From contig CM038467.1 in assembly GCA_021464415.1 (NCBI GenBank), positions 22,538,011 to 22,602,010 of the forward strand: a DNA stretch of 64,000 nt, in the 5' to 3' direction. A model generated the notes under the pieces. The model saw only the letters and a list, made by a program, of their open reading frames with translations. It did not search any database and had not been told where the DNA came from. Shown piece by piece: positions 1 to 64,000 of this stretch; position 1 is the stretch's first letter, and each line of letters opens with the position of its first letter. The position numbers and the translations under genes were made by a program. Origin of the DNA: Lonicera japonica. Its lineage: Eukaryota; Streptophyta; Magnoliopsida; Dipsacales; Caprifoliaceae.

Positions 1-25
1 CTTCCAGGACTTTTAGGAACCTTAT

Positions 26-308
26 GACTCCGTTTGATTGCAAAGATAGAAAAGGAAAATAAATTTAGTTAGTTTGTGTAAAAAGATAGAAAATAAGGTG
101 TGAGATGTTACTCATGTTATGAGCACATATCTTCCATCCTTCAATATTTTTGGTGGAAAATTTTTACTCACTACCAAGCAAAGAAAATTTCTTCATGGAA
201 AAGCTTAAAAATCAAGAGGATATTACTTTTATCACTTAACTTATTTTTCATCTTTTCACAAAAACTAACTCAATTTATTTTTTTTCCATATTGCAATCAA
301 ACGGAGCC
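26..308. mobile_element. MITE, family A copy 1
   Basis: The two ends form an inverted repeat: gactccgtttgattgcaa on the left and the reverse complement of ttgcaatcaaacggagcc on the right. A possible 3-bp target duplication, tat, lies at 23-25 and 309-311. The interior is AT-rich with no coding capacity. A diverged relative lies near 57066-57371 inside the ABCG gene, sharing the agatagaaaataag and catggaaaa blocks. The superfamily is uncertain; a 3-bp duplication would suit a Tourist-like element. Confidence 0.6.
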
Positions 309-311
309 TAT

Positions 312-1203
312 AAATTCAAAATATTTAGGTGAAGTTCTAGGAATATAAAATCTGCCAATTAAAAAAAATTATAAAGAACATTCACCATGAAGCTGGGACA
401 AAAGTTGATTGATAGTTTAGTTGTAACAGTTACATAAATTTAAATTTAATTTTTGTGACAAATAGAAAATACTTACTAAATTCGTTAATTTCTTTTTTAT
501 TATAAGCGACACAAGTTGTGTTTTTGATGTTCTTATTTTAGTGATGACGGAAGTTAATAGCCTTGTATTTATTTTTGTGCTTTTAGTAAACTCACCACAT
601 CATTAGAGTGAGTTGAAAGATTTTGTTAAGAAGCACATAGAGGTAAAGATAAAATATTCTCACATTAGAGTAAAAAGAATAAAATTGTGTGTGCATTTAA
701 GATGACCTTTACTATTCTTACGCATTCATTGTCGTATTTGTTTAAGGAAATACTGCCATAGTAAAAATAAAATAAAAAATAAAGGCCTGCTGCTTGGGGC
801 GTTACAGCAAGACAAATAATCCTTCGTTTAAATTCATTTTTCTTTTCTGCTTTATATTAACATTTTGGAGCATTTACAAATGTTGATGAGTAGACTTTTT
901 AATTTTGTATGAACTTTAATCTTAAATCACGTAAGTTTTAATGATTGTAATTATGTCTAATTTTTAAAAGATCAATTTTTAAGGAGCATACATCATATTC
1001 ATGATTCTGTAGAGCATGATTAGAGTGCTCAATGGGTCCTCTCTCTAAGATGGGAGAGAGAAGTAGCGCGTGTAATGATTCGACTTGGGACTATCACCCT
1101 AGGATTCTTTATATATTAACTTAAATAGAATTCTATTAATCATAATATAATTAGTATTAGGTCTCTACACATTACAATGCCCATACTTATAATATAATTG
1201 ATT
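312..1203. other. Intergenic, AT-rich, no gene seen
   Basis: No coding region, RNA gene or element with defined ends was recognised here. Reading frames are short and AT-driven. Confidence 0.6.
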
Positions 1204-1469
1204 AATGTGTACATGGCCGGCTCCTAGGATTTTGGGGCCCCAAGCAAAACTTAATATCGACAAAAATTGGGCCCCATATCATTATCTTCTCCTTCAACAA
1301 AACAATCTTAAAATCATATTATTTAATAATTTGAAGCCAAAAAGGTCCAAAAAATAGACCCAATCAATTACCGAATCTAGAAAAAAAAATAATTAAGGCA
1401 ACAATAAAAAAAAACATATTTAAGGTAAAAAATAAATCGAAAAAAATGATTTTTTCATCAACTTTGCGT

Positions 1470-1795
1470 GCACATAATTCTCTCATTCGATATCCAAATA
1501 ACTCACTATTCGAACCGTTACTTAGAGTGTATATCCTTCTAGAACTTTCATGTTTTGCCGTATTCTGAATCACACATCTCAAGGATCTAATTAGCCGCTG
1601 AAGTTGGAGGGTTTGCATACGCAAGTGCCACTATTTTACTCCATGTAAACCCCCTAACTTCAGTTGCTAATTAGACCTTTGAGATTTGTGATTTATAATT
1701 TGGCTAAAACATGAAACTTGTTGAGGGAAATGTGTTCTAACTAATGGTTCGAACGGTGAGTCATTTGGATATCACATTAAAGATATAGGTCCACA
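1470..1795. repeat. Foldback hairpin, arms about 150 bp
   Basis: The stretch 1480-1620 is closely matched by the reverse complement of about 1640-1790. For example, ctaattagccgctgaagttg near 1587 pairs with aacttcagttgctaattag near 1657. The loop is only about 20 bases. The arms have diverged, so it is not a recent duplication. It sits inside the hAT-like element and may be a nested foldback MITE. Confidence 0.65.
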
Positions 1796-2424
1796 AATTT
1801 ATTAACGGAATTGACACCTCCTCCATTAGCTTTATTAACGGATATGTCGAATTTATACAAACTAGTAGTTTAAGTGCCAATTTGACAAAAAAAAATTAAG
1901 TGCCACATTAAAAATTGTTAATAGTTAAAATGTCAATTTGGTTAAAAACTCTAAATTATGTATATACTAAAAGGAGAATTTTGCTTTCCCTAAGTATTCA
2001 GTCATTCCTGATTGAATTTACAAATTTAAAGAAAATACAATATGTCAACTGAATCAGTAGACATAAATAGGATAAAAAAACCAAACTCTTAAATCAGATT
2101 ATTGATTTTGCTTTTGTTTTTATTATTTTTATTCTTGTTTCTACAAGACTTTTTATCTGATTTAATGTCTAAGTGTATTTGATTATCTACCATTAAATTC
2201 GATTGGATTTGTACGCAGCTTAAATCAACAATCAAGAAATATGCAAGTAATATACTATATAACTCCATATCAATATTCAACAAATTAGGGCTTAAATCAA
2301 CAATCAAAAAATATGCAAGCAATATACTCCATAAGTTCATAACTAAATAACTAATCAAAAATTAGGGTCTAAGATTTAAGGAGTAGTTAACACTTAACCT
2401 TGGTAGCTTGGTCGGTGGTCAGAG

Positions 2425-2535
2425 GATGGAGGTGAGGAGCCGTGGACGGTGGTTGGCGTCGGTGAGGAGCCGTGGACGGTGGTTGGCGTCGCTGCCTTGC
2501 TGGGAGAGTCGGAGAGTCGGAGAGTCGGAGAGCTC
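2425..2535. repeat. Short GC-rich tandem repeats
   Basis: A 30-bp unit starting ggtgaggagccgtggacggt occurs twice in a row, followed by about four copies of an 8-mer close to gagagtcg. The patch is much richer in G and C than its surroundings. It opens reading frames on both strands that are repeat artefacts. Confidence 0.7.
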
Positions 2536-2824
2536 ACGGAGAGGTGGAGGCCAAAGGGGAGAACTGAAAACGGAAAAAAGAGAAAGAGGGGATAAGTGAA
2601 AAACTGCAAACGAAAAAAAAAAAAGAAAGAGAAAGAGGGAAAGTTAAATTATCGGGATCTCTCTCTTACTTAAATTTCATTCTAATTTTCAAAGTATCCC
2701 TCAACTTTTATTTCTTACAATTATATACCTTCAATTATATTTATTTTTTTGGTGCCCTCTCTCACTTTGGGGCCCTAGGCATTTGCCTAGGTTGCCTCCC
2801 CCATTGACTGGCCTTAAATGTGTA

Positions 2825-5406
2825 AGCCCATTAATAAATTTCCAACATAATAGCCAATTTATCGGTTCGCATTGGTTTTGTGATAGGTTTTAGCGAATCC
2901 GGGTATTTTTTTGCCTCCACTTGAGCACACTCGATAAACTATTGGGTGATATTTTTCGAATTCTTATACAACTCGATTTGTTATCAGGTGATTTAGCTCG
3001 ATTCCATTAAGAGGACAATTCTTTTTAAAAAAAATCTAATTTTTTTTTGCACTAGAATAAGATGAGTGAAATACTAAAAGTAATAAAAAAAATAGGGATA
3101 AACATCTATAGATTCTAAAATAAATATAAACTCCTTTATTTAATAAACTTTATGGTTTTGTTTGGATTGGGGGAAATGAAAGGAAAATGAAAGGGGTGAT
3201 TAAAAATTCCTCATTTGGATAGATTTGTAAAGGGTAATAGAAATGAAACGGAGGAAATTTGAGGGATTGTCAATCCGCTCTATTTCTTCGTATTGTTTCT
3301 TTCCAATATTGGGAGGGAAATGATAAGGTTTTAATGAAATATTTACCATCTTTCAAATTTAACCTTAATTTGTTAATAATATATTAAACCACTTTACTTT
3401 CCTTCATCTTCTTCTATCCATCCAAACAAGAGTAATTTCCATTCCTTTAATTTTTATCGTTAGCTATCCAAATAACAATAAAATTAAACTCATTCTTTTC
3501 TATATACCATTCAATCCCTTCTCTTCCTCATTAACCATTTCCTTTCCATCCCCCTCCCCCACCTCAATCCAAACAAGTTGTTAGTTCTATTAATAAAAAA
3601 AAAATGATGATTCGAACTCGTTAAGGATAAACCATAACCAATTTGTTAATATTTCATGTAAATTTGGTGAACCGATAATCACCCAAATTCGTTAAGCATT
3701 CATTCATTAACTTATAATTTTATATTAATTCATTTCGTGTTATCATATAATACGTGATTCTGTCGAGTCTAATAGCCTAAATATATTGCAGCATACGATC
3801 ACAGTTGGTAAGGTAAGAAACTGTTTCGCATAACAGGAGTGTGGCACACTAAGGTTGGATAGAGTTCCTCATCATATGCCAAATAAAGGGCGGGACGGGG
3901 ACTAACGCATTTGTGTTGGACATTTGAAGGTCATACTCATACATGTCTTTGTGAAAGATGTTTGGTGGCCACACATATTTGTTGTGGGCGTGTTTGGTGG
4001 ATAACTCTCTCAACACTTTCTTTCCCTTTTACCGTCTTTTAAAATATTAAATAATATTTATTTTCCTTTTCATTTACTATATCAATATTTTAATTCCCAA
4101 ATAAATAGAGTAAATATATTATGCTTACCATAGACTTTAAGTTATGAATGCACCTTAGTTAAAATATATAATAAATCTATCACATCTTACTATAAGATAT
4201 AAACAATATTATTGATTATAGATTAAATTAAAAATAGTTCATCGATAAAATGATGTGAAAGTCAATCTAAACTCTTAATTTAAAAAAGAAGAAGTAACAA
4301 ATTATGTGATGCTTAAAGTTGTTTTCTAAAACCTAGATGCAGGGACGTTGAAAAAGTATTTGACATCATGTCTATTCTATCACAGTTTGAATCATGGTAA
4401 CAATTCCTTGTTTCTTTCGCCCCTAAAGTTTCAAGGCTGAGCGTATTCTTGGACCACTTGAATATAAAATATATTATTATTTAAGTTGCAACCAAAAAAT
4501 AAATAGAAAATTTGTACACAGTTTAATATATGTTTAAACCTTGTTCAATTGTAAAAACATGCCATTAGGAAATACAAATTCCCTTAAACACAAGCCTAAG
4601 ACATTTACGCGATATTGTTAAAACAATAATGTGACCCACTTGTCATGATTCATTTTTCTTTTAAGTAAATATTGTTGCTCGGGGAATTCGGCCATTTTTC
4701 CCGTTCGTTGTTTTTGTTTTTTCCCTTAGCAGGTCATTGAATCAATTTAAATTGTACATGATCCGTTTAAGAAACAACCAATTTGTGTTATATTAGAACG
4801 AATGGATATTTTTATATTTTTATTTATTTATTTTATTTTATTTTAATAATCAAGTGAATGTTTCGGTGAGATTAGTGATTTAAACTATAATCCCATTATT
4901 AGTATCATTATCTCATTTGCTCGAAAAAATGTCAAATTTAGTTGGAAGGGGTTCATTTGCTATAAAGTAAAACCTTAAATGCTACAATAGTAGTACCATA
5001 CCATATCGAGTTGGTCACACAGTCAGAAGCCAAATCAGAAAAATTGCCACAGCACATAAAGAAGAACCAACACAGAAAAGGTTGTGTGTGTGTATATATA
5101 AAGGATATTCAATTCTCAAATATCAAATTACATGCACCATTTTATTTAATGCGGAAAATGCTCCTAACACTAAAGCTGGCCCCAAAACACAGGTTTAATT
5201 ACGGAAGCAGCGCTTAAAAATCACTTGAAGGTTTAAAAAAGGAAGACTCTGGTAGAAGTGAGTAGTAGTTGTACCTCGAAGTCTCATAAATCAAAGGCAT
5301 TAACTCCTAGAAACCATAATAAAATGGAAAAAGGAACCAAGCAACTTCTTCAATCAAAAACAAGAAGAGAAGACGTAATAAGACATTATAATGGAAATGA
5401 GTCATC
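2825..5406. other. Intergenic region with one foldback MITE
   Basis: Apart from the inverted-repeat element at 3159-3575, no gene or element with clear ends was seen. The stretch after about 5250 lies just downstream of the 14-3-3 stop codon on the minus strand and probably includes its 3' UTR. Confidence 0.5.
3159..3575. mobile_element. Foldback MITE, family B copy 1
   Basis: The left end ttgtttggattgggggaaat and the right end, read inward, ttgtttggattgaggtgggg form a terminal inverted repeat. Pairing extends inward through ggaaaggaaatg-like sequence. A 3-bp direct repeat, gtt, may flank it. There is no coding capacity. A second copy lies at about 23706-24080, with the same gtttggattg end and the same subterminal block. 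Confidence 0.6.
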
Positions 5407-8400
5407 TCACTTCTGCTCAACCTCCTGCTTGGGTGCTGCTGCTGCTGCTGCTTCTTTAATCTCATCTCCTGCTTCATCCTACATATCCGCATGCAATATC
5501 ATAAGAAAATTATATAACAAAAGGAATTGTCGTACATCAACTTAAGTGCTCGCCTAATTCAAGTTTTTGTGATCTCCACAAGCCTTACCCTTATTTGTAT
5601 GAGGGACAAGTGGAGGAATGGAAACGGAAAGTGAGGAAAAAATAGAAGGCATGATTAGCTTTCCTTTGTCAGGATTAGGAATGAAAACCAAACAGAAGGA
5701 AAAGTGGAATGAATACACTTTGCCTACCACAGCTCATAAATTCTATTGCCACAAAAGTGGGAGAAAAGTGAAAGACACACAAGCAGGTCATGATATGATT
5801 TAATGCGCTTTAATTACGTTTGTAAATAAATCAAATATTTTGGTAGGAGGGTATAATTGGTAAAATACATAATTACCCTCCTTTGTATGTAACTAAGAGT
5901 CCATGTTTGTCTTTAACATTTTTTAAAATTGCACTAATTTCATCACCATCAATAGTTTAGAACAAAGCTCGTTTCCTGTGGTGAGTTTTTAAAATCTCAA
6001 TTTATGTAAAGAATTCAAATCACAGGAAGCTATTCCTTTGCTAAAGCTTAAACTTTTTATGTGAAATTACCAATTTTTTATTCAAATGAAACCAAATTTG
6101 AATCAAACACAACACTTGTAAAAAAGGAGTAGAAGCAAAACCTGCATATCTGAGGTCCATAGAGTGAGATTATCGCGAAGAAGTTGCATTATCAAAGTGC
6201 TATCCTTGTATGAATCCTCTCCTAGGGTATCCAGCTCCGCAATGGCTTCATCAAAAGCCTGCCCAACACCAACACACCATTTTAAAAAGATAAGATAAAA
6301 TAAAACAGAATATACAGCAATTTGAAAAACAAGAAATGAAAAGAGACCAAACAACACATCTATTCTGTGTACAATATGCATTTGTGTTACCGGACCTTCA
6401 ATGGCATGCCATTCTTATGCCAATTTGGCAAGTAATTTCTGAAAAGCAGGGCAGAGTAAGTGGAAAGAAGGGGGGCCAATTGCCCTGTAATTTTAGAAAA
6501 TTTTATTTTTGTACTAAAATTATCTTTAAAAATAAAAAATGTTCGCACTTTAGTTAAGTATGCCCACCTTTAATTTCGAAAAAAGAAAAAACTGTATACT
6601 ACTAATTTTGCCCCCTTCAATTTGAAAAATAAAATATTAGCACAAATATGTCCCCCTTTAAATAAATTACTGGGTCCACCCTGCTGAAAAGTATGGAAAA
6701 AAAATGTTGGTTGCTGGAGAAATGTTGATTTTAATATTGGTATGGAAGAAAGTCAATAATGGTGACCGGTAGATGGAGAAATGTTGGTTGCTGCTTGATG
6801 GAGATTGCTTAACAGATGACAGAATGGTAGTTGGTGAAAAATTATTTTAAAAAATTAGCATGAGTGTTTGCCATTTAGCACGGCTTTTAATATTAGCATG
6901 AATCTGTCAACAATTCATAATGGAAGTGTCAACATTTTGAAAGTGGTATAATTCAAATAAAGTAGTGTTTACCGCAAATGTGGGCCGCTACCTAATTTTC
7001 TCACACTTCTCAAAAAATATAGAATAATGGATGAGTTGAAATTTAAGACTTGAGAGGTTTAAGAAATTTTATATCACCTGTTTTGCAAGACTGCATGCTC
7101 GATCAGGTGAATTCAAAATTTCATAGTAAAACACAGAGAAGTTGAGGGCCAGTCCAAGACGGATGGGATGAGTAGGAGCTAATTCAGCATTTGCAATATC
7201 CTGAAAAATAAAATTGATCGATATAATGAACAAGGGAGCATCAATAAGGGATGACAGTTAATACAGAAGTGTTACCACTAATACTCATTTAGATCTTAAC
7301 GCGGATTGATATTTCTACTAAAGATCAAAATCCCAAAAGGGGAACTAGAAAATTCATTAATAGAAAAAATCCATCTTACTAATATAGTTTGACAACAGCA
7401 TGAGGTACTATCCATTAAAAGTAACGAGCAACATTAAATTGATATTTCCACATACGTTAAACAAAGAACAAAACCTGTGATAGCACTGCCGGCACACCTG
7501 TTAAGGCAAAGGCCTAACAAGTTCCAAATTCAAAATTCATTTGCAGTTCTTGAGAGTTTTAAACATTACGAGGATTGAGGATGGATTACAATAAGCAAAT
7601 TTTCCATGTGTAAAAAGGATATAAAATTAACAAAATCCTCCTTATATTGATAATATAATCATGGTTCTGTTCATACCAAGTGCTGTTGCAAACATGCTAG
7701 TGCTATAAATTAATAGATGATTTCACGGATACACTCTGATATATGAAGCCAAATTACAAACAGAGAACCTTCAAACCAAACTAATTTTAACAATGGTAGT
7801 GCAGAGATGATTCTAATTAAGAACGAATTCAAGCAAAAAATTTAGATAATTCTAATTAAGAACTCATGATCCATAATTTGTCTAATCACTACATAAGCTT
7901 ATCAGATACAATCACATAGAACCACCATCTAGTCCAACGGATTAAAAACAAGTTCCTAATTGAACAACGAAGGCACAAATTCAACAATTCAAAATGAAGA
8001 AATATCAACATCAATTCATAGCAAAATCCAGTCCTGAACTCGTGATTCATCAGAAATTCCCAATCATGAATTAAATGCATATGTGCATAAAATTCGAACT
8101 TCAATTTGAAAATTAAAAACAAAACAAGCATGATACACTCATCAGCAGCAACAATCCTAATTACCAAACCTGTAGCTATTTACAATAATGACAATGTCAA
8201 CCAAATAAAAGCCCTAATCAAGCACAAACCACAATCTCCCTCAATGAACAAACAATGACGAGAAGAATAGATTCATTTTCCATTTAAGGGGGTATTTCAA
8301 TTTACCTCTTAATACTGAATGAAAGTCTATTAAGCATTAAGAGATAGAAATCTTGCTTGTTTTCTCACCTCTAATGCTGAATTCAGCTAAAATCCAGCAT

Positions 8401-9138
8401 TAAGAGCCAAGTCCTGCACTGAATGCTTAATCTAGTTTTAATGGAAATTTATTCCAATGATTCTCCTTTTCTTTTTCCTCATTAGGTTTTGGTGTATATC
8501 ACAAATTCGTTCGGAACTAAAAATCAAACCTGTTTTTCGGCATTAATCATTCAGGTTACCATTTAATGTTCTGTATAGAAAGGCTAAAAAAACCAACTGA
8601 TCCTAACAATCACAAGAAAAGGCACAGAAAAATATAGAACGAGTGAATAGGCACACACCTGTGCAGCTTTATAAGCAGTGAGAGTATTCTCCGCAGCCTC
8701 CTTCCTCTCAGCACCGGTCTTAAACTCAGCCAAATACCTATGATAATCCCCCTTCATCTTCAAATAAAACACCTTCGAGTCCCCAACCGACGCCGACGGA
8801 ATCAACTTCGAATCCAAAAGCTTCAAAATTCCATCGCAGATCGACGAAAGCTCTTTCTCGATCTTCGCCCTGTACTCCTTAATCGTAGACACGTGATCAG
8901 CATTACCACGAGACTCCTCCTTCTGCTCGATTGACGATATGATCCTCCAAGAGGCACGGCGAGCGCCGATTACGTTCTTATAGGCGACGGAGAGTAGATT
9001 TCGCTCCTCTACGGTGAGCTCGTCGGAGTCGACGACGGAGTTGGCAACTTTCTCCATGAACTCCACCATCTCCTCGTAGCGCTCGGCTTGTTCGGCGAGT
9101 TTTGCCATGTAGACATTCTCTTCGCGTGGGGAAGACAT
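5407..9138 (-). CDS. 14-3-3 protein (non-epsilon type)
   Basis: 14-3-3 proteins are dimeric cytosolic and nuclear adaptors that bind phosphoserine/threonine motifs and so control enzymes, H+-ATPase and transcription factors. Coding exons (minus strand): 9138-8659, 7200-7078, 6258-6142 and 5478-5407. All join in phase 0 at GT-AG sites and give 263 aa, a usual length. The start is the first ATG of a long open exon ([20 protein letters not shown]). Family signatures seen are [20 protein letters not shown] and, near the C terminus, [20 protein letters not shown]. The variable tail carries a run of six alanines from a GCA/GCT repeat, then ends EVEQK. N-terminal wording resembles the plant psi/nu/upsilon group, which is a family-level guess. 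Introns hold MITE-like DNA, including a 237-bp hAT-like element in intron 3. A purine (GA)n run lies at 9181-9198 in the presumed 5' UTR. Confidence 0.95.
5434..5455 (-). repeat. Coding trinucleotide repeat (poly-Ala)
   Basis: A GCT/GCA run in the last coding exon of the 14-3-3 gene encodes six consecutive alanines in the unstructured C-terminal tail. Such repeats often vary in length between individuals. Confidence 0.85.
6447..6683. mobile_element. Small hAT-like MITE in 14-3-3 intron 3
   Basis: A perfect 8-bp target duplication ctgaaaag (6439-6446 and 6684-6691) flanks a 237-bp insert. Its ends are cagggcagag and, read inward from the right, cagggtggac. The insert includes ggggggccaattgccctg and has no coding capacity. 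Duplication length and the CAGGG terminus fit the hAT superfamily. Confidence 0.8.
8290..8460. repeat. MITE-like fragment in 14-3-3 intron 1
   Basis: Repeated phrases such as tacctcttaatactgaatg, attaagagatag and cagcattaagagcc occur in both orientations. The same wording is seen in the MITE at 57964-58427 of the ABCG gene. Ends were not resolved. Confidence 0.45.
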
Positions 9139-9245
9139 TGATGGAGGAGGATTTGGCGAGATCTGTTGCTTTGTTTTTTAGAGAGAGAGAGAGAGAGTGC
9201 GGAGAGAGAAGGAGAATTCGAGAATCGGAGGGAGATGGAAAGGTA

Positions 9246-9255
9246 ATATAGTGGG
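9246..9255 (-). promoter_or_regulatory. Possible TATA element of the 14-3-3 gene
   Basis: On the minus strand the sequence reads actatattac about 110 bases upstream of the start codon, the only TATA-like motif close by. A transcription start 25-35 bases downstream would give a short 5' UTR containing the (GA)n tract. This is placement only. Confidence 0.35.
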
Positions 9256-9300
9256 AATCTGTGTTTCTAAATTGCATAAAGTATTGACTTATTCTTTGCA

Positions 9301-9436
9301 ATCCCGACCGTCCGTTAATTAATTGGGCGACTCAAAGGAATAATGAAAATAAAGATTGTCATTTGGCTATCCCGACCGTCCGTTAATTAATTTGGCGACT
9401 CAAAGGAATAATGAAAATAAAGATTGTCATTTGGCT
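9301..9436. repeat. 68-bp tandem duplication upstream of 14-3-3
   Basis: A 68-bp unit beginning atcccgaccgtccgttaatt is present twice head to tail (9301-9368 and 9369-9436), with about one mismatch. It lies roughly 160-300 bases upstream of the 14-3-3 start codon, so the duplication falls in the proximal promoter. Confidence 0.9.
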
Positions 9437-9439
9437 AGC

Positions 9440-11634
9440 ATGAAAGGCCGGCCATCGGTCTTTTTTATAGAAAAATTAAAAAGGAAAGGTTGTCCTTCTT
9501 TTTAACATATTTGGTCATTTGGATCTTAACGGATTAAACTAGTTAGAAACTTGTTTGATGTACGGATGGTTAATAATTTTTATTATTAATAATTTATAAA
9601 TTATTTAAAAAAATTTAATGTACAAATAAAATAGTTTAAAATATGTCTTGAATGTTATATCTTTATTCTATAGTATATTAAAATAGAAATTTCAAAAAAA
9701 TAAAATTTGGGAGCAAAGGACGAAACACTTTGTAAATGGTTTTTATTTTTTACATTTTGTAAGCATTAACTCAAATTGTTGATATGCAGTATACTAACTC
9801 AAATTGAAATGGAAACTGCAATCATAATTAATATATTGTAAGGAAAGAGTTAACTAAGAATTATTTCAAATCAATTAAATTTAGAACTTCAGATGACACA
9901 CCCAAAATGAATAAAAAAATTATTGTCTTTAAAAGAGTTGATCTGCGTGCAATTGATTAATTTCTTCTCTCTCTTTATTGCTTATCCAGTGAACATTCCT
10001 CCTTAATTATTAAATTTATGCATTTCTCCAACTAATTGTCTAGTTCCTCTACTAATAAAATGGAAAAAAAAAAAAAAAAAAGGTGTGTTAGTGTATATTA
10101 GACAAAAAAGAAAAAATATATGTACTCATTATTTGAAGTAACAAAAATACTCCCCCACCTTAAATCAATAATTTGAATTTTCTTTTCGAGATTTATTAAA
10201 TTACAATCCCACTTATATACTATAAGAAATGATTAATGTATCAAATATAAAATATAAAATTTATGGTTTTCTCCATTAATTTAGTTAAAATTAATGTTCC
10301 TATAAAATATTTGAAATCAAAGTAAAATTATTAATTTGAAACGGATGGACTACTTAGAGATAAGAAACACAATTTATTTTCATGCACCTTCATGTATAAC
10401 AAACAGTAGAAAATATACTGGAAAGATAAACAAATTAAGCCAAATTTCTTCATTGAAGACAATCTAATACAAGAAAATAGTTAACTTACGATTAAGTAAG
10501 TTTGTGAATTTTGTTCCATGCCGCGTGCTTGTTTATTCTATTTGTAATATGAAATGTTCTTGTATGGAACAAAAAAAATGATAAATTACCAAGATTAAAG
10601 ATTTTATTTTTAATACATATAGTTTAATTAGTCTATTAAAAATCATTACACCCACAATTTCTTACCTAATTTTCTTGCTTGATCGTAAAGTTCTAAGCAG
10701 CCACTTAATTTATAAACAGAAAGGTTGAATTACCCGAGCCTACTACATGCAACAATTTTCACATAGGCTTCAAATACTGTAAGATACAATGATAAAGTGT
10801 TTGAAAAAATATATTTTCTATCAACTACAACCTTTAAGAAAAAAAGATGGAAAAAGTAACATACCAAAATATGGCATAATTTATTTCCCCTAAAATATGC
10901 ACTTTTAGGTTCGTACTAACAACATATTTCTCTCATAAAATCATATAACCATTTAACAAAACAGCTTATTCTTGCTTAATTCAATTAAGAGACGAAGTCA
11001 AATTTAAATAAAAATTGCTACTGTTAAATGATTTAAACTTATAATTGGCAACAAAAATTTCTCTAAAGAGGTATGGAGAGAGTACAATAAAACAATATTT
11101 TTGCAGAAATTGTTTCATAGATAAAATTAATTTTTTATTTGAAATAAAAAGAAAATAATTTGCAAGCACTAACATTATATTATGAAACATCATATAAGGT
11201 GAATTGTTTCTACTATAAATGCTTGGATAAAATTTGAAGAATAAAAATCATAATTTCAATATGTCCAGTCAATTATACATAAAACAATTAAACAATTAAA
11301 TTAACTAAGTTGTTTTTACACATGACTAAAGATAATGCCTTGCAAACACAAATTACTACGTATAGAATCAGACATATTAAAGAATATTATAAATTAAAGT
11401 CATTCAGAAACATAGTTGAGAGAATTATATTCTATTTTTCATTAACCCGTGTATGCCAAATTTGCTTGGGAGAGATAAACGCTATGACCATGTGATTTTC
11501 GATTTTTAATTCCTTTACATAGACTAAATCAGTTGTCAAATTACCGTGTAGAAATTAAAAAATTAGAGAAGTGTGAAAATTGGCTTAAAAGAGACTTAAT
11601 ATAATTGTGGATTTAGTGGTTATTTAATGCAATA
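9440..11634. other. Intergenic, AT-rich, no gene seen
   Basis: No coding region or element with defined ends was recognised. A long A homopolymer lies near 10063-10081. Confidence 0.55.
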
Positions 11635-11643
11635 AATAGGTTA

Positions 11644-12879
11644 GAGTAAACTACTCTAATGGCCCTTAAACTATGGGGTTAGTGTCACTTAGGCCACTAA
11701 ACTAAAAAACGCGCCACTTTAGCCCTTGAACTATTAGCGAGTGTCAGTTTAGCCCTTCTATCTACATTTTCTGTTAAGTTGGACGGAAATAGGGGGCCTT
11801 TTTGTCATTTCAATTATTTTTTTTAAAAAAAAATTATTATTTTTTTTATTAAAAAATTTATAAACAAAAAACAAAATAAAAAAGAAAGAGATAAAGAAAC
11901 ACAGTTATATATTTATACATATATATCTCCGGCCACATCCACCATCTTCGACCGCCTCCTTTCTCCGGCTATCTTCTATCTCTACCTCCATCTTCGGCCA
12001 TGTCCTCCATCCACCACTGCCACTTCTTCTCCTCCATCTCCCGCCATAAACCCACCTCCCCAACTTATTATCATCATCATCATCATCATCACAGCCAAAC
12101 ACATAACAGTGAAGATCAAGAAAAAGGAATAAAGAAATGGTATATATGTTCTGCTCTTGTTTGGTTGTATATATATATATATATATATAGATATATAGAC
12201 AGAGATAGATAAATACACTTTCTTTCTCTCTCTAAAGAGAGGAGAGAGAGTGAGATGGGCTGATTATTTTGTGGAGTGTGAAATTATCGACTTTGAGTTT
12301 TCAATTGATCCGGTGATGACCAATTTTCGAAAGAGATGGGTTGTTTATTTGGAACCTCCTTACTTCCCTTTGTTTTTAATCCTCATTTTAGATTTTGGGC
12401 ATTTTGCTATAAATACATATATATGTATGTGTATGAGCAAGAAAATTTGAGGATTTGAAAGTGAAAATGGTGGAGAGGTGGTTGTGGGTTTGTGGTGGGG
12501 AGGTAGGGAGGTGGTCGGAGATGGAGGAGATGAGAAAGAAGATGGTTGGAGAGAGAAGAGTGTGTTTTTAATGGAGATTTAGGATTTGAAAAAAACCAAA
12601 GTTTTTGATCCATATTAGTTATAAAAATTCTTTGAACCGGTGTTGAAAAAAACCAAACCGATTTTTTATTGAACCAACTTAAAAAATATCTAATTAAATT
12701 AAATTTTTAATTAAAATGACAAAAATGCCCCTATTTTCGTCCAACTTAACGAAAAATATAGACGGAAGGGCTAAACTGACACTCGCTAATAGTTCAAGGA
12801 CTAAAGTGACGTGTTTTTTAGTTTAGTGACCAAAGTGACACTAACCCTATAGTTTAAGGGCTATTAGGGTAATTTACTC
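11644..12879. mobile_element. Mutator-like element with long TIRs, copy 1
   Basis: A perfect 9-bp target duplication aataggtta (11635-11643 and 12880-12888) flanks a 1236-bp element, the Mutator hallmark. The terminal inverted repeats are about 175 bp and clearly homologous: left starts gagtaaactactctaatggc; right, read inward, gagtaaattaccctaatagc. No transposase is present. The interior holds a proline/serine-codon-rich patch (about 11925-12060), a (TCA)n run at 12071-12090 and a (TA)n run near 12167-12190. The patch looks unlike the AT-rich surroundings and may be captured genic DNA. The element shares its terminal family with 22088-23657. Confidence 0.88.
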
Positions 12880-12888
12880 AATAGGTTA

Positions 12889-13449
12889 TTAATGCATCTA
12901 AAAATAGAAATCTCCAAAAAAGTACATAATAAATAATCCAAAAAGAGAAAGACCAAATGGGCAAGAAACTTTTTGGGGGGCTGTTTTGTTTTAATATATA
13001 TATATATAGATATAGATATGGAGATGTTTTATTTAGATATATTTTCTCTCTTCCTTTATGAGATTTGAATTTAGGATTTTTTTTAATTTTAATAAGTAGA
13101 GTAACCTTTTTATAAAGCATTATTCTCTTCTTATAACAAAAATAATAATTTAGACTCGATTCATAGAAAAGCAATTATCGAATCTAATATTATGTGTGTC
13201 ATTATAGTGGTTATATGTCTATTTTTATTAAGATAGCTATGGCTATATTAAACAAAGTTATATTAACAAAAGTCATCATTTTGTATTAAAAAATAAATGA
13301 ATTAATTTGGAACCAAATTTTGAATCTAGTGGCTAGTTGGTGGAAGTATTATAGCACAATAAGCAAACAAAATATACGAACTTCTAAATAGATGAAATAA
13401 TTTTTATAGGCTTTACTATGTGATGAATGGTAAAAAAAATATAATCCAG
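12889..13449. other. Intergenic, AT-rich, no gene seen
   Basis: Only a short (TA)n/(GATA)n tract near 12996-13020 stands out. Confidence 0.5.
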
Positions 13450-13450
13450 T

Positions 13451-13869
13451 TGTCTTGCACTTAAACGAGTGCAACCTAAACCCTAAAACAAATATACGCG
13501 AAAACTGATACGTTCAAGTAGTTTGCGAAGAACAAAAGAGAATTAATCTCACTCAATAATATTAATGACCAAAGTCTTACTAATCTCTATTAAAACAATA
13601 AAATCTAATCCTTTTAAATAGGGTACAAAACAAGACTTAGAATCCTAGAACAATAAGAAAATTATTAATCTAAACAAAACAAGACTTAAAATTCTAGAAC
13701 AATAAGGAAACTACTAATCTAAACACACAAAAAGAAAAATACTAATCTAAATCCTAATTGATTAAGGTAAATATTCTTAATTGAATAAGGAAATAATAAA
13801 TAAAGCTTCTAAATTATTTCAATGGACTTACATGAGTTGATTTAAGCCCATGTATCCTTACACGCATCA
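13451..13869 (-). mobile_element. Probable LTR fragment or solo LTR
   Basis: Read on the minus strand the stretch starts TGATGCGTGTAAGGATACAT and contains ccctatttaaaagg, a TATA-like motif. It is followed by gagattaattctcttttgttc, the usual R/U5 style of plant LTRs. It contains an internal repeat of about 56 bp built on tctagaattttaagtcttg. No coding region flanks it and no 5-bp duplication was found, so boundaries are approximate. Confidence 0.45.
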
Positions 13870-14592
13870 GGCTAAGTAACATGTAATCATCCCATGTGAG
13901 ACGAATAACACCTAGACATCTCACATTGGGACGAAGTTATCATTCCCATATGAATTTTAAGTGTATTGAACTAAAAATATAAAAATAAACTATTTTTTTT
14001 TGAAAAAAAATTATCCTAGAGAAAAGATAAAGCTATTTTATTTTTATTTTCGGTTAATTAGGTAGGTATAAAAAATATTTAAAATAAATTACTACTTTAT
14101 AATCTTTTAACTTTGAACAAAAATAATAAATCTACAACATTGTAATTATAATATTGGACAAGTAAAAATGTAGGATCCAAGTTTTGGCGCGATAATTAAT
14201 CGATATTATTATTACGGGTCAAGATATTCCGGTTCTACTTTAATCTCCCTTCTCTCTGGCCAATTTCGAATGAATTTATCAACTGCCTGAGAAAAAAAAA
14301 TCAAGTAATGATATTGATATTTCATCCAAACTTATTTGACAACTGAGGTTCGGTGTACCGAAATTTCGGTTGAACTGCAATTATCAATTAATGATAGCCA
14401 AATTTGATTTATTGTTTTCTTGTACATTTTCGTTGGCTGACTGATGAATTGCTAGACTTTTTCGCACCCGAGGTTTGGCGTATTGAAATTTCATTGTTTC
14501 TACCATGTAAACAAACATAAACTTTCTATTTGTGCAAAAAGTCTTTAAATTGAAAATAATTTATACTTTAATAAGAGTCTAAGCGAATACAC
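13870..14592. other. Intergenic, no gene seen
   Basis: AT-rich sequence without recognisable coding or element ends. Confidence 0.5.
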
Positions 14593-14595
14593 TAA

Positions 14596-15152
14596 GTCCT
14601 CGTTTGATTCGGGTATTAAAAAGTGGGATGGAATTATTAATACCATTTTTTTTATAATACTTTGTTTGATTCGCACAAATGTGCTGGGATTACTAATACC
14701 GGTACTAACTTAATACCACTCTTTGTGCTATAATTTAATACCAGGGAGAGGTGGTATTGTTTATCCAGGATTAATAAAAATGAACCATATATTTTCAAAA
14801 ATGCCATTACTACTATAATATTTTAAAAAATGCCACTACTACTACTACTACTACTACTACTATATTATTATTATTTTAAAAAAATATATTAAAATTATTT
14901 TTTTAAAACTTTTTTTTAAAAAAAAAAATTTTAATTTTTTTTTTTAAAAAAATTGTTAGTCCAAAATATAATTCCGTATACAAGTTACAGAACCAAACAT
15001 GGTATTAATATTAGCATGAGATATCTCAGTATTAATATTACATGAATCAAACAGGGTATTGGTATTAAATTAATACCAGGATTAATAGTCCAGTACTATT
15101 AATACTGGTATTATTAATCCCACTTATCCTAATACCTGAATCAAATGAGGCT
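14596..15152. mobile_element. Tourist-like MITE
   Basis: A taa trinucleotide flanks both sides (14593-14595 and 15153-15155), as in PIF/Harbinger-derived MITEs. The ends form an inverted repeat: gtcctcgtttgattcgggta and, read inward from the right, agcctcatttgattcaggta. Subterminal ggtattaataccagg-like words recur in both orientations. The interior holds a (CTA)n microsatellite at about 14834-14860 and long A/T runs. Confidence 0.75.
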
Positions 15153-15476
15153 TAAAAGTTATAATGAAATTCAATTTTATTAAGCATGGTATTTATTGTC
15201 GTTCTTTTTTTTAATAGCTTAAATTTTTAAGAAAATAGTTCTTAAAAATCTTAATTTCCGGGAGGTTTAAGTATTGGCACATCTATCTTCCATAAGTGAA
15301 TCTATCTGTTATACGGTTCCTTCTCCTAACACTCAAAAAAAACTAATTGAAGTTGTCTTTATGGGCAACAAAGACACAAATAAATATAAACTCAATTTTG
15401 TAAATATCAAAGGGAAAAAAAATTAAGTCTGACAAGTATAGTCCATTACAGAGACCGAGCAAGTACAATGTTGGTA

Positions 15477-18400
15477 TCATATGTAAATCGTAACAATCAA
15501 CGGTTCAGTGTTGTCATTGGTCACCTTCAATTTCCTTGTCAACTTTTTACGAGTTTGACGATCAAAGACTGTTGCAAAATATTCACCATGAAACACTTGG
15601 TGCTCGTAAACTCCATTTTCATCTGTAATTCCCTTCAAATTATCCGTTTTCCATTCTCGGAGCAACTTGTCCACGACATGCCCGGTCGGCAAGTTCTCGA
15701 AATTGTTATTTGTTAAGCACATTCTAGAACATCCTGTTGGCTTCCAGCCTGACCACACTATAATTCCTTGGACCGCAGGATGAGAGTAAACTTCTTTCAA
15801 AATTTCTTCCAAATGTTTAGCCTATCAAAATCAAACCATAAAAAGAAGTATCCAATCCCCAAATTAAGAACCCGTTTCTATTATATGGATATAATTAATG
15901 ATATCAAACAAGTTTTGTCTTAACTATTGATTTGGTTGAAATTAGTGTTATCTTAAAAAGTATCAAAGTCAGGTCAAGACTTATTTTGCAACAGACGGAA
16001 TATATAGTTAGTTTTCAGTTCCTATTTTGGTCGAGGAAAGCATAAGATTACACTAACTTCTCTTATCATGTGATGAGATTGACCAGAGAAATGAAAACAT
16101 ATGCAAAGTAGTACCAAAGATCAGGAACGGCCCTCAGGTTAAGCAACAAGGTGGTCGCCTATGGATCCAAATATTTCACGTTTTTGGGGTCTTAAAATAT
16201 GTCGTAACTAGTTTTGAAAAGTGTCTTGAGTTTTTATCTCGATTTTGGTAAAACTAAGTAAATATTCTTCTTCCCCTTTTTCCCCTTCCCCAAAAACTCA
16301 AGGCCCACTCCCCCCAAAGAACAACTTTTAAAAAAAGAAAAAAGAAAAAGGAAATGATACTTTTAATTTGAGACCAAAGAAATATAAAAATAACCATGTG
16401 TTTTATAGGAAAACTTACTTGATATGGTCCTCTTACAACATCCAACTCTGTGAGCCATATGGGCATTTTAGTTGTACCAAGAGCATCCAAACTTGCACGT
16501 ACATAAGGTATGTTTGGCTCGTCAAAATGACCTTCAACTCCAATCCCCACAACCAAATTCTCATTTCCCTTAAATCCCCTAATATCCTTTATCTTCTCTA
16601 TATACTTAGATGGTGTGGACAAAAAATCTTCCGGATGCTCCAAAGGATTGTATTCATTCAGAAACAAAGGCGTTTGAGGGTCCAATTCATGTGCCATTTC
16701 AAAAATCATTGAGGTCGCATTTTTCCCAAGTTTATCCTCAAAGAATGAAAAGTGCAAGTTCTCATTCATCACATCCCATGCAATTACTTGGCCCTTATAT
16801 CGTGACATTATAGACGTTATTCGGCGCTTAGAAGCGCTTAAAAGTTCCGTAGGGGACAGGTGTAGAACCCACGGCATATTTTTGTTCGGCTCGTCCCAAA
16901 AAATATTGTGGCCTCTTATTGAGATATCGTGGCTCTGGAAAAAGTCCACCATGGCGTCTGCGACAGTGTAGTTTTCGTGGCCTTGGTTAAATTCATTGAA
17001 GTACCATTTCATTTCGTTGTCAAAAGTTGTCACGGTGAAGCGAGAAGTGAACCATTTTTGGTAAGATTCGTTTTCTAGTATGGTTTCAGCTGTTGCACAA
17101 CCTAGGGGGAAATAGGGTTTTGCTTGTTTGATGGTGATTTTTACATCTTTGAGCATCTTTCCTTGCTTGTTGGATACATGTAAGACTAGTTTCCTCTTTC
17201 TTACCTGCAAAATCAAAGCTTCATCCTTGTTAGAAGTGTATCTAGTGAGGGCTTAGTTGTAAAAATATAAGCCATCTTATTTATTTATACAAGCTGTACA
17301 TCATTATATCTGGGGGTTCATGGGAGGGGAAGGGGCAGGAATTGAACCCCTGCTGCCTAGATTGAATCACACGTTCAAAACCATTGGGGTAACTGCCAGA
17401 ATTAAAATGAAAGTATTTTTTAAGTACAAAGTTTTCATGTAGAATTATTACACGCTCCATCTCGTATAATCGATAATAAACAAGTTTTATGCTAAAACTA
17501 ATTTATTCCAAAAGGATATTTTTTGGCTTTTGTCAAGAGTCAGACCAATACGTTAATTTTAAAATGGGATGGACGATATCTCGATGCACTATCTGCTCTG
17601 ACAGAGAGACCATAAGTGAGAAGTAGAAGAAAAAGTAAAATAAATTCTATGTCACCAAACAGGAACTTACCTTCTCAATACTTTGATATCGATGCTCTCT
17701 CCATTGACTTTTCGTAAATGGTTGTAGAGAAATATTATCTACCCAAAATTCAATCTTGGTGTTGTTACTCTGTTACAAGTTTAAAATAGTCATTAGAATT
17801 CATAAAAGAAAAGAAATGCAAAGAAAAGAAAAGAAATGCACGGAATATAATTTACTTTACACCAATCTACTTTTTATGAGTAAAAATTGGTTTATACTGT
17901 ACCACGATACCTCAAAATAGAGCTCCATTGGCATCGTGTAATCAGCTGAAAACCCTCCTTTTATCATGGACCAACAGCCAGGTTGAGCTACAACCGAACC
18001 TACCACCACTTTTTTCTCATCAAAATTTGTAAATGTTGCAAGCACGGTCTCCTTTCCTTCGTTAATTTGCACCCATGCTGAAAAAAAATGCAATAATAAA
18101 AAACTTGTTCATAAAAATTTAAGAGATTTAAAATTGTTAAAATGACAATTGCAATTTAACATAGTGATCTGCAAATGAGAGGTCAAAGGCTATGTAATTG
18201 TTGTAACTCAAGAAAGAAAAAGAAGTACCAAATTACCTGAAAAGGTATAAAAGTGGCCTTTTTTAACATGTAGTCGTTGTGAAAAACTGTCATATGGGTG
18301 AATTCTATTTTTGGCTACAATAAATTGGTTTCCCGTCGTGGATCTTCCAACTTCAATTCTTGCTCGTCCAAACAGACCCCATCCTTCTAAGCCATTGTCA

Positions 18401-21107
18401 AATGCAGGATTCACCACTAATCCTCCTCCATATTGAGGAGCCAAAGGATCGGGCAAACACTAAAAATTAAAAAAAAAGACAAATTGTATATATAAATTCC
18501 ATTAATGAACCGAAGTATAGATAACAAAAATTACTGTACGTATTGCCGAGTATCCGTTATTAATATTTATTAGCAAAAGGAAAATGTCTTTCAGTGGCAA
18601 AATGTTTAGGAGCAAAAGCCATCAATTTGCCACTATAAGATAAGTGACATTCAGTGGCAAAATATTTGAGAGCAGACAAATTCATCACTGAAAAGGATGT
18701 ATTCGAGTTACATAAGTATTAAGTAGCAATGAATGCATTCTAACATTGCGACTATGGTTGGGAAAATATGAGTTTTACTGATGATTTGGGAAGCGAGAAA
18801 AGAACTGCCATTGAAATGTTTTATGACGAAATGTTTTCTTTACGATATTTCCAAGAGACTCACCGCTTGAAATATGTTCTCTATAATAAATATGTTCTGT
18901 ATAATAGCTAGTTAACTTAATAAAATCATGCTTCAACGGATTATGTATCAAGATAGAGTAGAGTGTTGTTATACGCTCTAGATTTGGAGAGCCAGTTTGA
19001 CCCTCTATTTACTATTCTTTTATTAAAATAACAATTTTATGTCAACAATTATATTTTAATGATCATATTCTCTTTCCTTCTCACAATATTTCTTTAATAC
19101 ACAGAAATCTCATGTGGGAAGAAAAAGTGCTAGCTTTCTATCTTTTGAATATGGAGTCTTTAATAATAACTAAATAATTTATAGAAAAATAAAACAATTT
19201 GATTATTTTATGGAAGGGATAATACTCTAATTTTTAGTATAATAGTATTGATTTATTTGAGTTTATTGTTTAATTTTAATTAATGTATAACATACTTACA
19301 TTAAATTTGGTTATATTTATAGTTGGCATCATAAATAAAAGGAATATTAAAAATAATTGAACAATGTCGAATAAATAGTAATAAAATAAAATAATAAAGA
19401 ACATTGTTAGAGTTTGTAATTAAAACTCTCTATTCTAAAAGATGATTTCTAGTTTAAAGAATATATTGTCTAAACTAGAGAGCATTGTTGGAGTTGCATA
19501 TATTTACCACCGAAGTCCAAATTCTAAATCGATCCCTAATTCTAGTAGTAAATGATTTCACCCAACCCAGATATGGAAGTTTCAAGCTGTCCGTGCAACA
19601 ATTTTTCCTCTCTTAATGTATAGTATCTATAGTATATAAGTAAAATGAAGGAAGTCCCACCATTAATGCATAATTAATATGTGATTAATGTAATTAATTT
19701 GCTTCTTTTTTTTTTAAGCTTTGCTCCATAATTACGTCGTTTGACCTATTTATTGAGTTTATATATATATATATATAAAATAAGAGAAGTGAAAGTATTA
19801 ATGCACCTTCTTTTTTATAATTAATTAGGCAATAAATAACACACTTAATACCATACTTTAATAAATAATTAATTATTCACCTTAATAAATAATATAATTA
19901 TAATTATTATCTATACTATATAGTGTTAGGAAGGAAGTAGATACATTAATTATTTTTCTTATATTTTTAATTGTAGTAACATTAATTACTTATTAATTGA
20001 TTTTTTATATTCTTAATGCATAATAAAATAATAATAATTATTAAAATATTGGAAGTAACTTCATTTATTATACTATTTTTTTAAAATGTATTAAATTAAT
20101 AGTCTTATTTTCAGTTTGTCATAGCAAATGAGTTGTATTATCAACCATTAATTAGATTGAAATTAATATTTTCTTAAAAATAATAAAGTAAAAGTTGTAA
20201 AATTAATTTTAAACGAAGGCAATATATATTTTATTCTCCTACACAACATATTAAAGCCAATTATTTGTCAAACATATTAAGACAAACACTACTAAAATTG
20301 CATATTTATCAAACACCCGTGCATCGCAAGGGTTGTTAACTAGTATTTTGTTATTATAAATGAAAAGAAAGAATAAAGAGGATGAATATTCATACCTCAA
20401 CGCTGGTTGAGTAATCGTAAGTCAAAGCCTCAATCTCATAATATCCTACACATGACAAAAGAGGTGAAACTTCACATTCAGCGCATCAAAATGATAAAAC
20501 CGAAGATAACTTTTTTTAACATAAATAGATTTCATCTGAAAGAGAACCGTCTTCTATTTAGGAAAAGGAAAGACTGTTGATTTGTATTTGTAGTGTTAGA
20601 TGTACGGAATTTTTAATAAAATTTGTTGGAGATGATTTTCGTAAATCATTGCCACAAATTTCATTAGAAAAATCAATCTAGAGTGCGAACAATGAAAATT
20701 TGATATACATGTGTTTTTGGTTTTTATGATCATCTCATTTATTTTTAGAAGTTATACCATAGGTTCATATTTACCTCTTTAAATAGAAGGTCCTCCCTCT
20801 TTAGAACAAGACTGTTATACTAATGTTATATTACTTTTTTTTAGCAAACTTCTTGTTTGCAGCAAGTGATACACCAACTAACATCTCAAGGTTCAAGTGA
20901 GGTTTTTACTATTAAGATAACACACTCGCTAACCTATATTAGATTTTTGAATTAAGAGAAAAAACAGATAAATATTGCTATAGCTTATACTTTGTCATGT
21001 TTAGAAAAATAAGACAGAAAAAGAATTACAAAACGTCAGTACTACTACCAACCTGCAAAAATTACAGAACATAGCAGTATAAAAAAGCCCCTTTTAGAAA
21101 CCTTCAT
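15477..21107 (-). CDS. Endo-1,4-beta-xylanase, GH10, secreted
   Basis: GH10 xylanases cleave the beta-1,4 backbone of cell-wall xylan with retention. Coding exons (minus strand): 21107-21053, 20445-20396, 18459-18237, 18077-17911, 17769-17671, 17204-16419 and 15821-15477. All junctions are GT-AG and stay in frame, giving 574 aa. Residues 1 to about 22 are a signal peptide (MKVSKRG, then a hydrophobic stretch FFILLCSVIFA). Residues about 40-190 match the carbohydrate-binding module (CBM4/9-like) found in plant xylanases. The GH10 barrel starts near 200. The acid/base Glu is E346 in IAWDVMNENL and the nucleophile Glu is E451 in WLTELDV; both are present, so activity is expected. The start ATG opens the signal peptide; an AG acceptor at 21114-21115 suggests a 5' UTR intron upstream. 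Intron 2 (about 1.8 kb) carries a Helitron and intron 5 a SINE-like sequence. Confidence 0.94.
17290..17400 (-). mobile_element. SINE-like tRNA-derived fragment
   Basis: On the minus strand the sequence reads agttaccccaatggttttg, resembling a Pol III box A. About 35 bases later comes ggggttcaattcctg, a good box B (GGTTCRANNCC). It lies in xylanase intron 5. The tail and target duplication were not resolved, and it does not fold as an intact tRNA gene. Confidence 0.5.
19910..20343 (+). mobile_element. Helitron, non-autonomous, in xylanase intron 2
   Basis: The 3' end is typical: a short hairpin acccgtgc-atc-gcaagggt followed a few bases later by CTAG and a flanking T (20340-20344). The 5' end TCTATACTATATAG starts at 19910 after an A, giving the expected insertion between A and T. 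A second similar 5' start, TCTATAGTATATAAG, lies at about 19629, so the element may be longer or two copies may be nested. There is no coding capacity. Confidence 0.72.
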
Positions 21108-21232
21108 TTGCTCCTGAAAGAAACCGTACATGATTAAGTTACAATTACCTTTATTGGTTAAAGATTTGCACCATGACTTAAGTATAAACATTTAATTTAA
21201 AAAAAAAAAGCTTCAAAGTTAAATAAATAAAG

Positions 21233-21242
21233 TTATATATAT
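21233..21242 (-). promoter_or_regulatory. Possible TATA element of the xylanase gene
   Basis: On the minus strand the sequence reads atatatataa, about 126 bases upstream of the start codon. It abuts the end of the MITE at 21243-21642. No other TATA-like motif lies as close. If a 5' UTR intron exists, the true promoter could be farther upstream. Confidence 0.35.
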
Positions 21243-21642
21243 GGAAAGGATTTAAAGAAGACCAATTTTTTGGTCCTTAAATGCGCACCAACTATTTTGA
21301 GAGAGTAACGGATGAATTTAATTTTTTTTTTATGAAACTTGGTGAAAATGATCAATGTGATTAGTAGTCAATCATCTCCACTTAATTTCATCGAAAAATT
21401 TAACCAAGAAGTAGCCTATCTAAACATTTAAAATTTTAACAGTCATAAATGCCAATATATATCAAATTTTTAGTTAATCTACTACCACGTTAAAATTTTC
21501 AATGAAATTTGGTAGATATGATCTTTTAATTATGAAGATCATCTTCACCAATTTTTATTAAAAAAATCATACATATACCCTTTCAAAATGATTGGTCCAT
21601 ATTTAAATACTAAAAAATTGGTCCTCTTTAAATCATCTCCCC
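21243..21642. mobile_element. Foldback MITE in the xylanase promoter
   Basis: The left end ggaaaggatttaaagaagac and the right end, read inward, ggggagatgatttaaagagg form an inverted repeat. Pairing continues through accaattttttgg. The flanks are (TA)n on both sides, so the exact target duplication cannot be read. It lies about 140-540 bases upstream of the xylanase start codon. Confidence 0.65.
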
Positions 21643-22087
21643 ATATATACATATATGTATGTAGATTCTGGTCAGAATTTAGTGCAGACCAGCTGTTTAA
21701 AATTGATTTTTGTCACTGAAAATATCTCCCATATTTTCGAGACAAAAATCCGTCGCTTTAACCTTTAGGCGCAGTTCAAACTAAACTGGACTCTATGTCT
21801 ATATACCTTCACCGTGAAATCTCCGATTCACACAATCTCACCAACCCTTTTAAATTGAAACCTCCACGAAATAGAAGCATAAAGAAATTTGATACAAATT
21901 AGTATTTTTCATATGTCAACATTTAGAATGTTGAGTTATATACCAAAACAAGCATACATATTATAAGTTGGGGAAAATCACAAAAGGTAGGAATGAATTA
22001 AACCATCCAATTAAAAGCAAAACGTACGTGAGTTTTAACTATAAATTAAATGTGAGTCAAAACATAAAAGACGAGAGATAAATTTTA

Positions 22088-23657
22088 GAGTAAATTACTC
22101 TAGTAACCCTTAAATTATTGGCTTAATGTCACTTTAGCCATTAAATTAAAAAACGATTTATTTTGACCATTGAACTATTAGTATCACTTTGACCTTTCCG
22201 TTCACATTTTTCGTTAAATTTTGACAGAATCCCATTTCCCACCATTTTTGAAGGGCACAAACGTCAAACCACAATATTCTTTCTAAGCACAAATTTTCAT
22301 TGCCTAATATAAGAACTAAAAATAAAAGAGAGAAATGAGAAATGAAAATCTAATAACAAGATCACTAAACAATTCCATTCTTAGATCAAAAGGCCAAATT
22401 TCCCATAAGGATTTACTCTCTTTTTCATCATTAAGGCATCACACAATTTAATTTAGCAACAATCAAACCTAAAGAACCCCTAAACTTTACTGTGTTAGGC
22501 ATAATATCAACTAAATACAAATCAAAACCAAAAACTAACATAAGCAAATGATTATCCATTGTTAAAACACGAACATAAGCCCAAAATGTTAAATTGATCA
22601 AGAAATGAATAAAAGCATAAACAAAACCTGACCTTCTTGATCTTAAAAAGCAAAACTTAGATGAAAACAATCTATGTATGCATTTTGTGTGTGAGTGATG
22701 AGTAGAGGAATGGGTACTTACTCTATGAAGCATAAGAAAAAGGAATCTCTTAAATAGAGAGATATGGGTATTAGAATTTAGAAAGAGATGAATTGAACGG
22801 TGAGAAATATAGAGTACTAAATATAAAGGAACAAATGGCTATGGTTAAAGGGGGGTCAAACTCAAACCCTTCTGAGATTCACCAAAATTAGTAATTTTGT
22901 TGTAAAAGATCAACGAAAAATACTATTATTCCCCTTCTCTGTAAAATGGGTTTGGAATCTCCATGTCCATCTTTGTAAAAACAAATTATCTTTTTCCTTT
23001 TACCTAAATATCTCTCTCTAAGAAAACAACAACAATTATATGATGTGGCTCTCTCTCTATAAACAACGATATTATGCATCTTGATACTATAAAGAGCCTT
23101 GTTTGTTGTGGGACTGATTTCATCAATGTTTGGATTTTAATTATTGATTATGAAAGGAAAAATATTTATAAGAGGGAGAAGGTCTGAGAGTGGCTAATGA
23201 CGAAATCAGTGCACCGCCTGAAGCAGCTCAAATCAAAGGTCCGGGAGTGGCTGACGTCGATGGTGCAATCAGAGGAGCCGATGGCGAAGCTACAGGAGAA
23301 GCAGTCGGAGAAACAGTCGGCTATGATGCTGGAGATTGAGAAATAGCAGATCTGGCAACTAAAGCGAAAATTAGCACAAAAAATACTCCCGAAAATACGA
23401 TTGTTGCTTTTTTACTCTAGAAGGAAATGTATATTGAAAGTGAGATTTACTGCAACCAAATTATTATTGTGGTATAACGTTTGTGCCCTTAAAAAATGGT
23501 GGAAAATAAGATTCTGTCAAAGTTTAATGAAAAATATGGACGAAATGATTAAAGTGATACTTGATAATAGTTCAAAGTTAAATATAAAACGTTTTTTTAA
23601 TTTAATGGCTAAAGTGACATTAGTCAATAATTTAAGGGCCATTAGAGTAGTTTTTTA
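22088..23657. mobile_element. Mutator-like element with long TIRs, copy 2
   Basis: The terminal sequences belong to the same family as 11644-12879: left gagtaaattactctagtaac; right, read inward, with actactctaatggccctt. A 9-bp target duplication with one mismatch flanks it (taaatttta at 22079-22087, taaatgtta at 23658-23666). TIR homology reaches about 190 bp but is more decayed than in copy 1, so this insertion looks older. The interior has no transposase. It carries a GC-richer patch with a small open frame (23197-23346). It lies about 1 kb upstream of the xylanase start. Confidence 0.8.
23197..23346 (+). CDS. Small ORF inside Mutator-like element, 49 aa
   Basis: An ATG-to-TAG frame of 49 codons encodes a charged, Gln/Glu/Lys/Ser-rich peptide starting MTKSVHRLKQLKSKVREWL. 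It is predicted to be mostly helical. Base composition is much richer in G and C than the rest of the element. No family is recognised. It may be a captured piece of a host gene; expression is unknown. Confidence 0.3.
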   Translation: MTKSVHRLKQLKSKVREWLTSMVQSEEPMAKLQEKQSEKQSAMMLEIEK

Positions 23658-23705
23658 TAAATGTTAATTAGAAACGTAAATTAAAGAGATGGGAAGTATT
23701 TACAG

Positions 23706-24080
23706 TCCGTTTGGATTGAAGGGGGGAGATGGTAAGGAAATAGTTAATTAGGAGGAGAAGGAATGGAATAGAATGAAAATGAATGAATTTAATTTTATTG
23801 TTATTTAAATAGTTAAGGATAGAAAAGAATGGAACGAAAATAAATCTGGTTTGGATAGAAAGAAGAAAATAAAAGAAAAGAAAGGAATGTGATTTAATAT
23901 ATTATTAACAAATTATGGTTAAATTTGGAAAAATATGAAAAAATTCATTAAAAACTTTTCATTTCCCTCCCAATCCTTCCAATATTGGAAGGAAACAAAA
24001 TAAAGGAATAGATGGGATTAGTATTCCCTCTCAATCCCTCTGTTTCATCTCCATTCCCTCTTATAAATCTATTCAAACGA
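23706..24080. mobile_element. Foldback MITE, family B copy 2
   Basis: The left end tccgtttggattgaaggggg is followed by aggaaatagttaattaggag. The right half holds ctccattccctcttataaat and ctattcaaacgag in opposite orientation. Interior wording such as gttatttaaatagttaagga mirrors the copy at 3159-3575. Ends are approximate. Confidence 0.55.
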
Positions 24081-25050
24081 GTAAAATGCAATCATTTTAA
24101 TAAGTTAATTTTTATGTCAGTGAGTACTACTACTTTGATACAACATTATTTATAGTGTTGTCTTACTATTAAATTAACTTGTATAAAGTATTCAATAACA
24201 TTATTTGAATTACTAAAGTAATATAATTAATTCTAATTTTTTTTAAAAGGAAACAAGATTCAAACTATTTAATTACTATCGAATATATTACTTTGCTTTT
24301 AGTTATTTCCTTTTCCATCACATTAAAAAATCTTATTGACAACGTGGCATTTAAAAATTGCAGTTTATTAGTCACTCTTTCTTTTTCATGTTGCTAAGTC
24401 TTTAACTAAAATGACAAATATGAAAAAAGCTAATAACGTGAAACCTGAAAATTTTAGTGGCCAACATTTACGTAGGTGGCAAAATCAACGGAAGTATTAG
24501 TTATGTATCTTAATAACAATAACAATAATAATCATACCTGTAAGGTCAACAATTTGTTAAATTGCCGCCTATAGAAAAATTTATAAACACAAGTGCAGGA
24601 AGAAAAGGTTAAAGATGAACATGATGGATATTCTCGATGAAGGATGGTTCTTCCAGCCAATGGATAGTCGGTCTGGTTTACGTCCACCCTTTAGTGACTG
24701 ATTTTATTGATACTGATCACGATTACAAAATGATGATATTTTTGCTAGGTTTTTCGGAGCATGGCTTCGATGCCTAAAGCGGTTGAGGCTAGTCCTTTTT
24801 ATAAATGGAAGGAACTAGCTGTTACAAGATGATAAGTCTTTACTCCCATGTTGTGTTTTAGTGGAGAGAATAGCAGACTTAATTGAGTAGTGGGCATTTA
24901 GTTACTAGTCGTTAGGTGTGCTGGTCACGCCCTTATCGTGCTGTTGCGACGTGTCCATGTAGAGCCCACTTTTTTTTAGTCATCTCATCGAGCTCGGATA
25001 CACCCCGATCTTGGACCTCGTCTTACATCCATGAACTTGGAAGGTTATTT
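24080..25050. other. Intergenic, no clear gene
   Basis: AT-rich at first; from about 24,600 the composition becomes more even and resembles degraded coding DNA. It may be the upstream part of the LINE remnant that follows, but no domain was recognised. Confidence 0.4.
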
Positions 25051-25059
25051 TTATCCCCT

Positions 25060-27304
25060 TTAATACCAAATGGACTATTGGTAGTGGAGAAAATGTATCC
25101 CTTTTGTTTGACTGGTGGTGTAGAGACAAGCCAATTGCGAAAAGACTGACTATGGGGTTTAGTCACCAACTGGACCTTAAAGTTAGTGATATTATATTTG
25201 CCTTTGGTGGTTGGGATATGGAGAATTTAAATTTATTATTCCCTCCTGATATCATAAAAGAAATTGTTAACACTTCTACCCCTACTAGGGCAGGTGTGGA
25301 TAACAAACCTACTTGGGGAGGGAAATGTTCTGGCAAATTCACTATATCCAAATGTTATAACGCACCTGTGGAGGATTTAGTGGACCATAACCAGCCTACG
25401 GATTGGAGCTGGCTTTGGAAAATGAAACGGCTTAATAAAATTATCCATTTTATTTGGTTGGTTAGGCATGAAAAAAATCCTCTCTAATCTTGAATGCCTC
25501 AAGAGATGAATCAGACAAAATGATCAGTGTAAGTGGTGTGGTAGGAGTGAAGATATTAACCACATTTTCAGGGAGTGCTCGAGATCAAAACAGGTTTAGA
25601 ATACCCTTTGCCCTTCCTTCATCAACCAATCAGGTGATATCCTATTCTCTAAATGGTTAGACACAAACTTGAAAAATAAAACCATGATGGCTAATGGAAT
25701 CTGTTAGAAACTTTATATGATACAAATTTAATTCTGTATTCCAAATTGATAATACTCAAAATTAATCGACACTAAAACCGAGTCCTGTGATATCCACAGT
25801 AAGATGCTAGAATCTTACCACCGGAGAAGAAACCTACAAGCTAGAACAAACGCAAAGGAGGTTCAATGGAGAGGAAATTCTTTGAACTGTCGAATTTTTT
25901 TGGTTGTGTGTATTGGAATGAGACAAAAATCTCCTTTTTAATTCAATAGGGAATAATGGCCATTAAACAAAATAAAACGGACCATTAAACATTATCAGTT
26001 TCTCAAAAACTGACCATTAAGTGGTTAATTAATCAACATAAATACAATGAATTCGAAATTCAAATTGGAAAAATTAATATCTCGGGTGCAAAAACTTAGC
26101 CCGAACAAGGCTCGCTTTTTGGTCCGGCATTCGTGTCCGCAGGTGCGGGCACACACGAGCCACCATGGTTCTAGGCTTATTTCGGTCCATGATTTGCACC
26201 CCCCCTGCGCCTGTGTGCGCGAGAGAGAGCCTCTTATCTTGCATCATTCAATAAGGCATTCTCATGTGTTTAGTTATAAACCCATAGAATTTTTTTCACT
26301 TTTCCTATGTGGGACTTCCCACTTTCATTGCATTTTTCTATTTCAACTTGCTCACTTTGAGTGACAATTACTCATTCACCACTTAACCATTTTGAGCATG
26401 TAAATACACGATTTCAATGTACTCACGTAGGAGAACACGAATATATTAAGAACTTTCACATCCGAGTGCAAAGTCTTATTACAATTTTGCCCTCAAAATG
26501 GTAGAAAATGTGTTTTCTAATACCCATTTTCTAACAGAATCAACTAGAATACTACCTTTGTAGCTACCTTTTAGAATATCTGGAAAATGAGGATTGGGTT
26601 TGAATTTAATAATAATATTATAAACCAAAGTCAAATTATAATTAAAAACACGTTCTTGGCCAAGGCTGTTGAAGAAGCTTTTAAAAGTAATATGACTCAG
26701 CAAGGAAATACTTCTACATATTTAATTAAATGGGATTTGCCTCTTGCAGGAATGATAAAAATAAATACAAATAGCAATACTTCTAATAAGTATGGTTATG
26801 CAAGGATTTGAGGTGTAGCCAGAAGTGACCAAGGCTTACGGATTGAAGGATTCTGTGGCTTTATAGGTGCGGTGTTCCCGTTGAAAGTGGAGCTATAAGC
26901 TTTGAAGCAAGCTTTAAAAATGTGTAAGGAGAAGGGCTGGTTCGGAGCTTCAATTGAAAAAGACTGCCTTGAAGCAGTAGATCTCATTAACAAAGACGAG
27001 GAAGAAATGAATCACTCGGAGAGAATAATTATTCAAGAATGCATAACTCTAAAAATACAGATGGAAAACCTGGTGAGAGATATTCCAAGGAAAGCAAACA
27101 GGGTGGCGGACAAAATTGCAAGGCTTGGTGGCTCTCAAAGGGAACAGTTGGTGATGATCATGGTCCCCCTAGATGATATAATCAATATGATAGTGGCTGA
27201 CATTGAAGGAGACGGGCCTCCCAGATGAGCTATGTAGTTGTTTTTTTATCCTTTCCTCTGTTTACCAAAAAAAATAACAATAATAATGATGATGATGATG
27301 CTGT
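25060..27304 (+). pseudogene. L1-type LINE remnant (RT C-terminus and RNase H)
   Basis: From about 25065 the plus strand encodes WTIGSGENVSLLFDWWCRDK. A region like the zinc-binding C-terminus of plant LINE reverse transcriptases follows, ending near WLWKMKRLNKIIHFIWLVRH. After an inserted solo LTR (25702-26536), the frame resumes with an RNase H-like domain: KINTNSNTSNKYGYARI, a stop, GVARSDQG, then ALKQALKMCKEKGW and IPRKANRVADKIARLGG, ending at 27228. Several stops and frame breaks make it non-functional. The 3' end runs into an A-rich, (ATG)n-like tail (27267-27300), as plant L1 elements often do. The 5' part is missing. RNase H fused to an L1 is known in plants. Confidence 0.8.
25702..26536. 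mobile_element. Solo LTR inserted in the LINE remnant
   Basis: The 835-bp insert begins TGTTAGAAACTTTATATGAT and ends CCATTTTCTAACA, with a short inverted repeat TGTTAGAA/TTCTAACA. It is flanked by a perfect 5-bp duplication gaatc (25697-25701 and 26537-26541). LINE coding similarity stops at its left edge and resumes after its right edge. No internal retrotransposon region remains, so unequal or intra-element recombination probably removed it. Strand is undetermined. Confidence 0.88.
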
Positions 27305-29197
27305 TGCTAAATACAAAACATCATTTTTTGAGTTTAGTGTAAAGTTCGGTGCAGTTCGGTTCGGTGCAGTTCGGTTCGGTTTAGTTCTGGAATGGCCTAA
27401 CCCAAACCAAACCTCTTTGGTTTCGATTTGTAAGTTTCAATTTCATTTGTTTTTTGGTTTAGTGTTTTTCGAATCAGTTTGATCCCCCCCCCACCTAATG
27501 ACACGTGTTGCAATTCAATTGGGCATCCACAAATATAGGAGAACATGAATTTCTATGAGGCTAAATATATATTTTTTTAACGTAAAATCATGAATAGATA
27601 GTCAAGGAAACTATCTAAATATGGAGAGTCAAAGAAGGCTCTATATTTATCTTCTTTGTTTTAGTTAAGCTGTTGTACTTTCAATTTTAGTGTATATGAA
27701 CTATTATAAAGATAATTAGTGAAATAAAGAATCTCTTGGAGATGCTTTTATCTGCATTAGTTATCTATCTATCGGCCGGCATTTTGTCCGCATTGGATGC
27801 ATGTACAAATTTGAATAATAAATTATTTAAAATGAAGATATTCAACAAAAATAGTTTTTGATATGAGTGTTAAGGTTTATTGTTGTTTAACTCGCAGATA
27901 GTCTTATAGCACTATGTTAATGCAAACTGTCATCATAAATTTAGAGGAGACGATTAAGGGTTCAATAGGTAAAGTTTTAAATATTTTTTATTGTACAATG
28001 ACCAAGCGAGTGGTTCCAAACTTCCAGTAATAAATTATTATGAAAGGATATTTATATTACTAAAATAATTATTTATTTACTATTGTCAGAATAAAAAATT
28101 ATTTTAATACAATAAATATAACTACTTTGACTATAATACCACCTTAATAAAAACTTAAAAGTTTCGTTTTGGTCGAGCGGGCTAGCTGGCTTTGCCCAAA
28201 TTAGTCCGACAGTGCATGGCCGGGGTATGAACTAGTGGAATTAGGCTGGGCCAAACAATAGACACAATTAAAATGGCGCTGGACTATACAAAGTATAACT
28301 GATCCATTTATGTTAGTAGTAAAATTTTTTGACCTAAGAATCTTTCCTTAGGTTAATTTTTTGCCCTCGAAATAATAAAATAAAATTTAATAAAAGTCAT
28401 TTTTGGGCTTCGATATCAAACCATCTTCGTTGCATAATACAAAAGTGTAGTATAAAAATAGATATTTAATTTATCAATAGAGAGCAAAATGTAGCGCAAA
28501 AAGTGTAAAAGTAACTTGTCACGGAAGGAGTGGTGTGTTTGAAAGATATATGATAGTCATGCCATGGAGAATTTCCCACGACACATCATGTGTCGTCGTG
28601 GTAGTGCATCTTTCACCTCTTTTTGCTAAAGCTTATCCTCATTTTCCTAAAGTTTATCCTCCTTTGTATTTTTCCAAAGCCTTTCCAAAGCTATGGGTGT
28701 CACACAACACATGATGTGTAATGGGAATGGAAAAATACTACCACAGGATACATCATGTATTGTGAAAGGCTTGGTGTTCTGCCTCAATACACCATATTTG
28801 GCTTGTATATACACTATCTCCTCCTCTTTACCTTTTTACATTACTGGGTGAGGCATGCTAAAGTGAATATTTAGATTATTAGCTATTGGAGTGGAGATAG
28901 TCTCATATTACAAATTTATTTAATATCATTTGTAATGAAAGTTAAACCATCGCTATTCATAAAAAAAAATGTACGTGTCTTTATGCTCTATCAGTTGATT
29001 CACTGACTAAATGAAAAATTAGTAACAAAAAGTTAAAAAACAATAGAGAAAAATAATTATTTTAAAAAATAGAGGAGAAATTTTGTGTAATAGTCTAATA
29101 GAGTAATACTTTTCCAATTTTTCTATAGAATCTAATTATTTAGATTATGGATAAAACTGCAAAAGACTATTTCACTAAAAAACCAAAGATAAAGACC
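27305..29197. other. Intergenic, no gene seen
   Basis: A short direct repeat of gttcggtgcagttcggtt lies at 27343-27380. Three near-palindromes built on acacatcatgtgt lie between about 28575 and 28760. No coding region was recognised. Confidence 0.5.
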
Positions 29198-29205
29198 ATC
29201 TCATC

Positions 29206-29757
29206 TAGGGGTGTGCAAAAAAATCGAAAAATCGGCTTGAACTGGCCCAAACTGAACCAAATTAGCCAATTTTTATGGTTTTTGGTCTTAGTTCTGTTGG
29301 GGAATATGAAAACCGAAAGGGGTCGGTTAGGTTATTAGTTGCCGATATTACAGAACCGGTAAAAATTGAATCGAACCTGTTTGTTGTTGAATGAATTCAT
29401 GAAAGGTATTTTATATAAAAAAAATTGCTAAAGAAGAAAATTATAATTTTTTTTTTGGTTTTTTGTCAAAAGTTATTTAAAAAGAAAAGTGCCCAATTGA
29501 TTAAAAACAACCCCAAATTTCCATAAAAAATGACTCCAAGTCATAGCCTAACAATATAAAAATAATTTTTAAATCATGGGCCAACAATATAAAATAAGCC
29601 TAATTGCCCAAGCGAAAAACTGATTATCCGAACCAACTCCGACCAATTTTAAGTTTTCACCCATTGGGCTCGAGTGATCGCTGTCGTAAAACCAACATAT
29701 TGGTTTGGTTAACGCTAAAACCGCACAATTCGATTAGCTGAACCATACACACTCCTA
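29206..29757. mobile_element. hAT-type MITE (TAGGGGTGTGCA ends)
   Basis: A perfect 8-bp target duplication atctcatc (29198-29205 and 29758-29765) flanks 552 bp. The ends are taggggtgtgca and, read inward from the right, taggagtgtgta. The interior contains cggtt/aaccg-rich words in both orientations and no open frame of note. It is similar in design to 62183-62703. Confidence 0.88.
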
Positions 29758-30341
29758 ATCTCATCCTATAACTCACTGTTTTTTAAATATTTTTAGTAAA
29801 ACTTTAAATTATTTTTGTATAAGTCCAGATGGATTTTAACTATATGTGTTGTAGTTTTAGTATTTAATTTTACGTAAGACTCAAAGTCTTGATACTAAGG
29901 AAGAAAAACATACATCTAACCAACCGACCATTTAATATTTTTATTAATTATTTTTTTCAAATAAAATATCGTGCATACAGGGTAATTTAGTAAATTACAA
30001 ATTAGTGGAAAAACAAACCCTAGCACGAGAGAATGGAAAGCCATCCGTTAGTTAACAGCGTAAGATTGAGAGAAGAAATAGTCAACGTGTGCTCAACGGA
30101 CCGACTTCAAAGTCCTACTACTCCCACTACTAGTACTACAGTATATTATCCTTCCCTCTTCTCTCTCTTTCTCATCAATCAACACACCAACAATAATTGC
30201 TTGCTTATATGTATTGCTTCACTTGATTACAGTTCAAGTGTTCTTCGTTTTCATAGGTTTTTTTTTCCCCTTTTTTGTTCGATTAAACGCAAAGAAAGAG
30301 TCTTTGAGTTTGTTAGATCGTTTTTGGGAGAGTGCGCGAAT

Positions 30342-33300
30342 ATGCAGGCGCGCCCACTGAGAAGGCTATCCTCAGCCACTATCCCCCTCAAGAAGAGGCT
30401 CCATCACAATGGTATAATTCTTCCTCGCGCCATTTATTTATTTATTTATGTATGGATATGGTGATTATTGTTACTATTGGGTTAGAATTTTATGAACCCT
30501 AGTTAAAAGTCTGTGATAGAATATGGAAAGAATCATCCTTCGAGGCAATTAAACTAGTTTAATTTATTAGATTTTTTTTATCAAGAAGATTAAGAAAATA
30601 AATAAATAAAATTCTCTGGTAGTCAAAATAATGATGACATAATTTCAACAAAGCTGAACAGCTTCTATGTTTTTGCCTGCTTTCCGATTAGAAATAATGA
30701 ATTCTCAGAAGAATCAGTTTTTTTCGCCTGCATAGTATTAGACTGTAGTATCGGTCTACTTGTGCTTACATGTAGTATCTTAGACTTGTTCGATTTTGTA
30801 TATACACTGGCGCATGAAGAACTGCGCTATGTTATGCATGCATAGCTTTAGCCAATTCAATTGTTGTGATATTTGTTCCCTTTTTTTTCTCTTGAGAAAT
30901 TGTTATATCGTAGCCTTATCCGTATATGTTTGTATATCAGAGGAACCAGAATATGAGGAACTTGCGGTTGATAAATCAGAGAGGGTGGAGATCGAATATA
31001 ATGAGGCCTATTTGGAGGAGGAAGAGGATGGCTGGAAAAATCGAAGAGCGAATTGGGAGATGGAAAGAATAAGAGACGAAGAAGAAAGGAGCGAAGAAAG
31101 GAATTCAGGAGGATACATGAGGGACGGCGAGGATGAGGAAGTGGATGTGGATGTGGATGTGGATGTGGAAGTGGACGGGATAAATTATAGAGACGAGCAT
31201 CGTGCAGAAATGGACGGGTTCAAAGAAGTTCGTAGAGATGCTGTCAAAGAGAGGAGGAAACGGAACGAGTACGAGATCTTTGTTGGGGGATTGGATAGAG
31301 ATGCTGATGAGGTGGATCTTAGGGAGGTTTTCGGTGCAGTGGGTGATATTACAGAAGTGAGGCTCATGAAGAACCCGATAACTAACAAGAATAAGGGCTT
31401 CGCTTTCATTCGATTTGCAACTATTGATCAGTGCAGACGTGCTGTTAATGAGCTTAAGCATCCAGTGGTATGAATCGACCTCTCACTCGTTTTAGTGTCC
31501 ACCTATTTGTTTCCCGTGCCAGTGAAGATTGATAATTCCTCCCATTATTTGTTACGTACAGTGGTGGATCCAAGATTTGGAATACGGGGGGCCAAAACAC
31601 AACATAAAAAATGTGACAAGAAGTTTCAAAAAAATATATTTTAATTAAGAAGTTTTTTACATATATTTTTGTAGTACAAAAGGCATTCTTTTCGCGTGAA
31701 TCTACAATAAGTATAAAAGTAACTAGACAATCTTGATTTAACTACTAAACTTAGGCATCATCAGTTGCGCTTGACGATTCTTCATCCCACAAAATTCATT
31801 TATGATTGTATCAATGTCGAAGCACCGAGAAATTTCTTTCTCAATATATGTGATCAAGTAATTTGCAAGATAATCATCTTCTACAACCACTTAAATTTAT
31901 TATATATTTATAATATAAATAATAATGGGTATAACTATTGACACTCCATAAATTTTTTTTAACACTCTAAAATAATTTTTAGAGATAATTTTTTTTTATA
32001 ACAAAATAAAAAATGCATAATTTTATTTAAAGAGTGCCAACAACTATATTTATATAAAAAAAATACTAATACTAATGGAGGTTTGAAATATCTTGGGGGG
32101 ACCAGGTTCCCCCTTCCGTCTGCCACTGGTTACGTATCCATTTATTAGTTGTGGATATGTTTCACTATGCCTAAAATCAATTTTATCGGAAAGGCAAGTC
32201 TTTTAATTCTATGTGCCGGTTACAGGATAACGGGAAAAATATGGTAATCTAAATAGTGATTGAGGTCATTTTCAAAATGATTTCCCCAAAATTCATTCTA
32301 ATGGCAGATATCTGCTTTGAAATCTCATCCTTCAAGGAACTCAATTTCAAGTTCAATCTACTCTGTTTACCCAAAAAGAATTTCATTCCATCTTAGACAA
32401 CACTTTTTCACATGTGAATGTATCTTACTTCCAGTGATTGAGATTGCAATTCTTAGGCACATACATCTGTTTTTGACATATTCTATTATTCTAGGGATTG
32501 AGATCCATTTTCCCATGTAGTACAAGAGTAAGAGTTGATCAAAATCATATAACCGTGGATTTGTATTGTATTATATCCTTGTTCCACTTGTTCATGCAAC
32601 ATGCCTAATGATTAACTTTCAGATTAATGGGAAGCAATGTGGAGTGGCTCCAAGTCAAGACAGTGACACTTTATTCATTGGTAACATATGCAGGACATGG
32701 ACAGAGGAAATTGTATGTTATTTGAAACTTCAGTGCCTTTCGAGTTTGTAACCAGTTTTTACCAATGATATGTATGTATTATAAATTTTAAAATGGGGAT
32801 TTTGCGTTTACAGCTAAAGGAAAAGCTTGTACGGTACGGTGTTGAAAATTTTGAGGAGGTGACTTTGGTTGAAGATACAAAAAATGAAGGCATGAATAGG
32901 GGATTTGCTTTCCTGGATTTCTCGTCTCGAGCAGCTGCAGTGGAAGCTTGCAAGCGTTTGCAGAAGAGAGATGTGGTGTTTGGCACAGATCGAACAGCTA
33001 GAGTTTCATTTGCAGACACCTTTATTGAACCTGATGATGAAATCATGTCACAGGTATGTTTTTGCTTCATGTTTATATCTTCTACTTGTACAGTTCCCTT
33101 TAATAAAACAAATACTGGTTTATACATTGGAAAGCAACCAGTAATAATGGTGAAAAGGACAGGTGTTTGTACGCATCCGTGTCTTACAATTTAGCGCATC
33201 GTGTCTTATTTTAATTATTTGTAATAATTTGAAGGATAATATGTTTGAGCAAGTGGGCTAGCCTAGTTGGGAGAGGCACCCACTTGGACCGGGGAGAGAT

Positions 33301-36300
33301 CCTATGAAGCATAGACACGACATGTGACTCGCGTTCTGACACGATAAGCGAATTGCAATTTTTCCAAAATGTTGGATACGACTCTTGGTGGGATGCGTTC
33401 TTAATTTTATATATATATGCAATAAACATTGTAGATATTTAAGAATTCAACAAAATGAAACTAGATTGCATTAATAATCTAAATACTCAAAACATGATTG
33501 CTGTCACCACTCACCACATGATTAAAGCATCAAAAAGTATACATAGACTAACTTGTTCCTTAGAATGATAGAAAACAAAAGGGGAATATAGAGATAATAA
33601 TCACAAATCGACTCAACATCACTAAGTCGACCTTTTTATGTTTGAGAGAGAGTAGCGTACCTTGAATATTTTTTACGGGAGAGAACACGATTGGGGAGGT
33701 TACAGGAGATGTGAGAAAGTTAAATCCTTTTTATGTTCTTTTATTATTGTTTGAAACCTCAATATTTTTAGTCATTTCAGATTTTGACCCCTTTTTAGGT
33801 TTTAATATTTAAAACACCTCCAATGTCTCGGGATGTGTTGTCCACGTATCGGGATTTTAAAATAATAATAAGAAATACGACACTTTGCAACTTGCGTGTC
33901 GGCCACGTATCGGAGTGTGTCGCGTGTCAGACACGTGTTAGTAGCGATACGTGACCTCCGGGGAAGTGTATTTGCTTCATAGGAGTGATCCCAGGTTCGA
34001 GTTTCACCAACGGGGTGTTGGGGGTGATTTTCATTGTTTGTAGTTAAGGGAAGAGATTTAGACCTTTTTTTTTTTTCAAGAAAAAGAGGATAATATGTTC
34101 CACTTGTTCTTATGGCTTCCAGGTCAAGACTGTATTTATTGATGGTCTGCCTTCGACTTGGGAAGAGGACCGCATCAAAGAGCATCTAAAAAGGTTTGGG
34201 AGGATTGAAAAGGTCGAGCTTGCTCGGAATATGTCTGCTGCCAAAAGAGATGATTTTGGTTTTGTAACATTCTATTCACATGATGATGCAGTGGCTTGTA
34301 TTGACGGAATTAATGATTCTGAGATTGTGTCTGGAAGTAAGAAGGTATATTGTTTTTCTCTGCACGATATCTAATATACAGGACGTCTTTGTTCTGAGGC
34401 AGAAATTCTGTTCATGAACTTTCTATTAGGTCAGTCATCAGTGTAATTGTTGCAAATCTCTTTTTATTAGTGTTCTAATAGACACTTGGTAGTTGGGGGA
34501 TGGGTGCATGGTAACGGGGCTATACCAAGTGGGGATGGAAAACGATCCAATCTATCGGGCTTTTGACCCAACCTGACCCTAATGGGCGGGTATGGGTTCT
34601 ACAATAAAATCCGGCATGGGTACAAGCCGGGTTTGGGTTTGCGTAAATTTAACCCATTTGACCTGGCCGACTCGAATATAATACTCGTCTTTAAACACCC
34701 TTACAATATCATATAATTACAACAGGTTGGGGCGGGTCAAGGCGGGGCAGTTTCAGGCTTACACATATCATAAATGGGGCGGATTTTTCAAAACAAATCC
34801 CGCACTGGGATTGGGTTCAGGTTTGGCCAAAGCCGGCCACTGCCATCCCTTACCAAGCCTAGGTTCCCTAAGTAGGGACTTTCAAAACACTGAAATTGAT
34901 TAGTTGTAAATAATAAATATGACAATTTGAAACCACTCTATCCAGCCTAATATTCCCAAGCCAATTGTTGCGGGGACTTAATTAGGCAATCTGGCAGGCT
35001 GCACCCTGACAACTAGACAGTGTCTAGTCAGCCCTAGGCTCTGGGCTTTTGGAATGCAGCTCAGTATGTTTCATGATCTTGGCTCTTAGGATCTTCGCTT
35101 GATGAAAATATTTGATTTTTGTAGATGAAGGTACGGGCGAGGTTATCTAGGCCTCGCCAAAGAGGTAAGTCGGCTAAACATGCTCGCGGGGGTTACCCAG
35201 TTGGACACGTCGGTGGTCGGGGTGTCGATGATTCATGGGGCTCTGGTAGGTCCCGAATGGAGAGTTTAAGGTTCGTGGGCCATGATGAAAGAGGCATTCC
35301 AAGCCGTCGGATGTATGATAGAGATCTTCCTCGGTCGTTAGATTATAGAGATAGACGCGCCTCTGGGGAATATATTGCTGATAGAACTGGAAGCAGAAGG
35401 GAATATTCTCCCCCTGATAGATCTTTCAAGCATAGATCTACTGGTATGTTATTCCTAACTGTGTTGACAATTATACCATTTTCTTAGGGCCGTTTGGTTC
35501 TGTAAAATGCCTAATTTGAGGGACAACCAATGGCCCTTCAGTATAGTCTTGGCTAATTGTTCTGGATTTGGTTCCTTTGGACAGTTTCATCTTATGGACA
35601 GAGTAGCTTAAAAAGAGACAACATGCGGCAAGATGACTCTTTTGCTAGGCCGGCCGGTTTTGCTAGGGCTTCAAATGAGAAGCAGTCCTACAGAGATGCT
35701 TATATTTCGCACTCATCCGAGTACTTGGAAGATTCTCCGAGAAGAGGTTCTCGTGTTGCCACTCGTAGAATTTCTCCACTTTATGATGATGAAAGATACG
35801 GATATATGGAGCATTCCTCAAGCTATCCCGATAACCGTAGCCGTGATTACAGTTCTATTACTCGCTTAAAACGTCCCTATTCATCAATGGTCAGTTGTAT
35901 TCTACTATTTTGTTTTTCTTTAGTTATTGGGGGTCTCTTTGATTGCGCTCGTTTTCCGTTGAAAGTGCTCACAATTCATTATTTTCATCTGTATTGGGGC
36001 TTTATTCCATTAAATTATCTGAGGAATCAATTTCCATGGTGAAACTTTTTTCAAACTAAATTGTCCTTGTAAATATACAAAAAAAAGCACCCTAATATTG
36101 TTTCTTGTTCCATACTGATATCTTCACCCATGATTATTATAGGAGGAAGCTCGTCCTCGTTATGTGGAATCATCAATTAAGCAGTCAAGAGCCCGTTTAG
36201 CTTATGTGGGCAGCTCTGCTCCCACCTACACCGACGGTTCTTACGAGGATGATTCTGCAAGGTTATCATTTTCCCAAGTACCTTTTTTTACCGTATTTTT

Positions 36301-36984
36301 GAGATTTTTTTCCCTCTGATTATGTGACTTCTTTTGTTTAGGCTGGGACATAATTCTCGTTCAGGGTATGATGGAGGTAGGCGGAGTGGCGCTGGGGGTT
36401 CTCATGGACTATATGCGAGAAACACATCAACTATAGGCTATAGAAGAGGTATGAAAATTTTGTGCTATGAAGCATATGGTTGACAAATTTGACGATCTTG
36501 AGTTCTTGACTTTTGAATATGACATGGATAAGTTAAGCATATGACTGGGATACGGATGGGGTCAAAACTTATATTTTTCTTAATAGTGAATGGGTTCAAT
36601 TTTGATAAATAATAGAGACAAAAAGGCCCAAGTTTCTCTTTTGTTTCTTTTTGTGTCTATACTCCACGATATATGACTCTACTTCAAATGATTAACTCTG
36701 GGCAGAGGAGATTAGCAGAGAGGATGCAGAAGAGATGTACTCCAGATATGGAAGGGATCACGAATCCCGAGGCTACATTACTTCTCGATCAGAGGCGAGG
36801 CCCCCAATCCTTGGTTTCTTGAAGATAGTCCCTTTTTCTCTATCTGGGTTTTAGGAAATTTTCTCATCTTGTTTTGATTTTCGTGTGCCAGATGGCTGCA
36901 GATGATTCGTACGCTCCTACCTACTCAAATCGTCGAATGAATGATGACCGCTTAGGTGGCAGAGATTCGGGGTCGTATTATTAA
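30342..36984 (+). CDS. Three-RRM RNA-binding protein (LIF2/hnRNP-Q-like)
   Basis: Plant proteins of this type bind RNA in the nucleus; relatives act in splicing and chromatin-linked repression (LIF2 group). Coding exons: 30342-30411, 30941-31467, 32623-32712, 32814-33053, 34123-34344, 35125-35443, 35585-35889, 36143-36261, 36342-36448, 36706-36794 and 36892-36984. All phases agree, giving 726 aa. Residues 24-130 are acidic. RRM1 (about 134-210) has RNP2 IFVGGL and RNP1 KGFAFIRF. RRM2 (about 214-300) has LFIGNI and RGFAFLDF. RRM3 (about 311-384) has VFIDGL and DDFGFVTF. The tail (385-726) is rich in Arg, Ser, Tyr, Gly and Asp. The wording is closest, from memory, to the Arabidopsis At2g44710 type. 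The intron after exon 10 appears to be GC-AG. The frame stays open upstream to an ATG at 30033, so a longer N terminus is possible, but that stretch looks like 5' UTR. Confidence 0.9.
31141..31173 (+). repeat. Coding hexamer repeat (Val-Asp)n
   Basis: The hexamer gtggat is repeated about five times in exon 2 of the RRM gene. It encodes a Val-Asp repeat in the acidic region before RRM1. It is a likely length-variable site that keeps frame. Confidence 0.85.
31559..32128 (-). mobile_element. hAT element remnant in RRM-gene intron 2
   Basis: A perfect 8-bp duplication gttacgta (31551-31558 and 32129-32136) flanks 570 bp. The ends are cagtggtggatcc and, read inward from the right, cagtggcagacgg. 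A minus-strand frame (31890 to 31738) encodes about 50 residues, including DDYLANYLITYIEKEISRCF, then stops. This resembles the extreme C-terminus of hAT transposases of the TTF zinc-finger type. It is a deletion derivative of an autonomous hAT element, silent in the intron. Confidence 0.9.
31738..31890 (-). pseudogene. hAT transposase C-terminal fragment
   Basis: About 50 codons are open and end in TAA. Recognisable stretches are YLITYIEKEIS, FDIDTIINEF and MKNRQAQL. The catalytic core and dimerisation domain are absent. Orientation is opposite to the host gene. Confidence 0.7.
33246..34086 (+). mobile_element. tRNA-derived SINE, interrupted, in RRM-gene intron 4
   Basis: A perfect 13-bp duplication aggataatatgtt (33233-33245 and 34087-34099) flanks the interval, as expected for target-primed insertion. 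The head reads gggctagcctagttgggaga (box A). After removal of a nested insert it continues gatcccaggttcgagtttca (box B) at normal tRNA spacing. The body ends in a long T run and aaaaag. The nested element at 33303-33981 splits it between the two boxes. Confidence 0.85.
33303..33981. mobile_element. Element nested in the SINE (Mutator-like?)
   Basis: The ends are inverted repeats tatgaagcatagacacg and, read inward from the right, tatgaagcaaatacactt. They are flanked by a 10-bp near-duplication: ggagagatcc at 33293-33302 and ggagtgatcc at 33982-33991. Pairing between the arms is loose beyond the first bases but includes cgtgtcagacacg-like words. There is no coding capacity. Duplication length suggests the Mutator superfamily; a different type cannot be excluded. 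Confidence 0.65.
34530..34850. mobile_element. Small MITE in RRM-gene intron 5
   Basis: A taccaag direct repeat (34523-34529 and 34851-34857) flanks about 321 bp. The ends are tggggatggaaaacg and, read inward from the right, agggatggcagtggcc. The interior holds many ggg/ccc words (cgggt, acccg) in both orientations. The exact duplication may be 8 bp with one mismatch, which would fit hAT. Confidence 0.65.
36795..36891 (+). other. Apparent GC-AG intron of the RRM gene
   Basis: The exon 10 frame continues into a stop at 36852-36854 unless spliced. The only donor near the expected edge that keeps frame with the next exon (atggctgcagatgattc) is tcagag|gcgagg, a GC donor. The intron is 97 bases and ends in tgccag. 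A weaker GT site at 36829, agata|gtccct, would also keep frame and add 12 codons. Confidence 0.6.
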
Positions 36985-37242
36985 AGGTGAGTTTTGCTAA
37001 TCTTCACCCTGGAACCTTGTCTCAAAATGTGATCATATATAGCACACACTGAGATAAACAGGCCGCTCAAGTAACAGCCTTGGACCGACCAATGGAGTAG
37101 CTTGATTGCTGTAAACATGATTGAATTCCAAGAGTTGAAGTATATTGTTATCAGAATGATGATCTGAGATGGGTTCAAGTTCAAGGTTCCAAACTGGTCA
37201 CGTGATCTCTTGGGATGCTTTTATGTTAATGGGTAACAATTT

Positions 37243-37248
37243 AATAAA
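37243..37248 (+). terminator. Likely polyadenylation signal of the RRM gene
   Basis: An aataaa hexamer lies about 260 bases after the stop codon, followed by TG-rich sequence. Plant signals are loose, so this is a plausible rather than certain site. Confidence 0.4.
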
Positions 37249-37259
37249 CATGTATCAGT

Positions 37260-39015
37260 ATAAAACCAAAGTGGAGTATTGAACGGATAAATATGGTATT
37301 TGAGTTGCTTTCTTATACATTTTCTTTGGGGTTTCTCTATTTGATTTACACTACCTTATAGTTTCATATTGGAGGAATGAACTCAGATGGTTAACGGGCC
37401 TTGGAGTACTTTGGCCTGTCTTAGATAAGAGGTTTTGACAGAGTTTGGGAGCGGATTAATTGGTGAAGAGAATTTAAAATATTGAATTGAAGTTTGCTTC
37501 AAAATTCAAACCAAAGAATAAACTCTTGGACCTTTGCAGATCTTTTGAGCCTTGGTTTGTTGGAAAGACCCCTTGGATACTTTTTCTAAACATGGTTTGC
37601 ATATAACTATAACTAACTTTTGTGTATTGAGATTGAGAGCCATTACACACAATTTATGCAGAAAGCATTGAATGTGGATTAGTAAGTGCTGCGGTGAAGT
37701 TGTCAATTATGGAGTAAGACAGCTTTTGACTAATTTATCATATCCGGATATTCTTTGACGTACAAACCAATAGTCTTCCATTTGGATTGGGTTAAGGCTT
37801 GCCTTGTTCTTATGGCTGTTGTTGGATTCTAACCTGCACCGTTTTGGTATAGTATAAATTCATACTCAGTATGAATAACTTGTGGTAGCACTTTTGAGGA
37901 TTTGTTGGTCACCTAAAAGATTTCATTCACAAATGAGAGGCTACAGCTTCAGAAGAGGAAGTTTAAAGAGTTGTAAGTTGCGACGAAGTGACATTTGAAG
38001 AATATTTCTTAGGATAACTTATTAGCCAAACTTAACGGTCCCAAAATCTTGCTCTAATCAAATTATTGGAGGCTCTGTTGTACAAACGACCTGAATTCTA
38101 GGAGATCTGGTTACTGTAGCTCAAAAACTTTGTTCACTTTAGCGCAAATCATGCACGAAGTTGTTCCCATTTTAACATAGGTCTTGATCATACTGTAAAC
38201 AAGGAACGGGTGAAACCCTTACATATAAATGATGGATGCAAAGATTTATGTAGATGGGTTCAACTGTATTAGAAGCTTCGGTGACGTGCCCTGCCGGTCA
38301 ACTATTTGGTTCTCTTTAAATAAATTTGGAAAAGGGGGTTTGCTTCTCTTTAAAATTTGATAAAACTGCCTCAGCAAAAAAATTACAAGCAAGGTTCAAC
38401 GTGCCCAATGCTTCTCTTTGTGGGCCTTAAAAGCTGCGTAGTGTGATATGACTGGATGAGATATCATAAGATTATCTAATTCCATTTCAGTTATTGTTTT
38501 GGGTTGGGTTAGATGTAAGCGTGGATAGCTTATCCTTAGGGGGGGATTCTTGTCCCCCAAAAAACATTAGAAAACGAGTTGTATTTTTGATCATTGATCA
38601 AGTTAAAATTAGTGCGTTATTGAAAAATACCAAAGCGAGACTATTGGTTTGAGTCGGAGGGATTATTAAACACTATTCTGTTTGGGAGGAGAATATTATA
38701 CGACCTACATACTAGTTGAAACTCTGGTATAACATCTACTTGTATAGGCAGTAAATATGGTAGATTATCACATCTTATAGGCATCGAATTTGAAAATTTG
38801 GTTCCATAGCTGGACAGAAAATTGATACTACTTTTATCCGGTAGATGTGAATCCTATCTTATCCTATCCTAGTCCAGCCTAAGAATACGAAAATAGACAT
38901 ATTTTAAAATTCTTTAATGAAACCCCCGCCCCACCACCCCCTCCCACCTTAGGGTACTGGATGTAACTATGGATATAAGTTGAGTATGGAATATTTTTTT
39001 GTATTCCAGATTTTG
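37260..39015. other. Intergenic, no gene seen
   Basis: Composition is less AT-rich than average, but no protein domain, RNA gene or element end was recognised. Confidence 0.5.
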
Positions 39016-39212
39016 TTAAGCATTTTGATCAACCATTTATTTGCGCAAGATACTTTTCTCACGTCAGGTGCATTTAACTTTAAGAATTTATGGTTAGCAA
39101 CTTCAATCATTGCGTAAGATACTTTTCTCACGTCATGTGCATTTTGATCAACCATTTCATCGCGTAAGATACTTTTCTTACAATAAGTGCATTTAAATTT
39201 AAGAATTTATTA
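39016..39212. repeat. Degenerate tandem repeats
   Basis: The phrase gcgtaagatacttttctcac and close variants occurs three times (about 39043, 39112 and 39162). The copies are interleaved with attttgatcaaccattt and with gcatttaaatttaagaattt. Units are of unequal length, so this is a decayed tandem cluster. Confidence 0.75.
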
Positions 39213-39548
39213 TGATATTCACTAAAGACTAGTTGAGATTTACATTAGTGTGTTGGAAAATGAATTACATGAATTGAGTTCATCTTTAACTCTAATTATT
39301 TGAGTAAATGAATTTGAATACACCCTGACTGGTTCAGGATTCGATCAATTGATCAAAGTATATTGTGGGGGAGATCAAAGCGGAAAGTTCATTTTAGAAG
39401 TGTGATTGAAAGAGATTTTGTCCAATCCGCTTAATTGCCATTTTCGCTATATAGTACCATATTTTTTTTTTGTTTCTTTTCGGAACTAGATTGTATCACA
39501 TGGAAAATAAATAAATTTTATAGAATCTTGTACATGGAATTCTTTTAG

Positions 39549-40310
39549 GGCTTGTTGTAAATTCATTTATATCCTATGTATCATGTTGCTTTTAATACGT
39601 TTCTATATGTATTTGGCAATATAATTGTGTAGTTAGAAAAATCTCAAATAAAGTTTTTCCAATGGTATCATTTATATCTTACTTGTCATTTATTTAAGAA
39701 TGAAAGAGAATTAGTGGGTTTCTTATATTCAATGAGGTGTAGTATGGTACATTGAAAACTTCTATCACTGTTTTTACATGTATAAATGCTTAGCTATCTT
39801 CAATGGTCATTTCTATCTAAGCAAATTTCTATCTTAGAAAAGAGAAAAGAGAAAAAAGTGCTCAAATGGTCATTTTTATATATATTTCTATATAAGGTGG
39901 AAGATGAGTCATATAGTAGAAATGGTGATAGAAATTTTCAATGTGACATTCTCATTAGATATAAGAAGCTCACTAATTCTATCTCATTCTTAAATAAATG
40001 CCAAGTAAGATAAAAAAGCAAGATAGAAATGGTTCCATTGGAGAAGTTTTATTTGAGACTTTTTTATCTACACAATTATTTTGCCAAATAAATATAGAAA
40101 TATATTAAAAGCACCATAACACATATAATATAAATGAATTTATAGAAAATACCATTAGAGATGGCCTTAAAGAAATCTCTTATATGACTCACCTTCTACC
40201 TCATAGAAATAGCTATAAAAATGACAATTGGAACACATTTTTCCCTTTTTCTCTTTTCTGACATCAAAATTTGCTCCGATAGAAATGATCATCGGAGATG
40301 GCTTTAGTTC
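39549..40310. mobile_element. Two interleaved foldback MITEs
   Basis: Two long inverted pairs interlock. The block 39549-39780 pairs with 39930-40168, and 39786-39925 pairs with 40170-40310, giving an A-B-A'-B' order. Both pairs contain ccaatgg/ccattggag near an arm end and agcaaatttctatctt in an arm. There is no coding capacity. One relative probably inserted into, or recombined with, the other. A third related piece lies near 40650-40970. Confidence 0.65.
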
Positions 40311-43300
40311 ATAATTTGAGGATAGCCAAATGGGCCCATAATGTATTAATCATGGGAGTGATTTTTGATTTGTGTGAAAAATGAGAAATCAACCTGTACT
40401 AAGTTTTACCATAATTTTTTTCTTGATAATGGTGGTATCTGGTGATCGAAATGTATTTGAAAGTCCTCCCTCTCCTCTAGAAATTGGTTTATTGCTTGTG
40501 TTAAAAAAAAAAATGTTTTAGGAAAATTGATTTTATGAAGATTATTATCAAGCACGAAAGACGTGAAATGTTGAGCATTTCTTATTAAAAAAAAAAAAAC
40601 GAGAATATTATTTTAAACTTCACAATTTACTAGACTGATTATGTGATTATTAGGTCATTCCCAATGGTCTTTTTTACCTAAGCAAATTTCTATCTTATAT
40701 TTGAAATATAGAAAAAAAAAAAAAAAAACTTTCTCCATTGCAACATACTAGAAGAGTTTTTATAGGATTTGACAATTGATTCGGAATTTCTATCTACATT
40801 TTTTTATGTGATTAAAATTTTCGATGCGACATGACAGTTTAAAAATATCTTATTGAAAATTATTAAACCCTTCTCTCTCTTCTTAAATAAATGATAAGTA
40901 AAAATGAAATAAAATATCATTGAATATCAAATTTTATGATTTTATACTAAAGTAAAAAACTTGTTAACTAGATAGAAAAGTTTTCTTAATACTTAAAATA
41001 AAAATAAAAATAATAGGCGCCATTATTAGTTTTATCAAATATTTATGTGGTGATGTTTTTGTTGTTTTCTCTTTTTCTTCTCGAATCTGATGTAGTATTG
41101 AGAAAATGTGGCATGTTTTTGGTAATTATTTTAGATAGATATGTATATTTAATACAAAGACTGATATATCATGGTTATGATGTCGGGGCTACGTTCTTTT
41201 GACTACATAAAAAATTGGGTGTTAGTATAGGCACCCTAAAAATCCAATTTGAACATTCGTTATTTAAGCACTCGTATATAATTTTTAAATCTGCATAAGC
41301 ACCCATAATAATTAGAGCACCATGTGTGTGTGTGTGTGTTTCTTTTGTACAAAAATATAATGAAATAATGGGTTGCAGAAGAATGAATGAGAGATAGTTA
41401 GCGATACAAACCCTGTTTTGAATATGGATGCCTTTAAGACAGATATATAATATAATAAATGGTTTTTTATCTTTTAACGAGGTGTTAAAACTTATTATTA
41501 AAAGTGTTTTTACTAACACCCTAAAATATTAGAACAAATAGTATTAGAGACGAGTCAAGTCCTAGTAACCAACTCCTAAAAACATAGCCTATTTTGATTT
41601 GGGGCCGGGCTAACAGAGATCTTGTTTTGTGGCTTTTGGAGTTAGCTTATCTTGATTTGGGTGGCTGTTTGACATAGGTTTTGTTTTCTGGCCACATATT
41701 TTGTTTCAGGCTTTTAGAGTCGCCCTATCTTGATTTGGACCAAGGTTAACATTTATTTTTTGGCTACACATGGAAAGAAAACAAAATCAAACGGAGACAT
41801 AGCTACATATGGAGAGAAAACAAAATCTAACAGGCACAAGTACTCAGCTCAGCTCGTTTGTTGGCACATCTCTCTCACCGCTGCTTCCAGTTGTTCAGCT
41901 AGTCAGCTTTTATCTTAGAAGATATCCGCGAATCTATTAAGCTTCACAAAGAATTGATTTTCAAACACATTATCAGTAAGCACTGATGTGACCTATCACA
42001 TTATATTACTTTAACCAAGACAATGTTAATATGTGTGTTTGTGGACCAACGTTATGTGATTTGTCTGTTTAGCATTTCTTGTAAAAAACACGTCAAGTTT
42101 ACACTGACGTTAGCTTTCTCTCTTTAATTTTTATTTTTTTTCATAAAATTTTAAAATATAATAACTTTTAATAGAGTATATGAATTTCAGTAAAAGTTAT
42201 ATATTTGAAATATCCTCGTCAAAACTTTTAATTCATGAGCCATTGTGATTTTAAGATATGTACAGAAAAAACTCAAGGAAAAAAATTGTATAAAATAATA
42301 TTTAACACGTATTGTAATCTTATTGATTCTTTTAAATTTTACACAAGAAAGAGGCCTCAGTGCCGACATTATTCGTGAGAGGATTTTGGGACAGGAAGTG
42401 GTGGACCCTTGTTAGCCCCATTTTATTCTCATAGATATACCGTACTCGTAAGTAACTCCATACTCCCCATAGGTCTATGGAGATGGTTTTGAAGAATTTT
42501 AACTGAGCGAGAATCTACGGCATATACCACCTCCTGTTCGATTTGTTTTTCACAAAACTATTATTATTATATTTTTTTTAGGTTTCAATTTTTTTTTTTA
42601 AATAAATTGCCACATAAAATTTACGTATCAAGTATTGGAGGGCTATTGAGTGCTATTGACTTTTCACAGAAAAAAAAGGACACTTGTTTTTCACACAACG
42701 TATTTCTGGAGATTAGCATTAATTTAACATACTGAGTCAATATGCAACATTCTTATTCACATACTTGTGAAATTCTGAATATTTATTATAACTAAAAAAA
42801 ATGAGACTAACAATTTGAAATTATAGATTCAATTTACACAACAGGGTTTAACTAAACTCACTAATATTTTCTTTCACAATTTCACAATTCATTAATCCAA
42901 CTGTTGGATAAGATAACACATATGCCAAAAATTAAATTAATTGAAGTTGTGAAACTCCCCATCATGAACATATATGTTATAACTCTAGAATAAATGAATT
43001 ATGAGTTGGAAAAATTACGAGTAAGTGGAAAAAATTTAATATCATCACAGTAATTTCATTGTTGCCCATAATTTTAGGTGGAAATCAATATTTTACATAT
43101 TAAATGTACTGGTTTAAAGAATCTTAGCACAATTTATTATAATCAATGAATAATTGACATATTAATGTATCAATTTTTTATTTCAAATATCTATTTTCAT
43201 GTAGAAATATTGGATAGTCACTCTTAAAATATGCCTTTTAAGTGCCAAGTTAAACACTTAGGAATTGACTATTATATTGCTTAACTTGGCCAGCTGGGCT

Positions 43301-44760
43301 TTTCGGTGGTATTAACTATGTTTATTAATTATTGGGAAAAACTAATGTGATGCAACTTTCGAGAAAACTAGCCATCAACCTGTGAAATGTATGGAAGATA
43401 TCAAATTTTTTATATTGCCAAAAGTTAAATATAATTATCTATTATATTCTACAATTATTAAAATGTAAAGGTATTTAAAATTTATTGGCAAGAAGCACAA
43501 TTTTTAATTTTAATTTTAATTTTATGTGTTATTTCATATTTCTAGTATCTATCTTCATTCTATTTAATTTTAACCATCACTATAAACATTTTAATTGTAC
43601 AAATACAACATAATTAAGGTAGAATTAAATTAAGTAGCACACATAAAGATATATAAATTACATTTAATGAAAGCTAAATTAAGTAAGAATAAATAAATTG
43701 AAAAAAAAAATTTGAGCTAATTTTAAGATATACGTACCTGCATGCTATAGGTCATTTGCGTTTGAAGTTTTTGAAAGCGTAGCCTTGTTAGCCATGGTTG
43801 AGTTACTCGGGCTTGATTTTGTTGCGTTTGAAAGTGATTTGCTTTAGATTTTCAATTACTCAATAGTTTGGCTTCTTTATCTAAATTTTTTTTCCAATTT
43901 TTCATGTATTCAAAACATGCAATTCAATTTCTCCAAAAATAAATTAATTGATATCAGAAAGTTGAAATGATCAAATAAATCAAATAAAATAAGCCAACAA
44001 AATTAAAACGCATTAATTAAGATAATTATTTACTCCCACTTCTTTTACAATTATATTGGCATTAATTGTATCATTAATTAAACTACTTCTTACATTTTAG
44101 TATATAGTTATTGATGATTTGTGTACGTGAAGGCTAAAAACGTCAGAAGTTTTATTTTATTTCGGATCGCTAAAACATGCAAAAGGGACAAATGGTTGCA
44201 TTTTAATTAATTATAGTTTAGGTGAATAAACCTAAAAACTCTAAATTGTTCAGTACATCATTCCTTCAAAAATCAAAACAAACTGGAAACACAAGATAAT
44301 TTTGTAAAGAATGATGATGCTTCATACAAAAATGAAAAATAAAAGAAAGAACATTGAGTTAGAAATATGTATTCCGCCTCTCCTATACAATTTAATGAAT
44401 AATATTTTAAATTAAATATTCAATTTACTTTTAAAAAATAATTAGTGTACCATTTGCGAATTAAGCAAGTACCTTGCTCCATGCTTATAGTATATAATTT
44501 GAATGGTTGATTTTGATTAGGAAATTAAGGGTAAAATAAATTGTACGTTATGGCTCTGTTTAAAAGTTTATTCAACCATGGTTAAACTCAAAGACTAAGC
44601 GTAGGGTATAAATATTGCTAATGGATTCAAAATTACATTAGTATTTTTAAAAGATAACAAATTATAGAGGGTACAAATATTTTTTTATAGAAAAAGCTTA
44701 AAAACTTCAAGTTTGTATCTAAACTGTTTTATTGATTGCGAATCAGTCTAAAATAATATA
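40311..44760. other. Gene-free AT-rich stretch
   Basis: No gene was recognised. It contains a MITE-like piece at 40650-40970, a foldback at about 41217-41522 with gggtgttagtata-type ends, a decayed repeat of tatcttgatttgg near 41590-41745, and a (GT)n run at 41323-41340. Confidence 0.5.
41217..41522. mobile_element. Foldback MITE
   Basis: The left end gggtgttagtataggcac and the right end, read inward, agggtgttagtaaaaacact form an inverted repeat. No target duplication could be fixed. No coding capacity. Confidence 0.5.
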
Positions 44761-44764
44761 TTAT

Positions 44765-45110
44765 CTTCTTTTTCTTTTTCTTTTTTTAACATCAAAAGGA
44801 GCGAAGCTCCAGCAACCAAACAATATGACTAAGAACAAAAAGAACAGAACAAAAACATAAAAAAAAATAAAAAATTAAACATATCCTACTAATGGATTTG
44901 AAGAAACTAAAGAAGGAGAAATCACATAGAGACTACCAAACAAAAATTAAGAAAACAACCTCTAAAGACATATATCTCCCTTCCGAGGAACAATCCATCA
45001 GTCTACTAAACTGCTCAAACCAACAACTAACTAGGTTGTTGGTCAAAACAAAAGAACATGACAAATCCATAACTTCAAAGACAGCAATAATGGTCGAGTA
45101 ACTTTTAACC
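44765..45110 (-). mobile_element. Possible LINE 3' tail fragment
   Basis: On the minus strand the piece ends ggttgctggagcttcgctcc, then ttttgatgtt, then an A/AG-rich tail (44763-44790). Such ends are seen in plant L1 elements. The upstream sequence is open but shows no convincing domain. Confidence 0.4.
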
Positions 45111-45334
45111 GGTTATTCATACCGGTAATGTTCGTAGGTTGTACATAATGTACCAAATATAATTTTCCAGTAAATTAATAACCCAATAAAAATATCACGA
45201 ATTTTCCCATTCATATATTATTTTCAAAACGTAGGCTTTAAAAACAATTTAATGTTCTTCATTTTGAAACAACACACTATTCTGTTCAACAAAAAAAGAG
45301 AAACAAGTGACTATTGGAATCACATGTCCTTTTA

Positions 45335-45762
45335 GGGTTCGTTCTTTTTGCGTGATTTTGAGATAAAATTTAATAAATCACGTGATTTATTTTATTTATG
45401 AGTGTTCTTTCGGGACAAGTCGTGATAAATTTTGTCAAATTTTGAAATCATCTAAATTATGTGATTTCAAAATCTGTTCAAAAGTTGGGATATTGGAATC
45501 CCGTATGGAATTACAAAGTTTGAATTTGATCAATTTCTTTTTAATCATATCTCTCCTCTATTATTAGTTACTAAGACTTTTTCTCTTCAAGTAAAATACA
45601 TAATAGTTAAAAATCCCACTTACGCTACTGTATTTTAAAATTTTCTAATTTTTTTAAAAGAATACCTAAATTGAAAATCATAAGATTTTAAAATTACATA
45701 TTTCTAAATCTTATAATTTACCAAATTACATGATTTTAAAATTTTGTAAAAAAAACACAACC
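45335..45762. mobile_element. Tourist-like MITE
   Basis: A tta trinucleotide flanks both sides (45332-45334 and 45763-45765). The ends are gggttcgttctttttgcgtg and, read inward from the right, ggttgtgttttttttac. Interior words such as aaatcacgtgatttat and atgattttaaaattt occur in both orientations. No coding capacity. Confidence 0.7.
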
Positions 45763-45765
45763 TTA

Positions 45766-46406
45766 TAACCTGTGGTCCAAGTTATTTGTTTTGTTTTGGT
45801 GCTAAGTTTTTCTTCCGTAATTTATAAGTTGTTTCTTTCTTTTTCTCCCTTTGGTTTTAATTCGTTAGCCAACAGATTTGGGCTTTTCAAATTTATTTTT
45901 TTATTAACATTTTATTGTAAGCCTGCTTTTTAAGATCTAGAACTATCATAGAGATATATAAAAAAGATTATAACATGTGGTCCAAGTTACTTTACTTGGT
46001 ACATGCATATAAAGCCGAAATGCGCACATGTGGTCTAACTCTAATATCTCACGTTAAAAAATTGAGATAATGGGTTATAAGGTCTCGCTCCGTAATGTGT
46101 TGTAATTCTAAGGACGGATTCATGTTTAATAAAGAGAAGTAGTACTAATTTCATAATTTGGTTTTACAATAAGGACACTTTTCATAATATTAATTTATTT
46201 TAAGGAAAATGATAAATGTTGATGGACAAAACTACCCTACTATATCATTTATTCTAATTATACAAAAAACATATTATTCTCTCTTACATACACATAGTTT
46301 AGAGAGAGAAAACAAAAAATAAGAGAAAAGAGAAGTTGTCTCACCACCACCACCACCACCACCACCACCTTACTCTCCGATCGTATCTCCGAGAGGATCA
46401 TCGTTC

Positions 46407-46438
<32 letters not shown>

Positions 46439-46825
46439 TTCTTCTTCTTCTTCTTCTTTTCTAGATCTACAATACTAAAACATATATAACTTTTGATCAA
46501 ACCGTTGGATTTGGCTAATTTTTGGATATGTTGTTCGGAAGACAAAGTTACTATTATTGCGCGAAAAATTAAGACGATCAGAAGTCGTTTTGCTATCGAA
46601 ATCGATCAATTTTGACAGCCCAGCGAGATTTGAAAAAAAAATATGATTGTAACTCTTTTTTTTTTTTTTTTACAAACCCTACGTCGATCCATATTTATAT
46701 ACATATAAATAAATTGAGTGGATGTTGATCTCATCAATTTTGTTGTTCTCTATTTTGTAATGGTTCTAAAATTCACCTTTTGATTTGTTGTTCAAGTGAT
46801 GTTATCTTATGGTTGTTGTTCAGAA
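45766..46825. other. Intergenic with stacked microsatellites
   Basis: Consecutive trinucleotide runs occur at 46342-46370 (CAC), 46403-46436 (ATC) and 46437-46458 (TTC). They produce artefactual poly-amino-acid frames. A T homopolymer lies at 46656-46671. No gene seen. Confidence 0.7.
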
Positions 46826-47450
46826 GGTGCTAAATGCATTTAGCACCTTCTGGTTGTTGTCTAGATGGTGCTAAATGCATGTAGCACCCTTTGGTTACTG
46901 TCCAGATGGTGCTAAATACATTTAGCACCTTCTGGTTGTGGTGCTTAATGTATTTAGCACCTTCTGGTTGCTGTCCAGAGGGTGTTAAATGCATTTAGCA
47001 CCTTCTGGTTGCTCTCTAGAGGGTGCTAAATGCATTTAGTACCTTTTGGTTGTGGCGCTAAATGCATTTAGCACCTTATTGTTGCTGTCTAGCGGGTGCT
47101 AAATGCATTTAGCACATTCTGGTTGTGGTGCTAAATGCATTTAGCACCCTCTGGTTGCTGTCCAGGGGGTGCTAAATGCATTTAGCACCCTCTGGTTGCT
47201 GTCTAGCTGGTGCTAAATGCATCTAGCACCCTCTGATTGCTGTCCAGCGGGTGTTAAATGCATTTAGCACCATCTGGTTGCTGTCCAGGGGGTGCTAAAC
47301 GCATTTAGCACCTTCTAGTTGCTGTCCAGAGGGTGCTAAATGTATTTAGCACCTTCTGGTACTTTTTGGTTGTAGTGCTAAATGCATTTAGCACCCTTTG
47401 GTTGCTGTGCAGGGGGTGCTAAATGCATTTAGCACCTTCTGGTTGCTGTT
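46826..47450. repeat. Palindrome minisatellite, 16 units
   Basis: Sixteen head-to-tail units carry ggtgctaaatgc-atttagcacc, a 22-bp perfect palindrome in the consensus. A spacer like ctctggttgctgtccaggg gives a 41-bp unit in most cases. About four units have a shorter spacer (ttctggttgt) and are 32 bp. Most point differences are single changes within the palindrome. The unit has no open frame of interest. Confidence 0.95.
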
Positions 47451-47602
47451 GGTGTTATAATGAGACGATATTATAAGGAAGGGGTATTAGTGTCTTTTTT
47501 GTATAGTGTCCTTAATTTACATAGCTAATTTTTAAATGTCCTTTATAATTATATTATTATTATAATGAGCCCTTATACCTAATTGCCTCTAAAAAATTTT
47601 AC

Positions 47603-47754
47603 TGTTAGAAAAATAAAAGAGAAGAGAGATATTAGAGAAATTGTGTATTTTTTTTTGAATAAATAAATCAATACAATGAGATCCTTTATATAGGGGTATA
47701 TATGAGTATAATTTTGGTAAATGAAAAACCCTAATTCTCTATACCATAATTACA
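47603..47754 (-). repeat. 3' LTR of the copia element
   Basis: Begins TGTTAGAAAAATAAAAGAG and ends ataattaca on the plus strand. A T run (tttttttttg) replaces tatcttg of the other LTR. Confidence 0.9.
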
Positions 47755-48955
47755 AGATTGAGATGAGATGGATATGAGACGAAAATACTGAAAGCGACCT
47801 GGTGGATGAACTTTAGTGAATATGTTGGCGGATTGATCTATGGATGAGATGGATATGAGACGAATGTTGTTGCTAGACACATATATGCTGGCGAATGAAG
47901 TGACAATCAATCTTAATATGCTTTGTCCGTTCATGAAAAATATCATTATGAGCAATCTGAATAGCACTTTGATTATCACACCTAAAGATAGTTGGAAGAT
48001 GTTGAGAAACTCCCATGTTCGAGAGGAGCCAGATGAGCCATACGATTTCTTGAATGGTGTCAGCAAGAGCACGGTACTCTGCTTCTATACTTGAGCGGGA
48101 AACTAGTGATTGTTTCTTGCTACGCTAAAATATGAGTGAATCGCCCAAGAAAATACAGTAATCGGTAGTTGACCGTTTATCAGTTGGATCACCGTCCAGT
48201 CAGAATCAAAATAGGCACGAAGCTCAAGGGATGACATAGATGAAAACTGAAGATCGTGAAACATTGTCCCTTTGAATATATCTGAAAAATGTTGAATAAC
48301 AGTAGTATAATGAGTGGACCGTGGAACAGACATGAACTGACTAACGATGTGAACGACATGGGCAATATCCGGGCGAGTGACGATGAGATAGACCAGGCTG
48401 CCAACTATTTGTTGATACAAAGTGGCATTACTAAGAAGAGTACCATCAAGATGAGTAAGTTTAGTACTTGGTTCCAACGGAGTAAGCACAATTTTACAGT
48501 CAGTAAGACCTGCACGAGCAAGAATATCATAAGCATACTTAGCTTGTGAGAGATAGTAACCAGCAGAGTCAAATAACACTTCAAGACCCAAAAAATAATT
48601 TAGACGGCTGAGATCCTTCATCTCAAAGTGACAGGTTGAGAGATTATTTGAATTCAGAAATACCGCTAGTATCATTTTCAGTAATAATCATGTCATCTAC
48701 ATAAAGAACTAAAAGTGTAATACCAGTAGCCCTCTTTCTGATGAAGAGCCCACAGTCATGAACACTAAAGGTGAAGCCCAGTGTTTGAATGGTAGAACTA
48801 AACTTTTTAAACCAAGCACGAGAGGCTTGTTTAAGACCATATAAGGCACGGCGGAGCTTGTACACTTGAGATAAGGAGTGAGGGAACCCTGGAGGAGGTT
48901 TCATATAAACTTCTTCTAAAAGATCACCATTTAGGAATGCATTCTTCACGTCCAT
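47731..48955 (-). pseudogene. Copia reverse transcriptase and RNase H remnant
   Basis: From 48955 downward the minus strand encodes [20 protein letters not shown], then [15 protein letters not shown] and the YVDDMI catalytic box of reverse transcriptase (about 48710). After a frame change come YFLGLEVL and LVYLIVTRPDIAHVVHIVSQF. The RNase H end reads SANIFTKVHPPGRFQYF near 47800. Frames shift around 48660 and 48090. A 22-bp direct repeat at 47762-47783 and 47843-47864 appears to have duplicated the end of the coding region. Confidence 0.85.
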
Positions 48956-49959
48956 CTAAAAAAGTTTCTATTTTTGAATAGCAGCAACAGTGAGAAGGAT
49001 TTGAACAGAAGTTAAACGAGCAATAGGGGCAAAAGTTTTCTCGTAATCAATGCCGTATTCCTGATTAAAACTTTTTACAACAAGTCAAGCCTTGCATTGA
49101 TCGATGGATCCATCTGATTTTGTTTTAATTTTATAAACCCATTTACATCCAACTATTGTCTTTCCTGGGGGAAGAGTGAACAATTCCCAAGTTTGAGTTT
49201 TTTCTAAAGCTTGTAATTCCTCAGACATCGTTGGCTGCCAGAATGGGTTAGAAATAGCCTATTTATAAGAAGAAATGTTCATGGTGAGAGAAAATAGTGG
49301 AATAACAGTGATAGTCACGAAGATGATGAGGAAGTTGTCTTACCCATGTGGACTGGCGGGAGTGGATTGTCTAGCCGGATCGTTGGACGAGTCATTGTCA
49401 TGAGGATAGTTCCGCTATAGGCCCAAGAGATGGATTGGGGGATGAACTAGAATTCAGGGGTTGGGGAAGTAGAGTCAGTGATGAAGAAAATCTCACTGGA
49501 TGGGATGGAGTCAGAAGGTGCCGTTCTAGGTGTGGACGGAATAGATGTGTTGAAATGATAGAAATAGCCAGTGAAGCTAGTGAAGAAAGGGGTAATGGTA
49601 TTGTTTGGGACTTGGAATTTGGAAATTAATGAAAACATTTTGTGTTCCCAAAATATGACATGACGAGACACACGAAGTCATTTTGAAATAGGATCCTAAC
49701 ACCTATAACCTTTGTGTTTTATCCCATACCCTAGGAAGTAACATAGACGTGAACGAGGTTCGAGTTTAGAATGTTCATGAGGCTGGAGTAAGACAAAGCA
49801 GGCACATCTAAACACTTTTAGAAGGTTATAGTTAGGTGCATTGCCATATAACCTCTCATAGGGTGATTGATTTTGGAAGGTATGAATAAGATGGCGATTA
49901 ATGGTGAAAATTACAGTAAGAGCTGCTTCCCTCTAAAAACGTTCGAGACACCCATTGGA

Positions 49960-50869
49960 TATGAGAAGAGTGCGAACAGTGTCTAAAATATGACAGTGTT
50001 TTCGTTCAGCATGACCGTTTTGTTGAGATGTATCAGGACAAGAGTACTGAAAAATCGTGCCTTACTGACGTAAAAAATTTAGAAAATTGGATTCTTTGTA
50101 TTCCATGGCATTATTAATATGAAAAATTTTTGATTGGTCGAGAAAACTGAGTTTGGACCATTTAAGCAAAATTGCAATATAGCTGTGGTAGTTTAGAACG
50201 ATTTTTTATGAGAAATATCCATATAAAGCGGGTGTAGTTATCTATAAAAACAACAAAGTATTTTGATCCCACCATAATATTATGAGGAGAAGGTTCCCAT
50301 ACATCAGAATGAATAAAATCAAAAAATGCAGAAGAAATGGAATTACTTTTATTAAAAGATAATGCGGGTTGTTTTTCAAGTTGACATGACAAACATGAAA
50401 TGATTTCTGACTTAACAATTTTTAATCGACCAGTAGAAACAAGAGTTCTAAGCCTATCAACAGACATATGATATAACCGAGAGTGCCAAAGTTCCAGAGA
50501 TGAGATGGGAAAGGTGGGAGGAGCAGCAGTAAGAGTAGAGGTTGGAACATCTGGTGGTGTGCGAAGGTGGATAAGCTTGAACATGCGACCAACTTTACGG
50601 TCTATCCCAATAACCTGTTCTGTCCGTGGATTTTGTACATGACAATCAAAAGAAGAAAATAGAACAGTAAGGCCAAGATCACAGAGTTGTCCAACAGATA
50701 TGAGATTAATAGTCAATTTAGGTATGTGAAAAGTAGAGGAAAGAGATAAAGTGGATGTGGATACATGGCTAATGTGGGTGACATGTAATTGAGATCCATC
50801 AGCAGTTTTAATAGGAGATGTGACTGTGGTAGAATTTTTGGAAAGAAAAATTGTGGAATCAAAAGTCAT
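49960..50869 (-). pseudogene. Copia protease end and integrase remnant
   Basis: The minus strand encodes LWHSRLYHMS...CLSCQLEK (HHCC zinc-binding arrangement), then FDFIHSDVWEPSP and FVVFIDNYTRFIWIF, which carry the first two integrase aspartates. Further down, near 50030-49990, QQNGHAERKHCH carries the expected glutamate region. Reading frames are broken between these blocks and toward 49000. Confidence 0.8.
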
Positions 50870-50947
50870 GTGATTACATCAGCCAGAATCAAAATACCAA
50901 AAGGTACTTGGAATTGCAGACATTGCATTAGATGAACCAGACAAAAC

Positions 50948-51771
50948 CTATTTTAACATGTCAGCAAGATCATTATTGGTGACGGATGTAGGTGAACTAG
51001 GTGGCAATAGATTGGAAGCGGCAGCAGTGACGAACTTGGTATTAGTTTTTCTGGTAAGATTCTTGTAGCAATCAGAACCCCAATGTTTTGGCCCACGCTT
51101 GTGACAGTACTTGTACACTCGTTTGGGACAATAGAATAACATATGGGTTGTTTCATAGAAATATGTGCATGCATCGGATGATTTCTTAAATTTTGAATGA
51201 GTAATTGCAAGTACTTCGTTCGAATTTTGAGAGTTTGTACCAAGCTGAGTTTCTTTAAAATAGAGTGCGGTAACAACATCATCAAGGGTTGGTAAGGGAT
51301 TGCGATGCAAGAGAGAGGCTCGGACAGTCTCAAACTTGTTATGAAGGGCCATTAGAAAAGTCATTACTTGCTGCTAACCTCTGTAACTTAATGAATTTGG
51401 CAGCATCAGTGGAACATGACCAGACTGGTTCTGAAGAGGCCAGTTGATCCCAAATGATTTATATTTCAGACAGAAAATTCATCAATGGTTTGACTAGGCT
51501 GTTAGCGTTTGGCATGAAGAGCAGTCAGCAGTTGGTACTGGTGAGCAAGATCCTTGGTGGTGTATCTAATTTTCAAGAAATCCCAAACTTCATTTTCGGT
51601 GGAAAAGCACTTAAATTGTTGATTGATGGTAGGAATTGAGGTATTTCGGTACCAAGTGATAATATCACCATTTTTGGCAATCCAGTCATCTTGCGTATTA
51701 GCAAAGTTTTCATTTGATTTTTCTTTCTTTTGGATTGGTTCGGTAACCTCTCCTGTAATAAGACACCACAC
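50948..51771 (-). pseudogene. Copia gag remnant
   Basis: Two overlapping pieces cover the gag region: VWDFLKIRYTTKDLAHQYQL, then LLHRNPLPTLDDVVTALYFK. The zinc knuckle reads VYKYCHKRGPKHWGSDC, in which the usual first cysteine is replaced by tyrosine. A frame break lies near 51,500-51,370. Confidence 0.8.
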
Positions 51772-52119
51772 TCTACAGGCTTAAAGGAAACTAGTCATGG
51801 CTTGAGGCCTAGTAAATGTAGTTGTACCCATTAAGGGTGATGGAAATGGGTCGAGAGATTTTAGTACGTTCCATTGACTTGGGCTAGAGGTTGCTGGATG
51901 ATGTGAATGTAATTGGATAAGGTTGAAAGTTTTTTCTTTTTGGTTGAAAATGGGAAAGACAGAAAGTTTGGGAGTTAATATGTGAAAATCAGAAACTTTT
52001 GGGGCTAAAATATAAATAACAAAAATATCTAAGGGTCAAATATGAGAAAATCAAAAACTTTTAGGGCCAAAATATAAATAACAAAAATATCTGGGGGTCA
52101 ATATGTAAATAATATAAAA

Positions 52120-52330
52120 CTTTGGCTTACATATGACGTAGTGCTGACGTGGATTGGTCAACGCTGACGTGGACTGGTCAATGATGACGTGACTGGTCAA
52201 TGTTGGCGTGGACTTGTGACGTGGCTAATGACTGGATGGGATGATGTGGCGCTGACGAGACTAGTCAACTCTGACTTGGATTGGTCAAACGCTGACTTGA
52301 CTGACATGCAGATGCTGACTGGCTTAGGCG
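52120..52330. repeat. Short degenerate repeats in the copia leader
   Basis: Between the 5' LTR and gag the phrase tgacgtggactggtcaa and variants recur about seven times at roughly 20-bp spacing. It lies in the untranslated leader of the element on the minus strand. Confidence 0.75.
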
Positions 52331-52702
52331 CGTGGGTTAAGGCGGGACGCTAACGAGAATTACACGCGCCGCGCGTGAAGGCGCGCGGGTGATTATTTTG
52401 AGGTATTTTTGGACGCGTGGAATCGTCTTTATGGGACGATGATGATAGTGGCGGTTGGATGTGGATTGGGATAGGTTTGGATCGGGCAGTGGGTTTATAC
52501 AACTATGGGACTGGATTATTTCTATGTGTTTATGGATCTGGATTTATAGGCAGTGGATATGGGATGATAAAGGTGATTCTGGGTGATTTACGTGGCTTTG
52601 GTGATGGTAGTAGGTTTGATGTTTTTGGATTGGATATTTAGATAGTGGTGGTAGAAAAATGAGCCGTGGAGTTGGTGAAGGAATAAAAACACTCTGATAC
52701 CA

Positions 52703-52852
52703 TGTTAGAAAGATAAAAGAGAAAAGAGATATTAGAGAAATTGTGTATTATCTTGAATAAATAAATCAATACAATGAGACCCTTTATATAGGGGCATACA
52801 TGAGTATAATTTTGGTAAATGGAAAACCCTAATTCTCTATTCCATAATTACA
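52703..52852 (-). repeat. 5' LTR of the copia element
   Basis: Begins TGTTAGAAAGATAAAAGAG and ends ataattaca on the plus strand. The primer-binding site abuts it at 52691-52702. Confidence 0.9.
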
Positions 52853-52862
52853 AGATTGAGAT

Positions 52863-53999
52863 CACTCAAATATGGTAAGCTAAATATGGAAGTCAACTAT
52901 AGAATATTCTACAATATTCTAACATTTACTTCGTACGTATTAAAGAACACACGTAAAAGTGGGCTATTGTCACATACTAAAGATTGTTGTAACACTTTTT
53001 ATATTAATTCAATATATTTAGGTCAAGTATATGATCATTTACTCAGTGTAATAAAACGAAATTATTGTTGAGAATAAAAAAAATACATTGACTCGGTCCT
53101 ATTATACTGAGTCAATGCACACATACTCTATTACACCGAGTCAATATGATAGTGTCATAGAGATGTTTGGAGGGTGGCAATAGGCAATAGCCCCACCCCA
53201 TATATAATTAAAAATTTAATCATAATAGAGTAGTGCAGTAGTTAGTCATTATGAGTTCAGAAAATCGAGGTTCGACTGGGAACTCCACAGATTAAGTCCC
53301 AGTAGCTGCAAAATCTTTGGTGACCGGCCGTGAGCACTATCTGAAAAAGAAATTAATTAAAGTAAGCGAAAGTTAGCCTGAATACTCCTAACACAAACCA
53401 AAAAAATTATATAATTAAACTTTATCATGCCCTTGTGAATGGTGAATTGGTATGCTAAAAATGGAAAATTTAACATACCAATTTGAGTGAGTCGGTAGCA
53501 GAAGAGGGAGAGGAGAAAAATGACATAGCAGATATACTGCATGTTGACAAAGAATTTCGGCTCCACAACCAATGCACTGTGCATCGACTGTAGCTTTGTT
53601 TTTCCCACTGTCTACCAACAGCTATGTGTAACTGTCATCTCCCCCCACCACCATTTATACCGCACAATTTCTTCCTTTTTCTCATTTCACACCCCACCAT
53701 TTTATACACTCCTTAAAAAATAAAATAAAAATTCAAAAATTACTGGCTGGAAGATTACTAATTTGCCTCCTTGTAATATAGAAAGGTAATATTGCATTTT
53801 TCATAGATTTTTGTATTGTATATGAAATTGTATAGTATAAATTTGTTTCCATTTTATATAAATGTTTGTTATTTGTTATATTTTTAACAAACAAATATGT
53901 TAAAAAGTATAGTATAATTTTTTTTAACATTTAAAGTACATGTTTATTTATAAATTATACAAAACAAAATACTAGAATGATGTAATTTGATTAATCCAA
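52863..53999. other. Intergenic, no gene seen
   Basis: AT-rich, no domain recognised. The phrase actgagtcaatgc / accgagtcaat recurs near 53090-53150. A box-B-like ggttcgactgg lies at about 53270. Confidence 0.5.
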
Positions 54000-54044
54000 C
54001 TTTTATTTATTTATTTATTTTTACCTGGAAAAACTGTTTTTTAA

Positions 54045-54345
54045 ATTAAAAACCCAACTGCTTTATTTATTTACAAAATTAAAAACCCAACTGTTTTTAA
54101 TACTGTTTTTAATTAAAAAACCCAACTGTTTTTTAATTAAAAAGCCCAACTGTTTTTTAATTAAAAAGCCCAACTGTTTTTTTTTTAATTTAAAAACCCA
54201 CCTGTTTTTTTTAATTATATAAAACCAACTGTTTTTTTTTATTTAATAAACCAACTGTTTTTTTTTAATTTAATAAACCAACTTTTTTTTAATTAAAAAA
54301 CCCAACTGTTTTTGTAATTTAAAAAACCAATTGTTTTTATGTAAA
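54045..54345. repeat. Tandem repeat, about 30-bp unit
   Basis: About nine loosely conserved copies of cccaactgttttttaattaa occur in a row, with variable T-run and A-run lengths. The sequence has no coding content. Confidence 0.85.
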
Positions 54346-55920
54346 AATGTTATTTTTAAACATCAAATAATTATTTTTATTCTAAATTTAGAGTAAATAT
54401 TAATTCATTTAATAACTGAAATATCTAACACAATTCCTTTTTCATTTATCAAGGAAATGAAGTCAATGAAAAGGTTCTTTAGGAAACAATACACCCCTCG
54501 GCCTTCCCAAGGAAATGAAACTACAAACGATCTACCACGATTAAGTTCTTCGCTGCAGCGATCAAACCAATCTTGTATATACCTTGAAATTGCATCAACA
54601 ACATTGGGCGAATACCTTAAAATATATGACAATAATACGTATATTTCATATGGGTTTGATGGCCCAAATCCCGATGGGTCGTAGTTCAGGCATACGTTGT
54701 ACTTGGCATATCGCTAATTTAATTTATCAAAAAATTTCATCAAATGCAGAAGTTAAACGTATTATCGACAACATTGGATGGTGTGGCATTTTTAAACTTG
54801 ATAAATAATTTTATCAAATATAAAGCAAATTTAAAATTGTATTAAATGAGAGAAAACTAAAAACTTGAAAATTATAAATGAGAAGTGAAAATATAGTTGA
54901 GGTGTTGAATGTTATATATAGGTAAAGTTAAAAGAGCCGTTTGATAACGGCTAATTTTTGAATTTGGCAGAAATCCTAGGCCGATTTAAAAGAACATCGA
55001 CTCAGCCCCATTTCCTTGCCCGATTTTGTGAGTATCGACTATGGCCATTTTTTTAAAAAAAAAATCACAGCCAATGTCAAGAACATTGGCCATGAACGGA
55101 CGATATGCCCAGTATGGATTATGGTAAATGGTTGTTAGTTGCCCCATTTAGCTTTTCTTTACCATCCCGATAAGCGTTTCCCCCCAACCGATGCATGCCA
55201 AATAAGGCAACATTTGGAATTTTACCCATCCATTGGAGATGGTCTAAAAAGGGAAACGAGTGATGAGGCTAATTTGACAAAATCACACTAATAATAACTG
55301 AAATCTTAATTATCAAATGGTATCATTAATTTGAGTGAGAATAAGTATATTTAATGGATATCCATAGCCGTGTTGAGGTTTGATCCCCGTCCTCTTATCA
55401 CCTCCCTCTAGAACCACCCAAATTTAATGTTGCTTATACTTAAAAATAAAAATAAAAAGAGTTTTTTAATGACAATAACAATTTATACTCTCACAATAGC
55501 AATTGCCTTTTCAATTTAGGATCTCACATATGTAGAGTTTAGGATCTCACATATGTAGAGCATATTTCTTTTGACACACTGAATATACCAATATTATAAT
55601 CATATTTTTTTGAAATATAGAATAAAAAATTATTATTCTTGAACAATGATTAGCGGTTTAACGTCTCTTTGAAAATTACAAAAAGCAAAGAGAAATAATA
55701 TTTGTATAATAATTATAAATGTGTTAATCTGACTTAAATTTTACACAAATTGGTGTGACACTAAAATAAATAGGTGAAACCATACATTTAATGTGTTATT
55801 GCTTGTTCTTATATTTAATTGATGGTGCAATTATTTATAAAAAATTAAGTAAAGTTAGCAGCAGTCTAAATTTTATGAAAATCATACTCATATTCTTCCC
55901 AGATAATCATATATATCAAC

Positions 55921-56032
55921 CGTATTAACGGGTTATACATTCCGATAATGTACAATGCATTTAATATGAATAAAGCCGTATCAACAAATTATACATTCTA
56001 ATAATATACAATGCATTTAATACGAATATCGG
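55921..56032. repeat. 56-bp tandem duplication
   Basis: Two adjacent units, cgtattaacgggttatacat and cgtatcaacaaattatacat, continue alike through acaatgcatttaata. They lie about 400-500 bases upstream of the ABCG start. A similar phrase occurs near 45,115. Confidence 0.8.
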
Positions 56033-56347
56033 GTAAACAAAACCGATAACCGTAACATTCCTCAAATTTTATCCTTACACGGGGCTCTTCTCTTGTAAGG
56101 TTGTACCCACAGTAAAGCCGGTTTTTTGGACTCTCTTACCTTGGATTAGCAAAATACCCATCTTCTCTCTCTTGTCACGAGACTTAAATAAAATGAATGA
56201 CCCTTCAATGTTCAAATCCACAAGAGAGCAAAAGATGTCTTTTATTGTCTCTTCACATTCATATTTACAGATTCTTTTTTTCTTTTTTTTTGGTACAAAT
56301 ATTTACGGATTCACATTCAACGTACGTACCCATTGAATCTTTATACA

Positions 56348-56357
56348 TATATAAATA
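56348..56357 (+). promoter_or_regulatory. Likely TATA box of the ABCG gene
   Basis: The sequence tatataaata lies 80 bases upstream of the start codon, a usual plant distance for a TATA box with a short 5' UTR. A second weaker TATA-like run lies at 56411-56418. Confidence 0.55.
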
Positions 56358-56427
56358 TCCCCAGATAATAATCTAGCTTCCCCATCTTTTTCCCACTACA
56401 AAATCTTTATACATATATACATTTGTC

Positions 56428-59400
56428 ATGGGTGAAGCAGAGGAGGAAGAATGTGCGTTGAAGGGGAGTGAAGGAGTGTATTTGACATGGGAAAAGCTAA
56501 AAGTGAGAGTTGGTTCAAAATGTATACTTGAAGGGATTAGTGGGTATGCTAGTCCAGGGGAGATTGTTGCCATCATGGGTCCTTCTGGTTGTGGCAAATC
56601 CACTCTTCTTGATGCTTTGTCTGGTAACTCTATTCTACTCTACTTTTTTCCTTTTAAGTCCATATGGACAAATCTTTGATTTTATCAATACTAGAAACAT
56701 GGCACACGCAATGCGTGTGGGTGCCTGGTTTTAATGCAAACAAAGATAGAAAAAATAGAAGGCAAATGTTAAACATAGATCAAACCGTAAGGTAGTATTT
56801 AGCCAACAATATGGTGATAGGGGTAAAATAGAAAAACCACTAAAATTTAGCGTTATAACCAAGTTCTCAATTTATATATAAGTTTTATGATATGAATTTT
56901 TTTTCCTTTTCTTTTATTTTTGGTGGGTGGTTGGGGGGAGGGGGTTGTGAAATCAATGTAAATATTGGAGGTAATTAAGACGTTATTTGAGACCTAATGA
57001 AAGCATTAGTTCTCAAAAAAGCATGTTTACTTTATTTTTTACCATCAATTATTTTTCTGTAAATGAATTCCGTTTGATTATAACATGAACAATGATTAAG
57101 AAAAATAACTATTTGTGTGATAGATAGAAAATAAGTCGAGACATGTGACAAAATGCTCTCCATTTCTTGCTCATATTTTTAGTATATACCCTCCATATTT
57201 CATTATTTTTTGTGAAAAAAATTTCTTTCTTACCCCTGCAAAGGAATTTTCCATGGAAAAAGCCAAAAAGGAAGATTTAATTTCACCACATGTCTCAACT
57301 TACTTCCCAACTTCTCACACAAGTTAATTATTTTTCCTACCATTTTACACGTTGCTATTAAACACAGCCGAAATGCGTGAAAGGCAGACAGTGACACTTA
57401 ATTTTGGAAAGAGGTAGTCTAAGATTTGTCCAAAGGGTTCAATTGGGAGCGAGTTAGTGTCCTTCATGATTTAAAATGCAATAGAATTGTAGACAACTAG
57501 ACATTACATGTGTTCCCAATTTTGTGTAAAATATATTGGTTGGGAACCAAAAAGTCCAAGCTACTTTCAGCCACTGATTTGCCAAAATTTCTTTATATTT
57601 TGTCCTTCCACAGCATATCAAGATTCATAATTGAACCCTTTCTTATGCTGCACTTTTTGTTGTTGAGCTTCAATGGATACATACATCACTCCTCAAAAAA
57701 TAACAAGATCGTTTTTCATCAACCAATTTTCCATTATTTTGAGGAGTACCATTAATTATCATTTAAGCTGCCAAAATATTCACTTGTGAATTTTAGTTTT
57801 ATCAATATACACCTCAGAAGTAAAACTCATAGTACCAATGTACTTGTTTTAGGGCGGTTGGCTTCAAACACACAACAAACTGGAGAAGTTTTAATCAATG
57901 GGCATAAGCAGCGATTAACATATGGAACGTCGGTATGTAAAACCCTTGTCCTCCCCTAATTGAAGGCGTGTTTGTTTTTACCTCTTGATCCTAATTAAAG
58001 GTCTACTCAGCATTAGCCCATTAGGAGGTTTCATTCCGCATAAACGGCTAAACATTCGAGTGACATTTGTTTTCTTGTTTGAATTTGAAGTCTAAAATCT
58101 AAATCTGAAAATTCTGTTTGTTTCCAATTTATACAAACTACTTCGACCTTTTGCCCTTCTTTTTATCTCTTAAACTAGGACCAAAAGAGTTGGGTGGCAA
58201 AATTGTATTATGCAACCATATAGACTTCATTAATCACATTAAGAGGTAGGAGAGAGCCTCTTAATGATTCAGAGGCATATTAGGAGGTTATTTCTGAATT
58301 TTTAACCAAAATGAACACCCTTAACTCACCTCTGAAGTTTGAATTATATGTGGTCATTCAGACTTTAAAGTGTCAAAATATGCATACCCTTACCATTAAG
58401 AGGTAAATCCACCTTGCCAAACAACCCCTAATCGAGAGAGAGAGAGGGGAGGGGGGTGTTAAAACTTGATCTCCAATTTGATAATCATCCACTTGTTTTT
58501 TCATCACTTTAGGCTTATGTGACTCAAGAAGACATTCTAACATGGACACTAACCGTTAGAGAAGCCGTCTACTACTCAGCTGAGCTCCAACTCCCTAACT
58601 CAATGACGAGAGCAGAGAAAAAGGAAAGAGCCGAACGGACCATAAGGGAAATGGGCCTACAAGACTCCATCAACACAAGAATAGGAGGATGCGGTACCAA
58701 AAGCCTTAGTGGAGGCCAAAAAAGACGAGTAAGCATTTGCGTAGAGATTTTAACACGTCCAAATCTTCTCTTCCTTGATGAACCAACAAGCGGGCTTGAT
58801 AGTGCGGCCTCATACTACGTAATACGCCAAATCAAAAAACTCGCACAGCAATATGAAATGACGGTTGTAGCCTCCATTCATCAGCCTAGTAGTGAAGTCT
58901 TTGAGCTCTTTCATAATCTCTGTCTTCTCTCTTTGGGTAGGACCGTATACTTCGGTCCGTCTCTTGAAGCAAATGAGGTGATTTTATTGCTTTTGTTGAT
59001 GATAATGATAAAAGTATTTTGTTAACAAACATGAGCTGACTATTTACTCTTACTTGTTTTGATCCAAATTAGGTTTTTGCAATGGCTGGTTTTCCTTGCC
59101 CGGCTCTACAAAACCCCACGGATCACTACCTTAGAACAATAAACACGGATTTTGATGAGGTTGGTTAGCATTTTCTTTTAGAAGTTATATGTAGTTTTGG
59201 ATTCTGCCAAAGCAAATTATGCTTTATGATGTTGTAGCATATGCCTTAACTTGGTGCATATTGCTCAGGCAGAAGCCTAAACTGCATTGGAATGCTTGTT
59301 ATGTTGCACAGTACTTCAAAGTATATTAAATTTATTCGTCCCATTTTATGTTATTAGGACATTGAACAGGGTGTTGGAGGCAAAATGACCACAGAGCAAG

Positions 59401-60845
59401 TTATTGATGTACTTGTAAAAAGCTACAAGTCATCAGATACTTTTAGACAAATTCAAAGCAAAATAGCCGAGATTTATAGACAGGTAATGAACCAAATAAT
59501 TCAATTAATTAAAAGTCCAAGCAAAACGGAAACCATTGTTTCAAGTTATAACTAACCTTGGCATGGTCTGTATTTACTTGCAGGATGGAGGGGTAATGGA
59601 GAAGATGGGGAGCCAAGCTAGCAAAGTTACTCAATCCCTTGTTCTCACAGAAAGGTCATTTGTGAACATGTATCGTGATAAGGGCTACTACTGGTTACGT
59701 CTTGCTATATACATTGCACTGGGCTTAGGATTAGCAACTGTTTTCTTAGATATTGGTTCGGGTTATGACTCTATCCGCGTAAGTTTATCTTATAAAGATC
59801 TAACAAGAGTTGTTCACATGAGTTTGTTTTGACTTCATAAGAAACCCACGCTATCTTTCTTAATGGTACAGGAGAGAGGATCAATGCTCATGTTTGTAGC
59901 TTCATTCTTGACGATAATGGCCATTGGCGGTTTCCCTTCATTTGTAGAGGATATGAAGGTTAGTAATATTATTTAACATCAAGGAAAATGCTACTCACAC
60001 TCCATATTTAATAACCACCTTTTATATAAACTAATTTGGCACCAATCAGATGAACTTTTTGGACAATGCCTTTAATGTTTTGTCCTTCTCTCTAGTGTCA
60101 CATTAGTTTGTATAAAACTTTTAAGTATGTTTAAAGTTAACTATCTTATTACCATTATAATTAGGTGTTTGCACGAGAGAGACTAAATGGTCATTATGGG
60201 GCAGGAGTGTTTGTAGTTGGCAATACACTTTCATCAATGCCGTATTTGCTTGTCATCTCTTTGATACCTGGAGCAATAATCTACTACCTCGTTGGACTTC
60301 AACGAGGTAACGAAAAATTTGTCTACTTCATACTTGTACTTTTCGCATGTATGATGCTGGTCGAGAGCATAATGATGATAGTAGCAAGCATGGTCCCTAA
60401 TTTCCTCATGGGCTTGATCACCGGGGCTGGAATCCAAGGCCTAATGATCCTAAGTGGTGGATTTTTTCGACTGCCAAACAATCTTCCCGCTATTTTCTGG
60501 CGATACCCGATGTATTACATAGCCTTCCACAAATACGCGTATCAAGGATTGTACAAGAATGAATTTGAAGGTCTTAAATTTCCTAATCATCAATTAGACG
60601 GGCCACCATTTATTGATGGTAATATGATTTTGAAGGATATTTGGCAAGTTGAGATGGGATACTCAAAATGGGTTGACCTTGGTATCTTGTTTGGGATGGT
60701 GGTTTTGTATAGGCTATTGTTCTTTTTTATTATTAAGATTGTTGAAAGGGTGAGACCTATTGTTAGAGAGGTCATTGTTTCTCTTAGGAGAACAAAAGGG
60801 GTTATTGGGTTTTCTTGGTCCAAACATTTAGAAGCAGCAAAATAG
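56428..60845 (+). CDS. Half-size ABCG (WBC) transporter
   Basis: ABCG half-transporters dimerise in the plasma membrane and export lipids such as cutin, wax or suberin precursors, or other small molecules. Coding exons: 56428-56623, 57853-57932, 58513-58977, 59073-59159, 59358-59483, 59584-59778, 59872-59958 and 60165-60845. All are GT-AG and in phase, giving 638 aa. The nucleotide-binding domain comes first: Walker [10 protein letters not shown] (51-59), Q-loop Q97, signature LSGGQ (157-161), Walker B LLFLDEP (177-183), D-loop SGLDS and H-loop His215. About six membrane helices follow from residue 340, with [20 protein letters not shown] and [20 protein letters not shown] as typical ABCG motifs. 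By wording it belongs to the ABCG11/ABCG1-like clade; substrate unknown. No key residue is missing. Introns 1 and 2 each carry a MITE. Confidence 0.95.
57066..57371. mobile_element. MITE, family A copy 2, in ABCG intron 1
   Basis: The left end ttccgtttgattataacatg and the right end, read inward, cggctgtgtttaatagcaac form a loose inverted repeat. Shared interior words (agatagaaaataag, ttccatggaaaa) link it to 26-308. Boundaries are approximate. Confidence 0.55.
57964..58427. mobile_element. MITE in ABCG intron 2
   Basis: The flanking 8-mers ctaattga (57956-57963) and ctaatcga (58428-58435) differ by one base. The ends are aggcgtgtttgtttttacct and, read inward, gggttgtttggcaaggtgg. Both ends carry tacctcttaatgg-like words, also seen in 14-3-3 intron 1. 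It fills most of the 580-bp intron. Confidence 0.6.
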
Positions 60846-61010
60846 ATGTGTATTAATTAATGCGATTCTTTTATTTACCCTCAGCCGACCGCATACATAT
60901 GTATATATATAGCTGATGGAGCAGAACTCATTTTTTGTTGTTTGGTGAAAATAACAAGACTTTTTACGAACTCAACTTATAGGACGCTAACATAGTAGAT
61001 ACATGCTAAA
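60846..61010 (+). other. Presumed ABCG 3' UTR
   Basis: AT-rich sequence after the stop codon; no clear aataaa hexamer was found. Confidence 0.4.
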
Positions 61011-61677
61011 TGGGTTGATTTTTTATTTTTTTTTTATTTTTTACATCAGAAATTCATTCAAACACTAAAATAAATATGCAGTAAAAAGATAAATTATAAT
61101 GAATAAGAAATTCAAACAGAAAGTGAGTTTATATACATATGTTCATTTTGTCCATTAAAATTTAAAATGATCATCCCATTTAGTTTAAATTGAATCAGAT
61201 AAAATTTTGTTGAGATAATTATTTTCACAAAATTTTATTAAAAAATATGTCCGTTTTTTCCTTGAAATAAGCACCTTATTTAATCAAATCATAATCACAC
61301 AACTATGGCATGCTCGCCAACGAGAGAGATTTTTTCATGATTTATTTTACATATAGTCAGCAAAATTATTTTTCTTCGGCCAAAACTTATGATGTGGTTC
61401 TACTAGTACGTATACGTGAGGTCTATTTAGTCAAATCATTATCACACAACTACATACTCCAACTAAATGCAGTTACAAAATTTGTAGCTCACCCGTTTAA
61501 CATAATAATAATAATTTAGACATTTAATTCCTTTTCTTTTAAGTAATGCAACACTTACAGAATGATTTTATCGGATATTTATACACCCGGTAAGATTAGG
61601 TGGTAATAATATTGAGTGAGAAAAATATTTTCTTTTTTTTTTTACTAAAAACTATTATTACATTGGAGATACTCTTA

Positions 61678-62941
61678 GGTGGCGTTTAGTAAAAAAACTG
61701 AAAACTGAAACTAAAAATTGAAAACTAAAAAAGCTGTTTGTTTACTTCTGAAAAATTATATCTGAAAAAATGTTGTTTGTTTGAATATAACACATCTGAA
61801 AACTGAATTTTTTTATTATGAACCATTTTGCCCTTATTATTTTATTTTGAACACATGATTTCAAATGAAAATAAGAAAGACATAATATTATATTAAATTA
61901 AAATTACTTAAACATTGATAATCTATCTTTCAATCCTTGAACCAAGTATAGAGCAACTCCTTTTTGATAATCCACGTAGTAATATTCTCTATATAAGTTA
62001 TTATTTCATCATCTTGTTGAAATAATTGGAGAACGGCGAACGGAGACGACGATAGAGGTGGAGAACGCGACGATGGAGGTGGAGAGCAGCGTGGGTAGGG
62101 AGAGATCTTGTGTTACGTTATGACCTAGAAGGCTTATTCAGTTTGATAAAAGAGTGAGGGTAGAGTTATGTGTAATTTTAAGTAGGGCTGGGAATTTAGA
62201 ACCGGGAACCAGAGAACCAGTCCGGACCGAACCGATAAAACTTGGTTCGGTTCGGTTCTTGGAAAATAGAAAACTTTTGTTACCGGTTCGGTTCTTCGAG
62301 GTTGTTAATGGTTCGGTTAACGGTTCTTGACATAATTTCTTTCTAATAACCGTTAAGGAACCGTTATTAGATTTTCCTTCTAAATTGCTTAGGAACCGAA
62401 CCGTTAAGGAACCGTTAGAACCATTAAGGAACCGTTATTTCTTTCCAATAACCATTAATATTTCGGTTTTTTTCTTGTTAATAGTTAACCAATAAACCAG
62501 TTCTTTCCAATAACCGTTAAGGGACCGATTTTTATCTTGTTAACGGTTAACCGATAAACCAGAAGAACCAAACCGTTAGAACCGGTTCGGTTCTTAAACC
62601 GGTTCTTCACTTTTTTATAGGTAGAATCGAACCGTTAACATAGAACCGGTTCAGTTAATGATTCCTCAAAATTTTTTAAATAATCGAACCGGTCCCAGGC
62701 CTAATTTTAAGGAAAGAGAGAGGGCAAAGTGGACTTTTTGCACCCTTAAAAATTAAGTTTTAGATTTAAGTGGCAACTTTGCCACTTAAAATTTTGGATG
62801 AAATTTTTTAGTTTTAAGTGGTAAAAGTTAAGTGGCTACTTAATTTTTTTTAGTTAGTGAACAACTTTGACAGCCACTTAAATCTGAAAATTTTAAATTT
62901 TCAGATTTTAGTGGCAAATTAAGTGGCAAGTGAACAAGGCC
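61678..62941. mobile_element. Tourist-like element hosting a nested MITE
   Basis: A tta trinucleotide flanks both sides (61675-61677 and 62942-62944). The ends are ggtggcgtttagtaaa and, read inward, ggccttgttcacttgcc. Subterminal ctgaaaa/ttttcag words appear at both ends. It contains the 521-bp hAT-type MITE at 62183-62703. The rest has a short GC-richer patch near 62030-62110 without a clear frame. Confidence 0.65.
62183..62703. mobile_element. hAT-type MITE nested in the Tourist-like element
   Basis: A perfect 8-bp duplication attttaag (62175-62182 and 62704-62711) flanks 521 bp. The ends are tagggctggga and, read inward, taggcctggga. The interior is full of aaccgtta/taacggtt and aaccggttcggtt words in both orientations. 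No coding capacity. Confidence 0.88.
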
Positions 62942-62970
62942 TTAGTCAATACATGCATTCATTCAAATAC

Positions 62971-62990
62971 TAATATATATATATATATAT
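62971..62990. repeat. (TA)n microsatellite
   Basis: A run of about ten TA units at the start of the second unit of the tandem array. Confidence 0.85.
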
Positions 62991-64000
62991 GCAGTAAAAA
63001 GATAAATTATAATGAGCAACATATTCAAACCAAAAGTTTGAATATTTCATCAAATCATTCATTTGGCAACAAGAGAATTTTCTTCCTTGAAATAAGCACC
63101 ATATTTCATCAGATCATAATCACACAACTATGGCGTGCTCACCCACAAGAGAATTTTTTTTCTTTGTTTCTTTTACATATGGTCAGTTCTTTGGCCAAAA
63201 CTGACGACGTGGTTCTACCAGTACCATAGCGCTATTTAATCAAATCATAATCAGACAACTACATACGCCAACTAAATGCATTTATAAAATTTGTTGCTCA
63301 CCCATTTAACATAATAAAAATAATTTAGACACTTAATTCATTCTCCTATAGACACTTATTTCATTCTCTTATGTAGTACTGCTATACTTACCGAATAATT
63401 TTATCGGATATTTATACATCCAATAAGATTATGTGGTAATAATCAAATCATAATCACACAACTACATACGCCAACTAAATGCAATTATAAAATTTGTAGT
63501 TAATCCATTTAACATAATAATAATTTAGACACTTAATTCATTTTTTCTTAAGTAGTGTTACACTTTCCGAATAGTTTTAGCGGATATTTATGCAACTGTT
63601 AAAATTAGGTGGTAATAATATTGAATAAGAAAAACATTTCTTTGTTTTCTTTTGCTATAAACTATGGTTACATTTGAGATACTCTTAGTCAATGCATGCA
63701 TTCATTCAAATATTGAAATAGTTGGTACAAGCTAAATGGGTTGACCCTTTTTTTTTGTACCATCAGACATTCATTCAAACACTAAAATAAATATATGCAG
63801 TAAAATGATAAATTATAATGAGTTAGAAATTCAAACCGAAAGTGAGTTTATATACATATGTTCGTTTTGTCCATTAAAATTTAAGATTATCATCTCATTC
63901 AGTTTTAAGTTTCAAATTTAATTTTTGATAAAATTGTGGAGATAATCATTTTCACAAAATTTCATTAAAAAATTCATCTATTTTTTCCTTGAAATAAGCA

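Follow-up and report, generated by a model that had tools for sequence, protein, structure and literature searches.

The palindromic array and its host element

The window analysed here is a 64,000-nucleotide stretch of Lonicera japonica DNA in which 16 units matching the core GGTGCTAAATGCATTTAGCACC at up to 3 mismatches follow one another at 46826-47436 (0 matches across 100 shuffles), as many tandem units as a preliminary description of this DNA had counted. Tandem Repeats Finder delimits the array at 46806-47449 with a period of 41 and 16.3 copies and reports a second, higher-order period of 114 bp (5.3 copies) that equals 41+41+32, in line with the higher-order duplication that had been suspected from the presence of two unit lengths. 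The mixture of these lengths is itself apparent from the unit-to-unit intervals, 11 of 15 of which measure 41 bp and 3 of 15 measure 32 bp, with a single one of 42 bp. The claim that every unit is a perfect palindrome did not hold, since perfection over 22 bp is limited to 4 of the 16 units (1, 9, 10, and 16), while one pair is broken in 11 others and two pairs in the remaining unit. The symmetry often runs past 22 bp, to about 17 bp per arm, and the 41-bp unit can be read as arms CCAGAGGGTGCTAAATG / CATTTAGCACCCTCTGG (34 bp) plus a 7-nt spacer, with the 32-bp units equal to the 41-bp unit minus 9 bp (outer arm and spacer). Cruciform formation leading to fragility or rearrangement is conceivable for tandem palindromes with few broken pairs, but the arms measure just 11-17 bp and the genome tolerates sites by the thousand, and we give this explanation next to no credence.

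The preliminary description had treated the array as an intergenic minisatellite, but it does not stand alone: it forms the middle of a 1,526-bp element at 46064-47589, which ends in 23-bp inverted repeats and is flanked by a perfect target duplication of 9 bp. The features of the locus are as follows (coordinates, strand, feature, and basis).

46055..46063, no strand: left target-site duplication TAAAAAATT (duplication comparison)
46064..47589, plus strand: non-autonomous Mutator-like element, 1,526 bp (ends, 9-bp duplication; at least one flank conserved in 18 of 18 C1 loci)
46064..46086, plus strand: left terminal inverted repeat GAGATAATGGGTTATAAGGTCTC (end comparison)
46826..47436, no strand: palindromic array, 16 units, core GGTGCTAAATGCATTTAGCACC, proposed docking sites (motif matches, palindrome scoring, core-versus-spacer constraint)
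47160..47179, minus strand: exact match to the u821189/u3868172 primer (string match)
47567..47589, minus strand: right terminal inverted repeat, complement of GAGGCAATTAGGTATAAGGGCTC (17 of 23 positions shared with the left; end comparison)
47590..47598, no strand: right target-site duplication TAAAAAATT (duplication comparison)

The window element itself is non-coding and its termini read GAG...CTC. In the 12 loci with perfect duplications, the 23-bp terminal inverted repeats (TIRs) are alike at 11-17 of 23 positions. These inverted ends and 9-bp duplications identify a non-autonomous Mutator-like element, present in L. japonica in many near-identical copies, and the array lies inside it. 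Two other assignments were rejected. For a CACTA element there is a lone, chance-level CACTACAA match within the array, and the GAG...CTC termini and the duplication argue otherwise; membership in the neighbouring copia element fails because its LTRs start 13 bp past the right end of the Mutator-like element.

This Ty1/copia-type neighbour occupies 47603-52862 on the minus strand, with LTRs at 47603-47764 and 52703-52862 that are 93.2% identical; its reading frames are broken, and the flanks (TTTAC vs CTCAA) give no evidence of a 5-bp duplication. Elsewhere in the window lies a further tandem array (54106-54338; AT-rich, period 24, 9.1 copies), and open frames at 30784-36042 and 58513-60845 resemble, by eye, an RNA-recognition-motif protein and an ABCG-type transporter, respectively.

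Copies and larger coding relatives

Genome-wide counts were made in the Lonicera japonica assembly (886,079,548 bases, 967 contigs), where the palindrome occurs at 19,139 sites at up to 2 mismatches, with 0 sites for the reversed control. This search of the whole assembly for the unit had been proposed in the preliminary description, and it found the unit dispersed, the outcome named there as speaking against the original reading; together with the ends and copies, these palindromes place the array within a dispersed transposon. The palindrome places listed among these matches are all held by 18 loci on C1, lying within its first 8.41 Mb. All 18 loci retain one flank of the window array or both, and both element ends were found in 13, with a perfect 9-bp duplication in 12 of these 13 and an imperfect one in L011.

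A search with the left end (237 bp) gave at least 40 copies, the window included; this number is a lower bound, as 40 of 2,220 first-look candidates were scored. All 40 are 99-100% identical over the left 237 bp, which suggests recent multiplication. Ten copies picked from the other 39 by their left end alone all contain the array, with 15-24 units each, so close copies differ in how many units they hold, which is in keeping with the preliminary description. Eight of these ten have both ends within the pattern's reach, each time with a perfect duplication; no right end was located in L036 and L037, the other two. Compared with the window, these eight are 98.7-100% identical over the right 150 bp, 92.6-95.9% over the left 750 bp (with gaps), and 87.3-95.6% in the array. 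A search of viral contigs gave no match.

We further examined three larger relatives, L023-L024 (11.2 kb, with flanking duplications unlike each other), L025, and L028-L029 (14.2 kb, with equal duplications AAAAAAATA). Transposase pieces score over the Pfam cut-off in L023 (MULE PF10551, 40.6; SWIM, 25.8; PF03108, 41.3 bits) and L028 (PF03108, 57 bits), and no Pfam family was called in the three frames of L025 that were scanned. DUF1985 matches in L023 and L028 (22.9 and 25.6 bits) are below the cut-off of 35.1, as are the matches to the plant mobile domain in both below theirs and a Ulp1 C48 match in L028 (19.1 bits, cut-off 20.7). Between the DUF1985-like exon in L023 and a Lonicera macranthoides protein, P0001, identity is 93% at 96% length coverage. 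All three large relatives have exons matching P0001, arranged in the same order; a structure model of P0001 (mean pLDDT 42.6) was too poor for use. With the family's own Pfam scores below cut-off, its link to DUF1985 derives from tblastn in a local set, in which four of five homologues match six DUF1985-model loci (E 1e-15 to 1e-24), four of these six loci exceeding that model's cut-off. Among other DUF1985 clades, neither the palindromic unit nor another array was found in the 6 of 23 hits checked, over 3.5 kb each. Two acidic, lysine-rich frames of large relatives (L022:6907-7569 and L017:9252-9524) have the peptide FDLNIDLS in common, which we take to resemble an EAR repression motif.

Each large relative has several separate palindrome clusters, which lie deep inside the element between the pieces of a DUF1985-like protein (in all three), of a Mutator transposase (in two of three), and of a weakly Ulp1-like protease. 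Not one of 100 palindromic units is centred in the coding segments of L023, L025, and L028, which were drawn from open frames and tblastx and make up 50, 25, and 44% of the respective spans. This arrangement bears on the idea that the palindromes bind transposase or another transposition factor, in the manner of CACTA subterminal repeats: retention of the array in non-autonomous copies would suit it, but clusters deep between coding pieces, and not just near the ends, make it very unlikely. It also bears on the proposal that the array is a neutral by-product of slippage in a palindrome-holding element, spread by transposition. The fast variation in unit number and the 114-bp higher-order period agree with such an origin, whereas several separate clusters per large relative, none of them in coding segments, do not.

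Constraint on the core and small RNAs of the repeat

Between neighbouring units, the core differs at 40 of 682 sites and the spacer at 92 of 589 (p=1.2e-8; 31 runs, each of three units spaced 41 bp), a comparison biased toward core conservation by the location of units via the core motif. The core consensus is identical in small (174 units) and large elements (118 units), and their spacers are unlike, a result open to the same bias. A core steadier than its spacer and shared between elements of both sizes while the spacers differ again counts against a neutral by-product, which we consider improbable.

In a sample of 219 units from 18 sequences (the window and 17 of the 18 C1 loci), both sides of a core pair had changed in 22 cases, more often than under independence (8.6), and 8 of these 22 still pair, with 7.3 (about a third) expected by chance. 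The preliminary description had rightly noticed changes falling in one arm only, and there is no RNA covariation in the 219 units. As compensatory changes are absent, it would be the sequence and not the pairing that is preserved, and the core fits better as a site read in its sequence than as an RNA helix held by pairing.

The 235 spacings between units peak at 32, 41, 53, and 62-63 bp, near multiples of 10.5 bp. In a post hoc test, the helical-phase fit of four spacings (32, 41, 53, and 63) was equalled by 42 of 30,000 random sets and, under a coarser null, by 148 of 5,000; there was no signal when the 43 distinct spacing values were each counted once.

Small RNAs from the unit had been suggested as well, and published primers support this. 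In the available part of PMC4961011, a table of 16 candidate reference RNAs of L. japonica gives GCATTTAGCACCCCCTGGAC as primer for both u821189 and u3868172, the latter recommended as a reference together with u534122, and GCACCCTCTGGACAGCAACC as primer for u312335. Three of the 16 primers thus match the palindromic unit, on the assumption that a primer equals its small RNA. The u821189/u3868172 primer, a 20-mer, has 582 exact sites in the genome (reversed control 0), one of them in the window (47160..47179, minus strand). That of u312335 has four window sites with one mismatch each, and 4 of the 29 sequences examined contain 8 exact sites between them. At up to one mismatch, 65 of 68 primer sites are antisense to the element.

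How such RNAs might arise is a separate matter. The array folds far more stably than 20 shuffles (z -29.7), which is compatible with the earlier suggestion of a multi-hairpin RNA. The u312335 primer, by contrast, spans the 7-nt spacer, whose pairing is 0-0.43 at 12 sites in the array self-fold, and the arm changes are non-compensatory. Hairpin biogenesis is therefore not favoured, and, if primers equal small RNAs, fully double-stranded RNA would be a likelier source than single-unit hairpins. A microRNA gene with a fixed hairpin duplex was rejected on account of the 582 dispersed exact sites of the 20-mer. Rfam gave 37 weak matches, all under the gathering score.

These data touch on a further alternative, in which the array is mainly a source of small RNAs: its transcripts would fold back or become double-stranded and be diced, the non-autonomous copies would silence the family, and the palindromes would be kept for RNA folding. 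The primer matches (one 20-mer with 582 exact sites), the very stable fold, and the strand bias of near-exact primer sites all speak for it. Compensatory changes are absent, however, and the u312335 primer crosses a mostly unpaired spacer. Moreover, small-RNA-directed methylation in VANDAL elements acts on VANC-target parts and gives small RNAs there too (PMC10398659, available text); small RNAs therefore do not discriminate between this reading and a VANC-like one. We judge a predominant role as small-RNA source unlikely, though less so than a neutral by-product.

At least five more primers in the part of Table 2 of PMC4961011 that is available (u30297, u1846379, u3817076, u2100564, and u534122) have ATATGAACTTTGC in common, which would point to a second repeat family as a source of reference small RNAs in L. 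japonica; the four distinct primers tried have no match in the 29 sequences examined. When the plant literature was searched with unit strings, the unit's own string was found in PMC4961011 and a resembling small RNA in PMC11478739, both as far as their available text goes; the remaining matches were short strings in articles on other subjects by title. The resembling small RNA is nsa-miRN10-5p of Nigella sativa (UUUAGCACCCCAUUGGACUUGU; compare honeysuckle TTTAGCACCCCCTGGAC), which may reflect a related repeat or chance. No description of the honeysuckle palindromic repeat was found in the available text of this literature, mostly outside subscription journals.

A proposed docking array and its known counterparts

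The reading that we favour, and consider probable on balance, is that the array is a docking array for a VANC-like (DUF1985-type) protein with an unusual, palindromic site, similar to VANC targets without being filed as a VANDAL. It draws on the Mutator-type ends and duplications, the retention of the array in 10 of 10 end-picked copies, the absence of units (0 of 100) from coding segments, the constraint on a core whose consensus is shared across element sizes, the lack of compensation, spacings near multiples of 10.5 bp, the VANC precedent, and the lack of the palindrome at six loci of other DUF1985 clades. On the other side stand DUF1985 and Ulp1 matches below their cut-offs, the three scanned L025 frames with no family called, the bias of core-found units toward core conservation, and a spacing test that is post hoc, weaker under the coarser null, and without signal over distinct values.

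Under the docking reading, the family's own VANC-like (DUF1985-type) protein would bind each palindrome as a site of two-fold symmetry, load on the dense, helix-phased sites and strip silencing marks off autonomous and non-autonomous copies. The repeats would also be a source of host small RNAs, which would probably serve RNA-directed DNA methylation, and slippage or unequal exchange would alter the unit number. A more specific version, which we hold at somewhat less than even confidence, is a TIR-bearing honeysuckle Mutator-like lineage with operator-like anti-silencing: DUF1985-type dimers would sit on 22-bp palindromes about 3, 4, 5, and 6 helical turns apart, facing one side of the DNA, and many non-autonomous copies would retain such platforms and supply small RNAs in abundance, including some taken for reference microRNAs. 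Motif density and helical periodicity reportedly matter for VANC targets, and non-autonomous VANDALs are said to be reservoirs of 24-nt small RNAs, both according to Sasaki 2022 (EMBO J).

In Arabidopsis, VANC proteins carry DUF1985, bind noncoding tandem repeats, and remove silencing; VANC21 binds YAGTATTAY motifs, which are tandemly repeated in introns and noncoding parts of VANDAL21, and the targets of VANC6 contain AGTTGTCC or AGTTGTAC (PMC5735166, available text). VANDAL21 (Hiun) and VANDAL6, as described in the accessible parts of PMC5735166 and PMC10398659, are thus like the honeysuckle family in being Mutator-like, in combining a DUF1985-type protein, putatively so in honeysuckle, with noncoding tandem motifs, in fast unit-number change, and in a small-RNA response on the same parts. 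Their motifs are short, one-way, and non-palindromic (YAGTATTAY, AGTTGTCC/AGTTGTAC), whereas the honeysuckle core is a 22-bp sequence that is its own reverse complement, and their TIRs are degenerate or absent, unlike the 23-bp TIRs found here; both differences weigh against docking. VANC21 binding is moreover taken from this literature, whereas honeysuckle binding is predicted from sequence layout. Some VANC genes have Ulp1 and are named KIU (Kaonashi; review PMC13317346, available part), to which the DUF1985-like and weak Ulp1-like pieces of the large relatives correspond; KIU elements are described there as non-TIR, and the honeysuckle Ulp1 match is below cut-off.

More distant counterparts are found outside these groups. 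Maize MuDR/Mu elements likewise have a 9-bp duplication and non-autonomous copies, while the honeysuckle element differs in its short TIRs and internal palindrome arrays. The maize MuDR TIR begins with GAGATAAT, as does the TIR of the honeysuckle element. In En/Spm, TnpA binding sites lie near the element ends. TnpA is comparable as an element-encoded protein on repeated sites that has been linked with demethylation (PMC10398659, available text), but En/Spm belongs to the CACTA superfamily and uses another protein family.

For work on L. japonica small RNAs, u3868172, one of two references recommended as best, corresponds to a repeat with 582 exact sites, u821189 has the same primer, and u312335 matches the same palindromic unit; the microRNA and reference status of all three needs re-examination. 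If the VANC-like protein does bind the palindrome, VANC-like anti-silencing would reach honeysuckle and a TIR-bearing lineage, and the symmetric site would ease testing how a VANC-type protein reads DNA.
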